Origin: Suillus spraguei
Taxonomy: Eukaryota; Basidiomycota; Agaricomycetes; Boletales; Suillaceae
NCBI GenBank assembly: GCA_016800925.1
Contig: JABCPU010000256.1
Location: 1 to 64,000 of the forward strand
Direction: 5' to 3'
DNA: 64,000 bases
The notes beneath the pieces are model-generated. The model did no database searches. It had not been told where the DNA came from and saw only the letters and a program-made list of their open reading frames with translations. Shown here one piece after another: positions 1 to 64,000 of the stretch. The translations under genes and the position numbers were made by a program. Position 1 is the first letter of the stretch. Every line of letters begins with the position of its first letter.

Positions 1-40
1 GCCAGTACTGAGTAAACCGTTATGTAAGAGTAGTAACGTT

Positions 41-394
41 GTGCGGTGTTTTGAAGGTCCGACTCATGATCAGCTGATTTCATTTTCGAAAATCCAAATA
101 AAAATTTTGCCCCTATCTATAACGAGTTCCTCGGGCGCAATTGTGTCTGGCCATTGCATTCCCCGCGCTAACATTGCGTTCCATCCAAATCGTTCTTCGT
201 CGATGGTAAATCGAAGACAGTTTCCCTTGCGGCCTGCGTATGCAACCACATTTAACGGGTGTCAAGGGTTAACGCTGGCGCGCACCGTAGTCGACCTTCG
301 AACGAGTCTTTTTGGTCACGGTCAATTGTACACAGCTTTGTCGAGAGTGAGATCGTCAAGAGACACAGGACAGCGCGAACATTGTATTTCCTGA
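41..394 (+). pseudogene. PIF1-type helicase C-terminal remnant (Helitron)
   Basis: The translated frame carries the end of a PIF1-family helicase as found in fungal Helitron Rep/helicase proteins. Residues 58-110 include RRQFPLRPAYATTFNGCQG followed by LT-rTVVDLRT and a GQLYTALSRVRS stretch, which is helicase motifs V/VI of the family. No start, Walker A or upstream helicase motifs lie inside the window, and the frame closes shortly after motif VI, so it is a fragment whose body would lie left of base 1. Helitrons replicate by a rolling-circle mechanism; this piece alone would be inactive. A cellular PIF1 helicase is less likely, because the TFNGCQGLTL-type wording is typical of the mobile copies. 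Confidence 0.75.
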
Positions 395-1125
395 ATTGCT
401 ATTATAGACATCAATGTGTAGTACATACCATCGTGTTTACATGGCACCGACCGAAGGGGTGTCCTTGTAATAGATAATATAGATAGGCTTCATCTTGTTT
501 TCTTACTACATTAATCATGTTGTCTACTTCCGTACTATATTTTTTGACCATAACAGTTTCGATTTTTCTTCTGTTTTTTGATCTCCCAATGCCATAGATG
601 TAAGTGGTATTGTCATTATCCATGAACAGACTTGATTTTTTAATGTAATGAGTCGAAAGGGTGGGTATATAAAAGCGCACATGGACACCCGCCTGTCGTA
701 CGTGAGCGCGTGAGCCATTAAAAGGTCACTTCTCTTTGCCAGAGGCTGTTATTGGGAGTGGTGTCGCTCTTTTGCACTGGTATTAAATGATCTGAGACTG
801 TTGAAAGGGAATGTTAGTGCGGTACATATCCTGAAACTCGCAAGTCCCAAGCCAGTTGCAATACCTCCAGGAATGTCCTGGTGTTCACAAAGCACAACAA
901 TATGTTCTAGCCAGAGGTTGATTGATTTTCTCGACGAGTTGTGTAGCCGGCGCTGGTCATTCAATCAAGCACATAGATAAAGGTCTTTCGATCAAAACAG
1001 TACCAACAACTGCAAACTATTACACCAGAGACGAGTCACCATTTAAAAGAAAGCGAGAACAGGGAGAGCATAGAGATCCGGGACTCAGAACACATAGTTA
1101 GGTGCACCAACTTAACATTCCTCAA

Positions 1126-2200
1126 TCAAGCTTGGACGAGCGTGTAACGTCCAGTGGCCAAGTCGCGTTTGAGGGTCCAAGTCGTGCTCTCGGCAAGCCC
1201 AGCGAGATCCTGCGACCAGATCGCGGGAGTGTCGATGGCACCTCGTATGATTGCAGTCTCTTCATAGTCCGACGTAATGTAGGCACGCAGGACCGGAGTG
1301 AACTGAGCAGTGACATGACTGCCATCCCTGTGTTTTGTACTGTGAGCACTCTGAAAAAGAAAGAGGGGAAAGAGAACACACCCGACACCATTGAAGTAGA
1401 GTGCAGGCTTGGGCATCAAATCTCCTGGGCTCATAAAGCCTAGAAGCGAATGATACAGTGAGGTCAAAAAAAAGGAGACGACGATGGTCACAAACCAACT
1501 GCAATGTCCTGGATGGCCCCAGTGTTGTTTACGGCCTGCAGAACACCAGCAGTTCCCGAGTCAGGGGACTACATGAGATATTCGTGAGCGATAAGTTATA
1601 GAGATTAACGAAAGTCAGACTTACAGAGAAATGATAGACTTCGTTGGCCTCGGTCAGGGATGTTTTCTCGCTGACCTGCGTCATGACTTGCGTCGGTGCT
1701 GGGAATTGCAGAACAGACGAAAGTCGCTCACATTGATCTTAACGCTGGTTTCGGCGTCGATGATGTTTCCATCGACGACCTGCGGTTTAGAGAAAGCAAG
1801 TCTATACATTAAATAAGTATATGAACACCATCTGCGTCTTCTGCCTTACTGGCTCGTGTAGGTCGCGTGAGCCCTGTATGGACCTGGAAAAAGCGGAAGT
1901 GTAAGCTGGCAATTTGGAAACGAGAGAGTAGAAACACCCACCCGTCTGCCGAATTTGCTGACCCTGAAAAATCGCAAGGTTTGAAATTATCAGGGCAAAG
2001 CATGCGCACTTACTTCCAGACTACGGGGAAGAAGTCCTCGTAGAGGCCTTTCATATCAGCATCGAAGGTGAGCATGATCGTCGCCTCCTTGCCGAGGTCG
2101 TTGCTGCGAGACGACGGTGAGTGAGTAAAGTATATGGAAAGTGATAGGGCAATTGACGCTCACGACTGGAAGGTCAAGTTCCTGGTGAAGACTGTGACAT
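1126..2200 (-). CDS. Unrecognised intron-rich fungal protein, copy A
   Basis: About 185-190 residues in 8-9 short exons, reconstructed by comparison with the copies at 3664 and 5834. The start is MSQSFTRNLTFQS; later exons encode LGKEATIMLTFDADMKGLYE, a QTGPYRAHATYTSQ exon, and a last exon with RAYITSDYEETAIIRGAIDT and a TWTLKRDLATGRYTLVQA end. No signal peptide or membrane segment is evident; the sheet-rich pattern would suit a small beta-sandwich, but I do not recognise the family. All splice sites and frames look intact. It is divergent from copy B, start to start about 1.46 kb apart, inside a large inverted repeat. It is probably expressed from the TATA box at 2277-2284. Confidence 0.7.
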
Positions 2201-2276
2201 TGTCAAGCACAAAGTGTACTAGTTAGGATTGAATGTGAATTGAAGGCTTGGGTTTTGCAGTGAGTCTCACCGAGGT

Positions 2277-2284
2277 CTTTTATA
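2277..2284 (-). promoter_or_regulatory. TATA box of copy A
   Basis: TATAAAAG on the minus strand, 77-84 bp upstream of the ATG. The same motif followed by GACC stands about 80-85 bp upstream of the other two copies. Confidence 0.6.
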
Positions 2285-2432
2285 AGTTTCGTGGTCGCAT
2301 AGATTGTACCTCCTTGCGTGAATTCCGCAGGTTTCCTTTGATCGGATTTCATACTGTTGTGCCTTTGTACCTGCCGCTGGTCACCTAATGCATTGTGCTC
2401 CTATTGCTTCTATCTGCCAGACGATGATGAAT

Positions 2433-3428
2433 TTCTAGTTCGAGTTCTCGTACCTTTGATTACTGTGACCGGAGTGCCTGCCCCTCACACTAAGCATTGT
2501 GATGCATGTGCTCGTCAGATATACAAGGAAGTAGAAAACATTGGCCCTTGACTTGCTGGACAGCCAGCTTCCCCGTGACCCCTTTCCAGTGGCGTTGTAC
2601 GGTCGGATGTTCGTGGTTGCCGTTGGCATTCCCGCGCCTGTCCAATATACCTTCTTATTGCGCTCTTGTCATAACGTCACAGGTAGCAGGAATCAGTGCT
2701 GAGATTTGATCTGCCTGCCCCATGATATGGTAGACATTCGCATCCAAACAGAGGGCCTATACTTGTAGGAAGTTGAGTCAAGGTTACAGTCGCAAGTACT
2801 AACAGGCAAACAAAGCCTGGGGCCAATCATGCACCACTGTGAGTCCATGACGCATTTTGCAACGCGTGACTGTAATATCTGGCACATGCTGACACCCCGG
2901 GCCTGGGTGAATCAACTGTCAATGACGGTACAAATATAAGTGGTAAGGAAGTGGAAGCTACCACTGTACCTAGTGGTAACTTATGCTCTCGCTTATTGAT
3001 ATTGAATAGTAGTGAGTAGCGCCCTTTGAAGTGAAGAAGTATTTGCTTAGTCATCATATGATGGATTTCTGACTTGAACTTCGACGAATTCGAAGTTTGT
3101 TTTCCAAACGATGTTGTCTGTCCTCCTAGAACTGGCTGAGGTGAGCTCGAACAAGCGAAACTCCACTATTTTCTTGCGGACGTACAGTCAGCACGTCTTG
3201 AACGACCCTGCAACTTGCAGTGTACGCAGCTTCTGCGGAGTTTACATCCCAAGTTTATGTGCCGGTTGAAGGCTCAGCGTCTTACAACTTGTTTGACTGA
3301 ACCTTGACTTTGACAGTTTATTCTCTCTAGAGCTGACAGGCTCAGCACTATTTATGTGTTATCACGATAAGATACTGCACTCCGGAGACAGTTATCGAAG
3401 GCACGAGAGCTCGAAACTGGCAGTTCTT
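2433..3428. other. Spacer between the inverted arms
   Basis: About 1 kb of single-copy sequence between the two promoters. I see no domain-bearing reading frame, no RNA gene and no TIR. It is the loop of the potential inverted-repeat structure. Confidence 0.5.
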
Positions 3429-3578
3429 CATCGTCTGGCTGCCTCCGGCACGCCGAAGCAATGGGAGCACAATGCATTAGGTGACCAGCGGCAGGTACAA
3501 AGGCACAACAGTATGAGAAATCCGATCAAAGGAAACCTGCGGAACGCAAGGAGGCACAATCTATGCGACCACAAAACC

Positions 3579-3586
3579 TATAAAAG
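3579..3586 (+). promoter_or_regulatory. TATA box of copy B
   Basis: TATAAAAG at 85 bp upstream of the ATG at 3664, in a leader that is conserved with copy C down to the start codon (CATTCAATCCTAACTAG). Confidence 0.6.
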
Positions 3587-3663
3587 ACCTCGGTGAGACT
3601 CACTGCAGAACCCAAGCTATTCAATTCACATTCAATCCTAACTAGTACACTTTGTGCTTGACA

Positions 3664-4747
3664 ATGTCACACGTCTTCACCAGGAATTTGACCTTCCAGT
3701 CGTGAGCGTCTTTGCCCTATCATTTTCCTTATCTTTTTTACCTACTCACCGTCGTCTCGCAGCAACGACCTTGGCAAGGAAGCGACGATCATGCTCACCT
3801 TCGATGCTGACATGAAAGGCCTCTACGAGGACTTCTTCCCCGTAGTCTGGAAGTAAGTGCACATGCTTTGCCTCTGATAATTTCAAACCTTGCAATTTTT
3901 CAGGGTCAGCAAATTCGGCCAGACGGGTGGGTGTTTCTACTCTCTCGTTTTCAAGTTGTCAGCTTACACTTCCGCTCTTTCCAGGTCCATACAGGGCTCA
4001 CGCGACCTACACGAGCCAGTAAGACAGAAGACGCAGATGGTGCTCATATACGATGCTTATTTAATGTATAGACTTGCTTTCTCTAAACCGCAGGTCGTCG
4101 ATGGAAACATCATCGACGCCGAAACCAGCGTTAAGATCAATGTGAGCGACTTTCGTCTGTTCCGCAATTTCTAGCACCGACGCAAGTCATGACGCAGGTC
4201 AGCGAGAAAACATCCCTGACCGAGGCCAGCGAAGTCTATCATTTCTCTGTAAGTCTGACTTTCGTTAATCTCTATAATTTATCGCTCACGAATATCTCGT
4301 GTAGTCCCCTGAGTCAGGAATTGCTGGTGTTCTGCAGGCCGTAAACAACACTGGGGCCATCCAGGACATTGCAGTTGGTTTGTGACCATCATCGTCTCTT
4401 TTTCTTTGACCTCATTGTATTATTCGCCTCTAGGCTTTATGACCCCAGGAGATTTGATGCCCAAGCCTGCACTCTACTTCAATGGTGTCGGGTGTGTCCT
4501 CTCTCCCCTCTTTCTTTTTCAGAGTGCTCACAGTACAAAACACAGGGATGGCAGTCATGTCACTGCTCAGTTCACTCCGGTCCTGCGTGCCTACATTACG
4601 TCGGACTATGAAGAGACTGCAATCATACGAGGTGCCATCGACACTCCCGCGATCTGGTCGCAGGATCTCGCTGGGCTTGCTGAGAGCACGACTTGGACCC
4701 TCAAACGTGACTTGGCCACTGGACGTTACACGCTCGTCCAAGCTTGA
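3664..4747 (+). CDS. Unrecognised intron-rich fungal protein, copy B
   Basis: Near-identical paralog of copy A. Exons can be followed by GT-AG pairs and phase: MSHVFTRNLTFQS, then LGKEATIMLTFDADM, VSKFGQTGPYRAHATYTSQ, LAFSKPQVVDGNIIDAETSV, KTSLTEASEVYHFS, GIAGVLQAVNNTGAIQDIAV, FMTPGDLMPKPALYFNGVG, and a last exon from DGSHVTAQFTPVLRAYITSD to TLVQA. All phases agree and no internal stop occurs. The protein is acidic, around 190 residues, without obvious secretion or membrane signals. I do not recognise the family. Promoter and 3' flank are duplicated with the gene, so A and B are probably regulated alike. Confidence 0.75.
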
Positions 4748-5309
4748 TTGAGGAATGTTAAGTTGGTGCACCTAAATATGTGTTCTGAGTCCCGGATCTC
4801 TATGCTCTCCCTGTTCTCGCTTTCTTTTAAATGGTGACTCGTCTCTGGTGTAATAGTTTGCAATTGTTGGTACTGTTTTGATCGAAAGACCTTTATATAT
4901 GTGTTTGATCGAATGACCAGCGCCGGCTACACAACTCGTCGAGAAAAACAATCAACCTCTGGCTAGAACATATTGTTGTGCTTTGTGAACACCAGGACAT
5001 TCCTGGAGGTATTGCAACTGGCTTGGGACTTGCGAGTTTCAGGATATGATATGTACCGCACTAACATTCCCTTTCAACCGTCTCACATCATTTGATACCA
5101 GTGCAAAAGAGCGACACCACTCCCAATAACAGCCTCTGGCAAAGAGAATACACCAGAGTGACCTTCTAATGGCTCACGCGCTCACGTAGGACAGGCGGGT
5201 GTCCATGTGCGCTTTTATATACCCACCCTTTCGACTCATTACATTAAAAAAAAATCAGGTCTGTTAATGGACAATGACAATACCACTTACACCTATGGCG
5301 TTGGGAGAT

Positions 5310-5748
5310 TAAAAATCAGAAGAAAGGTCCTGTAAATTTGAAACTGTAATAATAAGATTCTAAGACTGTACAGAGGTAGACGACATGATTACATAATGTA
5401 CTAGCCAATGTACGATGATATCATGTCACACCGTCACGAGAGTTGCAACGCAACACGCCTTGACTCGAAGGATCGGCAAAATGAGAAATTGAATGTAAGG
5501 ACGACGCAAAAGCAATGCAAAGAACGATACCACACAATGCGTGTCGACAGCAACGATCGATGATGTTTTCGTTATCTACCCATATCAATCACGGTACGAA
5601 CATATAATAATCGGATTCCATCGTACCATGCCCAGATAGTGCGTTTTCACTGGGAACTTTCAACAGTACTTGTTATTAATAGGTATTAACAGATATTCTA
5701 AACAGCTGTTGAAAAATATCGACTTTTCAACAGTACCTACACGAATCC
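5310..5748. other. Intergenic region with a short perfect palindrome
   Basis: No gene is evident. Just upstream of copy C, CTGTTGAAAA (5706-5715) faces TTTTCAACAG (5724-5733) across 8 bases. A direct copy of TTTCAACAGTAC lies at 5658-5669. This could be the end of a small element or an operator-like site that only copy C has. Confidence 0.4.
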
Positions 5749-5756
5749 TATAAAAG
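5749..5756 (+). promoter_or_regulatory. TATA box of copy C
   Basis: TATAAAAG followed by GACC, 85 bp upstream of the ATG of copy C, as in copies A and B. Confidence 0.55.
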
Positions 5757-5833
5757 ACCTTACTGAGACTGACTGCAGAACTCGAGCTCTTCGATTCTCA
5801 TTCAATCCTAACTAGCACACTTTATCCTCAGCA

Positions 5834-6895
5834 ATGTCACACATTTTGACCAGGAACTTGACATTCCAGTCGTGAGCGCCTTATCACTTTACATATCTTT
5901 TTTTACCCTGCTCACCGTTGTCTCGCAGCAACGATCTCGGCGAGGAAACGACGATCATGCTTACTTTCGATGCTAACGTGAAAAGTCTCTACGAAGACTT
6001 CTTCCCTGTAGTTTAGAAGTAAGTGCGCTTGCTTTCTGACTATTCGAAACCTTGCAATTTTTCAGGGTCAGCAAATTCGGCAAGACGGGTGGGCGTTTCT
6101 ACTCTCTCATTTCCGATTTGCCAGGTTATATATGACCTCTCTTTCCAGGTACATACAGTATTCAGGCGACCTACACGAGCCAGTAAGACAGAAGATGTAG
6201 ATGATGCTCGTATACAATGCTTATCTTACATATAAGCTTGCTTTCTATAGACTGCAGGTCTTTGATGGAAACATCACTGATGCCGGAACCAGCATTAAGA
6301 TCAATGTGAGCAATTCTCGTCTGTTCTGCAACTCCTAGCACAGACGCGAGTCATGATGCAGGACAACCAGAAAACATCCTTGACCGAGGCAAACGATATC
6401 TATCATTTCTCTGTAAGTCTGACTGTCGTTAATCTCTATCATTTACCACTCATGAATATCTTGTGTAGACCCCTGAGTCGGGAACACCTGGGTAAACAAC
6501 ACTGGGGCCGTTCAGGATATTGCAGTTGGTTTTGGCCATCATCTTCTCCTTTTATTTCATCTCACTGTATTTCCCGCCTCCAGGCTTCATAAGCCCAGGA
6601 GACTTGATGCCAAAGCCCGTACTCTGCTTCAGCGATGTCGGGTATGTTCTCTGTCCTCTTTTTCTTCTTCAGGGTGCTCACAGTACAAAATAGAGATGGC
6701 AGTCATGTCACTGCTCGGTTCACTCCGGTCCTGCGCCTCTACGTTACGTCGGGCTATCGAGAGATTGCAATCATACGAGCTGCCATCGACACTCCTGCGA
6801 TCTGGTCGCAGGACCTCACTGGGCTTGATGAGAGCGCAACTTGGACCCTCAGACGCGATGCAGCCACTGGGCACTATACGCTCGTCCCATCCTGA
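5834..6895 (+). pseudogene. Third copy (C) of the unrecognised gene, degenerate
   Basis: The exon order and most splice sites of copies A and B are recognisable, in the same strand as B and about 1.1 kb downstream of it. Two lesions stand out. The codon for Trp in FFPVVWK is TAG here (near 6013), and about 13 bases encoding the LQAV part of the VLQAVNNTG exon are missing (near 6490). The last exon, ending in ATGHYTLVPS, is still open. The promoter is intact, so transcripts may exist, but a full-length product is unlikely unless the stop is an assembly error. Confidence 0.75.
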
Positions 6896-8050
6896 TCGAG
6901 GAATGTGAAATTGGTACGCCTGACCATGTGTTCTGTGAGTTCTGGATCTTGATGCCCTCCCTGTTTTCGTAGCCTGATCTTCTTTTATATGGTGGCTCGT
7001 CACTGGTGTAATAGTTTGCAATAGTTGGTACTATTTTGATCAAAAGACATTTATGTGCTTGATTGAATGACCAGCGACGTCTACACGACCCGTCGAACAA
7101 CAATCAACTTCTGGCCAGAACATATGTATCTGCGACATTCCAGTTATCGCGAACTTCCCCACATTCGCTCGTGGAAGGCTGGCCTCATCAAATCGCAGTT
7201 CTACCCTCATGCTGTTAACATCATTCCTCTTCTACGTGCTCTTAAGTTGACGCCGGTAAGGCCCCTGGATCAGGTTTCCTGCCGGAGAACTTTCCCCCCA
7301 CCCCAAAACGAACATCCATTTACCAGTCAACTATTCCTCGATACTCGGACTCTTGTCTATGAAGGACCGAGTTGTGTTGCGGCCTCCTGATGTTCCCCCG
7401 CTGTGTGTGACAAACTGGTTTGGACGATGTTCTATTTCATCTGCTATATATATCTTGTTACTGATCAACAGACGAAGCTGTGCCGAAGCTCTCTGAACAG
7501 GGTCAGAAAGTTAAGCGTGGAATTGTTGGCGGTTATAGGAAGGTCACCAAAAGAACCCACAGCCAAATTTAGAGAGATGTCTGCAGGCCACTTGCATCTG
7601 ATTACACAGCCGATCTCGAGTGATGAGGAACACTGATGAGCACGACCAGCTTAGATAGGTGCAGTTCATTTTGGTCAAATGCTCAAACGACAATGATCTC
7701 CCCTTGTAATGGCTGTGACGTGGGAGCAGCATGAGGGCGTGTTCTGCCACTGCAGATAGATCAATTGCTGTCGCGCTGCAATCGCAAGAGCCATCGCGAT
7801 CGTGGCGGAAACATCATGACGTGTGAGATCATATATGTCCATATCAGCAAACGAATAAGTACCCATTGACATGTAAATAATACGTAGAAGGACAAGATAT
7901 TAACGAGCCTCAAAAAGGTATGGTATGAGCATACATACTAGTCAGTTTCAGAGAAGGTTGTGAGCGTGTGAAATCAGATTCCGTTTCCACGAGCATCCAT
8001 TATTGTGCATGTAGTCCGTTGTTCCCGACTCCACAAGTCCGAGATACACT
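6896..8050. other. Intergenic region, no supported gene
   Basis: The first 250 bases continue the 3' flank shared with copies A and B. A 107-codon open frame at 7067-7390 starts inside that shared flank and has no domain signal. The rest shows no coding evidence on either strand. Confidence 0.4.
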
Positions 8051-9803
8051 TCAAAGGAGTTGTTTCCACCCCACATCACGACACTTCTTCACGAGGCGCT
8101 TCACCTCTTGCGATCGCGCACGCGTGGTGACGAGGAGGGTGTCGGGCATGTCGACAATAACCAGATCATCGACTCCCAGGCACGTGATGAGACGTCCTGA
8201 GCCAGGTACCACAATTCCACCAGCAACTTGTTCCGTCAGCACTGTCGAACGGAGATGAAATAAGCCGCGGCGACCTGATGTGAAGAGGTAAAAATAATTA
8301 CCTAAAGAACTGTCCCCAAGGACACGAGGTTGATTAGATTCAGCAGGCAGCAGGTCTGCGAGCGAAGAGAAGTCTCCGACGTCATCCCAGCCTAAAGGCC
8401 GATATCAGTCTACTTCGCTTCTTCCACAGATGAAAACGAAGTGTGGAGACATACCGAATGTTGCCGGTACGACGGCAACCTTACCCTCGGCAGCAGCAGG
8501 TTCTGCGACTGCGTTATCGATCGGGATCTTCTCGAGCTCGGGCCAGATTTCGTTGAGGGCGGTCTGGCGCAACGCCTCGTCGTGCCATACGGCTGCGATC
8601 TTTTGCAGCCCATCGTGGAGTTCCGGCTTGTAGTCCTTGAGAAGGTCCAAAAGGACAGTCGCTTTCGTAACAAACATTCCTGCATTCCATCGGTAGTTTC
8701 CAGTGCCGATATATGCAGCGGCAGTGCGTGCGTCAGGTTTCTCTTTGAAGCTAGATACAAGTCTTGCATTTGGGGCTTCCTTGACGCCTAGTTTATTTCC
8801 GAGTCGAATATAACCAAAGCCGGTGGAAGGATGAGAGGGTGCAATGCCGATGGTAACGAGATAATCTTTCTTCGCTACTTCAACAGCTTCCGCGACGGCT
8901 GATAGGAAGGCATCGTCGCCCGAAATCATGTGGTCAGCAGCAAATGAGCCGATGACGGCATTGGGGTCTCGCTTTGCGAGGACAGCGGCAGCAAGTCCGA
9001 TGGCTGCCATAGAATCCTTTGGACCAGGCTCGCAGATCAAGTTGTGCGGGAGAAGGTCAGGCAATTGCTCTCGGATAGACTTGACGTGGCCGGGACCTGC
9101 GACCACAGTGGTGCGAAGAGGGGATGAAAGAGGGAGAAGACGATCCCAGGTAGCTTGGATTAAGGAACGTCCTTTAAGAGTCAAGTCGAGAAGGAATTTT
9201 GGGTGCTCTTCTCGCGAAAGCGGCCATAGCCGCGTGCCAGCACCTCCTGCGGGAATGACAACGTAGAACCCGGGAATGTCGCGGACACCAAGTTGAAAAG
9301 GCATGACCGCGTTATCGCCTAACGGGGACGCGAAGTGACTGGTGGGTGCAGCGGCAAGGGATGGGATGCTGTGCGGAGATAGGAATGGGGATTTGGCTCG
9401 GAGCTGAGGGCTACCGGGCATTGGGGTTACGAAACCAGAGCCCATACGCGAGCCGGCATAATAGTTTCCGTTCCCATTTTGCTGTACGATTGAAAGAATG
9501 CTGGAACTTAGAATCTGATAAAGTGCAAAGTCATCCTGCTCACATGAAACCCTTCCCGGATCTGACGTTCCAAGCTTGTGTTTGCCAACCGTAGGTCAGC
9601 ACATTCCTGCCGGAGATCAGATATCTCAGCTTGCTATGTATTAATGCATTAGTGTTTTGCACTGTCTTACATGTAACAATGGAACTTACAGATTTCTGCA
9701 CTGCGCTCATGATCTGAGAGAACATGTATTCAACAGGGAGCGCATTATCGCTGCTGCTGACCTGCCCAGCAGGTGGGGCAGCAGAACTGTACGGAAATGA
9801 CAT
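8051..9803 (-). CDS. Mannose-1-phosphate guanylyltransferase, bacterial ManC-like, with coiled-coil leader
   Basis: Predicted to make GDP-mannose from mannose-1-phosphate and GTP. Five exons (9690-9803, 9544-9633, 8455-9481, 8302-8391, 8051-8241) join in frame to 503 residues. Residues 1-68 are a leader containing a heptad-like helix (AEISDLRQECADLRLANTS). The nucleotidyltransferase signature AGGAGTRLWPLSREEHPKF follows near residue 140. Later motifs are DSMAAIGLAAAVL, GSFAADHMI, GFGYIRLG, EKPD, NYRWNAGMF, IDNAVAEPAA and GWDDVGDFSSLADLL. This wording is that of actinobacterial-type ManC proteins, not of the fungal Psa1/Srb1 form, so an old transfer from bacteria is possible. The start at 9803 was chosen because only it gives phase-0 joins for the two leader exons; the ATG at 9445 would drop the coiled coil. 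Confidence 0.85.
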
Positions 9804-9854
9804 GATAGGTGAAAGTTGATGTCAAGGGTATTGTGTTAGCTGTCAGAGTGCAGC

Positions 9855-9862
9855 TTTATATA
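9855..9862 (-). promoter_or_regulatory. TATA box of the guanylyltransferase gene
   Basis: TATATAAA on the minus strand, 52-59 bp upstream of the ATG at 9803. Confidence 0.5.
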
Positions 9863-10237
9863 AGGTACTAGGGTCGTGCGTTTTTTCGCAAACGTGTATG
9901 AAAGGCTCAGCGCTTATGCATATGGTCTATTTTGGAAGTTGCCCTGGCTATGTTCTTTATTCGGCAAGGTCACGGAACATGGTATGTAAATCAATTGTAC
10001 ATAGCTAGTTCTTGGGGTAAATTTTAGCAAGTACCCACAAGCTCACTCGGAATAACGAAATCCGCGAAAGAATCACCGTTAACGTGAGTAACATGCATTG
10101 TCGTACGAGTTGCCATTAAGATAACTCGACTTGATACTCGCTTCCTGTTGTCAGCGGCACTGGCAGGATCCGATCCAATGCCCAGACACCAATGAAATAC
10201 TTAATACTTTACTCATGTGATATACACAGCCGATAGT

Positions 10238-11257
10238 CTAGTCTTCATCACTCTCGAATTCAAGAACTTGGTACTTCCTTGCCTTTTTATTCGGGTTGGC
10301 CAAAGATGCGCCCTTCGGAGGTCTAGAGCTCGCTGAAGGTTCTGTTCCGCAGTAGAATCAGCTGCCTCTAAGCACGTGGCACACCAGAAGGCTTACTGGA
10401 TGTCGTATCGCTTTGCGGGGACCTTTCCTTTGAACGAGCAAGCTCCGCTTCAAAAGCTTTGATTTTCCGTTCAGCTCCCTGATTGACAACAAGGGCAGGG
10501 AGGCCCGGCCCTAATGGTGTGCGCCTCGACGGGAACGTTGAAGCTATGGCAATGAGCTCGATGTGCGTATCAATGGTGACAAGGGGATGCAGCGGACCTG
10601 AATTAGCGTGGGATGACTCTGCGATAACAGCGACGTTGCGGGGCGAGAAAAGAGGGTTCAGCTGGCATTTGCGAGACTGGGCTTGTAGTGCAATCTTAAC
10701 ACAAGTCAAATATTGTCGCCAGCAGTTCATGTGCCTTACTTCAATGAACACCGCGGTTGCATGAGATGCAGCTTCAACTGGGGACAGTTCTTTCAGAGCC
10801 ATGTGGAGTGGACGCTTGGCATTTGGTCCAAAAGTGAGCTAATAAAGTCCTGCATTGTCGACTCGATGATCCATGCATCAAATTTAGTAGTATTCACGTT
10901 GATGTCCGAGTCTTTATCAGCCCATTCTCCAATGGTTAGGTCACCATTTACAAATGTGGTTCGAAGCTTTTCCGCGAAGTTCTCAAGCACCTGAGGGCCT
11001 GATTGCACACCCTAGAATGATGCACGATAAGGGTAAGGGCAGTCCGAAGGCTTGACACGAACGTTGGTGATATCAAGGATATGTTTGGCGGACCATGAAC
11101 CTCGCCACCACCTGCCTTCTGGTCCCTTGAGGCCTAAGTAGATCGACCATGCAGATTCGGTTACTTGAGAGAGTACGACAAACCGATCAAAACCCTGGTA
11201 GATAACCTGTACGAGTTCGTCCAGAACCCCAAAATGTGACAAGACGTTGGTGGACAT
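10238..11257 (-). CDS. PAXX-like (XRCC4 superfamily) candidate
   Basis: Five exons (11063-11257, 10898-11011, 10740-10838, 10397-10694, 10238-10341) join to 269 residues. The N-terminal part has SAWSIYLGLKGPEGRWWRGS, then LTIGEWADKDSDIN, LTFGPNAKRPLHMALKELSP, EAASHAT and IALQAQSRK. This order of strands and helix resembles human PAXX (LTL-GP, F-L, E-AA, long helix). The C-terminus reads SLANPNKKARKYQVLEFESD-ED, close in layout to the PAXX Ku-binding tail (SLINPGFKSKK, acidic end). XRCC4-superfamily proteins act in non-homologous end joining. The first donor (GTTCGT) and last intron (55 nt, branch-like CTGAT) are inferred; the last intron is needed to reach the acidic tail. The assignment rests on remembered motif order and is tentative. 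Confidence 0.55.
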
Positions 11258-12025
11258 GATGGAGTTGTAATTAAGAGGTTCAACACTAAAAATAATAATA
11301 TAATAATAAGAATTCCATTGCCTTCCAAAACGAGTATTTAGGCGTTGATACGAATAACCCACGCACAGACCATCAAGAAGAATGTATATAAACCTATCGT
11401 CAAACTTTTATGGTTCTTCAGAACATACTCAGCTAGGATCTATTTTATAGAAACTAACTCGAGTCTCGCATGTTTACACATGCCACATTCTTCAATTCCG
11501 CTGGATGACATTAGCGCTCACTCGTTCGACAGAGAACATGGTCACCGCTTGCGGAGATCTCGAGGACGTTTGGGTTTGTGCATTGTCGAGCTGCTTGCAG
11601 CCTGGTGAAGCCATACCCAGCGAGTTGAGCGTCTGTCTGACGGAACTTCAGGATAATAATAGTACTATTATGTACATAACCCCTATGAACAATTTATTTG
11701 TATTGTATCAGAGACTTTTGCTCGAGTCCGGCGTCATTGACATCTAATTTCCTTGTCTGAGTCATTCGGCAAGAAGATATGGAGATCTTGAGAATACGTG
11801 GTGCAAGACGCCCTGTTTTGAACTTGCATCTAACACGCGCATCTCAGGATGACAAAATTACATGTTGTAGTATTAAAGACAATTGGGTAGTGTACAAGAA
11901 ACATTATGCCAAGAGTGTGTTAAGTCTGTTACATGAGTTCTGCGTCCGAAGCACGACGGCTCAGCTTGTTCGCCCATCCGTGCCTCTCGGCGTCTACATC
12001 TCCGCTGAACCATCAACAATGTATT
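11258..12025. other. Intergenic region, no supported gene
   Basis: Open frames of up to 98 codons occur on the plus strand, but none shows a domain, good codon pattern or consistent splice sites. It lies between the start of the PAXX-like gene and the end of the sugar transporter. Confidence 0.4.
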
Positions 12026-14174
12026 TCACTGTTCGATTCCACCATGGTATTTACGTGTCCATCGATGGTTTGTGAAACCTTGCTCCCGTATTTGTTTAGA
12101 CGCGATGAAAACGTTCCAAGATGTCGCGTTGCTGAAGAAATCATCAATCTGCTCGAGAGGACGACCCGAAGTTTCCGGATCTATGAAATGGAACAGCCGC
12201 GTCAATAGGATCACGCATTGAAAACAGTAAGACATAGACCATACACATGAAAATGATAAAGGGGATTACAAATATGTTCAGGCCAAAGAGAAGCAGGAGT
12301 ACACCATATTCGATGGCCTGAAATAGGAAAGGCTAGACAAACAGCCCTTTAATCGTTTCCCAACATTCAATCGTTCAACGACTTACGGTAATCATAGTCA
12401 CGATACCATTACCTATAGACCATCCAACAACAGACCATGCACCCCCTTTGGCGCGAACATATGTAGCTGCATTTCTTCAGAGAACTAATCGAACAAAATA
12501 ATCGATCTCACTCACGAAAGAGTTCAGTCGGGTAAAGCCACGGAGTTACTAACCAGGTGGCGCCAAACGTCCCAGTATACAGGAACTGGGAGGCACATCA
12601 TTTATACAAACGACATCACAACACAGGAATCGGTTGCTTACTGTCATCGCTACGACACCCGCGCCATATGCCCGTTGATTAGGCCCCCCCGTTTGGGCAT
12701 CTATCAAGTGGCATGAGCAACAATCAAACGGAGAGCAAATGTATATCACATTTGTCCAAGATGCCACCGATGAGCAGGAGCAGTGCCATGCCAGCAGCCC
12801 CCCATACCATTGTGCTCCGCCGACCAAACCTATCCAGAGTGAACACCGCAAAAAGCACGCTGAACATGTAGGACAGGTTATTGAATCCGGCCAAGAGTTT
12901 TGCCTCGCCTTGGCTGAAGCCAGCGCCCTGGATAAGATCGATGGCTACATGTGACGTCAGAGAAGTAGCGAGAGCCGGAAGAAGAAAGTGCTTTGCCGTA
13001 GACAGTGATGACTCCGATGCCAACGAGCTCTTGCATAATCTGCAACCACACACTTAGAGCGACTCTCCATCGTAGTTCGCGCTGGCTCTTTGTCCTCGGA
13101 AACAGCATGCGAAGATAACTATTGTTCTCTGCCTGCTGTTGATCATGTATCACGCTCCGTACAATGGCATCAAGCTCAGCCTCAACCCCGTCCTTGCGAG
13201 TAGCCTGCAACACAGTGCGTGCTTCGGAGACACGGCCGACTTTCGCCAGCCATCGAGGGGACTCCGGAAAGAAAGGTACAAGCGCTGCGATGGTTCAACT
13301 TAAGCGAAGTCGGGTAAAGGATCGGGACGAACCGAGAATCGCGAGCAGAAAAACAACTTGTAGTGCTAGAGGTGTGCGCCATGCCATTACCTGATCATGA
13401 TTCATGCTCGCAAATCTAGAAATACATCAGACCATTGGTTTATAACGGAGTGCTTGGAATGGGCTGACATCTCTATCCAATATGCCAATGATAGTCCACT
13501 GATGTTCAGGAAGAACTCGATGGCAAGAAAGCTGCCTCGTGCTTGATGTGGCGAAACTTCGCTGCTCCAGACAGGAATGACTCATAATAAAGATAAGTAC
13601 AAAGAATCAAGATAAGAATAACGGATTATCCACCTGCGTCGATGGCTCCCACACCGAGGCCAGTCACGACTCGTGCGCAACACATCCAAGTGATGCTCAT
13701 CGCGGAGGCTTGAAATATTGCTCCGATGATCGAGATAACGACACCCAATATTATGGCAGTTATACGTCCCGACCTGTCCGCGATGGACCCACCAAGGAGT
13801 GCTCCCATGAGAGAACCGCCGTAATAAACCTGATAAATGTGCAGGAAAGGTTCCTAACAAGAAGCTTCCAACTTACAGAAACTATTCCCCCAAGCGCTGC
13901 GAGGTTACGTGAGTTTCCCGTGGTGGGGTATATGCCCATCAATTTCAGGTAATCCTCATTAAGATTCACTTGGGACATGACCCTGCCCGTCAATGCGTCA
14001 GCATTCACTGGAACCAAGAAGTGCAGGAAAGTCTACCCTTGGTCATAACCCTGGTCAACTAATCAGCTTGTGGTAGGCGAGGAACATGCAACTACTAACA
14101 TAGAAAAGGATTGCTAGACCAGCAAGCAGGTTATTTGCCCAATTATACGAGTTCGGATTATCGAACTTGAACAT
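12026..14174 (-). CDS. MFS sugar transporter, N-terminal motif probably disrupted
   Basis: Proton-coupled or facilitated sugar uptake at the plasma membrane. Exons encode MFKFDNPNSYNWANNLLAGL, VNADALTGRVMSQVNLN, GALLGGSIADRSGR, ARVVTGLGVGAIDA, PVWSSEVSPHQARGSFLAIE, MNHDQVMAWRTPLALQVVF, FFPESPRWLAKVGR, LDRFGRRSTM, WLVTPWLYPTELF and PETSGRPLEQIDDFF, the usual sugar-porter landmarks, including PESPRW and PETKGR equivalents. All later joins keep phase. The exception is the first helix. After LAILFY the genome offers GYDQG followed at once by a TAG and then TFLHFLVPVN. Joining LAILFY directly to TFLHF with the TAG as acceptor keeps the frame but removes the conserved GYDQG. The gene is either damaged or uses an unusual splice form. 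Confidence 0.75.
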
Positions 14175-15844
14175 CCGCGCAGCCGAATAACTCTGAGTTG
14201 CGCATCACCGGTGAGCGTCTTGAAGGTACGATCCGAGGAAAATAGACTTACGGGCAGGTACTTACTCATCCACCATTCGGGCCCGGGTGTGACAAGAACT
14301 TTCTCGGCATCGCATGCTACAACGGTTGCGGATGTATTGAATGAAACTACATCGTTGCTAGCACCATTGGAGAATCTAGACGAATCTACGAAGAGCGCTG
14401 GTCGTTCTGAATTGTTATGCATCTCGCGCGAGGTGTAAGGTGAGGATCGATCTGTTTCCATACAGTACGGTACAGCAGAGAAGTGGACGGGCTATCCGGT
14501 ACGAAGACCAGATTGCAGACCTTGAGGCCAACCACCGCCCATATTTATAGTCAGCTAGTCGGTCGAGTTGAGAACCAACTTATGTTCTGAGCCTCAATCC
14601 AAGGACGGTGATGTCAGAATGCCGAGATTTGACCCATGTTCTCGATATACAGCCGATAGAATTAAAAATGCTGACAGCAACTCGATGTATAAGACATTCC
14701 TTGTGGGACAGCCTGAAATTGTACAAGATCCTGAAAGGATCAATGGTATGCTAGATTCGCAATCACAAACGTACCGAATGTGTAGATACAAAATCCATTC
14801 AGAGAATCACTGTAAGCAGACTTGACCCGGACCATGCACTCTCTCCAGATGATGATTGCACCATCTAGTTGATAAAACAATGAGGTCTAATGGCCGGGTT
14901 ATCACTGGCGCACACTCGAAAGCTTTCAGTCGATTGCCCGTTAATGATTGCGCAGCTTGAGTTGTATGAAATTTTGCTGACCGAGGACCAATAGCCTTTT
15001 GCAAGTACAAAGCCAAGGTTTGATGGAATTCCCTACACTCCATGACTGTCTCAGTAGTCAAGCTGCCCAGCAAGTAAGGTGACGTAGCCGTATTACGTAA
15101 TAAAATAATCGTGGTTGCAAAAGTCGGCCGCTAGCGAGGTCCGTACTATTAGCACTTGCTTGTACTTAGTACCTGAGTTACATCAGTGAGTGGCGCCCAA
15201 TTATCATTGATCATGATTCATAGTGGAGCCTTGACACGCGCTCTCATGTGCTTCGAAGTTCCGATGCACTGGTTAAGCGTCCATCAGGGCTGGGTGCATA
15301 GTACCTACGTAGGCCCGGACTCACGTATTATTCCATTCGCTTCCTCCAACACATGGTACACATCATGACTCCTCCCAAGCAACGATGTACGTTTTATCAA
15401 CCTGATATTAAATTTAAAATGAGCGAGGTCGTGTTATAGTCCTGACTTTCCTTATTGGCAGCCACACAGATGGAATGCATGCTGGTCGAGGAGCATCAAG
15501 CCATCTTCTCCCGATCAAAATTAAGTGCTCGACTTCCCGATACACACTTTAATTTTCATCCAACAATACCCGCTCACAGGTAATCTACACGCATGATAAG
15601 TCGTGGGTTTCGTTGGTGTGGATACACGTAGCTGAACGAATTTCATCTCGCCTGTACATCAAATTATCGCCTCATAAAGAACGCAAAAGGCGTCATCACA
15701 TGGAACGAGACCCATATAGGAAACATTTGTGGGCGACGAAAACAACGATAAATCATGTGACGGACCAGATTTGATCGATAAGCCTCTTTCAGTCGAAATC
15801 AATGATCCAATGCTCGCGCCTTGGAGATTATAAGTTACAAATAA
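14175..15844. other. Intergenic region, no supported gene
   Basis: About 1.7 kb upstream of the sugar transporter. Possible upstream leader exons of the transporter cannot be excluded near 14200-14460. Otherwise I see only short uninformative frames. Confidence 0.4.
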
Positions 15845-17111
15845 TTACGAAGCATCAATAGGGTTCCAGCTAATAGACCCATCCTTTCCACGGTCAAGTC
15901 CGTCAAGTTGCTCCATCTCTTCGGGTTCAAGCTCGAAATCGTACAATTGAGCGTTTGATTTAATGCGTTCTGGCGTTACTGATTTGGGTAGCGGAACAAA
16001 CCTAAACCAATGTAAATTCGACTAGAAACATGAAAAAAGGTGCCAAACCCTTTTTGAAGTGACCACCGAAGTAGCACTTGGGCTGCATCGCGACCATGCT
16101 AAAAAGGTTTATGAATCATATATGGTATAGCGCTTCAGAAGCAGAACCAACATTCTGAGCTATCGTTTGAATGATCGGATGATCCATTTTCCCTCGTATG
16201 ATCGGGCAGTAGGCTTGGACCACGATCGAGTGTTCACGGCAATAGTCCACTATGGGCCGCTGCTGGCAAAAAGGGTGAAGCTGCCAGCATGCAATGAGTA
16301 GAATCCTGTACTATTCATCAAAATCAGTTGCATGCCTCAATTTGATTCACTGTAGGCATATCATATTTTGCATCCGCAATCTCTTCTAAATGTTGGATGT
16401 TGCTGTACAAAATGTCACGTTACGACCAGCCCTTCTTTACTAGGAAAACGCACTAATTTGAAACACCAATGGATCGTATTTTTCCCGCACCACGGGCATC
16501 TTGCAAAGCCCTGTATGTGGCTAGGCGTCGCTCAGTACCAGAACACGGGTCATGAATGAGAAACAAGTCAATGTATTCTTGTTCAAAGCCGTAAGAACTT
16601 CTAGAATTTGTTCAACATGCGGCGAATTACTCACCAAACCCAAATTTAGCAAGTGATTCATCAACACCCTTCAGCGTGCTTTCATACCCATGGTTTTTGC
16701 TGACACATTTCGTTGCTGATGTTCGGTAAGAAACCGAAGCTCATTTCCTGAACCGCATTGTGACACGCACTAATGAAAAGGTCTCCTCGGTCAATGCCAC
16801 TATCTCTGACAGCTTCCCCAACCGCCGCTTCATTGCGGTAAGCTTGGGCCGAATCCACGTGTCTGGGATGGTTCATTGCAATCAGGGAGAGATCACCGAC
16901 GGTCATGGACCGTATCACCTGTAGCCTGCCTGAAACGCCTCAAGAACTGACGATCGGGTGGTGTAATTTTGATACACGCCAAATCCCAGTAGTGGCATTG
17001 TGTAACCTATGGTCGCGCCATAGGGATTCTCACCGGTTTAGCTGTAGACAGGTAATGAAAATACAAACTATTACCTGACACCAGTTGAATTCTAGACTCG
17101 ATCGTGAGCAT
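15845..17111 (-). CDS. Aldo/keto reductase
   Basis: NADPH-dependent carbonyl reductase of the AKR superfamily. The first exon (MLTIESRIQLVSG) joins by a 68-nt intron to GYTMPLLGFGVYQNYTTRSS. Then follow HVDSAQAYRNEAAVGEAVRD, TKCVSKNHGYESTLKGVDES, EYIDLFLIHDP, KIRSIGVSNYNIQHLEEI, QLHPFCQQRPIVDYCREHS, HGRDAAQVLLRWSLQKG, and a C-terminal FVPLPKSVTPERIKSNAQ. The catalytic tetrad is present: Asp and Tyr in VDSAQAY, Lys in TKC, His in LIHD. The frame can be kept throughout with GT-AG introns, although the intron after KFG needs a GTTTGG donor. The substrate is unknown. Confidence 0.85.
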
Positions 17112-17466
17112 CGTACAAGGTAGACTGAGTTAGCGTGTCCCTGGTGCTAAGTAGTCCTGTGCAGCTTGCTTCATTGTTTGTAACGGCTTGTTAAACTTCC
17201 CGATTTGAAAAAAACCGAAGAATGAAGGTACGCAAGAAAAACATCAGGAACATGTTTGACAAAGCTGTATACATGAACGGAGATCAATGAATGTATTATT
17301 CATACTGGGTACCAAGAGACCACTATTTTCATTACTAGTCAAACTTGGTGAGGGATGGCGATACTGCGATTAAATGCACTGCGGGTGAGGTCAGCTGTGT
17401 GCGATCAGGTCGAAACTTCGAAAATCTTACCAACCATGACTACACATTAATCTTTGTCCGTACACT
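17112..17466. other. Short intergenic region
   Basis: Lies between the start of the reductase gene and the 3' end of the UCH37 gene. I see nothing in it beyond presumed promoter and 3' UTR sequence. Confidence 0.4.
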
Positions 17467-18638
17467 CTAGGAATGCATCGCCCTTTGTTTCTCTGAGCGC
17501 CCTTGCATCACTCTCTGAGCATCTGCTTTCGCCGAGTCAAGCTGTCCTGCCTTTGCTAGAGCCAATAACAAAGCGTGCACAAGGCCGATATGGTTATGGC
17601 GACGAGAGCTGTTCTCAAACTTTGAAAACAGAATCAAAATGGTGAGCATCAGTGATAAAATATTCGATACTCACTGCCCAACGCTCACGCTTGGAGTTTT
17701 CATCGGAAAATCTGCTTATAAGATCACTCAATTCGGCGTCCCCTGCTGAACCTTGCAAAGCGTCTAAACGTTTTCTCATTCCAGGTATTGGGTCATCCCG
17801 AAGAGCAAGTAAGCTGAACTCGAGCTGCAGAATATCAATTAGATATAGAACATGAAACACATATTTTTGCTCACTGCTTCGGTCGGGTAGGTGTGTATCC
17901 GGTTCTCAATGACTTCTCTAGAAAACAGGGGCATTAAATGGTGAAATATAACGAAGATGTATCACTAAGTACCTTGCTTTTTTAACCCATCCCTCTCCGG
18001 ATTCATCGTATCCTCCATGCCGCATTGGATAAGGTTTCAGCCCGTCAAGTTCATACAGACTCCCCAGCACAGGAAGGTATACGATAAAGTGGTAGGCTTC
18101 TTCACTTTGCTTCGGAAGGTCCAGACCATCTAGCGAGATGGCACTAGGTGGAGAAAGGGCGTTATGAGCTTCTCGAAGCCAATCCGCACTTGCGATAGCC
18201 ATCCCACGTGTCTGTGGGTCCATGTCTGTAGTAAAGTTCATAAGGTCCTCAAATTGCGGTCCAGCAGGAAGAGAAGGTATGTTTCCCAGTGCATTGACAA
18301 CGGCAAGTGTAGCACAAGCGTTGTTTACAGTTTGATGGGCGAAGAATCCAGGGAAGTCTAAATCATAGTGACCAGCGCCAACACTACGCTCATCTTCAGG
18401 TGATTGAGGGAGGCACTTAAACAAGAAGATTAGAGCATGTATAGGCTGTAGCGCCGCCAGCGATTCTGGGTCGAGCGAGTAGAGGTCATCTACGATGTAA
18501 GGCACTCCAAGCCTCTTCAGTAACTCTCTGTGACCGGTTGCGTGAGTCAGGTAGGTCACTTGTCATCACTTCAACATACGTGAACACCCCAGGGTCCGAT
18601 TCTGTAAGCTGCCAGCCATTAGAGTCTTCGTCTGACAT
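17467..18638 (-). CDS. UCH37: Ubiquitin C-terminal hydrolase 37 (UCHL5 family)
   Basis: Cysteine protease that trims ubiquitin from chains, normally bound to the 19S proteasome through Rpn13. Exon 1 encodes MSDEDSNGWQLTESDPGVFT. The UCH domain follows with LLKRLGVPYIVDDLYSLD, FFAHQTVNNACATLAVVNA (oxyanion Gln and catalytic Cys), EEAYHFIVYLPVLGSLYELD (catalytic His, and Asp in ELDGL). The C-terminal part has EFSLLALRDDPIPGMRKRLD and a helix-rich tail SSRRHNHIGLVHALLLALAK. This tail corresponds to the Rpn13-binding ULD region of UCHL5 and separates it from the shorter UCHL1/3 forms. All introns are 50-70 nt and keep phase. It is divergent from MED31, starts 118 bp apart. Confidence 0.9.
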
Positions 18639-18693
18639 AGTTCACGACTTGTAAACCAACTTGAAAACAAGAACGCGCGTTGAGCCTTAACTT

Positions 18694-18703
18694 GTCACGT
18701 GAT
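18694..18703. promoter_or_regulatory. E-box in the UCH37/MED31 divergent promoter
   Basis: GTCACGTGAT with CACGTG at 18696-18701, midway between the two divergent start codons. This is the core bound by fungal Cbf1-type bHLH factors. A similar TCACGTGA stands upstream of atg5. Confidence 0.45.
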
Positions 18704-18756
18704 CCTTGTTTGGTGATGCCTTCCGTTCATAACATTGACAAGCTTCTCCCCATAAT

Positions 18757-19289
18757 ATGATGGCTTCTGAGCCTGCCCAATCACCTCAGGCCACCACAGA
18801 AGATCCACGAGCTACAAACCGCGATAAATTCGAACTTGAACTGGAATTTGTGCAGTCGCTGGCAAACCCATACTACCTCCATTCTCTCGCACAGCAAAAT
18901 ATCCTTGACCAACCTGCATTCATTAACTATCTGCAGTATCTCACGTACTGGAAAGAGAAGGATTATGCCAGGTTCATACAGTTCGTCCACACTTTGTGAG
19001 CGTTTACAATACTGCAACCGATGGCCTTGTTCAGCTACCCACACGCACTGCACCATCTCGACTTGCTCCAGCACGCCAATTCAGGTCAGAAATGAAGAAA
19101 GACGAATGGCGGGATATTCTCAACCAGAAACAGTATGACCACTGGCGAACATGGTATGGGATACAGGAGTTTATTAGAGGCGCTTTCTTGATAATAATCT
19201 GTCATATCAGGCGAGATTACCCAGGGATTAGTACTACTGGTGCCACCCCCACCGACCCTCAAGAAACCGGTGTGCAATCATCGCATTAG
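18757..19289 (+). CDS. MED31: Mediator subunit 31 (Med31/Soh1) with a frame break
   Basis: Component of the Mediator middle module, which links activators to RNA polymerase II. Exon 1 (18757-18980) gives FELELEFVQSLANPYYLHSL, then QPAFINYLQYLTYWKEKDYA and RFI. After a 54-nt intron with a GTTCGT donor, exon 2 continues YPHALHHLDLLQHAN. This is the highly conserved Med31 core. At 19078-19085 the frame changes by one base: the expected HANFRSEMKKDEWRDILNQK is encoded in the next frame, as if one T were missing in AATTCAGG. A final exon adds DYPGISTTGATPTDPQETG and a stop. Because Med31 is conserved and the rest is clean, an assembly deletion is as likely as a true mutation. Confidence 0.85.
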
Positions 19290-19569
19290 AATACTCCTTT
19301 TGGGTGATATGGTTTACCGGAAGTCTTGGCGGAAGCTTATGGCGCTTTGGTTAATGAAAGTAACACCCAAAATGAAGCGTTGCCAAACATACATACTTCC
19401 CAAGGAGATACATGCCTTTGGCGTGTAGACTCTATGTATGTCATGACATATATATGGTTTACTTTTAAATAGATAATTCCTTGTGGATGTCCTTAATTTG
19501 AAAATTCCCACGCCTGTTAAACAGTTGACGCGCAGTACCCACCCGTTAGTCGCAGCCATCCCACTGTAC

Positions 19570-21299
19570 ATGGCTAACTATGCTGAAAATGAGTCTGATC
19601 GTCACTCGTACACACTGGTGGAAGCAAGCTTCAGGGAGGGTGCTCACAATGAATCTAACGTCCATATTGCGTCCCTTGCAGAGAAGCGGCGAATATGGTG
19701 GAGAACTGCCATCATTAATGGATGCTTCATAGCTTCATGGTACGTGGATGGTACTGTCAGGCCCCTAAACATGTTCATGTGTTTACTGCATAGGTATATA
19801 TTCGCAACCGTACTGTCTCTGTACAACAAGTGGATGTTTTCGCCAGACCTTTTTGGATTTCCGTATCCGCTCTTCGTGACAACCTTGCACATGTTGGTTC
19901 AGTTTACCTTGGCCACTGCTCTTCGCGTCTGCTTCTCGCATCATTTCCGTCCAGAGAGAAGTCCTTCGGTAAAAGATTATGGGTACGTGCTTTCTCGCAA
20001 CAGCTAGTATCCGTCGGGCAGTCCGCTGGACACCGGTTCTAATTGTAGCCTCTTTGAAGCAAGAAAGTAGTTCCTACTGCCGTCTCTACCGGTCTCGATA
20101 TTGGTCTGTCAAACCTATCACTCAAGACTATTACTCTATCATTTTATAGTGAGTTGTCAGCTCTGAACTTCGCCATACGTTGGCCTATGTTTAAATTTTG
20201 AACGTGTAATTTACGCTTAACTCATACATCTGGTTGTCTACAGCAATGTGCAAGTCATCTTCTCTAATCTTCGTATTATCCTTTGCATTTTTTTCCGCCT
20301 GGAGGTATTTTCGCTACGGCTCGTCGCTGTGATCCTCCTCATTTTTGGCGGGGTGATTCTTATGGTTGCTTCTGAAACGGCCTTCATTCTTCCCGGATTT
20401 TTACTTGTGATGACCGCCAGTGCATGTGGAGGTCTCCGCTGGAGTCTCACTCAACTGCTCATGAAGAACAAGAATATTGGTCTAGATAATCCTGCGGCTA
20501 CCATGTTCTGGTTGACTCCTGCAATAGGCGCCACAACAGCCTTTCTTAGCATCATTTGGGAGGGATGGTTTACGATATATGCTTCACCATTCTTTCAGGA
20601 CACGGCATCGACGCTACGTTCGGGCCTATTCTTGGTCGCGCCGGGTATTTTGGCATTTTGCATGGTCATGAGTGAATACTAGTACGTTTATGATCATGCA
20701 ATCAGCTCCACGAAGCCATCTAATTAGGTTATAAAAGCATTATTCAACGGGCCGGAGTGTTGCCAATGTCAATAGCTGGTATAGCCAAAGAAGTTTCGAC
20801 GATTACGGTCGCAGCTTGGTTTTACGGAGATGAGCTTACGCCACTGAATATAGTTGGTGTAGGTATTACAATTTGCGGTCCGTTTCGAGTTTAATGTGAA
20901 AGCGGCACTTCTAACGGGGTCTGTAGGGATTGGCCTTTTTACGTTCCACAAGTATCGCAATTCTATAGATGGTAGACTATCAGTGGATGCGGAGGGAAAC
21001 ATGATAGCGATAGAGGATGAAAATTTGGATGGCTCGCCAGATTCTGCGCATGGGATTAATTTGGAGCTTGGCGCTGCTAACTTCGGACGAGAAGATGGTG
21101 AACTTGCGGTATGTCACATCGTTACGGAAAAACGTTCTAGAACCGTGTTGCTCATCGAAACGCCACAAAGCATCAGGGGTCTGATGATAGCGACGCACAT
21201 CACCGCCTACTTTTTTCTACCGATCATGACGATGATCATGAAGGCGAGGAAGATGCCGAACTAGTTCGGAGCATTCAGCTCACTAAGTTTAATGGCTGA
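19570..21299 (+). CDS. SLC35C2/YMD8-like nucleotide-sugar or triose-phosphate transporter
   Basis: Member of the drug/metabolite (EamA/TPT) superfamily with about ten membrane helices, expected in Golgi or ER. Exons encode RRIWW-TAIINGCFIASW, YIFATVLSLYNKWMFSPDLF, TLHMLVQFTLATALRVCF, KKVVPTAVSTGLDIGLSNLS, TMCKSSSLIFVL, FRLEVFSLRLVAVILLIFGG, GLRWSLTQLLMKNKNIGLDN, MFWLTPAIGATTAFLSI, QRAGVLPMSIAGIAKEVSTI and ELTPLNIVGVGITICG. An acidic His/Asp-rich tail follows, ending near LVRSIQLTKFNG. The order matches SLC35C2. A one-base deficit in a T7 run (20288-20294) breaks the frame between TMCKSSSLIFVL and FRLEVFS; eight T would restore homology. The substrate cannot be told from sequence. Confidence 0.8.
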
Positions 21300-22315
21300 A
21301 AGAGGTATAGACGAGAACTAGGGCCCGGTCGGGACGTGCTTCCAATTACATAGTAGTAGCATATGTAGACTAGTTGCTAGTCTTGATAATTTTTTTCAAG
21401 AAGATAAACGGCATTTGAAAGTAAATCCACCCGGGTCAAAGGTCTGGCGTCTCTCACTGACCACAGCCCCTCTGTTACAAACCTCTCTAATTTTGTCTCG
21501 AGCCGTGCACAAGTTCAAGTTTGTATTTTAAGCTTACGTTGATAGTACAATAATAGTGAACTGTTTGAGTTATGGTTCAAAATGATTTTGATCCGAGGAC
21601 AGCTGACTCTAGAAGCTGACTTCTGTTCCGCTGCATCCGGGAAGCACTCTGACTCGGTACTGCTGGTTGGGCCACACGTGGAGTTGGGAGACCAAATCGT
21701 TCGGTTCCTGTAGTTTACTGCGGAATATTATCTGATGCGATCAATTTAGTCAGCAAAAACCCTTCGACTTGGCTGCGATGGAAACACCTGGATACGGTGT
21801 GAAAATTTATATCCAAGTTCTTCAAAGTGCCTGTAGGAGGCGATGAGCGGCCTTGTGCACTACGCAGGCCCATCAAGGACCCGGACAGTCCCGCAGGTCA
21901 AATTAGAAGGCGATAATCGGACTCCTGCTTTATGACGTGTAACAGCCTAGAGCTATTGTGATTGCGGCTAGTAAGTTATATTTCCCGCACGTTTTTTTTG
22001 CATCAATGATTGCTTTATGCTGATTGACAATCCTATTACGATATGAAACCAGAAGAAACGGACATTCGACGGATTGACTAATACATCTGCTAGATCGTTG
22101 AAATGCTGGGTTATTGGCGACGTTCTAGTTGGGTAAGTGCCCGATCCATTGTCGCTTATGGTTGCGCGTATGGGCACGGCAAGTGGGAAATCAGCGATAA
22201 TTCACTTTTGATCAGACTTCGTTCGGCGCACAGATCTCACACAAGGCCTCGAGGTTTTTAGGCTGTGTGATATATAAATCCGGGCGGTTCTAGCTTTTGA
22301 ATTATTCACTTCACC
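21300..22315. other. Intergenic region, no supported gene
   Basis: About 1 kb without coding evidence. A TATATAAAT box at 22271-22279 serves the regulator that starts at 22316. Confidence 0.45.
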
Positions 22316-23754
22316 ATGGATGGCTTTCAATTCATTATCGAGTCCCCCCAAGAAACCCAAGGTCACAAGAAACGCCCGCGTCTTGTGACTTCTTGTGATA
22401 ACTGGTACTGCCGCCCATCGAAATCTCCATCAAGTAATTGATACTTACCTTTCACCTTCTTCGTCCCCTAGTCGCCTCAAAAAAATCAAATGTCTCCAGT
22501 CATCCCCCGAGACACAATGCGAGGCCTGCAAGGCAGCTAAAATTGCGTGCAAGTTTCGTGATCGTGAACGATACTTTGCTGAGCGTAGTCGAGCCATTGC
22601 GGGCCCCAGTTCCGCATTACCCTACCATGGATCATCGAGTAGAGCAACGACTACTGTTCCCGAGTCTTCGGAGCGTTCCAATTCGAGTGGTACAAACGAA
22701 TACGCCACTCCGGCATCGACCGTGTACACGCCACCATCGCAAGGATATAGTAATTCCATATCTCGCTCCCCGTCCTACTCACCACCGGGAACAACATCCA
22801 CAGACCATGGTCGCTATCAAACCTATCCAGATCATTCAAGGCTTACGACTCACAGGTAATACAACCACACCTCTTAGCTATCAACATTCATTGACATGGC
22901 CATGGAAGACAGACAACTGCAGTTGATGATCACGCTCGTCGATACGGGACTCCCGGTCCAGGTCAGGCACTGAGCCGTCCCCATCCCACATCGGGCGGTT
23001 ACCGACCAACTCAGGTCTTCGACCCAATGCATCCTCAGATGCCACAACGCAGCTGGATGCCACATTTCATCCAGATATTCATCAGTCAACTTGGCAGCCA
23101 ATGCGCGTTCATGACTTACGATGACCTATATGAAAAATTTCGACATCAGACTCTATCCCCTTTGCTCTCCAACTGTATTGCAGCGCTAGGCGCAAGGTCT
23201 GTCCTCTGCAATGCACTCGACTTGAATATGAACGAGGTGTAATAGGTTCTGTGACATACCAGATGTTGTCGCGCGTGGTCCGCACAACGTTGCAGACATT
23301 TTCTGTGAGAACGCAAAGGTTCGTGGTCGTGTGCGTGGGTTCTGCTGACCTAATAGAATGAGTAGGAGATGTTGTCCGCGGCACTGAACCAACCGTCTCT
23401 CGACGTTCTTCACGCTGTCATCACCCTGGCATGGGCAGAATACAAAACTGGACGGCTCCTTGGTAAGTACTGGGAATGGTTCCCGTGTGCCTCGGCTAAA
23501 TGCTTGTCTCCCAGGATTCCGACAATACGGTGATGTAAGTGAAGTTGGGACGATTGACTAATTTGTTTCTGACAAATGATTAGCTTGCCATGAGAACTGC
23601 AATGGCTATAGGATTGTCTGAAGAATCCACCAGGCAGATGAGCCCTTATGACAGTTACCAAAATCGTCTCCGTCTGACATGGCAAAGTGTCTCTCAATTG
23701 TACGCCTCATCGGCATGTGAGTTCTCAGGCTTGTTATGTTTCAAACCGTTTTAA
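22316..23754 (+). CDS. Zn2Cys6 transcription factor, 3' end missing or not recognised
   Basis: Fungal binuclear zinc cluster regulator. The first intron interrupts the cluster: CDN-C joins RLKKIKCLQSSPETQCEACK-AAKIACKF, giving six cysteines with spacing C-x2-C-x6-C-x8-C-x2-C-x6-C. A Ser/Pro-rich linker follows. Then come exons with the fungal MHR pattern: FDPMHPQMPQRSWMPHFIQI, SPLLSNCIAALGARS, NVADIFCENAK, QPSLDVLHAVITLAWAEYKT, GFRQYGD and LAMRTAMAIGLSEESTRQM. Homologs usually continue for several hundred residues. Here the last recognisable piece is LRLTWQSVSQLYASSA near 23715, and then the homology stops. Either a GTGAGT donor at 23718 leads to exons I could not find, or the gene is truncated. 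Targets are unknown. Confidence 0.75.
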
Positions 23755-25665
23755 CCATGGCCAAGTGTCGGGGTAACTTCAATAATCAACCAATCTTTCC
23801 ACCCGCCCGCTGCATTAATCACGCCAAAATCTTGCGTTGTTATTACTACTCCAATTCTTATGCCCCTCTTTCCTTTGGTTGATGCTTTGGGAAGACGCTT
23901 TGGTTTCTTATTCCATCTGGAGACCGCAGGAAGGCTCCCTTCATTGACCATATGTTCCGTGCTGCCTCTATTTATTGACTCGACATATAGATTAACACAC
24001 ATCAATAATGCTACCAGACTGCATGTCACACTGATTAGATATGTAATCATATTCTGTATACACGACTTCCAGAACAAACCTGCAAGAACGTCTGCTTGGT
24101 GTGGTTGTGCCATTATCAGATAACCTGTGCATGCTGTGGCACATCACCATGGTAAGGTCGATCATCACTTTCGTCGTCATCATTACCATCATGGTGAAGA
24201 TCGGTAGTTGATTTGCTCCTCACAGATTAATCATGCGCCGATCAGGCTGGCGCTCCTACCTATGCTCCCCAACCCCGCCGTTCACGCATTAAGTTTGCGT
24301 CCTTGCGAAGTAGCCGGCGGCCGAGTTGAGCTTATTCAAAAACAGGGTTTGAAACAATTACATCCCACGTTGTTGACTAAATTAGTATTTATTTAGCTTA
24401 ATCACGGAAAAAGATGAAGACTGGACAAGAGAACATTCGAATGATGCGATGAAGCGCTGCAGCACTGAAGCTTAAGACTCGTGCTGCGCAACATTAATAA
24501 CATCATGCATTGGTATTGAGTAAAAAACTTCACTCCGAGGGCTTTCTGGCACAGCCTACTCGGAATAGGAAGTGTTCTATCTTTTTTTTCTTGACCTGTA
24601 AGTCGGGGCCGTATAGCAGACTTCCTTCTGTCATACTTAGGGTCTGCATCATGACTACTACAAGACTAAGCAGTTTACCTCACTATCATGGCATCTATTT
24701 CGAGAGTCCGGGATTCGGTGACTATTAGCGCTCATGCATACGCCGACTCTTGTCAAATACATAGCAAGAATATTAATGCAAGTGCTGCGCCGCACCGAGT
24801 CATCTGGAACGAATTTTCGGATTGCTGCGCTCGACTGATTGATTCGTGATTGGCGGGTACGCATGCCGGCGGTGCCAATTAGTATAGTTGGCTTGCGATG
24901 TTAATTTGATTAAAGTCTTGGTGTTGCACTGGAATAGGTATACACTATTACTTATCCCTGGAGGCTGAGTATTCAGTTGTGGTCCCACGTTTCAATGCAG
25001 AAGCGTCAATTGAGTCTCAGAGGTACGATCATTTATGTATTACATGCGGGGCGACAACTGGGCTTCTCGGCGAGGCTGTTCGCGGTGACTAACACCCTGA
25101 TGCCGACCAGCTGTGTGTCCTTTATAATTTTAAGCTTGCTCATCCCCGCCGACCGGCAAACTTCAAGTATTCAGACCTTAAGTTTCAGGGGTCGATTTTA
25201 TGCGTAGCTTCGCGGTAAGCTCCTCGACCCTGAGTATTCTGAGCGCTGAGGCATAATAGTTTAACAGGGATCAAAGTTTAACCCTGCGCCACTGCCGCGA
25301 CATGGCATGACAGCGTAATAGTCAACATTTGACCTGAGTCATAAATTTGAGGCATTTTAAATACGTGTGATCAACGCTCTTGTTGTGAGTTACCGCTGAT
25401 TAGACCTACGAGGACGGGGAGGTTTTAGACGCAGCCTGCGGATGGACTTTTAGGAGGTGATATTCCAAATTCACTGTCTTGAGATCCGGACATGATCATT
25501 GGTAAAGTCGGTCGCTTTGAAAACAACCGAGAATTGAATAATTATAATTGCTGGTGAAATTTGTCTAACAAGAGAGTTCTCAAAAGATATGACTGACTCA
25601 CACTACAGCGGAGAAAGGGTATCATACATTTATCACAGAAAACAGGGGGTCAGTAGAAAATGCGC
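23755..25665. other. Low-information region downstream of the truncated regulator
   Basis: About 1.9 kb with no domain-bearing frame, no clear TIR or LTR and AT-rich patches. It may be unrecognised transposon debris that replaced the 3' half of the Zn2Cys6 gene. Confidence 0.35.
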
Positions 25666-26896
25666 CTACCGTGCGATTCCTACGCAAACACTTACCCACC
25701 CATCTGCACCCGCCATACAAGCCCCTAGCCATGCCATCTCCGCATCAGGGGGTACCAGCACACCATGCATCATAGCATAAGCAAGTTCTGGGCCAGAATA
25801 TGGTGCAGGCGGGAAGAGGAGGGGAAGATGCGTAGATAGATAATGCACTAGGGTATGCGCCGAACCTATTTAATAACTCGATCAGTTCCAATGATCCTTT
25901 ACCAACACTCGTTTGGACAGAAACGCACCATCTTCAAGGGTCGGAGGGACCACGTCTTGCATCACGGGTCCATCAGGTAAATACAACCTAACTGGGACAC
26001 TGCGAACGCTATAAGCGTTATCACGGTCTGGTGCACTCTGAGGGTCTACAGACGGTGGCCTTGTATGCATTGATGGATTCGTGGAAGGTGGTGGAGAATT
26101 CGACCGTGCAGGTGCCGTTGTAGGCACTATCTTGGATGCGACGCGCCAATAGTCATCAAAGTTATCTAGAAGTGACAAGCATATACTGAGTCGCACATGC
26201 ACAGAATGAAACGGTTGGCTTACGTTCTTTAATGCCCTCCCAGATACCATCCTGGTCTTGCTTCCGGAGACCTGTCATACGTTTCGTGTTTCCCCATCGT
26301 ACGAAATCTGCCTCCTTGAGCTGCCCCATGAAAGCTTGTTTGCACGACTCTGCAGAGGGCGAGAGAAGAAGCTTCTCTGTAGGAGGTGATGCAAGGTGGA
26401 GAATGAGCTTCAAGGGAGTCACTTGTAGATTATAATGAGATGTGGAAGTCTGAGACGGAGGCCGAATCGAAGCAGAGATGGTGTGGTTATCGTAGATCAA
26501 CCCTATCGGCCAGTGCCTACCAGAAGATCATGTTCAGGATACATTATATGCCGTGCTACAGGGGTCTGAAACTAACCACTTCAACAGCGTACCTTCCTCG
26601 CTCTCGAACCACCATTCTTCCTCCTTAAGCATCTTTCCAGCTGCCTCATCGAACACGACATCCATCAAGAACCGCCGTATCTCAGGCATAAGAAGAGGCA
26701 AGTAACTGACGCGAGGAGCTTGAATATAATAACATTCCAGGCCGCGATCGGAATTCGCTGGCAACTCTTTTGAGTCTACACGAATTTCAAGGGGAACAGT
26801 ACCCTCCCATGTCAGGCGGCGAAAAAGAGTTGTTGATGCTGGAGTGGAGTTCGCAGACGGCTGACCGTGATGGCGCGTAGTACCGTATGCTGACAT
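25666..26896 (-). CDS. ATG5: Autophagy protein Atg5
   Basis: Atg5 is conjugated to Atg12 and with Atg16 acts as the E3 for Atg8 lipidation at the phagophore. Exon 1 starts at 26896 with FRRLTWEGTVPLEIRVDSKE, then GLECYYIQAPRVSYLPLLMP and EEEWWFESEEGTLLKW. After a short intron come HWPIGLIYDN, TPLKLILHLASPPTEKLLLS, CKQAFMGQLKEADFVRWGNT and KRMTGLRKQDQDGIWEGIKE. The acceptor Lys for Atg12 is expected in the KQAFM-type segment. The next exon gives FDDYWRVASKIVP and VRLYLPDGPVMQDVVPPTLE; the last gives HTLVHYLSTHLPLLFPPAPY, AEMAWLGACMAGADGWVSVC and a stop. All landmarks of the family are present and in frame. Confidence 0.92.
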
Positions 26897-26973
26897 CAGA
26901 ACTCTGTCGAGATGACAACTGTTCGCAAGAAGCGCTTCAAGGGAGTCTTAGAGCAACAGCAAGTTATGATGGT

Positions 26974-26981
26974 TCACGTGA
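26974..26981. promoter_or_regulatory. E-box upstream of atg5
   Basis: Palindromic TCACGTGA about 80 bp upstream of the atg5 start codon, the same core as in the UCH37/MED31 promoter. Confidence 0.4.
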
Positions 26982-28231
26982 CTCGACGCGCCTAATATGT
27001 AGTTACCCGTCCAACTAGCAACATACAAAATATAATATGGTTTACCATCATTGAACTGGTTCAGCTTGGTGCCAAGGACATGTTAGGAAGTTCCCTCTAT
27101 ATCACATACAGGACACATACGGCTTTCTCAAGGCCCTTATCTTCGAGACGAACATCGCCAAGAACAGGATGCATGTCATGATCCTTGTTGCCATTCCCTG
27201 GCAAAATTCAAGCCAATAGAGTTCGAAAATGATCACAATATTCTGGATTTCTTTGGAAAGACCACAACCGACCACACTGACCTATGGCTCCATCCGCACC
27301 AATCATGAACGAAGATTCTTTAGTCACCAGTGACTGCTGCCTAATATATTCTCCGTGGCATTCCTCACCCTGTGCAAAAAAGCTCGATCTGTTAATGTTT
27401 TAGATTCACAATACTTCCTCTGTGGTTCTGCCGCTACAATCGTTTTGTATTATTGTCTCGATAAAAATCCATTCAACAGCAGAGGGGATGGACAGTTTGG
27501 GGGAAGTCGGAAGTCGGCCCATGATTCCATGATAGAGTTACTATGATGCACTCGCCGCTACCAAGGCTGTGCATGTACGAAACGGAGGTCCCTTTCGACT
27601 GCCAGGGAAGTCAAGGACAACTATTAGCCCTGAACTTTGAACTCCGATAGCACGGTCCTCGGCGAGATCAGGACTGCAGCAAAGGCATTTCACCATGACT
27701 CCATAACTCCAACAGAAACTCGGACAATTCAGGACTTTCTTCTTCTCAGCTTTCGACCGAAGAATGTGTCAGTGTCCGCTGTCGGTCCGGGGTCGTGTCG
27801 CTACATGAATTCAATTATCGTAGTAATGTACCGTCGAGTCGGAGATGGTACAGTCGTCGACCAAGCAGAAGAACGTTCAAAAAGGCAGGCAGTATCATGA
27901 GCGTCAACATGGCAGTCGTCCCGGAATCCATGATGGCTAGCGTCATATTCATGATACCTTGAGATCGACATTTGAAATCGATGTTCGATGTCATGTCCGC
28001 AAGTTCCATGCTGGGCGATCATGAATGATTCATCACGGTGAACCTAGACTTCCAGCTCATTCGGGAGCATAGTCGGTAAAAAACATCTACAGCTGGCCGC
28101 ATAAGGCAAGCTTGTACACGAGCCCTGTCAAGCAACCATCCTTGCATCGCAAACGTTGTAATGGTAAGAAACTCAGATACACACACATATATAGATTAGA
28201 CGTACGTGTAAATCAAACTGTCCATCATGAA
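26982..28231. other. Intergenic region with faint coding-like remnants
   Basis: On the minus strand near 27342-27096, two stretches (ESSFMIGADGAIG, and NGNKDHDMHPVLGDVRLED followed by KGLEKA) could be joined by a GT-AG intron. I do not recognise them and see no further exons. The rest of the region, including open frames at 27815-28022, has no support. Confidence 0.3.
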
Positions 28232-31200
28232 TCATGTACTGACAAGCGGTGAGTTTAACCTGGTTCTGACCACCTCTAATAATGTTTCCACCGCGGAAAT
28301 AACGTTCTCAGGCTCTGAGTACTTTCTCAGGACATCTAGTACCCAGTCTATTCGCTCGTCAAGCGTCTCAAGTGCAAATCTGTCCAGCGGGATATATTCA
28401 AGCGTCAACTCCGCAAGGTCTGCCAAGATTTCCACACAATCATCGTTGCCTGAGAGATACACGCTAGGGAACGCATCCCATGCACCGGGGACGAGTGGAG
28501 ATAATTTCGCCCTTGAGAACATGTTAGGGAGTGGAAGTTCCAAGGACTTTGAGACAGCCGTGATCCGCAGGAAAATACCGGAAAGGTAGAATGCGTGAGG
28601 GTTGCTGTCCGCGGCTTCGGCCATAAGACTGATGCACCTGTTTATGTGGTTGTCTAGGGTAAGGCGACTGTACCACACAGGATTCTTTACAAGGGAAAAG
28701 AGGAGTTTCAAGTAACATCCATCACGTGCTTCATCGAACACACATCATGACTACCTTCCATACTAGCACCTTCACTAGAGGAGATAGCGGTGAGGATGGC
28801 GGGGGAAAGCGCAAGTAGTTTCTCCCGTAAATTAGCATAGCCATCTGTATCTTCTGTGGCAGCCAGTAGTGCTCTTCGCGCTTCGCATGTAGCACGCAAG
28901 GCAGCATAGCGTAACCTGGCAGGCTGTTCCGGTTCCATAGACCACAGGAGGACTTCCAGATAAGCTGCCTCTTTCGCCCGGCTTCCAAGACTCTTCATAG
29001 CACTAAGTGCCAGGAGTGCATCCGCAAGAGTATCCTCCACCTCGTAACCCTCGAGCTCGCGCAGTTCGCAAATATAATCAATGAGCCACTCAAATTCAAG
29101 GAAGGAGCGAGTGTCGTGCACCCAGGAAACTCCCCATACCAATATAGGAAGGGATCATCTGGTTGGTAGACGTTTCCGAGAGGGCCTTGAGGAATACAAA
29201 TAGCTGTGTGCAGAGCAGCTCCTGCTTCGAACAAACGTCTCTGCATATCTTCTGAATCTTCAGTTTTGTTGTCAGATATCGCTGAGCATTTGAGGAAGAT
29301 TTCTTTGCAGCAAGCAAGGCCCGCTCGGAAAAACGAGCCGTCAAGTGGAACCGCCCCTGTCAGCTCAATGATCCGAAGGGCGTGTGGGAGACATTTCTTG
29401 GCTCTGGATGCGTAGTGTTGTGGATGTGCTCCGTCAACGCAGCCTTGTAGACAGGCAAGGAGTTTAATGACAAGAACATCAATAGCAGCACTTTGGTCGC
29501 AGTCAGATAGGAGATCTAACAGAAACAACACAATTGCCATACCTTTTGTCTACCTTTACAAGAACCGTTTTGTCGACATTTAGCCCGAGTAGGATGCCAG
29601 CAAGAAGTGTACAGTTAGCAAGCACCTGAGCTGACGGAGCCTTATTCGGTATTTTGGCTTCAAGGAGCATCGAGATGTTGCTCAATGCTAAATCCTCCAT
29701 CTGCGCAAGCTCGTCGATATCTTTATGGAGGAGGAAGACATATGGAAGGACTGGGAGAGCCACAACAAGGTAGCATCAGATGCTGAAGAGAATGTTGGTG
29801 TATCCCGGAAGAAACGATAGGTGTAATCAGCTATCCATTTCTGCCCAAGATTGATCTTCAACGCATAATCAGCATCCAGCGATTCCCGGCTGAGGAGATG
29901 CCAGAAGTGAAGATATCTGGGCTGAGAAGGGCATTGCGCAGCGGAATAATACTCCCCGTCCAGTCGAAGGTATTCCCTTCCACTGAGATGGACGAGAGCT
30001 GTTGCACAAGCTAAAGCTCGTTCTTTCGCTGGCACCAACAGTCGATCTTTGGTATCAAAACAGCTTCCAAGCTCACGATGCAGGAGAGAAATTATAGCGG
30101 AAACATCAAAATCAAATGGCCATTCAACTTCGGGGACCAGTTGGCAAGCTGCAATGAATACGTTGGGATCTGTGGACGTTTCGAGTAACCATTTCACGGA
30201 AGGAGCATCCGAAGATGCGATGGAAACGGCTGGAAATTCGTACGACAGAGAAATTACGGGAAGGTATGACTCCGTTGCTTTAGAGGGAAGTTTTCCAAAC
30301 TCGAGATCGCAGATCACGGGAACACGGGATTGCGCAGATAAATAGGATCGCAGAGTTCGGATGACACGCAAACAAAAGCTGGTGACCGTCCGATGGAGGC
30401 AGACAGCATGCTTCCAGCACTAGCGAATCCTGTAAGAAGCGACTTTCCGAGCGCCACGCTTAATCCAATGTATCGCAGAGCGTACTGCAAATGGCATAGA
30501 TCATAGAAGTGAACTGCGCGAATTCTTATGAGTTGCCAAGTAAGTCTGATGATGACAGACACAGGCGTTTGGAAGGGACAATCCGAGGACATGAGGGACG
30601 CGAAGACGGTAAATCCGTAAAGCGTAACGCCAAACAATGTGATATAGATGATGACACGTGCGATGGTCTGTTGCTGAGTCCACATATTGATGCTGAGGGA
30701 GGCACCGAAAAGGAACAACGAAACCTGCAATAAGGCCGGGAATGACTGAACCACGGCATCAAAGTACCACGTCCTTAGTGCTTCCATCTTCTGTTGCCGT
30801 CTCCTTCCACGTTCCTCTATTGAACCATGGCCATGTCTGTTGGACTTGTAATAGCCTAACCATTGTTTGCCCAGGATGGCACCAAAGGCAGCAAAGAGGC
30901 TAAGTAAAAGACTGGCGTAGGCCAAGCTTTGAGCCCAAACATTACTAGACGAGTATCCTGCTGGTTGTGGAAGCATAATCCTCTGGGGTGCTGAAGTACC
31001 ATTTGCCACGAGTAATATGAGTTGGGTCAACAGTGCGTTGGTGGTGTCTTCTGTATTAGGTTGTGACGCAATTATGAAGGAGGTGGTGACAGCTGAAAAG
31101 AGACCCGCCTATGAAATTGCATGAGGATGGCCGGTAAACTGTTCTGAGGAAGGAAACGCACGAAAGTAGGGATGATATCGATATCACCATTGTACCGCTC

Positions 31201-31704
31201 CAGGAACTCGCTGTCAACTTCCTCTGCCACCACCTCATATGTTTCCCAAAACTGTGATCGGATGTCCTTGTCGGCTTTCTCTAGTTCTGAGCGCTTAAGA
31301 ATGTCAAGAATTTCGTCCTGCTTTTGGAGAAGACTGTATTGAGAAACATTCAGTTTGCAACGGCTGACATTCAATGGTCAATTGAGCTACTCACGAGCTA
31401 AGGACTTCCGATTGCTTATCGCGTTCCATGACACCAGACGAGGTGCTCGTTTAGAGGTAACCCTGATGGACATCGCCAAGTTCAAAGCATCTGACATCAA
31501 GTCTAAAAATTATCAGGAACGACATGTAGCCTTATGTCAGCGCTAGATGATTTATAACTCCAACTTACCTTGAGCGTAATTGTTATCAGTATCATGTAGG
31601 AGCGTGCGTCGTTGACAATCGCCATTGCCTGATAGACCGCTCAAGAGGAGAAATATTCAAGTTGGCCTCTATTACTTACAGCTATGCAATGTACGGACCG
31701 ACAT
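28232..31704 (-). CDS. DUF6535 membrane protein with several frame breaks
   Basis: Large Agaricomycete-specific family with an N-terminal multi-helix membrane domain; function unknown. Small 5' exons (MSVRTLHSC, NGDCQRRTLLHDTDNNYAQ, a LMSDALNLAMSIRV exon) lead into LLQKQDEILDILKRSELEKA, FWETYEVVAEEVDSEFLERY and DIDIIPTFAGLFSAVTTSFI. Then TNALLTQLILLV, SLAYASLLLSLFAAFGAILG, KQWLGYYK and AVVQSFPALLQVSLFLFGAS follow. The long C-terminal part is helical and includes SYLPVISLSYEFPAVSIAS and WLLETSTDPNVFIAA. Reading must change frame near 30360, 29775, 29130 and 28740, where no convincing intron exists. The gene is therefore a recent pseudogene or the assembly holds several indels. The starts of this gene and the hydratase gene are about 120 bp apart, divergent. 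Confidence 0.75.
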
Positions 31705-31823
31705 TGTGACACCTTTGAGTCATTGAGGTGAACAGCTGGGCGCGGAACTCGGCCACTTTCAGCGATCCGGGCCGTTTGACGCCATGTTCCGAGCTTCCTC
31801 ACAGTTGTCTCTTCCGGTCCACA

Positions 31824-32905
31824 ATGTCATTCGTCGCACTCTCCCGCTCAACATTCCGCCATGTAAGCAGAAACGCACATTTCTTCTCCACCAGCTCTTG
31901 TGCTCAGCGTGAATATGCAAATGTCCTTGTCTCACGGCCTAGCCCAGGCGTGGCGCTCATCACTTTGAACAGACCCAAGGCACTCAATGCGCTCAACGCG
32001 GCGCACTTTCAAGATATATCTGACGCGATGAAGGAGGTTGATGAGGATGCCAGTGTGGGTGCTATGATTCTCACTGGGTCAGAACGCGCGTTCGCAGGTT
32101 GGTTTTTCAATCAATCGGATCATGAATTCGACTAGATTTGTTTATGCACAGCTGGTGCGGACATCAAGGAAATGAAGGACAAGTCTTGTGAGTGTCTCTC
32201 CTTACTTATTGAATACTTTTTGACAAAATTTCCTGAAGTCGCAGAAGCCTACACTACCAACTTCCTCGCTGATTGGGAAGTTATCGCTAAGCTTAAGAAG
32301 CCAGTTATTGCAGCCGTCAGCGGTTACGCCGTATGTTCTTAGATTCATTTGTTGGTTACTACGTTTTCATTCGAGTTCCTTCCTCCAGCTTGGCGGTGGC
32401 TTGGAGCTTGCATTGCAGGCTGATATTCTTCTCGCAGCACCTTCAGCACAACTTGGACAGCCAGAAGTCAATCTTGGAGTCATTCCTGGCGGCGGCGGGA
32501 CCCAACGTCTCGCCCGTCTCATTGGTAAATCGCGTGCCATGGAACTCGTCCTCACTGGACGTATAATTGGTGCGGACGAAGCAGAACGCTGGGGCATTGT
32601 ACGAGTTGTACGAGAGGGCAGTGTCGTTGACGAGGCTGTAAAGGTGGCGAGCGATATTGCAAGCAAGGGGCGTATCGCAGTGGGTGCAGGCAAGGAGGCT
32701 GTGAATGCAGCATTTGAAATGAGCCTCGCTGAGGGGCTGAGGTTTGAGAAGAGATTATTTCATGCTTTGTTTTCAACCAAGGATCAGAAGGAGGGTGGGT
32801 ATATTTTCTCTGTTATCTGACTAGGTTTTGTACTGATCCCTCGTAATCTTGCCAGGTATGGCTGCCTTTTCTGAGAAACGCAAGGCAGAGTGGACGCACT
32901 CATAA
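31824..32905 (+). CDS. Enoyl-CoA hydratase, mitochondrial
   Basis: Second step of beta-oxidation, hydration of trans-2-enoyl-CoA. Five exons (31824-32097, 32152-32187, 32239-32330, 32389-32794, 32856-32905) join to 285 residues. Residues 1-28 are Ser/Arg-rich and look like a mitochondrial presequence. The crotonase fold follows: [69 protein letters not shown] and [11 protein letters not shown]. Both catalytic glutamates are present, in GGGLEL and in GQPEV. The C-terminus ends [14 protein letters not shown], as usual for the family. Intact, and divergent from the DUF6535 gene. Confidence 0.93.
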
Positions 32906-32927
32906 GGGCGTTGTATGTCAATCTCGG

Positions 32928-33785
32928 AGTCACTGTCGGTCGCAGCGAGTTCGTCACTATGGTGGGCACATGATTCAGTCGTTAGACTTTGACGCGCTCG
33001 CATGTTTATAAGACATAATAAGGTCCATAACAGCACTGACCAGCGTTGAAAAATTCTCCATTGACTTCATACCGACGTCCTGTAGTCGGGTTTTCCTTTG
33101 TTCGACGATGACGTCGTCTATCGGTCTCTCGAGAAGATGCATCTAGACTCCAAGATACGATCCGCGAGATCATGAACCTATTATATTAGCGAGAATGAGA
33201 ATGGGTTTTGACCATGGCATGCACAGAGCAGCGCTGAATGTAAGCATCTAGCTTATAAAATATCATAACGTACAGTCATGACCACATGTACATTGCACAT
33301 TGTCCCTGAAAGGATCAAAGTCGATATGTGTCTGCTCTCGAAGTCCATCGAGCTTGGAAGCTATTTTCCTCGCAGCCAGGTTTTTTCAGAGATATCAGTC
33401 ATCGGCGCTTCAGCCACCACTGGAGTCACCAGGAACGTTGAATTCCATGTCACACTAAATGACAAAAACAGTGATTTCTTTCCAGAAAAAAGTCACGCAA
33501 GCACTGGCACAACATACCCGACCTTGATGCGCTTGAAAATAAACCGCGGATACTTGATCAGAGAAGTACATCAAGCGCAGTAGCTGTCTCGACTAAAGTG
33601 ACCAACATTCTCCAAACACATACACGCCATACCAGAGCATATTGCGTGATCATACGACCATTTCGTACAGTTCCGCATCTGATTCTACTTTGACAGACCT
33701 ATCGAGCAATCTGCATTCACAGTTGAGACCCCTCAACTCCACTCCGAACAGGAACACCGTTGATATTGTATTACATTTTCCAACA
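32928..33785. repeat. Duplicated block downstream of M1
   Basis: Matches 44095-44944 downstream of M2 in the same order, for example GACGCGCTCGCATGTTTATA against GACGCGCTTGCATGTTTATA, and CCTGAAAGGATCAAAGTCGA against TCTGAAAGGATGAAAGTCAA. It shows that the M gene was duplicated together with its 3' flank. I see no reliable gene inside; an open frame at 33278-33583 is not conserved in frame between the two blocks. Confidence 0.65.
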
Positions 33786-36700
33786 TCAAGGTCTCGCTGA
33801 AGACAAACGGATCAGCAGGATTACTGCCACAGCATAACAGCTAAACATACGCAGGCGATGATTTGAAGTGATTTCAAGAATAGTCTTGATTAACTCAGCC
33901 ATTGCCTGAGAGCGCAAAGATTCTTTTTCCTTCTTCTTGGAACGTTCAAAAGCTTCTTTCTCCTTCTCCTTAGAGCGTTCAAAAGCTTTTTGTGCCTTCT
34001 TCTTGAAGGGTTCAAACGGTAACTTCGCAGTCCAAGTAGATGGCTTTCCTTGATATGTGTGGGTGGCAGTAGTTACAGCTTCATCATATGCGCGGGCGGC
34101 AGCAGTCGCAGCTTCTTCATACAGCTGGACGGCAACACTGACACCTTCCCTGACGGCAGCTGCATGCGGAGACGCAATGTACTGCTCGAGAGCGACAATA
34201 AAAGAGGGAACAGACTTCTGTTTGTCCGGAAGATAGCGTTGCTTTTCAAAAATATAGAAAGAGTGTTCGAAGATGATGACAGCAGCTAAATTATCAATAA
34301 TAAGCAGGTTCATTGCAATGTAGCATCAAAATTCACCAGACATGAGCTGAACATTATTCTCCAAGGGTGATGAGCCGGAAGCCTGGCACATTCGCAACAT
34401 GAGAAACGTGTACAAATTTTGACCAATTGGACATACCACAGAGAGTAACCTAGACTGCATATCCACACAATGACTCCGCAAAAGCTGGTAAAATCATGAT
34501 GAAAAATTGAAAACTGTCCACCTCTGTTAAAGATCGATACACTCACTTTCTGCCAATGTGAAGCTTTTCCGGTTAGCATGGCCCGAAGTCAAAGAAGGAT
34601 GTAGGAACTAACATCCCATTGATGGATCAGAGATGTCGTTTGCGAGAAATGCTCTAGCATAAAAACACTCACATTCTGTCAAGGGATGTGCGATTTCAGT
34701 AGTCAGCAAAGCTCGAGCTAGACGGAAGATCAGCACACTAACACCCTATCAGTGGATAAGCCATAAGATTGGTGAGTGGGGCTAACACTCAAAGGGGGCG
34801 AAGAGACTCACCGGCTATCAACGGATAAGCGATGTCATCGATCAGCAACGCTCGAGCTCAATCACAGATGAATACACTCACGACCTGTCAACGTGGATCA
34901 GTTATTTCATTGATTAGCGATGCTCCATTTCGAATGCGGATCGATGCACTTACATTCTGTGAATGGATGGGCGACGCTTCAGTCAGTATGGTTCGAGCTC
35001 GATGGTGTACCGACAAACTGACCAACTGTTAACAGAGCAGCAATGTGTTCAGTGAGTATAGGCCATGGCGCGAAGGCAACGGAGAATGAATATACGTACA
35101 CTCTGACAATAGATTAGTGAGTGCATCGGTGAAGAAGACAAGAGGTCGACAGAAGATGATCACACTCACAAGCTGTCAACGGGTCGATGATTCCTTCGGT
35201 CAGTGGCTCATTGTCAGTAGAGGACCAATTTGCAGACCTCCTGCCGACACATGATCAATTGATCTGGTCAGAAATGCTCGAGCTTGAAGGTAGGATCGAG
35301 ACACTCACATCCTGCAAACAGGGGGCGAGGACTTCGATCAGCACGGTTCCAACTTGAAGGAGAATCGACACACTCACAACCTGAAAACAGTGGGCAAGAC
35401 CTTCGATTCGCATGGATCAAGCTGGAAGGAGGGTTGACACACTCACAACCTGCGAATACTTGGATCAGCATGGCTCGAGCTCGAAGGAGGATCGACACAC
35501 TCACATACTACGAATGGTGGGCAAGGACTTCTATCAGCATGGCTCAAGCTCGGATGGACATCAACAGACTTACACCCTGTGCATAGTGGACAAGGACTCC
35601 GATCAGCATGGCTCGAGCTCGGGGGAAGATCGAAACTCACATACTGCGAACAGTGTGCAAGAACTTCGATCAGCATGGCACGAGCTCGAAGTAGGATCGA
35701 CACACTCACAAACTGCGAATAAGTAGTGGGCAAGGACGTCGATGAGCATGGCTCGAGCTTGAAGGAGGATCGATACACTCACATCCTGTGAAATGTGAGT
35801 AAGGAGCTCGATGAGGGTGACTAAAAGTCGAAGGATCGACACACTCACATCCTGGGAACAGTGGACAAGGAATTCTATCAGCATCGCTCGTGCTCCAAGG
35901 AAGATCAACACACTCACATGCTGCGAAAGATAGGCAACGACCCGATCAGCATGGCTGGAGCTTAAAGGAGAATTGGGACACTTACAACCTGCGAACAGTA
36001 GGCAAGGACTTCGATCAGGATGGCTCTAGTTCGAAGGAGGATCAACACACTTACAAACTGCAAACAGTGGGCAGGGACTTTGATCAGCATGGCTCGAGCT
36101 TGAAGAAGGATCGACACACTAACACCCTGTGAACAGTGGACAAGGATTTCTATCAATATGGCTCGAGCTCGGAGGAAGATCGACACACTCACACCCTGAA
36201 AACAGTGTACAACGACTTTGATCAGCATGGCACGAGATCGAAGGGGGATCAACACACTGACCGCCTGCAAAAAGTGGGCAAGGCCTTCGATCAGCAGGAC
36301 TCGAGTTCGAGGAGGATCGACACACTCACATCCTGTGAATAGCGGACAAGGACCTCGATCAACATGGCTCGAGCTCAAGGAGGATCAACACACTCACATA
36401 CTATGAACAGCGCAAAAGGACGTTAATCAACATGGATAGAGCTCGAAGGAGGATCAACACACTCACAACCTGTGAACAGTGGGCGAGGATTTCGATCAGC
36501 ATGGCCCGAGCTTGAAGGAGGATCGACACGCTCACACCCTACCAACCATGGACAAGTACTTCGATCAGCATGGCTTGAGCTCGAAGTAAGATCAACACAC
36601 TCACAGGCTACGGATAGTGGGCAAGGACTTCGATCAGCATGACTGGAGCTCAGAGGAAGATTAACACACTCACACCCTGCGAACAGTGTGCAACGACTTC

Positions 36701-38891
36701 GATCAGCACGGCTCGAGCTCGAAAGAGGATCAACACACTCACACCCTGCGAACAGTGACCAAGGACTTCTATCGGCACGGCTCGAGCTCGGAGGAGGATC
36801 GACACACTCACATGCTGCCAACGGTGGGCAAGGACTTCGATCAGCATGGCTCCAGCTTGGAGGATCAACATACTCACAAACTGCGAATAGTGGGCAACGA
36901 CTTAGATCAGCATGGCTCGAGCTCGAAGGAGGATAAACACACTCACAACCTGAAAACGGTGGGTAAGGACTTCGATCAGCATGGCTCGAGCTCGAAAGAA
37001 AATTGATACACTCACATCCTGCGAACAGTAGGAAACGACTTGAATCAACATGGCTCAAGTTTGAAGAAGTATCGCCACACTCACATCCTGTGAACAGTGG
37101 GCAGGGACTTGGATCAGCATGGCTGGAGCTCGAGGGAGGATCGACACACTCACATCCTGCGAACAGTGGGCAACGACTCGATCAGCATGGCTCGAGCTCA
37201 AGGGAGAATTGAGATACTTACAACCTGCGAACAGTGGGCAAGGACTTCGATCAGCATAACTCGAGCTCGAAGGAGGATCGACACACTCACATCCTGCAAA
37301 CAGTGGGAAACGACTTGGATCAGTATGGCTAAAGCTTGAAGGAAGATCGGTATGCTTACCCACTGTTAATAGATGGGCAATGCTTGGATCAGTATGACTC
37401 GAGCTCGAAGGAGCATCGACACACTCACAGGCTACGAATAGTGGGCATGTACTTCGATCAGCATGGCTCGAGCGCGAAGAGGAACGACACACTCACACCC
37501 TGCAAACAGTGGGCAAGGATTTCGATCAGGATGTATTGAACTTGCATGAGGATCGACACACTCACAACCTGCGATCAGTGGGCGACGACTTTGATAAGCA
37601 TGGCTCAGGTTTCAAGAGGATCAAGAGACATACCGTCTGCAAGTAAATGCCCATCATAAATGAGAACAACTTTTAAACACTTCAACAATCACAATCTTAC
37701 ATAAATGTGCGGAAACCAGATACTCGATCTTTTTATTATCATCTCATGCCGACCCTCAGTTGTCTTAGCAGGGTTAAAAATGTCCGGGACGGTTCTGGAC
37801 AATATCAGTCAGTAACGCTCGTAGCAGGTCAATGAGACGATTGGTAGTTACTTCTCAACTGCATATTTAACGCAGAGCTCCAAGTTGGTCCGCTGTGTCG
37901 AGATAAACAATTGCTTCACCACCTCATTATCCAGAGTTCTAGCCGTGTGTTCAATGAGTGGCCTGCAATCTACGCCATCCTTGTTCATGTCTAATACGTC
38001 AATGGGCATCATGTATCGCAACTTGACCATTTTCTGGCTTACTGGAAAGGCACACACAACATTTTGGAGGCCATTGGAAATCCTTGAGAAACTTCATTTG
38101 GGGCCCGCTGAAAAATGACTCCTCGGCGTGCATCGGGGCCAATTCTCTAGCGTCTCTCAGCGGTACACCCTTTGATTTCAGCTCTGTGTATGCGATGTCG
38201 TAGAGGGCATCGAATTTGGTGAACAATACCATCACTGGGACTGAGGATTGTGATTTTGTGTATCAGTGGAACCTCAGCGATGGTAGGACATGAAAGCTTA
38301 CTACTTCCTGTGTTGCATTGAGAGAAAAATTTGATTTCGCCTGTAGTGAATGACCTGCTTTCTTGGTCCATCGGGATGCAGTACCTGTGTTAAAATGTGA
38401 GATGGTACACGTCACAGTTGATCAAATACAATTACCAGATAGCATGAAGTCGATCTTTTAATCTGGTTTCATTAGAACGGCGCGCGATGAATGCTTTGAC
38501 CTTGTCAAATTCAGATTCACTGCCCGCCTCAAAACCGCGCGAATCATGAAAGACAAATCCTGGGTTGCTTTGAAACACTAATTCATTCTCGATATTGTGC
38601 TCTCCACGCTGAGAGCACGTCAGTTCACGTCATCAGCTAATAGCACACCTTACCTCTCTGGATGAAGTTAAAACTGCAGGATCGATCTGATGTCGATGGG
38701 TTAGTTATCACTATCAGCCTCTTACAGACAACATGAATGAGGTGCACCTTTTTTCCAGCGCCGTTATAGATTTCTGGATTCCCCCGCGTGTTGCAAATTC
38801 TTTGGAGGATGGTAGTCTTTCCTGCATTCGCTCTTCCTATAATGAGGATTCGAAAGCGACCAATTTTTTCCCTTATATTTGATGGATCCAT
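33786..38891 (-). CDS. P-loop GTPase M1, with a micro-exon array
   Basis: Putative GTPase of an Agaricomycete P-loop family. Exon 1 (start 38891) reads MDPSNIREKIGRFRILIIG, then Walker A RANAGKTTILQRIC. Next come RGEHNIENELVFQSNPGFVF, switch-like DSRGFEAGSESEF, LKDRLHAIW-YCIPMDQESRS, FFSQCNTGS, VPVMVLFTKFDALY (G4-like TKFD), NMNKDGVDCRPLIEHTARTL and FISTQRTNLELCVKYAVE. A 94-nt exon (37701-37794) ends IIKRSSIWFPHIY in phase 0. The array of three-base exons follows (see separate entry). An 18-nt exon SRLLSV, an ASGSSPLENNVQLMS exon and AAVIIFEHSFYIFEKQRYL close the series, then an Ala/Glu helical region, a Lys/Glu-rich stretch and NHRLPRP. Function unknown; an immune-like role is speculation. 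Confidence 0.8.
34547..37636 (-). repeat. Micro-exon array of M1: about 45 diverged units, each AG|NNN|GTNAGT
   Basis: Read on the coding strand, 44 consecutive units from 37636 down to about 34673 each show a CAG or TAG acceptor, exactly three bases and a GTGAGT-like donor (GTGAGT, GTAAGT, GTTAGT, GTCAGT, GTACGT; one weak GTCTGC at 35239). A CTGAT-like branch motif lies about 27 nt before each AG. One unit near 34612 has lost its AG, and a last AAA unit lies at 34547-34549. Triplets seen include GAT (8), GGT (8), GTT (7), TAT, TTT (3 each), CAT, CCT, AAT (2 each) and single ACG, TGG, GCG, GAG, CTT, AGT, TTG, GTC and CCG. None is a stop. Spacing is mostly 66-69 nt, so a read-through frame is broken while the splice signals persist. 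Confidence 0.8.
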
Positions 38892-39733
38892 GGGGAAGAT
38901 AGTAAATACTGAGGGAGAAGGAACATCGGCGTAGCCCTATAATTTATCACTGTAGTGTGTGAACCCGGAAAATGCCCAATACTAAACTAGTCTATCTAGA
39001 TAAATTAGCCTAAGTGAACAGCCAGGGTATTGTAGCTGTGTACCATTAGTAGGGTGTGACATGGATGCACTCGTGGTGCCACCACCCGGCGCACCCAAGC
39101 CGTGGGCGAATAGTACTCTGAAAGCTTACTCGCACCCCATGGTACGGGTCAAAGTATCATGGAAGTGAGTGGATCCGTGAGTAGATGCGCAGTTGCGTAT
39201 GGGACTTGAAATGCTGAGTGGCCAATATTGTGGTAAACGGTAAATATAGCGGTCGTGTGAAACAGGCCAGCATTCATTATGTAATTGCACCGAACGATGT
39301 TAACTCGTCCGCCGTATATTTCAAAACAGACGTTAAGGTTTGTTGTACGCTTGTACAATAAGTTAGCCACGTCGTGCAGCAGGTAACAATTTGCTTTGTG
39401 ATACCTTGGTTGAGTTTATACTTCGTGCCTTCACCTGTCTGCATGCGTTTTTTGAGGATTACCTGGTCTATGGTTTACGCCGTGCGAGGTCGGTGCCACA
39501 TGTAACTCAAGACAAGCTCAAGATAGTTCGGAGTCCCGTCGCCTTTTTGTGTGTCGCTTAATCAACAGTTATTCATGTTCTTGTGATGGCACACATGTGT
39601 TCTATATTTTATAACTGATGACGAGTTCAAGGTGTCGGCCAGGTATTCACGTCAGGGTACCCGACGCATGACTCACACTCAACGTTTACAGTAGCCCAGA
39701 CTCGGAGTAGACTCTTCCCTAAATCAAATCAGT
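38892..39733. promoter_or_regulatory. Divergent intergenic region between M1 and G1
   Basis: 842 bp between two start codons pointing outward. It should hold both promoters. I see no clear TATA box and no gene in it. Confidence 0.5.
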
Positions 39734-42386
39734 ATGGCAAGTTCTCTTCGCGCCTCAACGGGATCCTACCCTTTACACATCTATGGTATTCAATTCTTGC
39801 CGTCAAACGGTATCATCAATCCGGCTGAATATATCTAATAGGTATCACTATCGATTTCAGCAAGTCAAAAACGAAGGTAGAGTCCGCTGAATTATGGATA
39901 GGCAGGTTGCATTCGCCAATCGGACACGAAGCAGGAAAGAGTTTGCGACGGTCATTTTCTCCGCCCATGTAAGTACTCCACCCCAACGCATGTTCTCACC
40001 TGAGCTGCCACTGTACTATAGGAAGCTTTCTCAGGGCGATACATTTTCCTTACATATGCGTTACAAGAAATGGCTTGGGACAAAACCCGAAGAAATGATT
40101 GTCAACCCAGAAGATATTTTCCGTGTGTATAGTGCAGGCGAAAGACAAGGTGAAACAATAATCATCGTATCTCGCCTTGAGCTCAACCTTACATGCGTAG
40201 AATACATCCAGTTTCATAAGAAAACGAGGATCATCATCGAGCTTTCTGAGAATGCGACAATCGAAGTGAGGATCCACGTCTGGCATTGAACTCGTCTAAG
40301 TCCTAGATCAACAGACTGGACAATTTGTCTCTTCCGATGAAAACCTCGAGCTCCGGCCTATCACTTCTGAAATATTTCGCAAGTGTCCTCGGTGAGTAAG
40401 GATGACTATAAAGTGTCAGTCTTGAGGTTGACAATCTCAAGGTTCCGAATTCTGGTGATAGGAAATGTATCTAGCTTTCTCTGATCTCAGGCCAGTGTTG
40501 ACGACATACTTTCAATAGACTGGTGTTGGCAAGTCATCACTGATAAACCACGCATTTGGAGTGGAAAAAGCTGTGGGCTGAACCGACACTTCAACGAGCA
40601 CAGCTACTCATACTATCATTAGGTCGCTTCGCACGATAAGCCAGGCGAGGCTAGCATTGACCATGAGTTCACTTCACCGCAGAACGACAAATTTGTTCTC
40701 CATGATAGTAAAGGTTTTGAACCAGGGGAAGAAGGCAACCTCAAAATAGTCCGAGATTTCATTAACCGTCGGAGGAACATGTCTACTCCGGGAAATCAGT
40801 TGCATGCTATTTGGCAAGGATTCTATCTCGAGCGTTTTGTTATGGTGGACTCATCAAATACCCGGAAGGCTTTGCATTGAGATACCTCGTGCAGGTGCAC
40901 GTTTGCTAGAGACGGGAACAGAGGAATTTCTGACACTGAAAAGTAGTGGAATGCTGGGAAACAGTAAGTGAATCAATAACTGTCTCTGCTGTGAGTTGGA
41001 GCTTACACTTGGTCGAAGCTCCCGTTGTTGTCATTCTTACTAAATACGATAAGCTCATCGACCGCATAGAGCGAACTCTAGACGAAACCTCTCTCAATAG
41101 ATTGAGCGACGAAGCCATCAAGGAACTCGCGAAGAATAAAGCAGAGGCCGAGCTGCAGGACATCTGCATCAGACCTCTGAAGAAATTTGCAGGGCCTGAT
41201 ATTCCCCACGCCAAGATTTCTAGTACGTACCGATATTCCGCAGGTTCATGCATACCTCTGAAGCGTCATATCACAGCCCACAAAGGCTATAAGGAGACAC
41301 TCACCGATCTGATCCAAATAACTGAAGACTGTGTCGGTCAGTATTCTACGCCCGAGGTCGCGGTGATGACCTCCATCGCCCAGCGAGTGCATCCTGGACT
41401 CAAAATAAAGGCATCAATCGAGTGAGCCTTACTTGCTTCATTATTATCTCGTTATTTACGTAGCGTCAGGGTTGGCAAGAGAAGTCTGTCCCAGCTTCGC
41501 GTTGATAATTACCAAATACGATCTAAATCTTCATGTCTTGCAGGATATTGGAAGGCGCTTGGATCAAGCACGACGTTCAAGAACCGCAAGACGTGGGATT
41601 GTCTATATGTGCTCCACACCGACATCATCAATGTGTGGAACTTCTATGACCCTCATCGTGTAATGACCATCTTATTTGTTGTCGTCACATCCGTCCTAAC
41701 GTGATTTGTGCATAGTACTTGCACAGTCAAGAATTCAGGAAAATGATGGTGAAAATGGTCGATGGGCTAGAAGTTGGACCTACATCTAATCCCACTAGGA
41801 CAATGTAGGCCGGTCTTTACGTGACAGATCGATTTTCATCTCACTGACTACTTACAGGACTATCGGGCTATCTATGGTAGGCACTATTGCGGGAATCGTG
41901 TCCACCTCGGCGGGACCTGCAGCTCCCATCGTAGTACCAATCGCAGCAAGCGCTGTACTCGCCAAATGGGTTTACGATGTATATCAAATATCGTACGTAC
42001 CACTATTTTTTCGTGAGTGAAAAGATATCGACACTTTCCTCAGCCACGCAGTGCTTCAGCACTTCATGTGCTACATCATCCACTTGACACTTGTGTTGCA
42101 AACACTTTATCTCGTGTCAGAAAGCCAAGAAGTTACTCGTAGAGTTATCAAGCTCGCAGTCGCTTCCTACCTCGCCTCCCCAATAAGCGGAGAAGTTCTT
42201 GCTTGGATCCAGGAGTACGACAAGCATTTGACCATCCTGGAACGCGCGGATCGCGATACCTTGGATAAAATTATCGAGATGATGCAATTTTATAGCATCG
42301 ATGCGGCACAAATGTCCAAGCTTCGACAAAAGATTCCCCCTGTGGGTTCGCTACCAGACGAACCTTGGGAAACCGAGAAGTCGTAG
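39734..42386 (+). CDS. P-loop GTPase G1 with hydrophobic segment
   Basis: Start MASSLRASTGSYPLHIYG, then ITIDFSKSKTKVESAELWIG and KLSQGDTFSLHMRYKKWLG in a sheet-like N-terminal domain. The G domain starts FRILVIGN and continues TGVGKSSLINHAFGVEK (Walker A), FVLHDSKGFEPGEEGN (G3-like), RRRNMSTPGNQLHAIW, EIPRAGARLLETGTEEFL and VVVILTKYDKLIDRIER (G4-like TKYD). Further exons give LQDICIRPLKKFAGPDIPH, NRKTWDCLYVLHTDIINVWN, a Gly/Ala-rich segment TIGLSMVGTIAGIVSTSAGP followed by APIVVPIAASAVLAKWVYD, and a helical tail ERADRDTLDKIIEMMQFYSI. The intron after HAIW uses a GC donor (GCAAGG) where G2 and G3 have GTAAGG. It is the most intact of the three G copies and is divergent from M1. Confidence 0.75.
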
Positions 42387-42931
42387 CACTCGATTCCTTC
42401 TTCCGTAGATGGTTTTACACGTGGGGGGTGTCTGGATACTGACACGATAGCTGCTTGCTTGTACTATATGGCTGGGTTATGGCTGATTATCGCGCTTCCA
42501 TAGTATGTTAATGTCTTCTATTATAGCCGTTCTCATAATTATACGGAATGGCAAAAGTTGAAAGACAATGTGTCGCCATCACCCTCCCTCGAAATACCTC
42601 AATTTAGGGCTACATCCATTGTCCATCTTGATGCACACACAAAGACTACTACTGAAACTAATAGCATGAGCAAAGTCAAACCTACGAAAGTCAAGGAACT
42701 TGTATTCCACATCTCCGAACCCAACTATCTCGAATTTATCATCCTCGCGAAACATGACGAATCCATGAGACTTACTGCATGTTCACGCAGGAATTGCAAT
42801 TACACGAAGCGCTCACTTGTGACTGGTCCTTCAATAATGTCGTAGGCAATGATCCCAATGAGAGTCAGGATCGAGCAGCGCTTGCCTCGCACAGAGCATT
42901 TCCTTTGCACACATCTTAAATAAAATAGTTG
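42387..42931. other. 3' flank of G1 with a possible element fragment
   Basis: The first 140 bases match the 3' flanks of G2 and G3. An open frame at 42558-42845 (KVKELVFHISEPNYLEF) could be part of a transposon protein, but I cannot assign it. Confidence 0.3.
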
Positions 42932-43464
42932 TCACGTACCAGTAGATAAAAAGTTTGACGTATACCTTGTTCCAATTTTTGATCTCCCATGGCGTTGAAT
43001 GGTTGTCCTTTCATCATTTGCACCCTCATCTCCAAATATCGACATTTCGGGGTCAGGTGCCATCTCTGCAATACTATTCATAGATATAGCACATATTTCC
43101 TTGTTCCTTTCAAGAGCACGGGCTGGAATACACTTGCGATTGAGGTGCAGCCGATGAAGTGTGCGAAAAAGTGTTGGTATAGATACAAACACCCCGAGGC
43201 GAGAGCACAATTCATGTTGAAGCTCATCAAGATAGTTGGTAGGATGGTGAATGATGGTGGTGATGAATGTAATGTCATTAATAGTGAGACTGCGATGCTT
43301 GACTGTTGTAGTGGTACCGCGAACCCAAGAGAAAGAGTTGTAAGACTTTGTATACGAGTCTTCTTGACCCCAAGTAGATGGCATATATGCTTGAAAGAAT
43401 GCCCAAGCCGATGTAGAATAGAAATTGAAGCTTTCAAGTCTGCTGAAACAGCGCGTAGTGGCAT
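42932..43464 (-). pseudogene. Truncated Tc1/mariner-type DDE transposase
   Basis: The N-terminal helix-turn-helix is visible from 43464 (MPLRAVSADLKASISILHRL, then SFKHICHLLGVKKT). After a frame change near 43380 the catalytic region follows: NYLDELQHELCSRLGVFVSI, PTLFRTLHRLHLNRKCIPAR and FGDEGANDERTTIQRHGRS, which carries the DDE-type Asp. The last third is missing. No TIRs are evident. It lies between G1 and M2 and is probably inactive. Confidence 0.75.
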
Positions 43465-43526
43465 TGTGGACCTAACTGTGATGGTGAGCGGCTTAGAAGT
43501 GCTTGATTCCACATAAAAACGGCTGT

Positions 43527-43590
43527 GACATGCCAAGATACCATAACAGTTTATAAATAGCTCCGAGATCTGGGCCCCCGTCCTACTGTC
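43527..43590 (+). repeat. LTR-like fragment
   Basis: TGACATGCCAAGATACCATA and a following CTCCGAGATCTGGGCCC stretch match the LTR-like block at 54176-54290. It is an old solo fragment. Confidence 0.4.
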
Positions 43591-44094
43591 CATAAGAAAT
43601 TGGGTTCTGTATCATGAGTGACTCATAACCATCTTGATCGAGATCTCCGGAGTTGAAATTTCGAAACGGCAACTAAAAATATCGTCACAAGAAAGGAGAC
43701 AAGTCCTGACGAGTTGTATAGTAGGCTTGCATGTTTCATGTCACAGTACCAACCTATTTACCACAGTAAAATGAAACAAGTTCGCAGAAAATGGGAATGT
43801 TATTTTAGAAGCGCCAATAGCTATGTCTCCCCGCCGTGCACCTTTTTCATCCTCTATGTACTTACGTTCTCCTCGTCCATGGCAGACTTGACCGTCCCTC
43901 CACTGTATGTCCGGCTTACAAGGGCGGACGCTTCCTTTCCGAGAATTTCAGCATGGTGCGAGTGTGAATTGATATGCTCACTATTACTAACAGCTCTTGA
44001 ATTCCTTGTCTCAGCATGACTCGAACCTTTCGAGGAATCGACAATTTCGTCGATGTCTTGGACTGCACGCTGTGATCCTGATATTAAGCGATGG

Positions 44095-44944
44095 GTGTCA
44101 CTGTCATGTCAGCCGCGGCAAGCTCATGGGCACAGGATCCAGTCGTTATACTTTGACGCGCTTGCATGTTTATAGGACACGTCGTAAGGTCCGACTGGAG
44201 ACCATGATAGCATGGGTGACAACCAGCGCTGCAAAATTCTCCATGGACTTCATGCCGATATCCTGTAAGTTGGTTTTTCCTCTGTTCGAAGATGGCGTCG
44301 GCTGTCAGTCCATCGAGAAGATGCATCTAGATGGACCGCGTGATCGTTATCCTATCATATCAGCGATATTAAGAACGGGTTCTGACTGTGGCATGCACAG
44401 AGTAGCGCAAGCATCCACTAAAACGGCATAATCCACAGCCATAATGATATGCACCATTGCAAGTTGTCTCTGAAAGGATGAAAGTCAACGTGCGTCTGCT
44501 GCTCATGGCAAAGTGCATTGAGCTTGAAGGCTATCTTCCTCTCGCAGCCAAGTTTTTTCAGAGATCTTATCCATTCATAGCCAGCTGGAGTCACCAAGAT
44601 TCTCAGGAACGTTTAATTTCATGTGTGTACGTGGAGCGCAAGGCTAAAGTGACAGTAAATGGGATTTCTTTCTAGAATAAAGTCATGCATTTTGAAACAG
44701 GCAGAGCACAATACAATTGAAATTGGACCACAGATACTTGAAATGTACATCAAGCGCAGTCTCTCTCATCACTGTCTTAACTCAGTGTAACCAACATCTT
44801 CCAAACATGTATACCCATATTGCGTAATCATACAGCCCTTTCTTCCACATCCTCGACAGATATTTGAAACAACGTGCATTCACAGCCGAGACTACCTCCA
44901 CTCCGGACTAGAATATCACTGATGTTGCGTTGTACTGCCTCCCA
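44095..44944. repeat. Duplicated block downstream of M2
   Basis: Partner of 32928-33785, more diverged than the coding parts of M1 and M2. No gene supported. The interval 43591-44094 just left of it holds no recognisable feature either. Confidence 0.6.
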
Positions 44945-47900
44945 TTATGGTCTTGCTGAAGACAAGCAGATCAGTGGAATTACTAGCATAACATGACAGT
45001 GAAACATACGCAGGCGATGATTTAAAGTGATTTCAAGGACAGTCTTCATTAACCCTGCCTTCACCTGAGAGCACAAAACTTCTGTCTCCTCCTTAGAAGC
45101 TTCTTTCTTCTTCCCCTTAGACCGTCGGAAAGCTTTGTGTACCTTCCTCTTCAACGGTTCAAATGGTGACTTCGCCATCCAAGTAGACCGTTTTCCTTTC
45201 ACAGCTTCTTCAGATGCGCGGGAGGCAGTAGCCACAGCTTCTTCATATGCGCGGGAGGCAGTAGCCACAGCTTCTTCGTATGCGCGAGTGACAGTAGTCA
45301 CAGCTTCTTCATATGTAGGGGCGGGGATAGTCACAGCTTTTTCATACGCCTGGACGGCAGCGTTGACGCCTGTCTTGACAGCAGCTGCGTGCGGAGATGC
45401 TATGTACTGCTCGAGAGCGACAAGAAAAGAGGGAACTGAATTTGTCTTGTCCTGAAGATAGCGTTGCTTGTCGTGAATGTAGAAAGAGTGTTCGAAGATA
45501 ATGACAGCAGCTAAATTATGAATGATAAGCAGGTTCATCGTAATGTAGCATCAAAAATCACCAGAAATGAGCTGAACATTATTCTCCAAGGGTGATAAGC
45601 CAGACGCCTGGCACATGAGAAACGTGTATACTTTTTGACCAATTGGACATACCACACAGAGCAACCTAGACTGCATATCTGCACAATGGCTGTGCGAAAG
45701 CTGGTCAAATCATGATGTGAATTTGAGGATCGCCCACTTCCACGAGGATCGAGACACTCACTTCCTGCGAACAGTAGCCAAGGACTTGGATCAGCACGGC
45801 TCGAGCTCGAAGGACGATCGACACACTCACTTCCTGCGAACAGTGGCCAAGGACTTGGATCAGCACGGCTCGAGCTCGAAGAACGATCGACACACTCACT
45901 CTCTGCGAACAGTGGCCAAGGACTTGGATCAGCACGGCTCGAGCTCGAAGGACGATCGACACACTCACAAACTGCGAACAGTGGCCAAGGACTTGGATCA
46001 GCACGGCTCGAGCTCGAAGGACGATCGACACACTCACGTCCTGCGAACAGTGGCCAAGGACTTGGATCAGCACGGCTCGAGCTCGAAGGACGATCGACAC
46101 ACTCACTCTCTGCGAACAGTGGCCAAGGACTTGGATCAGCACGGCTCGAGCTCGAAGGACGATCGACACACTCACTCTCTGCGAACAGTGGCCAAGGACT
46201 TGGATCAGCACGGCTCGAGCTCGAAGGACGATCGACACACTCACTCTCTGCGAACAGTGGCCAAGGACTTGGATCAGCACGGCTCGAGCTCGAAGGACGA
46301 TCGACACACTCACTTCCTGCGAACAGTGGCCAAGGACTTGGATCAGCACGGCTCGAGCTCGAAGGACGATCGACACACTCACGTCCTGCGAACAGTGGCC
46401 AAGGACTTGGATCAGCACGGCTCGAGCTCGAAGGACGATCGACACACTCACAAACTGCGAACAGTGGCCAAGGACTTGGATCAGCGCGGCTCGAGCTCGA
46501 AGGACGATCGACACACTCACAAACTGCGAACAGTGGCCAAGGACTTGGATCAGCACGGCTCGAGCTCGAAGGACGATCGACACACTCACGTCCTGCGAAC
46601 AGTGGCCAAGGACTTGGATCAGCACGGCTCGAGCTCGAAGGACGATCGACACACTCACGTCCTGCGAACAGTGGCCAAGGACTTGGATCAGCACGGCTCG
46701 AGCTCGAAGGACGATCGACACACTCACAAACTGCGAACAGTGGCCAAGGACTTGGATCAGCGCGGCTCGAGCTCGAAGGACGATCGACACACTCACAAAC
46801 TGCGAACAGTGGCCAAGGACTTGGATCAGCACGGCTCGAGCTCGAAGGACGATCGACACACTCACTCTCTGCGAACAGTGGCCAAGGACTTGGATCAGCA
46901 CGGCTCGAGCTCGAAGGACGATCGACACACTCACAAACTGCGAACAGTGGCCAAGGACTTGGATCAGCACGGCTCGAGCTCGAAGGACGATCGACACACT
47001 CACGTCCTGCGAACAGTGGCCAAGGACTTGGATCAGCACGGCTCGAGCTCGAAGGACGATCGACACACTCACGTCCTGCGAACAGTGGCCAAGGACTTGG
47101 ATCAGCACGGCTCGAGCTCGAAGGACGATCGACACACTCACGTCCTGCGAACAGTGGCCAAGGACTTGGATCAGCACGGCTCGAGCTCGAAGGACGATCG
47201 ACACACTCACTCTCTGCGAACAGTGGCCAAGGACTTGGATCAGCACGGCTCGAGCTCGAAGGACGATCGACACACTCACAAACTGCGAACAGTGGCCAAG
47301 GACTTGGATCAGCGCGGCTCGAGCTCGAAGGACGATCGACACACTCACTCTCTGCGAACAGTGGCCAAGGACTTGGATCAGCACGGCTCGAGCTCGAAGG
47401 ACGATCGACACACTCACGTCCTGCGAACAGTGGCCAAGGACTTGGATCAGCACGGCTCGAGCTCGAAGGACGATCGACACACTCACTCTCTGCGAACAGT
47501 GGCCAAGGACTTGGATCAGCACGGCTCGAGCTCGAAGGACGATCGACACACTCACTTCCTGCGAACAGTGGCCAAGGACTTGGATCAGCACGGCTCGAGC
47601 TCGAAGGACGATCGACACACTCACTCTCTGCGAACAGTGGCCAAGGACTTGGATCAGCACGGCTCGAGCTCGAAGGACGATCGACACACTCACTTCCTGC
47701 GAACAGTGGCCAAGGACTTGGATCAGCACGGCTCGAGCTCGAAGGACGATCGACACACTCACTCTCTGCGAACAGTGGCCAAGGACTTGGATCAGCATGT
47801 CTTGAAAGTATTAATAAACATACCATCTGCAAGAAATGCACAAGGTAAATGAGAACCTTCAAATTATCGGTCAATCTTACCCAAATATGTGGAAACCAGA

Positions 47901-49056
47901 CACTGGATCTTGCTATTATCAACTCATGCCAAGCCTCAGTTGCTCGAGCATCATGAACAAGGTCCGGGAGTATTCTGGACAATATCAATCATTAACGCTT
48001 GTAGCAGCTAAATGAGACGATGAGTACCTACCTTCGAAGTGCATGTTCCATGCAGAGCTCCAAGTTGGTTTGCTGGGTGGAGATGAATAGCTGCTGCAAT
48101 ACATCATTGTCCAGGGTTCCAGCCGTGCATTGTATGAGTGGCCCGCAATCTGCGCCATCTTTGTTCATGTCTAATTGACCAACTGTCGTCATGTATCGCA
48201 ACTTGACCGTTATCTGGCTCACCAGGAAGGCATACATGGTATTTCGGAGGTTGGAGGTCTTTGAGAATCTTTAATTGAGGCCCATTAGCAAATGACTCCT
48301 TAGCCTGCCTAGGGGCCTGGGCGCTAGCGGTTTTTCCTGGCACCCCCTGTGATATCAATTCCATGTATGCGTCGTCATGCAGGGCATCAAACTTGGTGAA
48401 CAACACAATCACTGGAACTAAGGATTGTGATTCTGTGCGTCAGGCAAACGTCGACGATGTGGTTGGATGCGAAAGCTTACCCGTTCCTGTGTCGCACTGA
48501 GAGAAAAATTTGTTTTCGCCCGCGGTGAATGACCTGCATTTCTGGTCCATCGGGATGCAATACCTATGTTAAAAATGTGAGATGGCACGCGTCGCAATCC
48601 ATTACAATTACCAGATAGCATGGAGTCGATTTCCTAATCTGGGTTCCTTAGACCGACGCGTGATAAAGTCCTTGACCTTGTCAAATTCAGATTCCCCGCC
48701 CGCCTCAAAACCACGGGAATCGTGAAAGACAAATCCTGGGTTGCTTTTGAATACCATTTCATTCTCGATATCGTGTTCTCCACGCTGAGAACACGTCAGT
48801 TCATGTCATAGACTAGGAGCACTCCTTACCTCTCTGGATGCGTTCAAAACTGCAGGTTCGATCTGGTGTCGATGGGTCAGTTATTACTACCAGCCTCTTA
48901 CTAGCGCCCACCTGTTTTCTAGCGCGGTTATAGATTGCTGGCTTCTCTCCCGTATTGCAAACCCTCTGGAGAATGGTAGTTTTTTCCTGCATTGGCTCTT
49001 CCTATAATGAGGATACGAAAACGAGGGATTTTGCTCCTTATCTTTGAAGGATCCAT
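44945..49056 (-). CDS. P-loop GTPase M2, with a homogeneous micro-exon array
   Basis: Paralog of M1 with the same exon plan. Start MDPSKIRSKIPRFRILIIG and GRANAGK; here six A (48980-48985 on the plus strand as T) instead of five shift the frame inside Walker A, so TTILQRVC follows in another frame. Then EPAVLNASRE, VPVIVLFTKFDALHDDAYME, DMNKDGADCGPLIQCTAGTL and FISTQQTNLELCMEHALR. A 94-nt exon (47881-47974) ends IIARSSVWFPHIW in phase 0. The array follows, then SRLLCV, ASGLSPLENNVQLIS and AAVIIFEHSFYIHDKQRYL. The Ala/Glu region has more near-identical AYEEAVATASR-type repeats than M1. The protein ends NHRLPRP. Divergent from G2. The frameshift may be an assembly error in a homopolymer. Confidence 0.78.
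45762..47826 (-). repeat. Micro-exon array of M2: 30 exact 69-bp units plus one leader unit
   Basis: Thirty units at a strict 69-bp period (variable triplets from 45762-45764 to 47763-47765) plus an ATG triplet at 47824-47826. On the coding strand each unit is a 66-nt intron (GTGAGT donor, CTGATC branch-like site, TGTTCGCAG acceptor) and three exon bases. The introns differ only at a recurrent A/G change next to the branch site (three units), a single base in unit 3 and a few bases in the terminal units. The triplets are AGA (10), GAC (8), TTT (7) and GAA (5). They would encode Arg, Asp, Phe and Glu, or no residue at all if the whole array is removed as intron. Three of the six frames stay open through the array because the period is divisible by three. 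Confidence 0.85.
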
Positions 49057-49751
49057 GGAGAAGGTAAATGTGTGAGGGAGCAGCGTTGGTGCAGCCTTAT
49101 AATGAATCACTGCAGTGTGTGAACCCGAAGCTAACCGGAAACCAGCCGCATCTAATATTTGGTTTATCTGTGTATCATGAGGTACGAAGACTACTACTAG
49201 TAGAATCATAGTAGAATTTCTGTTTTGGTCATTGGATTTCCATATAAATCAAGATCAATCGACACAGCTCAAGAAGTTCGGGTCCTTTTACGATGAGCGC
49301 TAGCTTTTGTGCCCTCCGACCTTGCAAGTTGCGACTACGAAGACTTTCCAATATTGATATGTAGTGAAAAAAAAAAGGCCTAGCGTTCTGCAAATGGCTG
49401 TAAGGTGTTTTGCGTTGAGCATTGGTATGGTGTTCGGATCCCGGACCTTATTTGTGGAAAGAACCGAGTAAGAACCAACTGATAACAGGGTAGTTACCCG
49501 CGAATGCCCAGGACTCGTGTATGTCTCATGGTCCACAGCTATTTCAAATATTGCCCACTGCCCAGTGATTCTAGATAGCAATGAGAGCGGTAATGCCAGG
49601 GAAATGTACTTAGTAAGAGGTTGAAGGAAAGAGCAGGGTACCAATGTACCATGAACTCCTAATGGAGGTACTATAAGATCTATCTTTGAGATCTGAAATC
49701 GCACTCAATTGCCGAACCGCGTTCGACACAGTCTTTGTACTACGAGTTCAT
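49057..49751. other. M2 upstream region with a rearranged repeat fragment
   Basis: Presumed M2 promoter. 49440-49500 contains a degraded piece of the inverted-repeat element that follows (AGAACCGAGTAAG and TGATAACAGGGTA). No gene seen. Confidence 0.4.
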
Positions 49752-51046
49752 GGTACCCTGTTATCAGTCGGACCTTACTCGGTTCTTTCGAGTTTCTTCA
49801 AACCCTGCGCAGAAAAAGTCCGAACACCCTCACGGCATTCACAACGAAAAGACCCCAGACTCTACAGAACATGTTCGCTTCAGTTTATTGTTGCAGCTAT
49901 TATCGAGCGGTGTTTATAGTAACGACCTTGAGATATCCTTACTCCTTTCCCTTCCCCTTGCTCTTCCCCAACTTAAGTTTGGATAGCACACGTCGAGACA
50001 CCCATCAAGCGAACACAATCAAGGTTGTTGAGCAGCCACAAATGATCAATCTCGTGCAGCTCATCAACCGCCCCTGGTCTTCTGTTGTCATCGTCTTTCG
50101 CTCATCAATGTCTTAGTACTTTTCCCATACCACTCTCATTGCTGACATGGTATTTGGTCTTCAGACATCGTGTCATTTGTATCATAGTATGCAGTAATGA
50201 CACCGATGAATGTATCTTGAACTTGAAGTTCACCCCCTTGCGAAGCCTGCTAGTAACCATAAAATGTGTCAGAGTGTCTTGTTGTCGTTGGTTTGGTTTA
50301 GGTGGCGCCTAAGCACAGTGGTTGAAACAACGAGGTTGTGGTATGTTATATTATATTCAATCTAAGTACTCATCCTCATCCACGGAACGCATCATCAAGA
50401 GTACTGAACTGCGAGGTACGAACATGGGTGAGGTGGAACGGAATTAGCGAGTCGTCGAACTCGCTGGTCACAACGCAATGATATAATTGTGTGCAGTATG
50501 TATCAATCAGTCACAGAACTCACGGAGTGCGGACGATACTCAAGGTGGCTAAAGAGCAAGCAAGCAAAGTCAGTATCCATACTCCTCATCCGAGTCGCGG
50601 CTGACGAGTTTATTGGCGAACGTAAGACCAGGCATAACTTGAAGATGCACTCGAGCCAGAAGATAAAAGTGACGGAACCACAGAAGGCCGATTAGATATC
50701 CACAAAGAGATACTCGCGCTAGGTAGAAACCTTGATATAAGTGTCGGAGTGGATATTCTCTATCATGATTTGGAAGCCGTAGGACTACCAGACTTCAGCA
50801 GCCTGGATCTCAGACTCTTCAGAGAAATACATGATATTTTCACTGATGTCGGTGAGGCTGGAAGTTGTTATATGGCGAGGCCGTCATATAGCAGCTGCAA
50901 CAAATAAACTGAAGCGAACATGTCCTGCAGAGTCTGGGGTCTTTTCGGTGTGAATGCTGTGAGGGTGTTCGGACTTTTTCTGTGCAGGGTTTGGAGAAAC
51001 TCGAAAGAACCGAGTATACGTAAGGTCCGAGTGATAACAGGGTACC
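49752..51046. mobile_element. 1.3-kb element with about 160-bp inverted ends
   Basis: The left end (49752-49912) begins GGTACCCTGTTATCA, and its reverse complement lies at 50885-51046. The arms agree over about 160 bp with roughly 10 percent differences (shared AAAAAGTCCGAACACCCTCA). No transposase frame lies between them. Pieces of the same family occur at 49440-49500 and 55500-55560. It is a non-autonomous foldback or MITE-like element inserted in the M2-G2 divergent region. Confidence 0.6.
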
Positions 51047-51356
51047 GGAAACCGGTCCTTGCCGCGCCATCAGTCTGCGCAAGTCTCTGCGACGTATACA
51101 TAATATACAAGCTTTACTCATAATACCGTTCTTGTGGCACATGTTTCCATTTTATAATTAAGTAAAAATAACTTGACTGCAAGGTGTTGGCCGGGTGTTT
51201 TGTGCTAAGCCCATCAGTATCCACTTGGTGCACCACAGGCCGTACACGTCATAGGGTACTATAACCGACTTCCTCGCAGCTAATGCATGGCTTACACTCA
51301 ATGTCTAGATAAATCTATAGTAGCTCACAGTCGATTCTTCCCTAAATCAAATCAGC

Positions 51357-53984
51357 ATGGCCGGTTCTCTTCTCGCCTCAACGATTTCGTACCCTCTCCA
51401 CATTTATGGTACTCAATTCTTGTCAAACAGTATCATCAACCCCACTGAATATATCTAATAGGTATTACTGTCGATTTCAGCAAGTCGAAACTCAATGTAA
51501 AGTCTGCTGAAGTACGGATTGGCAAGTTGCATTCCCCATTGGACGCGAAGCAAGAGAGAGTTTGCGTCGGGTATTTTCTCCACCCACGTAAGTACTTGAC
51601 CCCAACGAATTTCTCATTTGATTTGCTACTATGTTTTTTTTTGTCATAGGGAGCTTTCTCAGGGTGACACATTTTCCTTGCATATACGGTACAGGACACG
51701 GTTTGGGATAAAAGCTGGGCACGAAGAAATCATTTTCAACCCAGAAGAGATGTCCCGCTGTGTAGTGCAAACGGAAGACAAGGTGAAACAACAATCATCG
51801 CACCATCGCTTACGAACTCAACCCCACATGTGCAGAATACATCAAGTTTCATAAAAAGTTCAGGATCGCCGTCGACCTTGCCCGGGAGTACATCAATCGA
51901 AGTAAGGATCCACGTCGTCTGACATCAAACTCGTCTAAATCTTAGATCGGCAGGCTGAGCAGTCTGTTATTTCCGATGAAAGCCAGCTCCGGCCTACTAC
52001 TTCTGAAATATTTGGCCAGTGTTCTCCGGTGAGCCAGGATGATTATCGGAGTGTCATTCTTTAAGTTAACGTCCCCAAGGTTCCGGATTCTGGTAATAGG
52101 AAATGTATGTGGCTTTCTAGATCTTAGACCAGCGTTGACAGTGTGCTTTCGATAGACTGGTGTTGGCAAGTCATCGCTGATCAACCTCGTGTTCGGAGTG
52201 GAAAAAACGGTAGGTTGAACCTCATATAGTGTCCATAGACCGTTTCCGACGATAAGCCAGGCGAGGCTAGCATCGACGACGAGTTCACCTCACCGGAGAA
52301 TGACAAGTTTGTTCTCCATGATAGCAAAGGTTTCGAGCCAGGGGACAAAGACAACCTCGAAATAGTCCGAAATTTCATTGAACGTCGGAGGAACATGCCT
52401 ACTCAAGAAGAACAATTACATGCTATTTGGTAAGGATTCTATCTCGACTTCTCCATTATGGTGGACTGACCAAATACTCGGAAGGCTTTGCTTTGAGATA
52501 CCTCGTGCAGGCGCACGTCTGCTAGAGACGGGAACGGAGGGAATTCCTGACATCGACAAGTAATGGAACGCTTGGAAACAGTAAGTGAATCGATAGCTAT
52601 TTCTCTACTACGTTGGAGCTCACACTTCGTCAAAGTTCCCGTTGTTGTCGTTCTCACTAAATACGATAAGCTCGTTGGCCGCATGGAGCGAACTCTATAC
52701 GAAACTCCAAACGGATTGAGCGATGAAGCCATCAAAGAACGTGCCAAGAAAAATGCAGAAGACGAGCTGCAGGATATCTGCATCAAACCTCTAGTGAAGG
52801 CTGCAGGGCCTGATATCCCCTACGCCAAGATTTCTAGTACGTACTAATATTACGATAGGTTTATGCGTGCCTCTGAAGCGCAATATCATAGCCCATAGAG
52901 ACTACAAGGAGACACTCACCCGCCTGATCCAAATAACTGAAAACCGTGTCAGTCAGCATTCTACGCCCGAGGCTGCGGTGATGACCTCCATCGCTCAGCG
53001 AGTACATCCTGGACTCAAAATAAAAGCATCAATCGAGTGAGCCTTGCTTGCTTCATTCTTATCTCGTCATTTACACAGCGTCAGGGTCGGCAAGAGAAGT
53101 CTGTCCCAGTTTTGCGTTGACAATTACCGAATACAATCTAAACCTTCATGTCATACAGGATATTGGAAGGCACTCGCATCAAGCACGAGATTCAAAAACC
53201 ACAAGACGTGGGATTGTCTAGATGTGCTTCACACTGACATCGTCCGTGTGTGGAACTTCCGTGACCCCATCAGGTAATGGCTATCTTATTTATTGTCGTC
53301 GCATCCATACCAACGTGGTTTATGCATAGTACTTGCACAGTCAAGAGTTCAAGAAATTGATACTAAAAATGGTCGATGAGCTGGAAGTTGAACCTACAGT
53401 TCATCCCACTAGGACCATGTAGGCCGGTCTTCTACATGGCAGATGAAGCTTCATCTCATTGACTGTTTAAGTACTATTGGACTATCCATGGTGGCCGCCA
53501 TTGCGACCATTGTGTCCACCCTATCGGGGCCCGCAGCCCCCATTGTGGTACCGATCGCAGCAGGTGCTGTACTCGCCAAATGGGTTTACGATGTATATCA
53601 GATATCGTACGCACCACTATTTCTTCGTGAGCGAAAGGATATCGACACTTTTTCCTCAGCCATGCGGGACTTCGATGCTTCATGTCCTACATCGTCCACC
53701 TAACACTTGTGTTGCAGACACTTTATCTCGTGTCAGAAAGCCAAGAACTCACTCGTAGGGTTATCAAGCTTGCAGTCGCTTCCTATCTCGCCTCAATGAG
53801 CAGAGAAGTTCACGCTCGCATCCGGGAGTTTGATGGGCAGTTGACCGTCCTGGAACGCGCGGATCGCGACACCTTGGATAAAATTATCGAGGTGATGCAA
53901 TTTTATAGCATCGATGCGGCACAAATGTCCGAACTTCGACAAAAGATGCCTTCTGTGGGTTCGCAACCAGACGAATATTGGTAA
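51357..53984 (+). CDS. P-loop GTPase G2, partly degenerate
   Basis: Paralog of G1 with the same exons: MAGSLLASTISYPLHIYG, a KFHKKFRIAVDLAREYINR stretch, FRILVIGN, TGVGKSSLINLVFGVEK, DKFVLHDSKGFEPGDKDN, RRRNMPTQEEQLHAIW, VPVVVVLTKYDKLVGRMERT and LQDICIKPLVKAAGPDIPY. The Gly/Ala-rich segment APIVVPIAAGAVLAKWVYD and the helical tail ERADRDTLDKIIEVMQFYS follow. The frame is disturbed near 51800 and by one extra C before the donor near 52027 (TCTCCG against CCTCG in G1 and G3). The downstream half is clean. It is a young pseudogene or carries assembly indels. Confidence 0.65.
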
Positions 53985-54175
53985 ATCGAGAAATCGTGGC
54001 ACTCAATTATTTCTTTTGTGGATGGTTTTACGCGTGGGGGGTGCCTGAGTCCTGGCACGATCGCAGACAGTGCTTGCTTGTACTATGTGACTGTAGTTAT
54101 GGCTGATCTCGCTGTAATATGTTAGTGTCTTCTATTATCATCATGTACTTACTGCTAGACTTGAGTCGAGCTTTC

Positions 54176-54302
54176 TAACATGCCAAGGTACCGTTACAGT
54201 TCTTAAAAAGCTCCGAGATCTAGGCCCTGCAACAGATCGCCCCTGTCCTGCACGAACACTATCCGCCTGCCACACCAAAGTCCCACTGCATGGTATCAGA
54301 GC
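54176..54302 (+). mobile_element. Copia-like LTR end with primer-binding site
   Basis: A block of about 115 bp ends in CA and is followed at once by TGGTATCAGAGC (54291-54302), the initiator-Met tRNA primer-binding site usual in Ty1/copia elements. No gag or pol follows. Related blocks stand downstream of G1 and G3. Confidence 0.5.
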
Positions 54303-56702
54303 GCCTGGTGAAATGGCCACGCCTGAGGTACACCTTTTCGAGCACCGGTCCGGTCTCCTGTTTTCCGTTCCTCTACAAAGCTCACCTCATGTCTTGTAGA
54401 CCCTTAGGGACCCTTACCTTCTCTGACACACTCCCGTTTTATTTAGCAAGTACGATTTCACGCTGATCGGTCTCTCTCTTTCACCTCGAGACTTTCACTC
54501 AGTCAAACTTAGATTCAGTGCAGCATAAATAGTACAAAGTTTGTTGAGCGCCAATTCAGTCACACCTGATCTAAGTTCCGACAAAAGATGCGCTAACTTG
54601 TTATGTTTCACTGCAACACTGTATAATATCGTTCATATCACCTACATAACTCACCTGCGCTAATTTTGTAAAAGGAGTGAGCAGAACATGTTGCCCGATC
54701 AGGGTACCTGCGGGGAATTTTGACAGTAGACTTACTTTGAAGCATTGACGTCTGCCTCGTGTTTGATGAGAAGATTGACTGCGAGATCACTACCACATGC
54801 ACAAGTCACATGTGAAGGTGAAACGCCGTTTAAGACAAAGTTTACGGCCAGGTTGTCAGGCGTAATATACATTCGGTAGCAACGTTATACTTTGCTTCGG
54901 CTGTGCAGTTCCTAGAAGGGGGCAGCATGGCAAGATGCCTGTGCATTTGCGATCATCAGTAAATCACTTTGCCTCTGTGGGCTCTGTACAACTCTGTACA
55001 GAAGGTACAAAGCTGTGGCCAGCCATTTTTTGGTGGGAAAAAGATATCTTGCTGATGATGATTGAGCAGCCTATGCATGGGGAGACGCCCAGGGCGCTGT
55101 TGAGGTCGTGGCCAGGAAACCTGAGAATACTGTAATAAATAATGTGAAAAAAAAAATGAAAAAAAACGCAATTTCACGCACTTGATTTAATCCATGGAAG
55201 AGAGCGAGTAATAATATAATGGGCGATGCGGTGGCCTGATAGACTAGGATATTAGGGCTGGAAAGTTTGAGGCGCCGGCAATTAGCATGACAATATTTAC
55301 AGGCACCTAGGCCAGCTTCAAGCTTTCAGGGAGTATTAAATATTTAGCTGGGAGGATTTATTGTATACTCGTCGATGATCGATGTCATCTTCATCTTTCG
55401 AGTTGAAGTTCATGCTTGATTCATGTGGGCAACCGGTAATATTTTATATAGCCGCTGAGACGTCGTACCGGTACGAGACCCTATCAAGTTATCTTACTCG
55501 GCGGTCTTTTCGTTTGGAGAAACTGAGTAAGGTTCGACTGATAACAGAGTACCGGAAACTGATCTAGTAGAATCATGGGCAATATTTGATATAGCTGTGA
55601 GCCTGTGCACCATGAGGCGTACACGAGGAGACCTTGCTTACCACTTAGTCACGCCTTCCAATTTCTATATTTAAAATCGCACCTTCCTTCTGGGAGAATA
55701 ATTTATTGATCTCAGTACAGTCATGGACAAACAAAGTCATCTAGTTTGGTATCTCGACAATATGAATTTTTTGGGCCAAACTAACTTCGGATTCGGCTCC
55801 GGGACCTCAAAATAGGTCTAAAAACGACTCTTTCAATCTTTTCCCACGACATTTTTAGTGTGCCAAAATTTTTGGTCGTTTAAACAACGCTTCGACCTAC
55901 AAGACCGCCTCAATTGCCATCATTGCGCGCTGAGTGACTTGACGGTGTCGCTTCTGTTTACAAACAGCCCATTCTGCTGCTTTTCCGGTCAATCCAATCC
56001 TATATGCACTCATAAAACGATATGTCCGATTGATGAACCGCCGGATAACCTCGACTGGACATGAATCTAAGATTACCCAGGTTGCGCCGCTCGTTTTGCA
56101 GCTGCAAAATTTGGCTTCGACATTTGACGATAACGATACTTGCACCAACCCCAGTACTAACTTGACAATCAAACACTTTCCAATGTCTAGAAAGTGATCC
56201 ACGCACCATCTCAAGGTACATCAAGCAGATCTTAAAACGAGGTTGCAAAATGGCTGGAATTGATCACAGCCGCTATCTACAATCATGATTATCATTATCT
56301 AGACTTGATAAATCAGATTTTATTTGCGATAGCATAGCCGAGGCTCGGCTTGATCTCCGTCAACGAAAAACATAAAGCTTTGTACACTTTAGGCATAGTT
56401 TCGTGATGTACGTGAGCACGACCTGAGCTATACTAAATCCAACGCACAAAAAGCTGCTTTTGGTGCGCTGCCGTAGATGACTTTGTTTGTCCACGACTTT
56501 AAACCATTATTGTACACAGGTTTTCTATTCGAATAACCAAAATAAGGCGTTGGCTGGGTGTCTTGCACTACTCCCATCAGTATCTTTGGTGCACCCAGGG
56601 CATACACGGCATACGGTACTTTACTTCCTCGCAGCTGATGCATGGCTTATGCTCAATGTCTTGATAAATCTACAGTAGCTCAGTGTCGATTCTTCCCTAA
56701 GC
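54303..56702. other. Region between G2 and G3, repeats but no gene
   Basis: 55500-55560 holds a fragment of the inverted-end element seen at 49752-51046. From about 56540 on the sequence matches the upstream region of G2. The remaining 2 kb show no supported gene on either strand. Confidence 0.4.
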
Positions 56703-59351
56703 ATGACTAGTCCTCTTGTCGCCTCAACGGTTTCGTACCCTATCCACATCCATGGTACTCAATTCTTGTCATCAAAAAGTATCATCAACCCCGCTAAATA
56801 TATCTAATAGGTGTCACCATGGATTTTAGCAAGTCCAAACTGAATGTAGAGTCTGCCGAAGTATGGTTCCGCAATTCGCATTCGCCAATAGAACATGATG
56901 CAGGAAAGACTCGGAGTTTTCGACTGACATTTTCTCCGCCCATGTAAGTACTCGACCCCAACACATGTTCTCACCTGATTTGCTACTGTGTTATAGGAAG
57001 CTTTCTCAGGGCGATGCATTTTCCTTGCATATGCGTTACAAGAAATATCTTCGGATGAAGCAAAAAGATATTATTTTTGACTCAGGAGATATGTTCCGCC
57101 TTGCAAAGGAAGAACAAGGTAAAACAATGATAATCGCATCCTCGCCTTAATCGCTCACGAACTCAACCTCAGTAGAATGCATCAAGTTTCATAAAAAAAT
57201 CAGGATTGTCGTCGACCTTATCGGCAATACAGCAATCGAAGTAGGGATTCACGTCGTCTGACATTGAACTTGTCTAAGTCATAGATTAGCAGGGTGAGCA
57301 GTCTGTTATTTCCGATGAAAGCCCCGAGCTCTCGCCTACCACTTCCGAAATATTTCGCAAATGTCCTCGGTGAGTCAGGATAATCACAAAGTGCCATTCT
57401 CGAGGTTGACACTCCCAAGGTTCCGAATTCTGGTGATAGGAAATGTATCCAGCTTTCTTAGATCTCAGATCAGTGTTAACGTCATGCTTTCGATAGACTG
57501 GTGTTGGCAAGTCATCGCTGATCAACCTCGTATTCGGAGTCAAGAAAACGGTAGGTTGGACCCGACACTTCAACGAGCACAGCTACTCATACCGCTAATA
57601 GAGCGTTTCGCACAATATGCCAGGCAAGGCTGAAATCGACGAGGAGTTCACCTCACGGGAGAACGACAAGTTTGTTCTCCATGATAGCCAAGGTTTTGAA
57701 GCAGCGGACAAAGTCAACCTCGAAATAGTCCAAAAATTCATTGAACGTCGGAGGAACATGCCTACTCAGAAAGATCAATTACATGCTATCTGGTAAGGAT
57801 TCTATCTCGACTACTCCATTATGATGGACTGACCAAATACCCGGAAGGCTTTGCTTTGAGATACCTCGTGCAGGTGGACGTTTGCTAGAGAGGGGAACGG
57901 AGGAATTCTTGACATTGAAAAGTAATGGAACGCTGGGAAACAGTAAGTGAATTGATAACTATTTCTCTACTACGTTGGAGCTCACACTTGGTCAAAGTTC
58001 CCATTGTTGTCGTGTTCACTAAATACGATAAGCTCGTCGGTCGCATGGAGCGAACTCTATGGGAAACTTCCAATGGATCGACCGATGAGGACATCAAGGA
58101 ACTTGCCAAGAAAAATGCAGAAGACGAGCTGCAGGATATCTGCATCAGACCTCTGAAGGAATTTGCAGGGCCTGATGTTCCTTACGTTAAGATTTCTAGT
58201 ATGTACCAATATTTCGACAGGTTCATGCGTGCCTCTGAAGCGTAATATCGCAGCCTACAAAGGCTACGAGGAGACACCCACCCATCTGATTCAAATAACT
58301 GAAGAACGTGTCGGTCAGCATTCTACGCCCGAGGCCGCAATGATGACCTCCATCGCTCAGCGAGTACATTCTAGACTCAAAATAAAGACATCAATCGAGT
58401 GAGCCTTACTTACTTCATTCTTATCTCGTCATTTACGCAGCGTCAGTGTTGGCAAGACAAGTCTGTCCCATTTCCCCGTTGATAATGACTGAACATAATA
58501 GATATCTTTATGTCTTGCAGGATATTGGAAGGCGCTCGCATCAGCCACGAAGTTCAAGGGCTGCAGGACGTGGGATTGTCTACGTGTGCTTCACATTGAT
58601 ATCATCGGTGTATGGAACTTTCATGACCCTCATGGTGTAATGGCTGTCATATTTTTCATCGTTGCATCCGTCCTGACGTGGTTTGTGCATAGTACTTGCA
58701 CAGTCCAAAGTTCATGGAATTGATAGTGACCATGGTCGATCAGGTAGAAGCTGGACCTATAGCTAATCCCATCAGGAACATGTAAGTCGGTCTTTTATGT
58801 GACGAATAAATTTTCATCTCATTGATTGTTTACAGTAATATTGGGCTAGCCGTGGTATCAACTATTACGGCCGTCGTGGCCGCCCTGGCGGGACCTGCAG
58901 CTCCCATTGTGGTATCGATCGCAGTAGGTGCTGTACTCGCCAGATGGGTTTACGATGTATACCAGGTCTCGTACGTACCACTATTTTTTCGTGACTGAAA
59001 GGATACCGACCCTTTTTCCTCAGCCATGTAGTGCTTCGGCATTTCATGTCTTACATCGTCCACCTGACACTTGTGTTGCAGACACTTTATCTCCTGTCAG
59101 GAAGCCAAGAAGTCACTTGTAGAGTTATCAAACTCGCAGTCAACTGCTACACCGGCTCCCCAATGAGCACAGGAGTTCATACTCAAATTCAGGAGTATGA
59201 TGGGCAGTTGACCATCCTGGAACGCGCGGATTCCGATGTCTTGGATAAAATTGTCGAGGTGATACAAAGTCATAGCATCGGTGCAGCACAAATGTCCGAA
59301 CTTCGAAAAAAGATTTCCCCTGTGGATTTGATACCAGACGAACAATGGTAA
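56703..59351 (+). CDS. P-loop GTPase G3, partly degenerate
   Basis: Third G copy, tandem to G2: MTSPLVASTVSYPIHIHG, DFSKSKLNVESAEVWFRN, KLSQGDAFSLHMRYKKYLR, FRILVIGN, TGVGKSSLINLVFGVKK, DKFVLHDSQGFEAADKVN, QLHAIW, VPIVVVFTKYDKLVGRMERT and LQDICIRPLKEFAGPDVPY, then a hydrophobic APIVVSIAVGAVLARWVYD segment and a tail ending ISPVDLIPDEQW. The frame is unclear near 57150, where a stop follows MIIASSP. G3 differs from G1 in the G3-like motif (Gln for Lys, AA for PG), so GTP handling may differ. Confidence 0.65.
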
Positions 59352-59528
59352 ATCGAGAATTCGTAGCACTCGGTTCTTTCTTTTGTAGATAGCTTTGCGC
59401 GTGGGCGGTGTATGAGACTGAGTGACTCGGACGCGATTGCAGATAGTGCTTTCTTGTACTATGTGACTGGAGTTATGGCTGATCATCGCATTGTCGTATG
59501 TTAGTGTCTTTTATTAACATTATGTACT

Positions 59529-60258
59529 GGGTGACTTCCCGTAAGGTTTTACAGACAAAACACGTCTGTAAATATTTTGACAACTTGACGTCGGCTGTTT
59601 TACAGACAAATATCTGTGAACCGTAAGACATAGAACACGAATTTACAGGAGTTTTTCCTCAATCTGGGCTCTCAGGTGTCATGGATATCGAAGCTCTAAT
59701 GCAGCACGCTTTCGCTGATGAGGAGACGCTGGAACTACAAGCGGCCCTCGTTAGTGTTCTCATTCTCGGCGCGGAAGAGGCCCGTCTTATGAAAAACTGC
59801 AACATTGTGATCAGTACTAGTTGCAGAGACGAAACTCAAAGGTGTTTCTGTGCGAGATGTCACAATCAGTCCCGAGAGAATTCAAGTGTGCAGATGATAT
59901 TTTCAGAGAGGAGATACAGATGGAACACGATGTACAAGGTCAAACGCGAAATCGAAGTCCATCGATAACGGAACAAAGACAACTGATCCGGACGAGAGCT
60001 CCGAGAGCGAGACATCTACAAAGAGTAAGAAATTTACCCGAATCAGACGTTTTGTGCGCGACGAAGATTTACAGACATCTGTGGAGGGGTACCCACCCCT
60101 CCGTAGATTGGAAAATTTACAGACAGGTCACTGCGAGAGCAACGAGTAGCAACGAGTTGACAGCTGTTGACAGCGACCTTCCTAATGCGGTTCGGCTATT
60201 CGGCTAAGGCATGAGGATTTACAGAAATTCGTCTGTAAAACCTTACGGGAAGTCACCC
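59529..60258. mobile_element. 730-bp TIR element with 3-bp target duplication
   Basis: Perfect 28-bp terminal inverted repeats begin GGGTGACTTCCCGTAAGG and end with the reverse complement. ACT flanks both ends (59526-59528 and 60259-60261). The related flank of G2 reads TGTACTTACTGCTAGA without the insert, which is an empty site. Short TTTACAGAC repeats occur several times inside near the ends. Internal frames (59681-60207) show no transposase, so it is non-autonomous. The 3-bp duplication would fit a Harbinger- or CACTA-like mechanism, but the family is not certain. Confidence 0.85.
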
Positions 60259-60261
60259 ACT

Positions 60262-60975
60262 TACAGCTAGATTTGACTCAAAATCTTTAACATGCCAAGG
60301 TATCGTAACAGTCCATAAAGTCCATCCGTTCCCTTCAATAGGTGCGCGATTCAGTTACAACACATCTAGAAGGAACATGATGCATGATTGCGGAAAGTGT
60401 TACGATAGCACCTGAGATCCTATTCTTCCTCATGAATTATCTCGTAGCTTACCACCCCGGCATCCTGGAGATAATAACATTTGTTTAACAGTCTCAGTTA
60501 CACCATTGCTCATAGACACCTCAAGTGGTTCAACTACTGTCACGAGAGCCAAAAAAACGAGAGAGGCCCATGGTTAGCTTGCTTGACATTATAAAAATTA
60601 ATCGAGGGGATGTGGTAGACTCACGCAATCGTGGAGAACTGAGCACTGCGTGTAAATGCTTCTTAGTTATGCTTCCTTTGTCCTCAAATCAGATAGTGAT
60701 AACACCTCGGGAAGCTCGTAGGGTAGGACACTAGGCGTCGTCAGTCCAATGTTGGGCAGTTAAACGACAGGGCGAAATTTTCACCAAGGACAGACACTCA
60801 AATACCGCCGTATAGGATCAGGTGCGGGTATAAAATGGTATATTTTAAGGAGAGTTGTTTGTCGGATAGAATCTCAATTGTTCTGTGCTGACTCTGCCAT
60901 ACAGGGGCTTATCCGCTTTTGGACGGTCGTATTTTCTTTTTGACGTCGTTCCTCGCAACTCTTGCTTTCGGCTAC
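60262..60975. other. Intergenic region before the helicase gene
   Basis: The first 60 bases continue the LTR-like flank also seen after G2. No gene seen; the last 150 bases are the presumed promoter of the helicase gene. Confidence 0.45.
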
Positions 60976-63187
60976 ATGGCATCCTTGTTGGCCCTACGCC
61001 AGCTTCTTGGTCCTGGGAGCTCAGAGATCACTTCATCTCAGTTCCACACCTCATCTGTCGTGTTGGCTCAATTACGTAGAAAATCCAAGAAACCGAATGG
61101 CAAACCATGTAAGTCTGATTTCGACACTCTTGCATGACATGGACACGAATTTGCTTTCTTTCACTAGCCTCTCCACCACGCACAGGTCTTGCGGAATCAC
61201 TCCAGCCAACAGGCAAAGCAAAGAGGCTGGGAAAGCTCGAGATAGCACCAGGACGTCCGGAATTCAAGCGTGATGCCGTCCCGCATGAAGGTCTCGCGCC
61301 GCGACAACGCGAGAGCCCACCTAGGCGGAGGACGACTTCTGAATCAAGATCTATTCCAAGGCGCCGTGCACCAAACGACGATGCGGATGCTGAGACTCAG
61401 GTCAAGAATTGGGCTATTAAAGCTCACTCTGAACGTGTAGATAGGCGCAAGGCTATAGCACGTCAACCGCCCATGCCTCAAGTCAATCCCTTGGAAGAGG
61501 AGTTCGATCTGTCTGCACCAGCTGCTTCCTCAAGCAAGGATCTTCCCACTCGGTTCTCTTCTCCGCCCTTGATGCCTGGGCTGTTGCAAAGTTTACAAGA
61601 GACACTAGGAAAGGAAGCAAAGCCAACTGCTATTCAAGCGTCGTCGATGAAGCATTTATTCAAGGAACACGCGGAAGGTGAGAAGTACAAGGAGTTCCTT
61701 CTTGCTAGCGAGACAGGGTCGGGCAAGTCGATAGCATACCTCCTCCCGGTACTTCAGGATCTCAAACGCACAGAGCACGAACAGTCAGACGCTGTCACCC
61801 ACCATTCATCTCGCAAGCCTTTGAATCCACGTGCACTCGTACTTGCGCCTACGCATGAACTCACTCGCCAACTTGCAAGCTTCGCGAAGAACTTGTCCCA
61901 TGTCATTAAATTGCGTGTCATGTGCGCTAGCAAGGCTAATACGCCTAGTACAGCCAAGTCCAGTGGAACGGCTTCGAAAATGAAAGGAAAATTCGAGGAC
62001 GCTGGTGCTGCAAGTGACGCTGAGTTCGTCATCTCAAAAACTTCTCGTGGGTCGAGACCAGTAGACCTATTGGTGGGTACACCGATGAAACTTCTTGAGA
62101 TGGAGCGCGGGAGAGGCTGGAACTGGGAAGAACGGGCGAGAGAGCGAGCAATGAGGATAGGGAAGACAAAATCCGAAGAGCCTGAAGATGTAAAGGAAGA
62201 AGACGGGGGTAACAAAGAATCACCGCGAGAGTTCTGGGTTGATGAACCCGAGATGGGCTTGGAGAACGTGCAGTGGGTGATTGTAGATGAGGCAGACGTC
62301 CTGTTCGGTGTGTGTTCAATTCAAGCTATGCACATGTTTACTAACACAACGTAGATCCGGACTTCCAAGAATCTACTCGCATGCTCCTTGCTGATATTGC
62401 TGCAGCGCGTGGTTCCCCTGTGCCAGTAATTCCTTCTTCGGCCTTATCCTCGACTTCTGATTCAGAAGCGACAGCTGCATCCATCCAATCAATTTCCTAC
62501 CCGTTCAACTTTGTTCTCACTAGTGCAACAATCCCCACATCTCTTGCTACCTACCTTTCAAACTACCACCCATCCCTCACCCGCCTCGCATCCCCACGGC
62601 TGCATCACCTCCCTCCAACCCTTCGCACAGAGCATGCGTCATGGACAGGTGGAAACAAGAACTCAGATATCGAACGTCGCATCCGTCGGGTATGGGCCGA
62701 AGATGCTCTCGTGCACTCCAAGACCGCGACTGATCCCGGCCCCATCAAACTCTCCAAACTCCTCGTCTTCTGCAACAAACGCAGCAAAGTCGAGCAGCTC
62801 GCTGCATTCCTCGACGGTCGCGGTATCAAATGTGTCGCGCTCACTGGTGGTGCAGAAGCGCGCAAACGCGGGTCGAATCACCATCTTGATGGGTTCTTGA
62901 AGACGGGTGGACCTGTGCCGACGGGTCCGGGCGTGTGTGATCCGGCTCAGACGCCTCATGTGCTTGTTACGACTTCGCTTCTTTCCCGTGGGCTGGATTT
63001 TTCGCCGATGATTAAGCATGTGTTCATTGTTGATGAGCCGAGGAATATGATTGATTTTTTGCATCGTGCTGGTCGTGCTGGTCGCGCGGGGGAAGCGGGG
63101 AAGGTGGTGGTGTTTGGGAGGGCGAAAGGGAGGGGTAGTGGGCGGACGGAGGAGGTTAAACAGAAGGTTAGGGCTGTTACTAGATAG
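60976..63187 (+). CDS. MRH4: Mitochondrial DEAD-box RNA helicase (MRH4 type)
   Basis: ATP-dependent RNA helicase needed for mitochondrial large-subunit ribosome assembly in yeast. Three exons (60976-61108, 61168-62307, 62355-63187) join to 701 residues. The N-terminus (MASLLALRQLLG, basic and Ser-rich) looks like a presequence. Helicase motifs follow in order: Q-motif region KPTAIQASSM, motif I ASETGSGKS, Ia LAPTHELTRQL, Ib GTPMKLLEM, II VDEADVLF, III TSATIP, IV LLVFCNKRSKVEQL, V VTTSLLSRGLDF and VI HRAGRAGRAGE. A charged insert sits between Ia and Ib, and another between I and Ia, as usual for Mrh4. The frame is intact, and the stop is followed by a plain 3' flank. Confidence 0.9.
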
Positions 63188-64000
63188 GTGGTAGTGGTGG
63201 TGGGTCGTTTAGGGACGCTACGGTTATTTCGACTGATGTTATGTGCATTATCCATAGGCGTCTGATAATCCCTACTCAAGTGCATATTGTGCCTTTTATA
63301 TGTGGCAACCGTCGTACATAGCGCAGAGCCAATGTTTTGCTTTGCTGAATTAACCTCTGGTCACAATCGGATTGCTACAGAAGTACGCTCAGGTTGAAAA
63401 AATTGCATCAAGAAATGTTAGAGGGGCGCTACTGGGGCCTGAGCAGTTGCTGCCGCGTCTGGTTGAGGTGAGTCTCTGAGATATGACTACCGTAAAGCCT
63501 TTTCCCCCTCGAGCTAACTGATCAGCCCCTTCCCAAAGAACGAAATTTCTTGTGAGGTGATACTGCACGTGTCTTTATAAATTCTAATCGGGGCTCACAA
63601 TGATAGTCCCTCCCGAAAATGATTATTCCTTGGCAACTCCAAATTGGTTTAAACGGTCGAATGTTCTGCATAGACACGATGTTCCTCTTCGAATGATATA
63701 TATTCTGAGATTGAATTTTCGGGAACAGTGTCAATATTAATGGGACGGCGACAACCTAGAAGGTGCTCGAATCAGTTTAGATCGACTGCTATCGAATATT
63801 CTGCATTGAAAAGCGGACACGATGCGTCGATGTTCCTCCCTCAGGGCAGGGTACATATATATTCTGAGACGGATAATAAATTTTTAGGTCTTCTGGGGCG
63901 TTGAAAGAGTCTTCTGAGACGTCAATATCAGAAGACTCTCGAAGATTCTATCACGGAATAAGTATTGACTTAATGTAGATGGGTCATATGGTGTCGGCCT
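63188..64000. other. 3' flank, weak tandem duplication
   Basis: Two similar stretches at about 63660-63740 and 63800-63890 share ACACGATG, GATGTTCCTC and ATATATTCTGAGA. No gene is supported before the window ends. Confidence 0.35.

Follow-up and report, generated by a model that had tools for sequence, protein, structure and literature searches.

How a gene could carry exons of a single codon, one after another, between introns that are almost copies of each other is the question raised by M2, an array on the minus strand of a 64,000-nt stretch of Suillus spraguei DNA (hereafter the window). The initial annotation had described a 69-bp unit made up of an acceptor CAG, three bases (AGA, GAC, TTT or GAA) and a donor GTGAGT, and our count bears this out: 30 triplets follow one another at an exact spacing of 69 bp from 47765 down to 45762, giving 29 complete units, with AGA present 10 times, GAC 8 times, TTT 7 times and GAA 5 times. 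They are preceded by one further triplet, ATG (47826-47824), which itself follows a 54-nt intron, and the chain of about 31 residues expected earlier thus comes to 31 triplets, with the predicted residues MRERERDRFRDDDFRFFDDFFDERRRDFREE. All but one of the 30 introns between these triplets are 66 nt long, the exception being the first at 58 nt, and the intron motif CTGATC starts 30 nt before the end of the AG. The reported contrast between near-invariant introns and changing triplets also holds; over the 29 units the three triplet sites have 17, 17 and 15 minor alleles, against a sum of 5 for all 66 intron sites (a mean of 0.08 per site). When a strict pattern for the array (TNGCAGNNNGTGAGTGTGTNNAT) was searched in the whole genome (86,217,890 bases in 1256 contigs), it gave 321 matches, 134 forward and 187 reverse, and a reversed control pattern gave none.

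M2 lies between two ordinary exons of a GTPase-type gene (Table 1), the downstream one of which had been placed at 45655-45672 and is corrected here to 45653-45700. A second array, M1, occupies the same position in a neighbouring GTPase gene 10 kb from M2; its introns measure 55-74 nt, apart from two of 123 and 136 nt where the splice parser described below skipped a weak site. The P-loop in M1 reads GRANAGKT, and the MMR_HSR1 profile (PF01926) scores 24.3 bits in M1 and 23.7 bits in a related protein, P0004, both above the gathering cut-off of 21.9, with another relative, P0035, under that cut-off at 21.3 bits. No NACHT or ankyrin profile matched in M1 exons 1-7, P0004, P0121 or P0035. Relatives of solved structure were mostly P-loop matches, the best being the GTPase Der (E = 0.00033); no NCBIfam profile matched above its cut-off, and scans of the window against Rfam (gathering thresholds) and for tRNAs returned no match. 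Exon 1 of M2 (48909-49056, minus strand) contains a frameshift at the P-loop, where the length of a homopolymer differs from that in the other haplotype, which lacks the frameshift; this may be a real null allele or an assembly error.

Table 1. Exons and single-codon arrays of the two GTPase genes in the window.
Feature	Position	Strand	Description
M2 exons 1-6	48037..49056	-	Ordinary exons of the GTPase gene
M2 exon 7	47881..47974	-	Ordinary exon, ends ...SSVWFPHIW in phase 0
M2 array	45762..47826	-	31 three-base exons: ATG, then 30 of AGA/GAA/GAC/TTT
M2 exon 8 (LSHSHCADMQSRLLCV)	45653..45700	-	Ordinary exon 3' of the array, starts in phase 0
M2 exons 9 and 10	45335..45607	-	Ordinary exons, as far as the peptides used reach
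M1 exons 1-7	37704..38891	-	Ordinary exons, GTPase paralogue of M2
M1 array	34547..37636	-	Older array, 44 three-base exons parsed
M1 exons 8-10	34110..34484	-	Ordinary exons, as far as the peptides used reach

Elsewhere in the window, tandem repeats of 33 bp stand near the 3' ends of the M1 (33916-34121) and M2 (45199-45346) genes, the latter resolving by eye into 11-residue units such as AYEEAVATASR. Three further regions (39706-42524, 51329-54086 and 56700-59421) show a weak plus-strand similarity to the GTPase query and are about 82% like the matching parts of another contig, C888; a scan of the window for arrays found none in them, and they are perhaps a second GTPase family.

A 69-bp unit invites a simpler reading, since 69 is 23 times three: the array could be coding throughout, with no introns at all, and yield on one strand or the other a tandem protein repeat whose 23-residue units each have a single hypervariable position. 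M2 taken by itself accommodates this, as no stop interrupts positions 45744-47800 in two of the three frames on each strand and 30 of the 32 M2 introns are stop-free multiples of three, and the Suillus gene models P0025 and P0034 do translate one intron unit. The reading breaks down in the paralogues. M1 has between 27 and 57 stops in each of the six frames, units of 67, 68, 70, 72, 73 and 77 nt occur in other copies and would break any frame, and the relatives P0004, P0121 and P0122 contain about 24-37 single residues at this position and no 23-residue repeat. We reject it as scarcely credible.

The paralogues also allow the exon size to be read from more than one array. The GTPase family has other array loci at L013-L018, L021-L023, L031 and L032, and a simple splice model that permitted exons of 1-45 nt and gave no preference to 3 nt was run on 14 arrays, including three haplotype pairs. 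Because the parser demands AG and, in practice, GT, conservation of the sites is partly built in; spacing is not, and 484 of the 501 parsed exons are exactly 3 nt long. Every exon is a triplet in M2 (31/31), its haplotype (15/15), both haplotypes of M1 (44/44 each), L014 (21/21) and L017 (34/34), and nearly every one in L018 (87/88), L023 (46/47), L016 (28/29, the remaining one being 9 nt), L013 (30/32), L021 (25/27), L015 (43/47), L031 (13/15) and L022 (23/27), the number of triplets in the other paralogues ranging from 13 to 87. All 14 arrays lie between the same two exons (7, ending ...WFPHIW, and 8) of one GTPase family, on the sense strand and in phase 0. Outside L031 their introns are 51-75 nt long, except that each M1 haplotype has two longer ones. 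Intron lengths fall into all three classes modulo 3 in 13 of the 14 arrays. Each unit has GT...AG and a branch-point-like motif, maintained in diverged copies, as expected of spliceosomal introns. Among the 41 M1 introns shorter than 80 nt, for example, G at +5 is present in 41 and YTNAY in 39; GT and AG are found in all 41 as well, both being conditioned by the parser, and the remaining listed positions outside GT/AG agree in 22 to 40. One donor in L018 is altered to AT. Stwintrons were considered and rejected, every unit having a complete donor and a complete acceptor with three bases between them.

Five of these arrays (L014, L016, L017, L018 and L023) share an internal organization, in which a block of similar introns, mostly 91-100% identical to the nearest sibling (86% in one case), gives way at the 3' end to a run of eleven to thirteen introns with 62-78% identity. 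This arrangement fits repeated expansion of units within the array, with local homogenisation.

Exons that depart from 3 nt (17 of 501) comprise eleven of 2 nt and six of 5, 7, 9, 13, 24 and 44 nt. The 2-nt exons are distributed over L015 (four), L022 (four), L021 (two) and L023 (one); perhaps one base was lost after CAG, and the affected units differ between L015 and L023. They raise the possibility that many copies are pseudogenes or artefacts of repeat assembly, and that differences in array length and between haplotypes are not biological, which would also suit the exon 1 frameshift of M2 and the partial matches of ordinary exons in some copies (exon 1 of M2 and of L015, exon 3 of L018, exons 3 and 4 of L021), which may be frameshifts. 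However, M1, the M2 haplotype, L013, L016 and L023 (five of the 14 stretches) match nine exon peptides fully or nearly so, and because stops occur in exon 7 of L021 and L022 but not of L015 and L023, pseudogenes account for the 2-nt exons only partly. The haplotypes point the same way: the triplets of M1 are identical in both (0 of 44 differ, with 9 of 3078 intron sites differing, a pair too alike for a test of selection), and L015 and L023, which are likely haplotypes of each other, are 98.9% identical over 8.5 kb. We consider this explanation of the arrays very unlikely. For M2 itself, C888 aligns collinearly with the window (98.6% identity on one side of the array and 97.9% on the other) and is on this alignment most likely its other haplotype; the array there has 15 triplets against 31 in the window, with the chain MREELLLDERLDFEE.

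Joined chains are present in transcript-like sequences from relatives. The best 120 of 1631 relatives from a protein search were listed, and a second search, with the array region of P0004 as query, returned P0004, P0121, P0122 and P0002. P0004 (jgi; 543 aa on a contig of 1848 bases) was aligned to ten concatenated exon peptides, exons 1-7 of M1 and 8-10 of M2. Seven of the eight ordinary junctions align without an added residue. The junction of exons 4 and 5 has one, which an exon 4 extended by three bases to the following GTAAGC would account for, and precisely where the array lies there are 30 extra residues, ARYYYDDVRDLDVLDLLRDLDVLLLLKREK. Among the first 26 residues of this chain K, E, Q, M and W are absent, the five amino acids for which no NNT codon exists. 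In P0121 (jgi; 7 member sequences) the extra segment at the array is 37 residues long, and the protein aligns without additions across each of the three ordinary junctions within its span. In P0122 (lgn; contig of 1059 bases) the segment DELGIQFTKRDD, which is DELG followed by eight residues, stands just before exon 8, and the old tail of L018 before exon 8 reads GAT GAG CTT GGT followed by eight triplets, twelve in all and the same length as the P0122 segment. From their short contigs and missing introns we infer that these three are cDNA-derived; they are open reading frames of relatives and not of the gene in the window. P0020 and P0035 also have long extra segments at the array position, and P0010 has a D/L/Y/V chain followed by VSFF, the reading of an unspliced GTGAGTTTYTTY donor.

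The same sequences bear on a less demanding account of the locus, in which an inert minisatellite grew inside one large intron that is removed whole, leaving the triplets untranslated. The frame would equally survive if exon 7 were spliced straight to exon 8, and the models P0001, P0002, P0003 and P0005, from other Suillus species, have no more than a few residues at this point. This account leaves unexplained the extra residues in P0004, P0121, P0122, P0010, P0020 and P0035, the splice signals in every unit of diverged arrays, and the focusing of variation in the triplet, whose third position is fixed in seven of twelve arrays; we reject it as extremely improbable. In a search for transcripts of S. 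spraguei itself, seven of its spliced segments combined in one chimeric query gave no match at E <= 10 among the 8000 candidates examined. The public S. spraguei models P0018, P0022 and P0061 end at the exon preceding exon 7; the start of P0018 corresponds to exon 1 of L031 (C669). Three models or open reading frames, P0025, P0034 and P0087 (S. bovinus, S. cothurnatus and another source), translate an apparent array intron, e.g. VSVSI...CSQ, which suggests that such arrays are present in other Suillus species.

The distribution of variation, counted only in 69-nt units near the consensus of each array, was then compared between triplets and introns. In L018 the 55 young units have 28, 38 and 0 minor alleles at codon positions 1, 2 and 3, whereas an intron site has 0.55 on average and 7 at most. 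Position 3 is invariant in seven of twelve GTPase arrays (M1, L013, L015, L018, L021, L022 and L023, two of which are haplotypes of each other) and varies in the other five (M2, its haplotype, L014, L016 and L017). Introns vary as well in L015, L016, L023 and M1, where the most variable intron site has 9, 7, 11 and 3 minor alleles, respectively. Pooled triplets contain no stop in 428, against 7.6 expected from positional composition; the corresponding p value of about 5e-4 assumes independence, and triplets are not independent. This pool leaves out the haplotype copies M1_al and L015 and any exon not of 3 nt, and includes 31 triplets of L032 that were read directly and not via the parser.

These figures can be set against the view that the chain is spliced and translated while its diversity is a by-product of local mutation or conversion and not of selection for residues. 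Triplets of the old tails change at least as fast as introns, their conservation giving no sign of purifying selection above the intron level (M1 to L018, for example, 9/15 against an identity of 0.77), and two triplet types, TCT and AGA, likewise occur in the copies of the array that a repeated element carries outside the gene. As a control for variation those copies are weak, with two triplet types only and intron noise that is also high. Local processes alone would not readily keep position 3 constant in the young units of seven of the twelve GTPase arrays while positions 1 and 2 vary, nor keep stops out of all 428 triplets, and we regard a pure by-product as unlikely.

The repeated element just mentioned is found on several contigs, with best long matches 92-98% identical to L012, and carries short array copies whose triplets are mainly TCT and AGA (L011, L012, L020, L025, L026, L027 and L028; e.g. 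L012:4335-4904). An open reading frame beside the L012 copy looked transposase-like by eye and matched only Pfam HTH_32, at an E value of 0.05, below the cut-off; array units may have been captured by a mobile element. M1-like arrays were also seen at L029 (C435:48300-51300), which is 86% identical to M1, and at L030 (C326:120400-123400), with triplets resembling the M1 tail. Similar matches occur among the best ones on C936, C630, C599, C339, C136, C515 and C567. No GTPase exons were among the matches listed around L029 and L030, and such arrays may be a multi-copy element or gene fragments. The loci covered throughout were 24 stretches and eight small loci taken from the best matches, with C936, C630, C599, C339, C136, C515, C567, C423 and C301 among the contigs left out.

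Taken together, the diverged introns of the paralogues, the constant phase 0, the lack of stops, the variation focused in the triplets and the open reading frames of relatives, of which P0004 and P0121 with their uninterrupted extra segments weigh most, uphold the single-codon-exon reading of the initial annotation. We consider it very probable that the array consists of single-codon exons, spliced one by one into a 31-residue segment of the M2 GTPase gene, and since similar chains are already joined in transcript-like sequences of relatives, the stretch very probably encodes a rapidly changing protein segment assembled codon by codon. Short introns of the fungal type are recognised by intron definition. 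The spliceosome would thus remove each intron of about 66 nt (GTGAGT...CTGAT...CAG) by intron definition and link the codons successively, inserting 31 residues between the GTPase part and the C-terminal part of the M2 product; as three nucleotides leave scarcely any room for the complexes of both splice sites together, the introns are probably removed one after another. As every unit is one codon plus one intron, all in phase 0, the gain, loss, exchange or skipping of units would preserve the frame, in DNA or in RNA. The repeated introns also offer extended stretches of identity on which unequal exchange and gene conversion can act, and by these the chain could be lengthened, shortened and reshuffled fast, and selection would then retain amino-acid differences in the codons while the introns remain uniform.

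Whether comparable genes are known bears on how this should be viewed. The initial annotation knew of no described gene of tandem three-base exons, a claim that holds only partly: passages of PMC4986451, PMC3689799, PMC9815663 and PMC10197012 that cite Iotti et al. 2012 report multiple, tens or dozens of alternatively spliced 3-bp microexons in the NACHT-ANK genes of the truffle Tuber melanosporum, which PMC10197012 words in terms of NLR sensor domains. The likeness is considerable on these accounts, with dozens of 3-bp exons per gene in an expanded fungal family (by sequence, 31 in M2, 44 in M1 and 87 of 88 in L018), an ectomycorrhizal habit in both fungi, and 3-bp exons that the citing papers tie to diversification of the recognition part. 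As far as those passages go, however, Tuber is an ascomycete with an NLR bearing ankyrin repeats, whereas S. spraguei is a basidiomycete with a GTPase-type gene without NACHT or ankyrin, and alternative splicing of the microexons is a reported feature of the Tuber genes, whereas the Suillus arrays are known from DNA and from the open reading frames of relatives. The repeats of Podospora-type fungal NLRs, as outlined in PMC9815663 and PMC12222747, are likewise highly similar tandem repeats with few hypervariable positions that are exchanged and reshuffled, but there whole repeats are translated, whereas in Suillus one codon per unit is, the rest being intron. A unit open in one frame through the array, as in that type, is not seen in M1, owing to its stops in every frame, though M2 alone is open.

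Other genes with minute exons resemble these arrays less closely. To our knowledge the exons of schistosome micro-exon genes and aphid bicycle genes are longer than one codon, unlike those described here, and their introns do not form arrays of near-identical units. What they have in common with the Suillus arrays, according to PMC5825161 and PMC9168663, is the occurrence of many very small exons in rapidly evolving families. Exons of 1-3 nt have been shown or proposed in Dactylellina lipS, which has two 3-nt exons (PMC5639578), and in plants, which have 1-nt microexons (PMC8831610), but these are single cases and not arrays. In the open-licence PMC literature, judged by titles and the starts of abstracts, we found no report of a codon-exon array gene in Suillus or another basidiomycete. 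Within that scope, what is new here is the basidiomycete host, an unrelated GTPase family, homogenised intron arrays and differences between haplotypes.

The truffle parallel and the diversity between haplotypes suggest a role in recognition, of non-self or of a partner, and non-self recognition is by this analogy plausible for the segment. We would go further only tentatively, and propose as a possible but doubtful reading that the intron array is itself a device for diversifying a protein codon by codon. On this reading, units of one intron and one codon would be duplicated in tandem, their introns kept alike, and the units freely exchanged or skipped in frame; a basidiomycete GTPase family would in this way have gained a segment for immune-like or self/non-self recognition, and would have done so separately from the NLR genes of the truffle. 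Diversity per cell would also be possible, since any donor could join any later acceptor in frame.

Splicing of such arrays would be an extreme test of the spliceosome, with exons so short that their two splice sites cannot be occupied simultaneously, and the family appears to be a second, unrelated fungal one in which a protein segment seems assembled codon by codon. That three public S. spraguei models stop before the exon preceding the array implies that current annotation can miss such segments. If the diversity of the triplets is selected, these genes would offer a tractable recognition system in ectomycorrhizal basidiomycetes.
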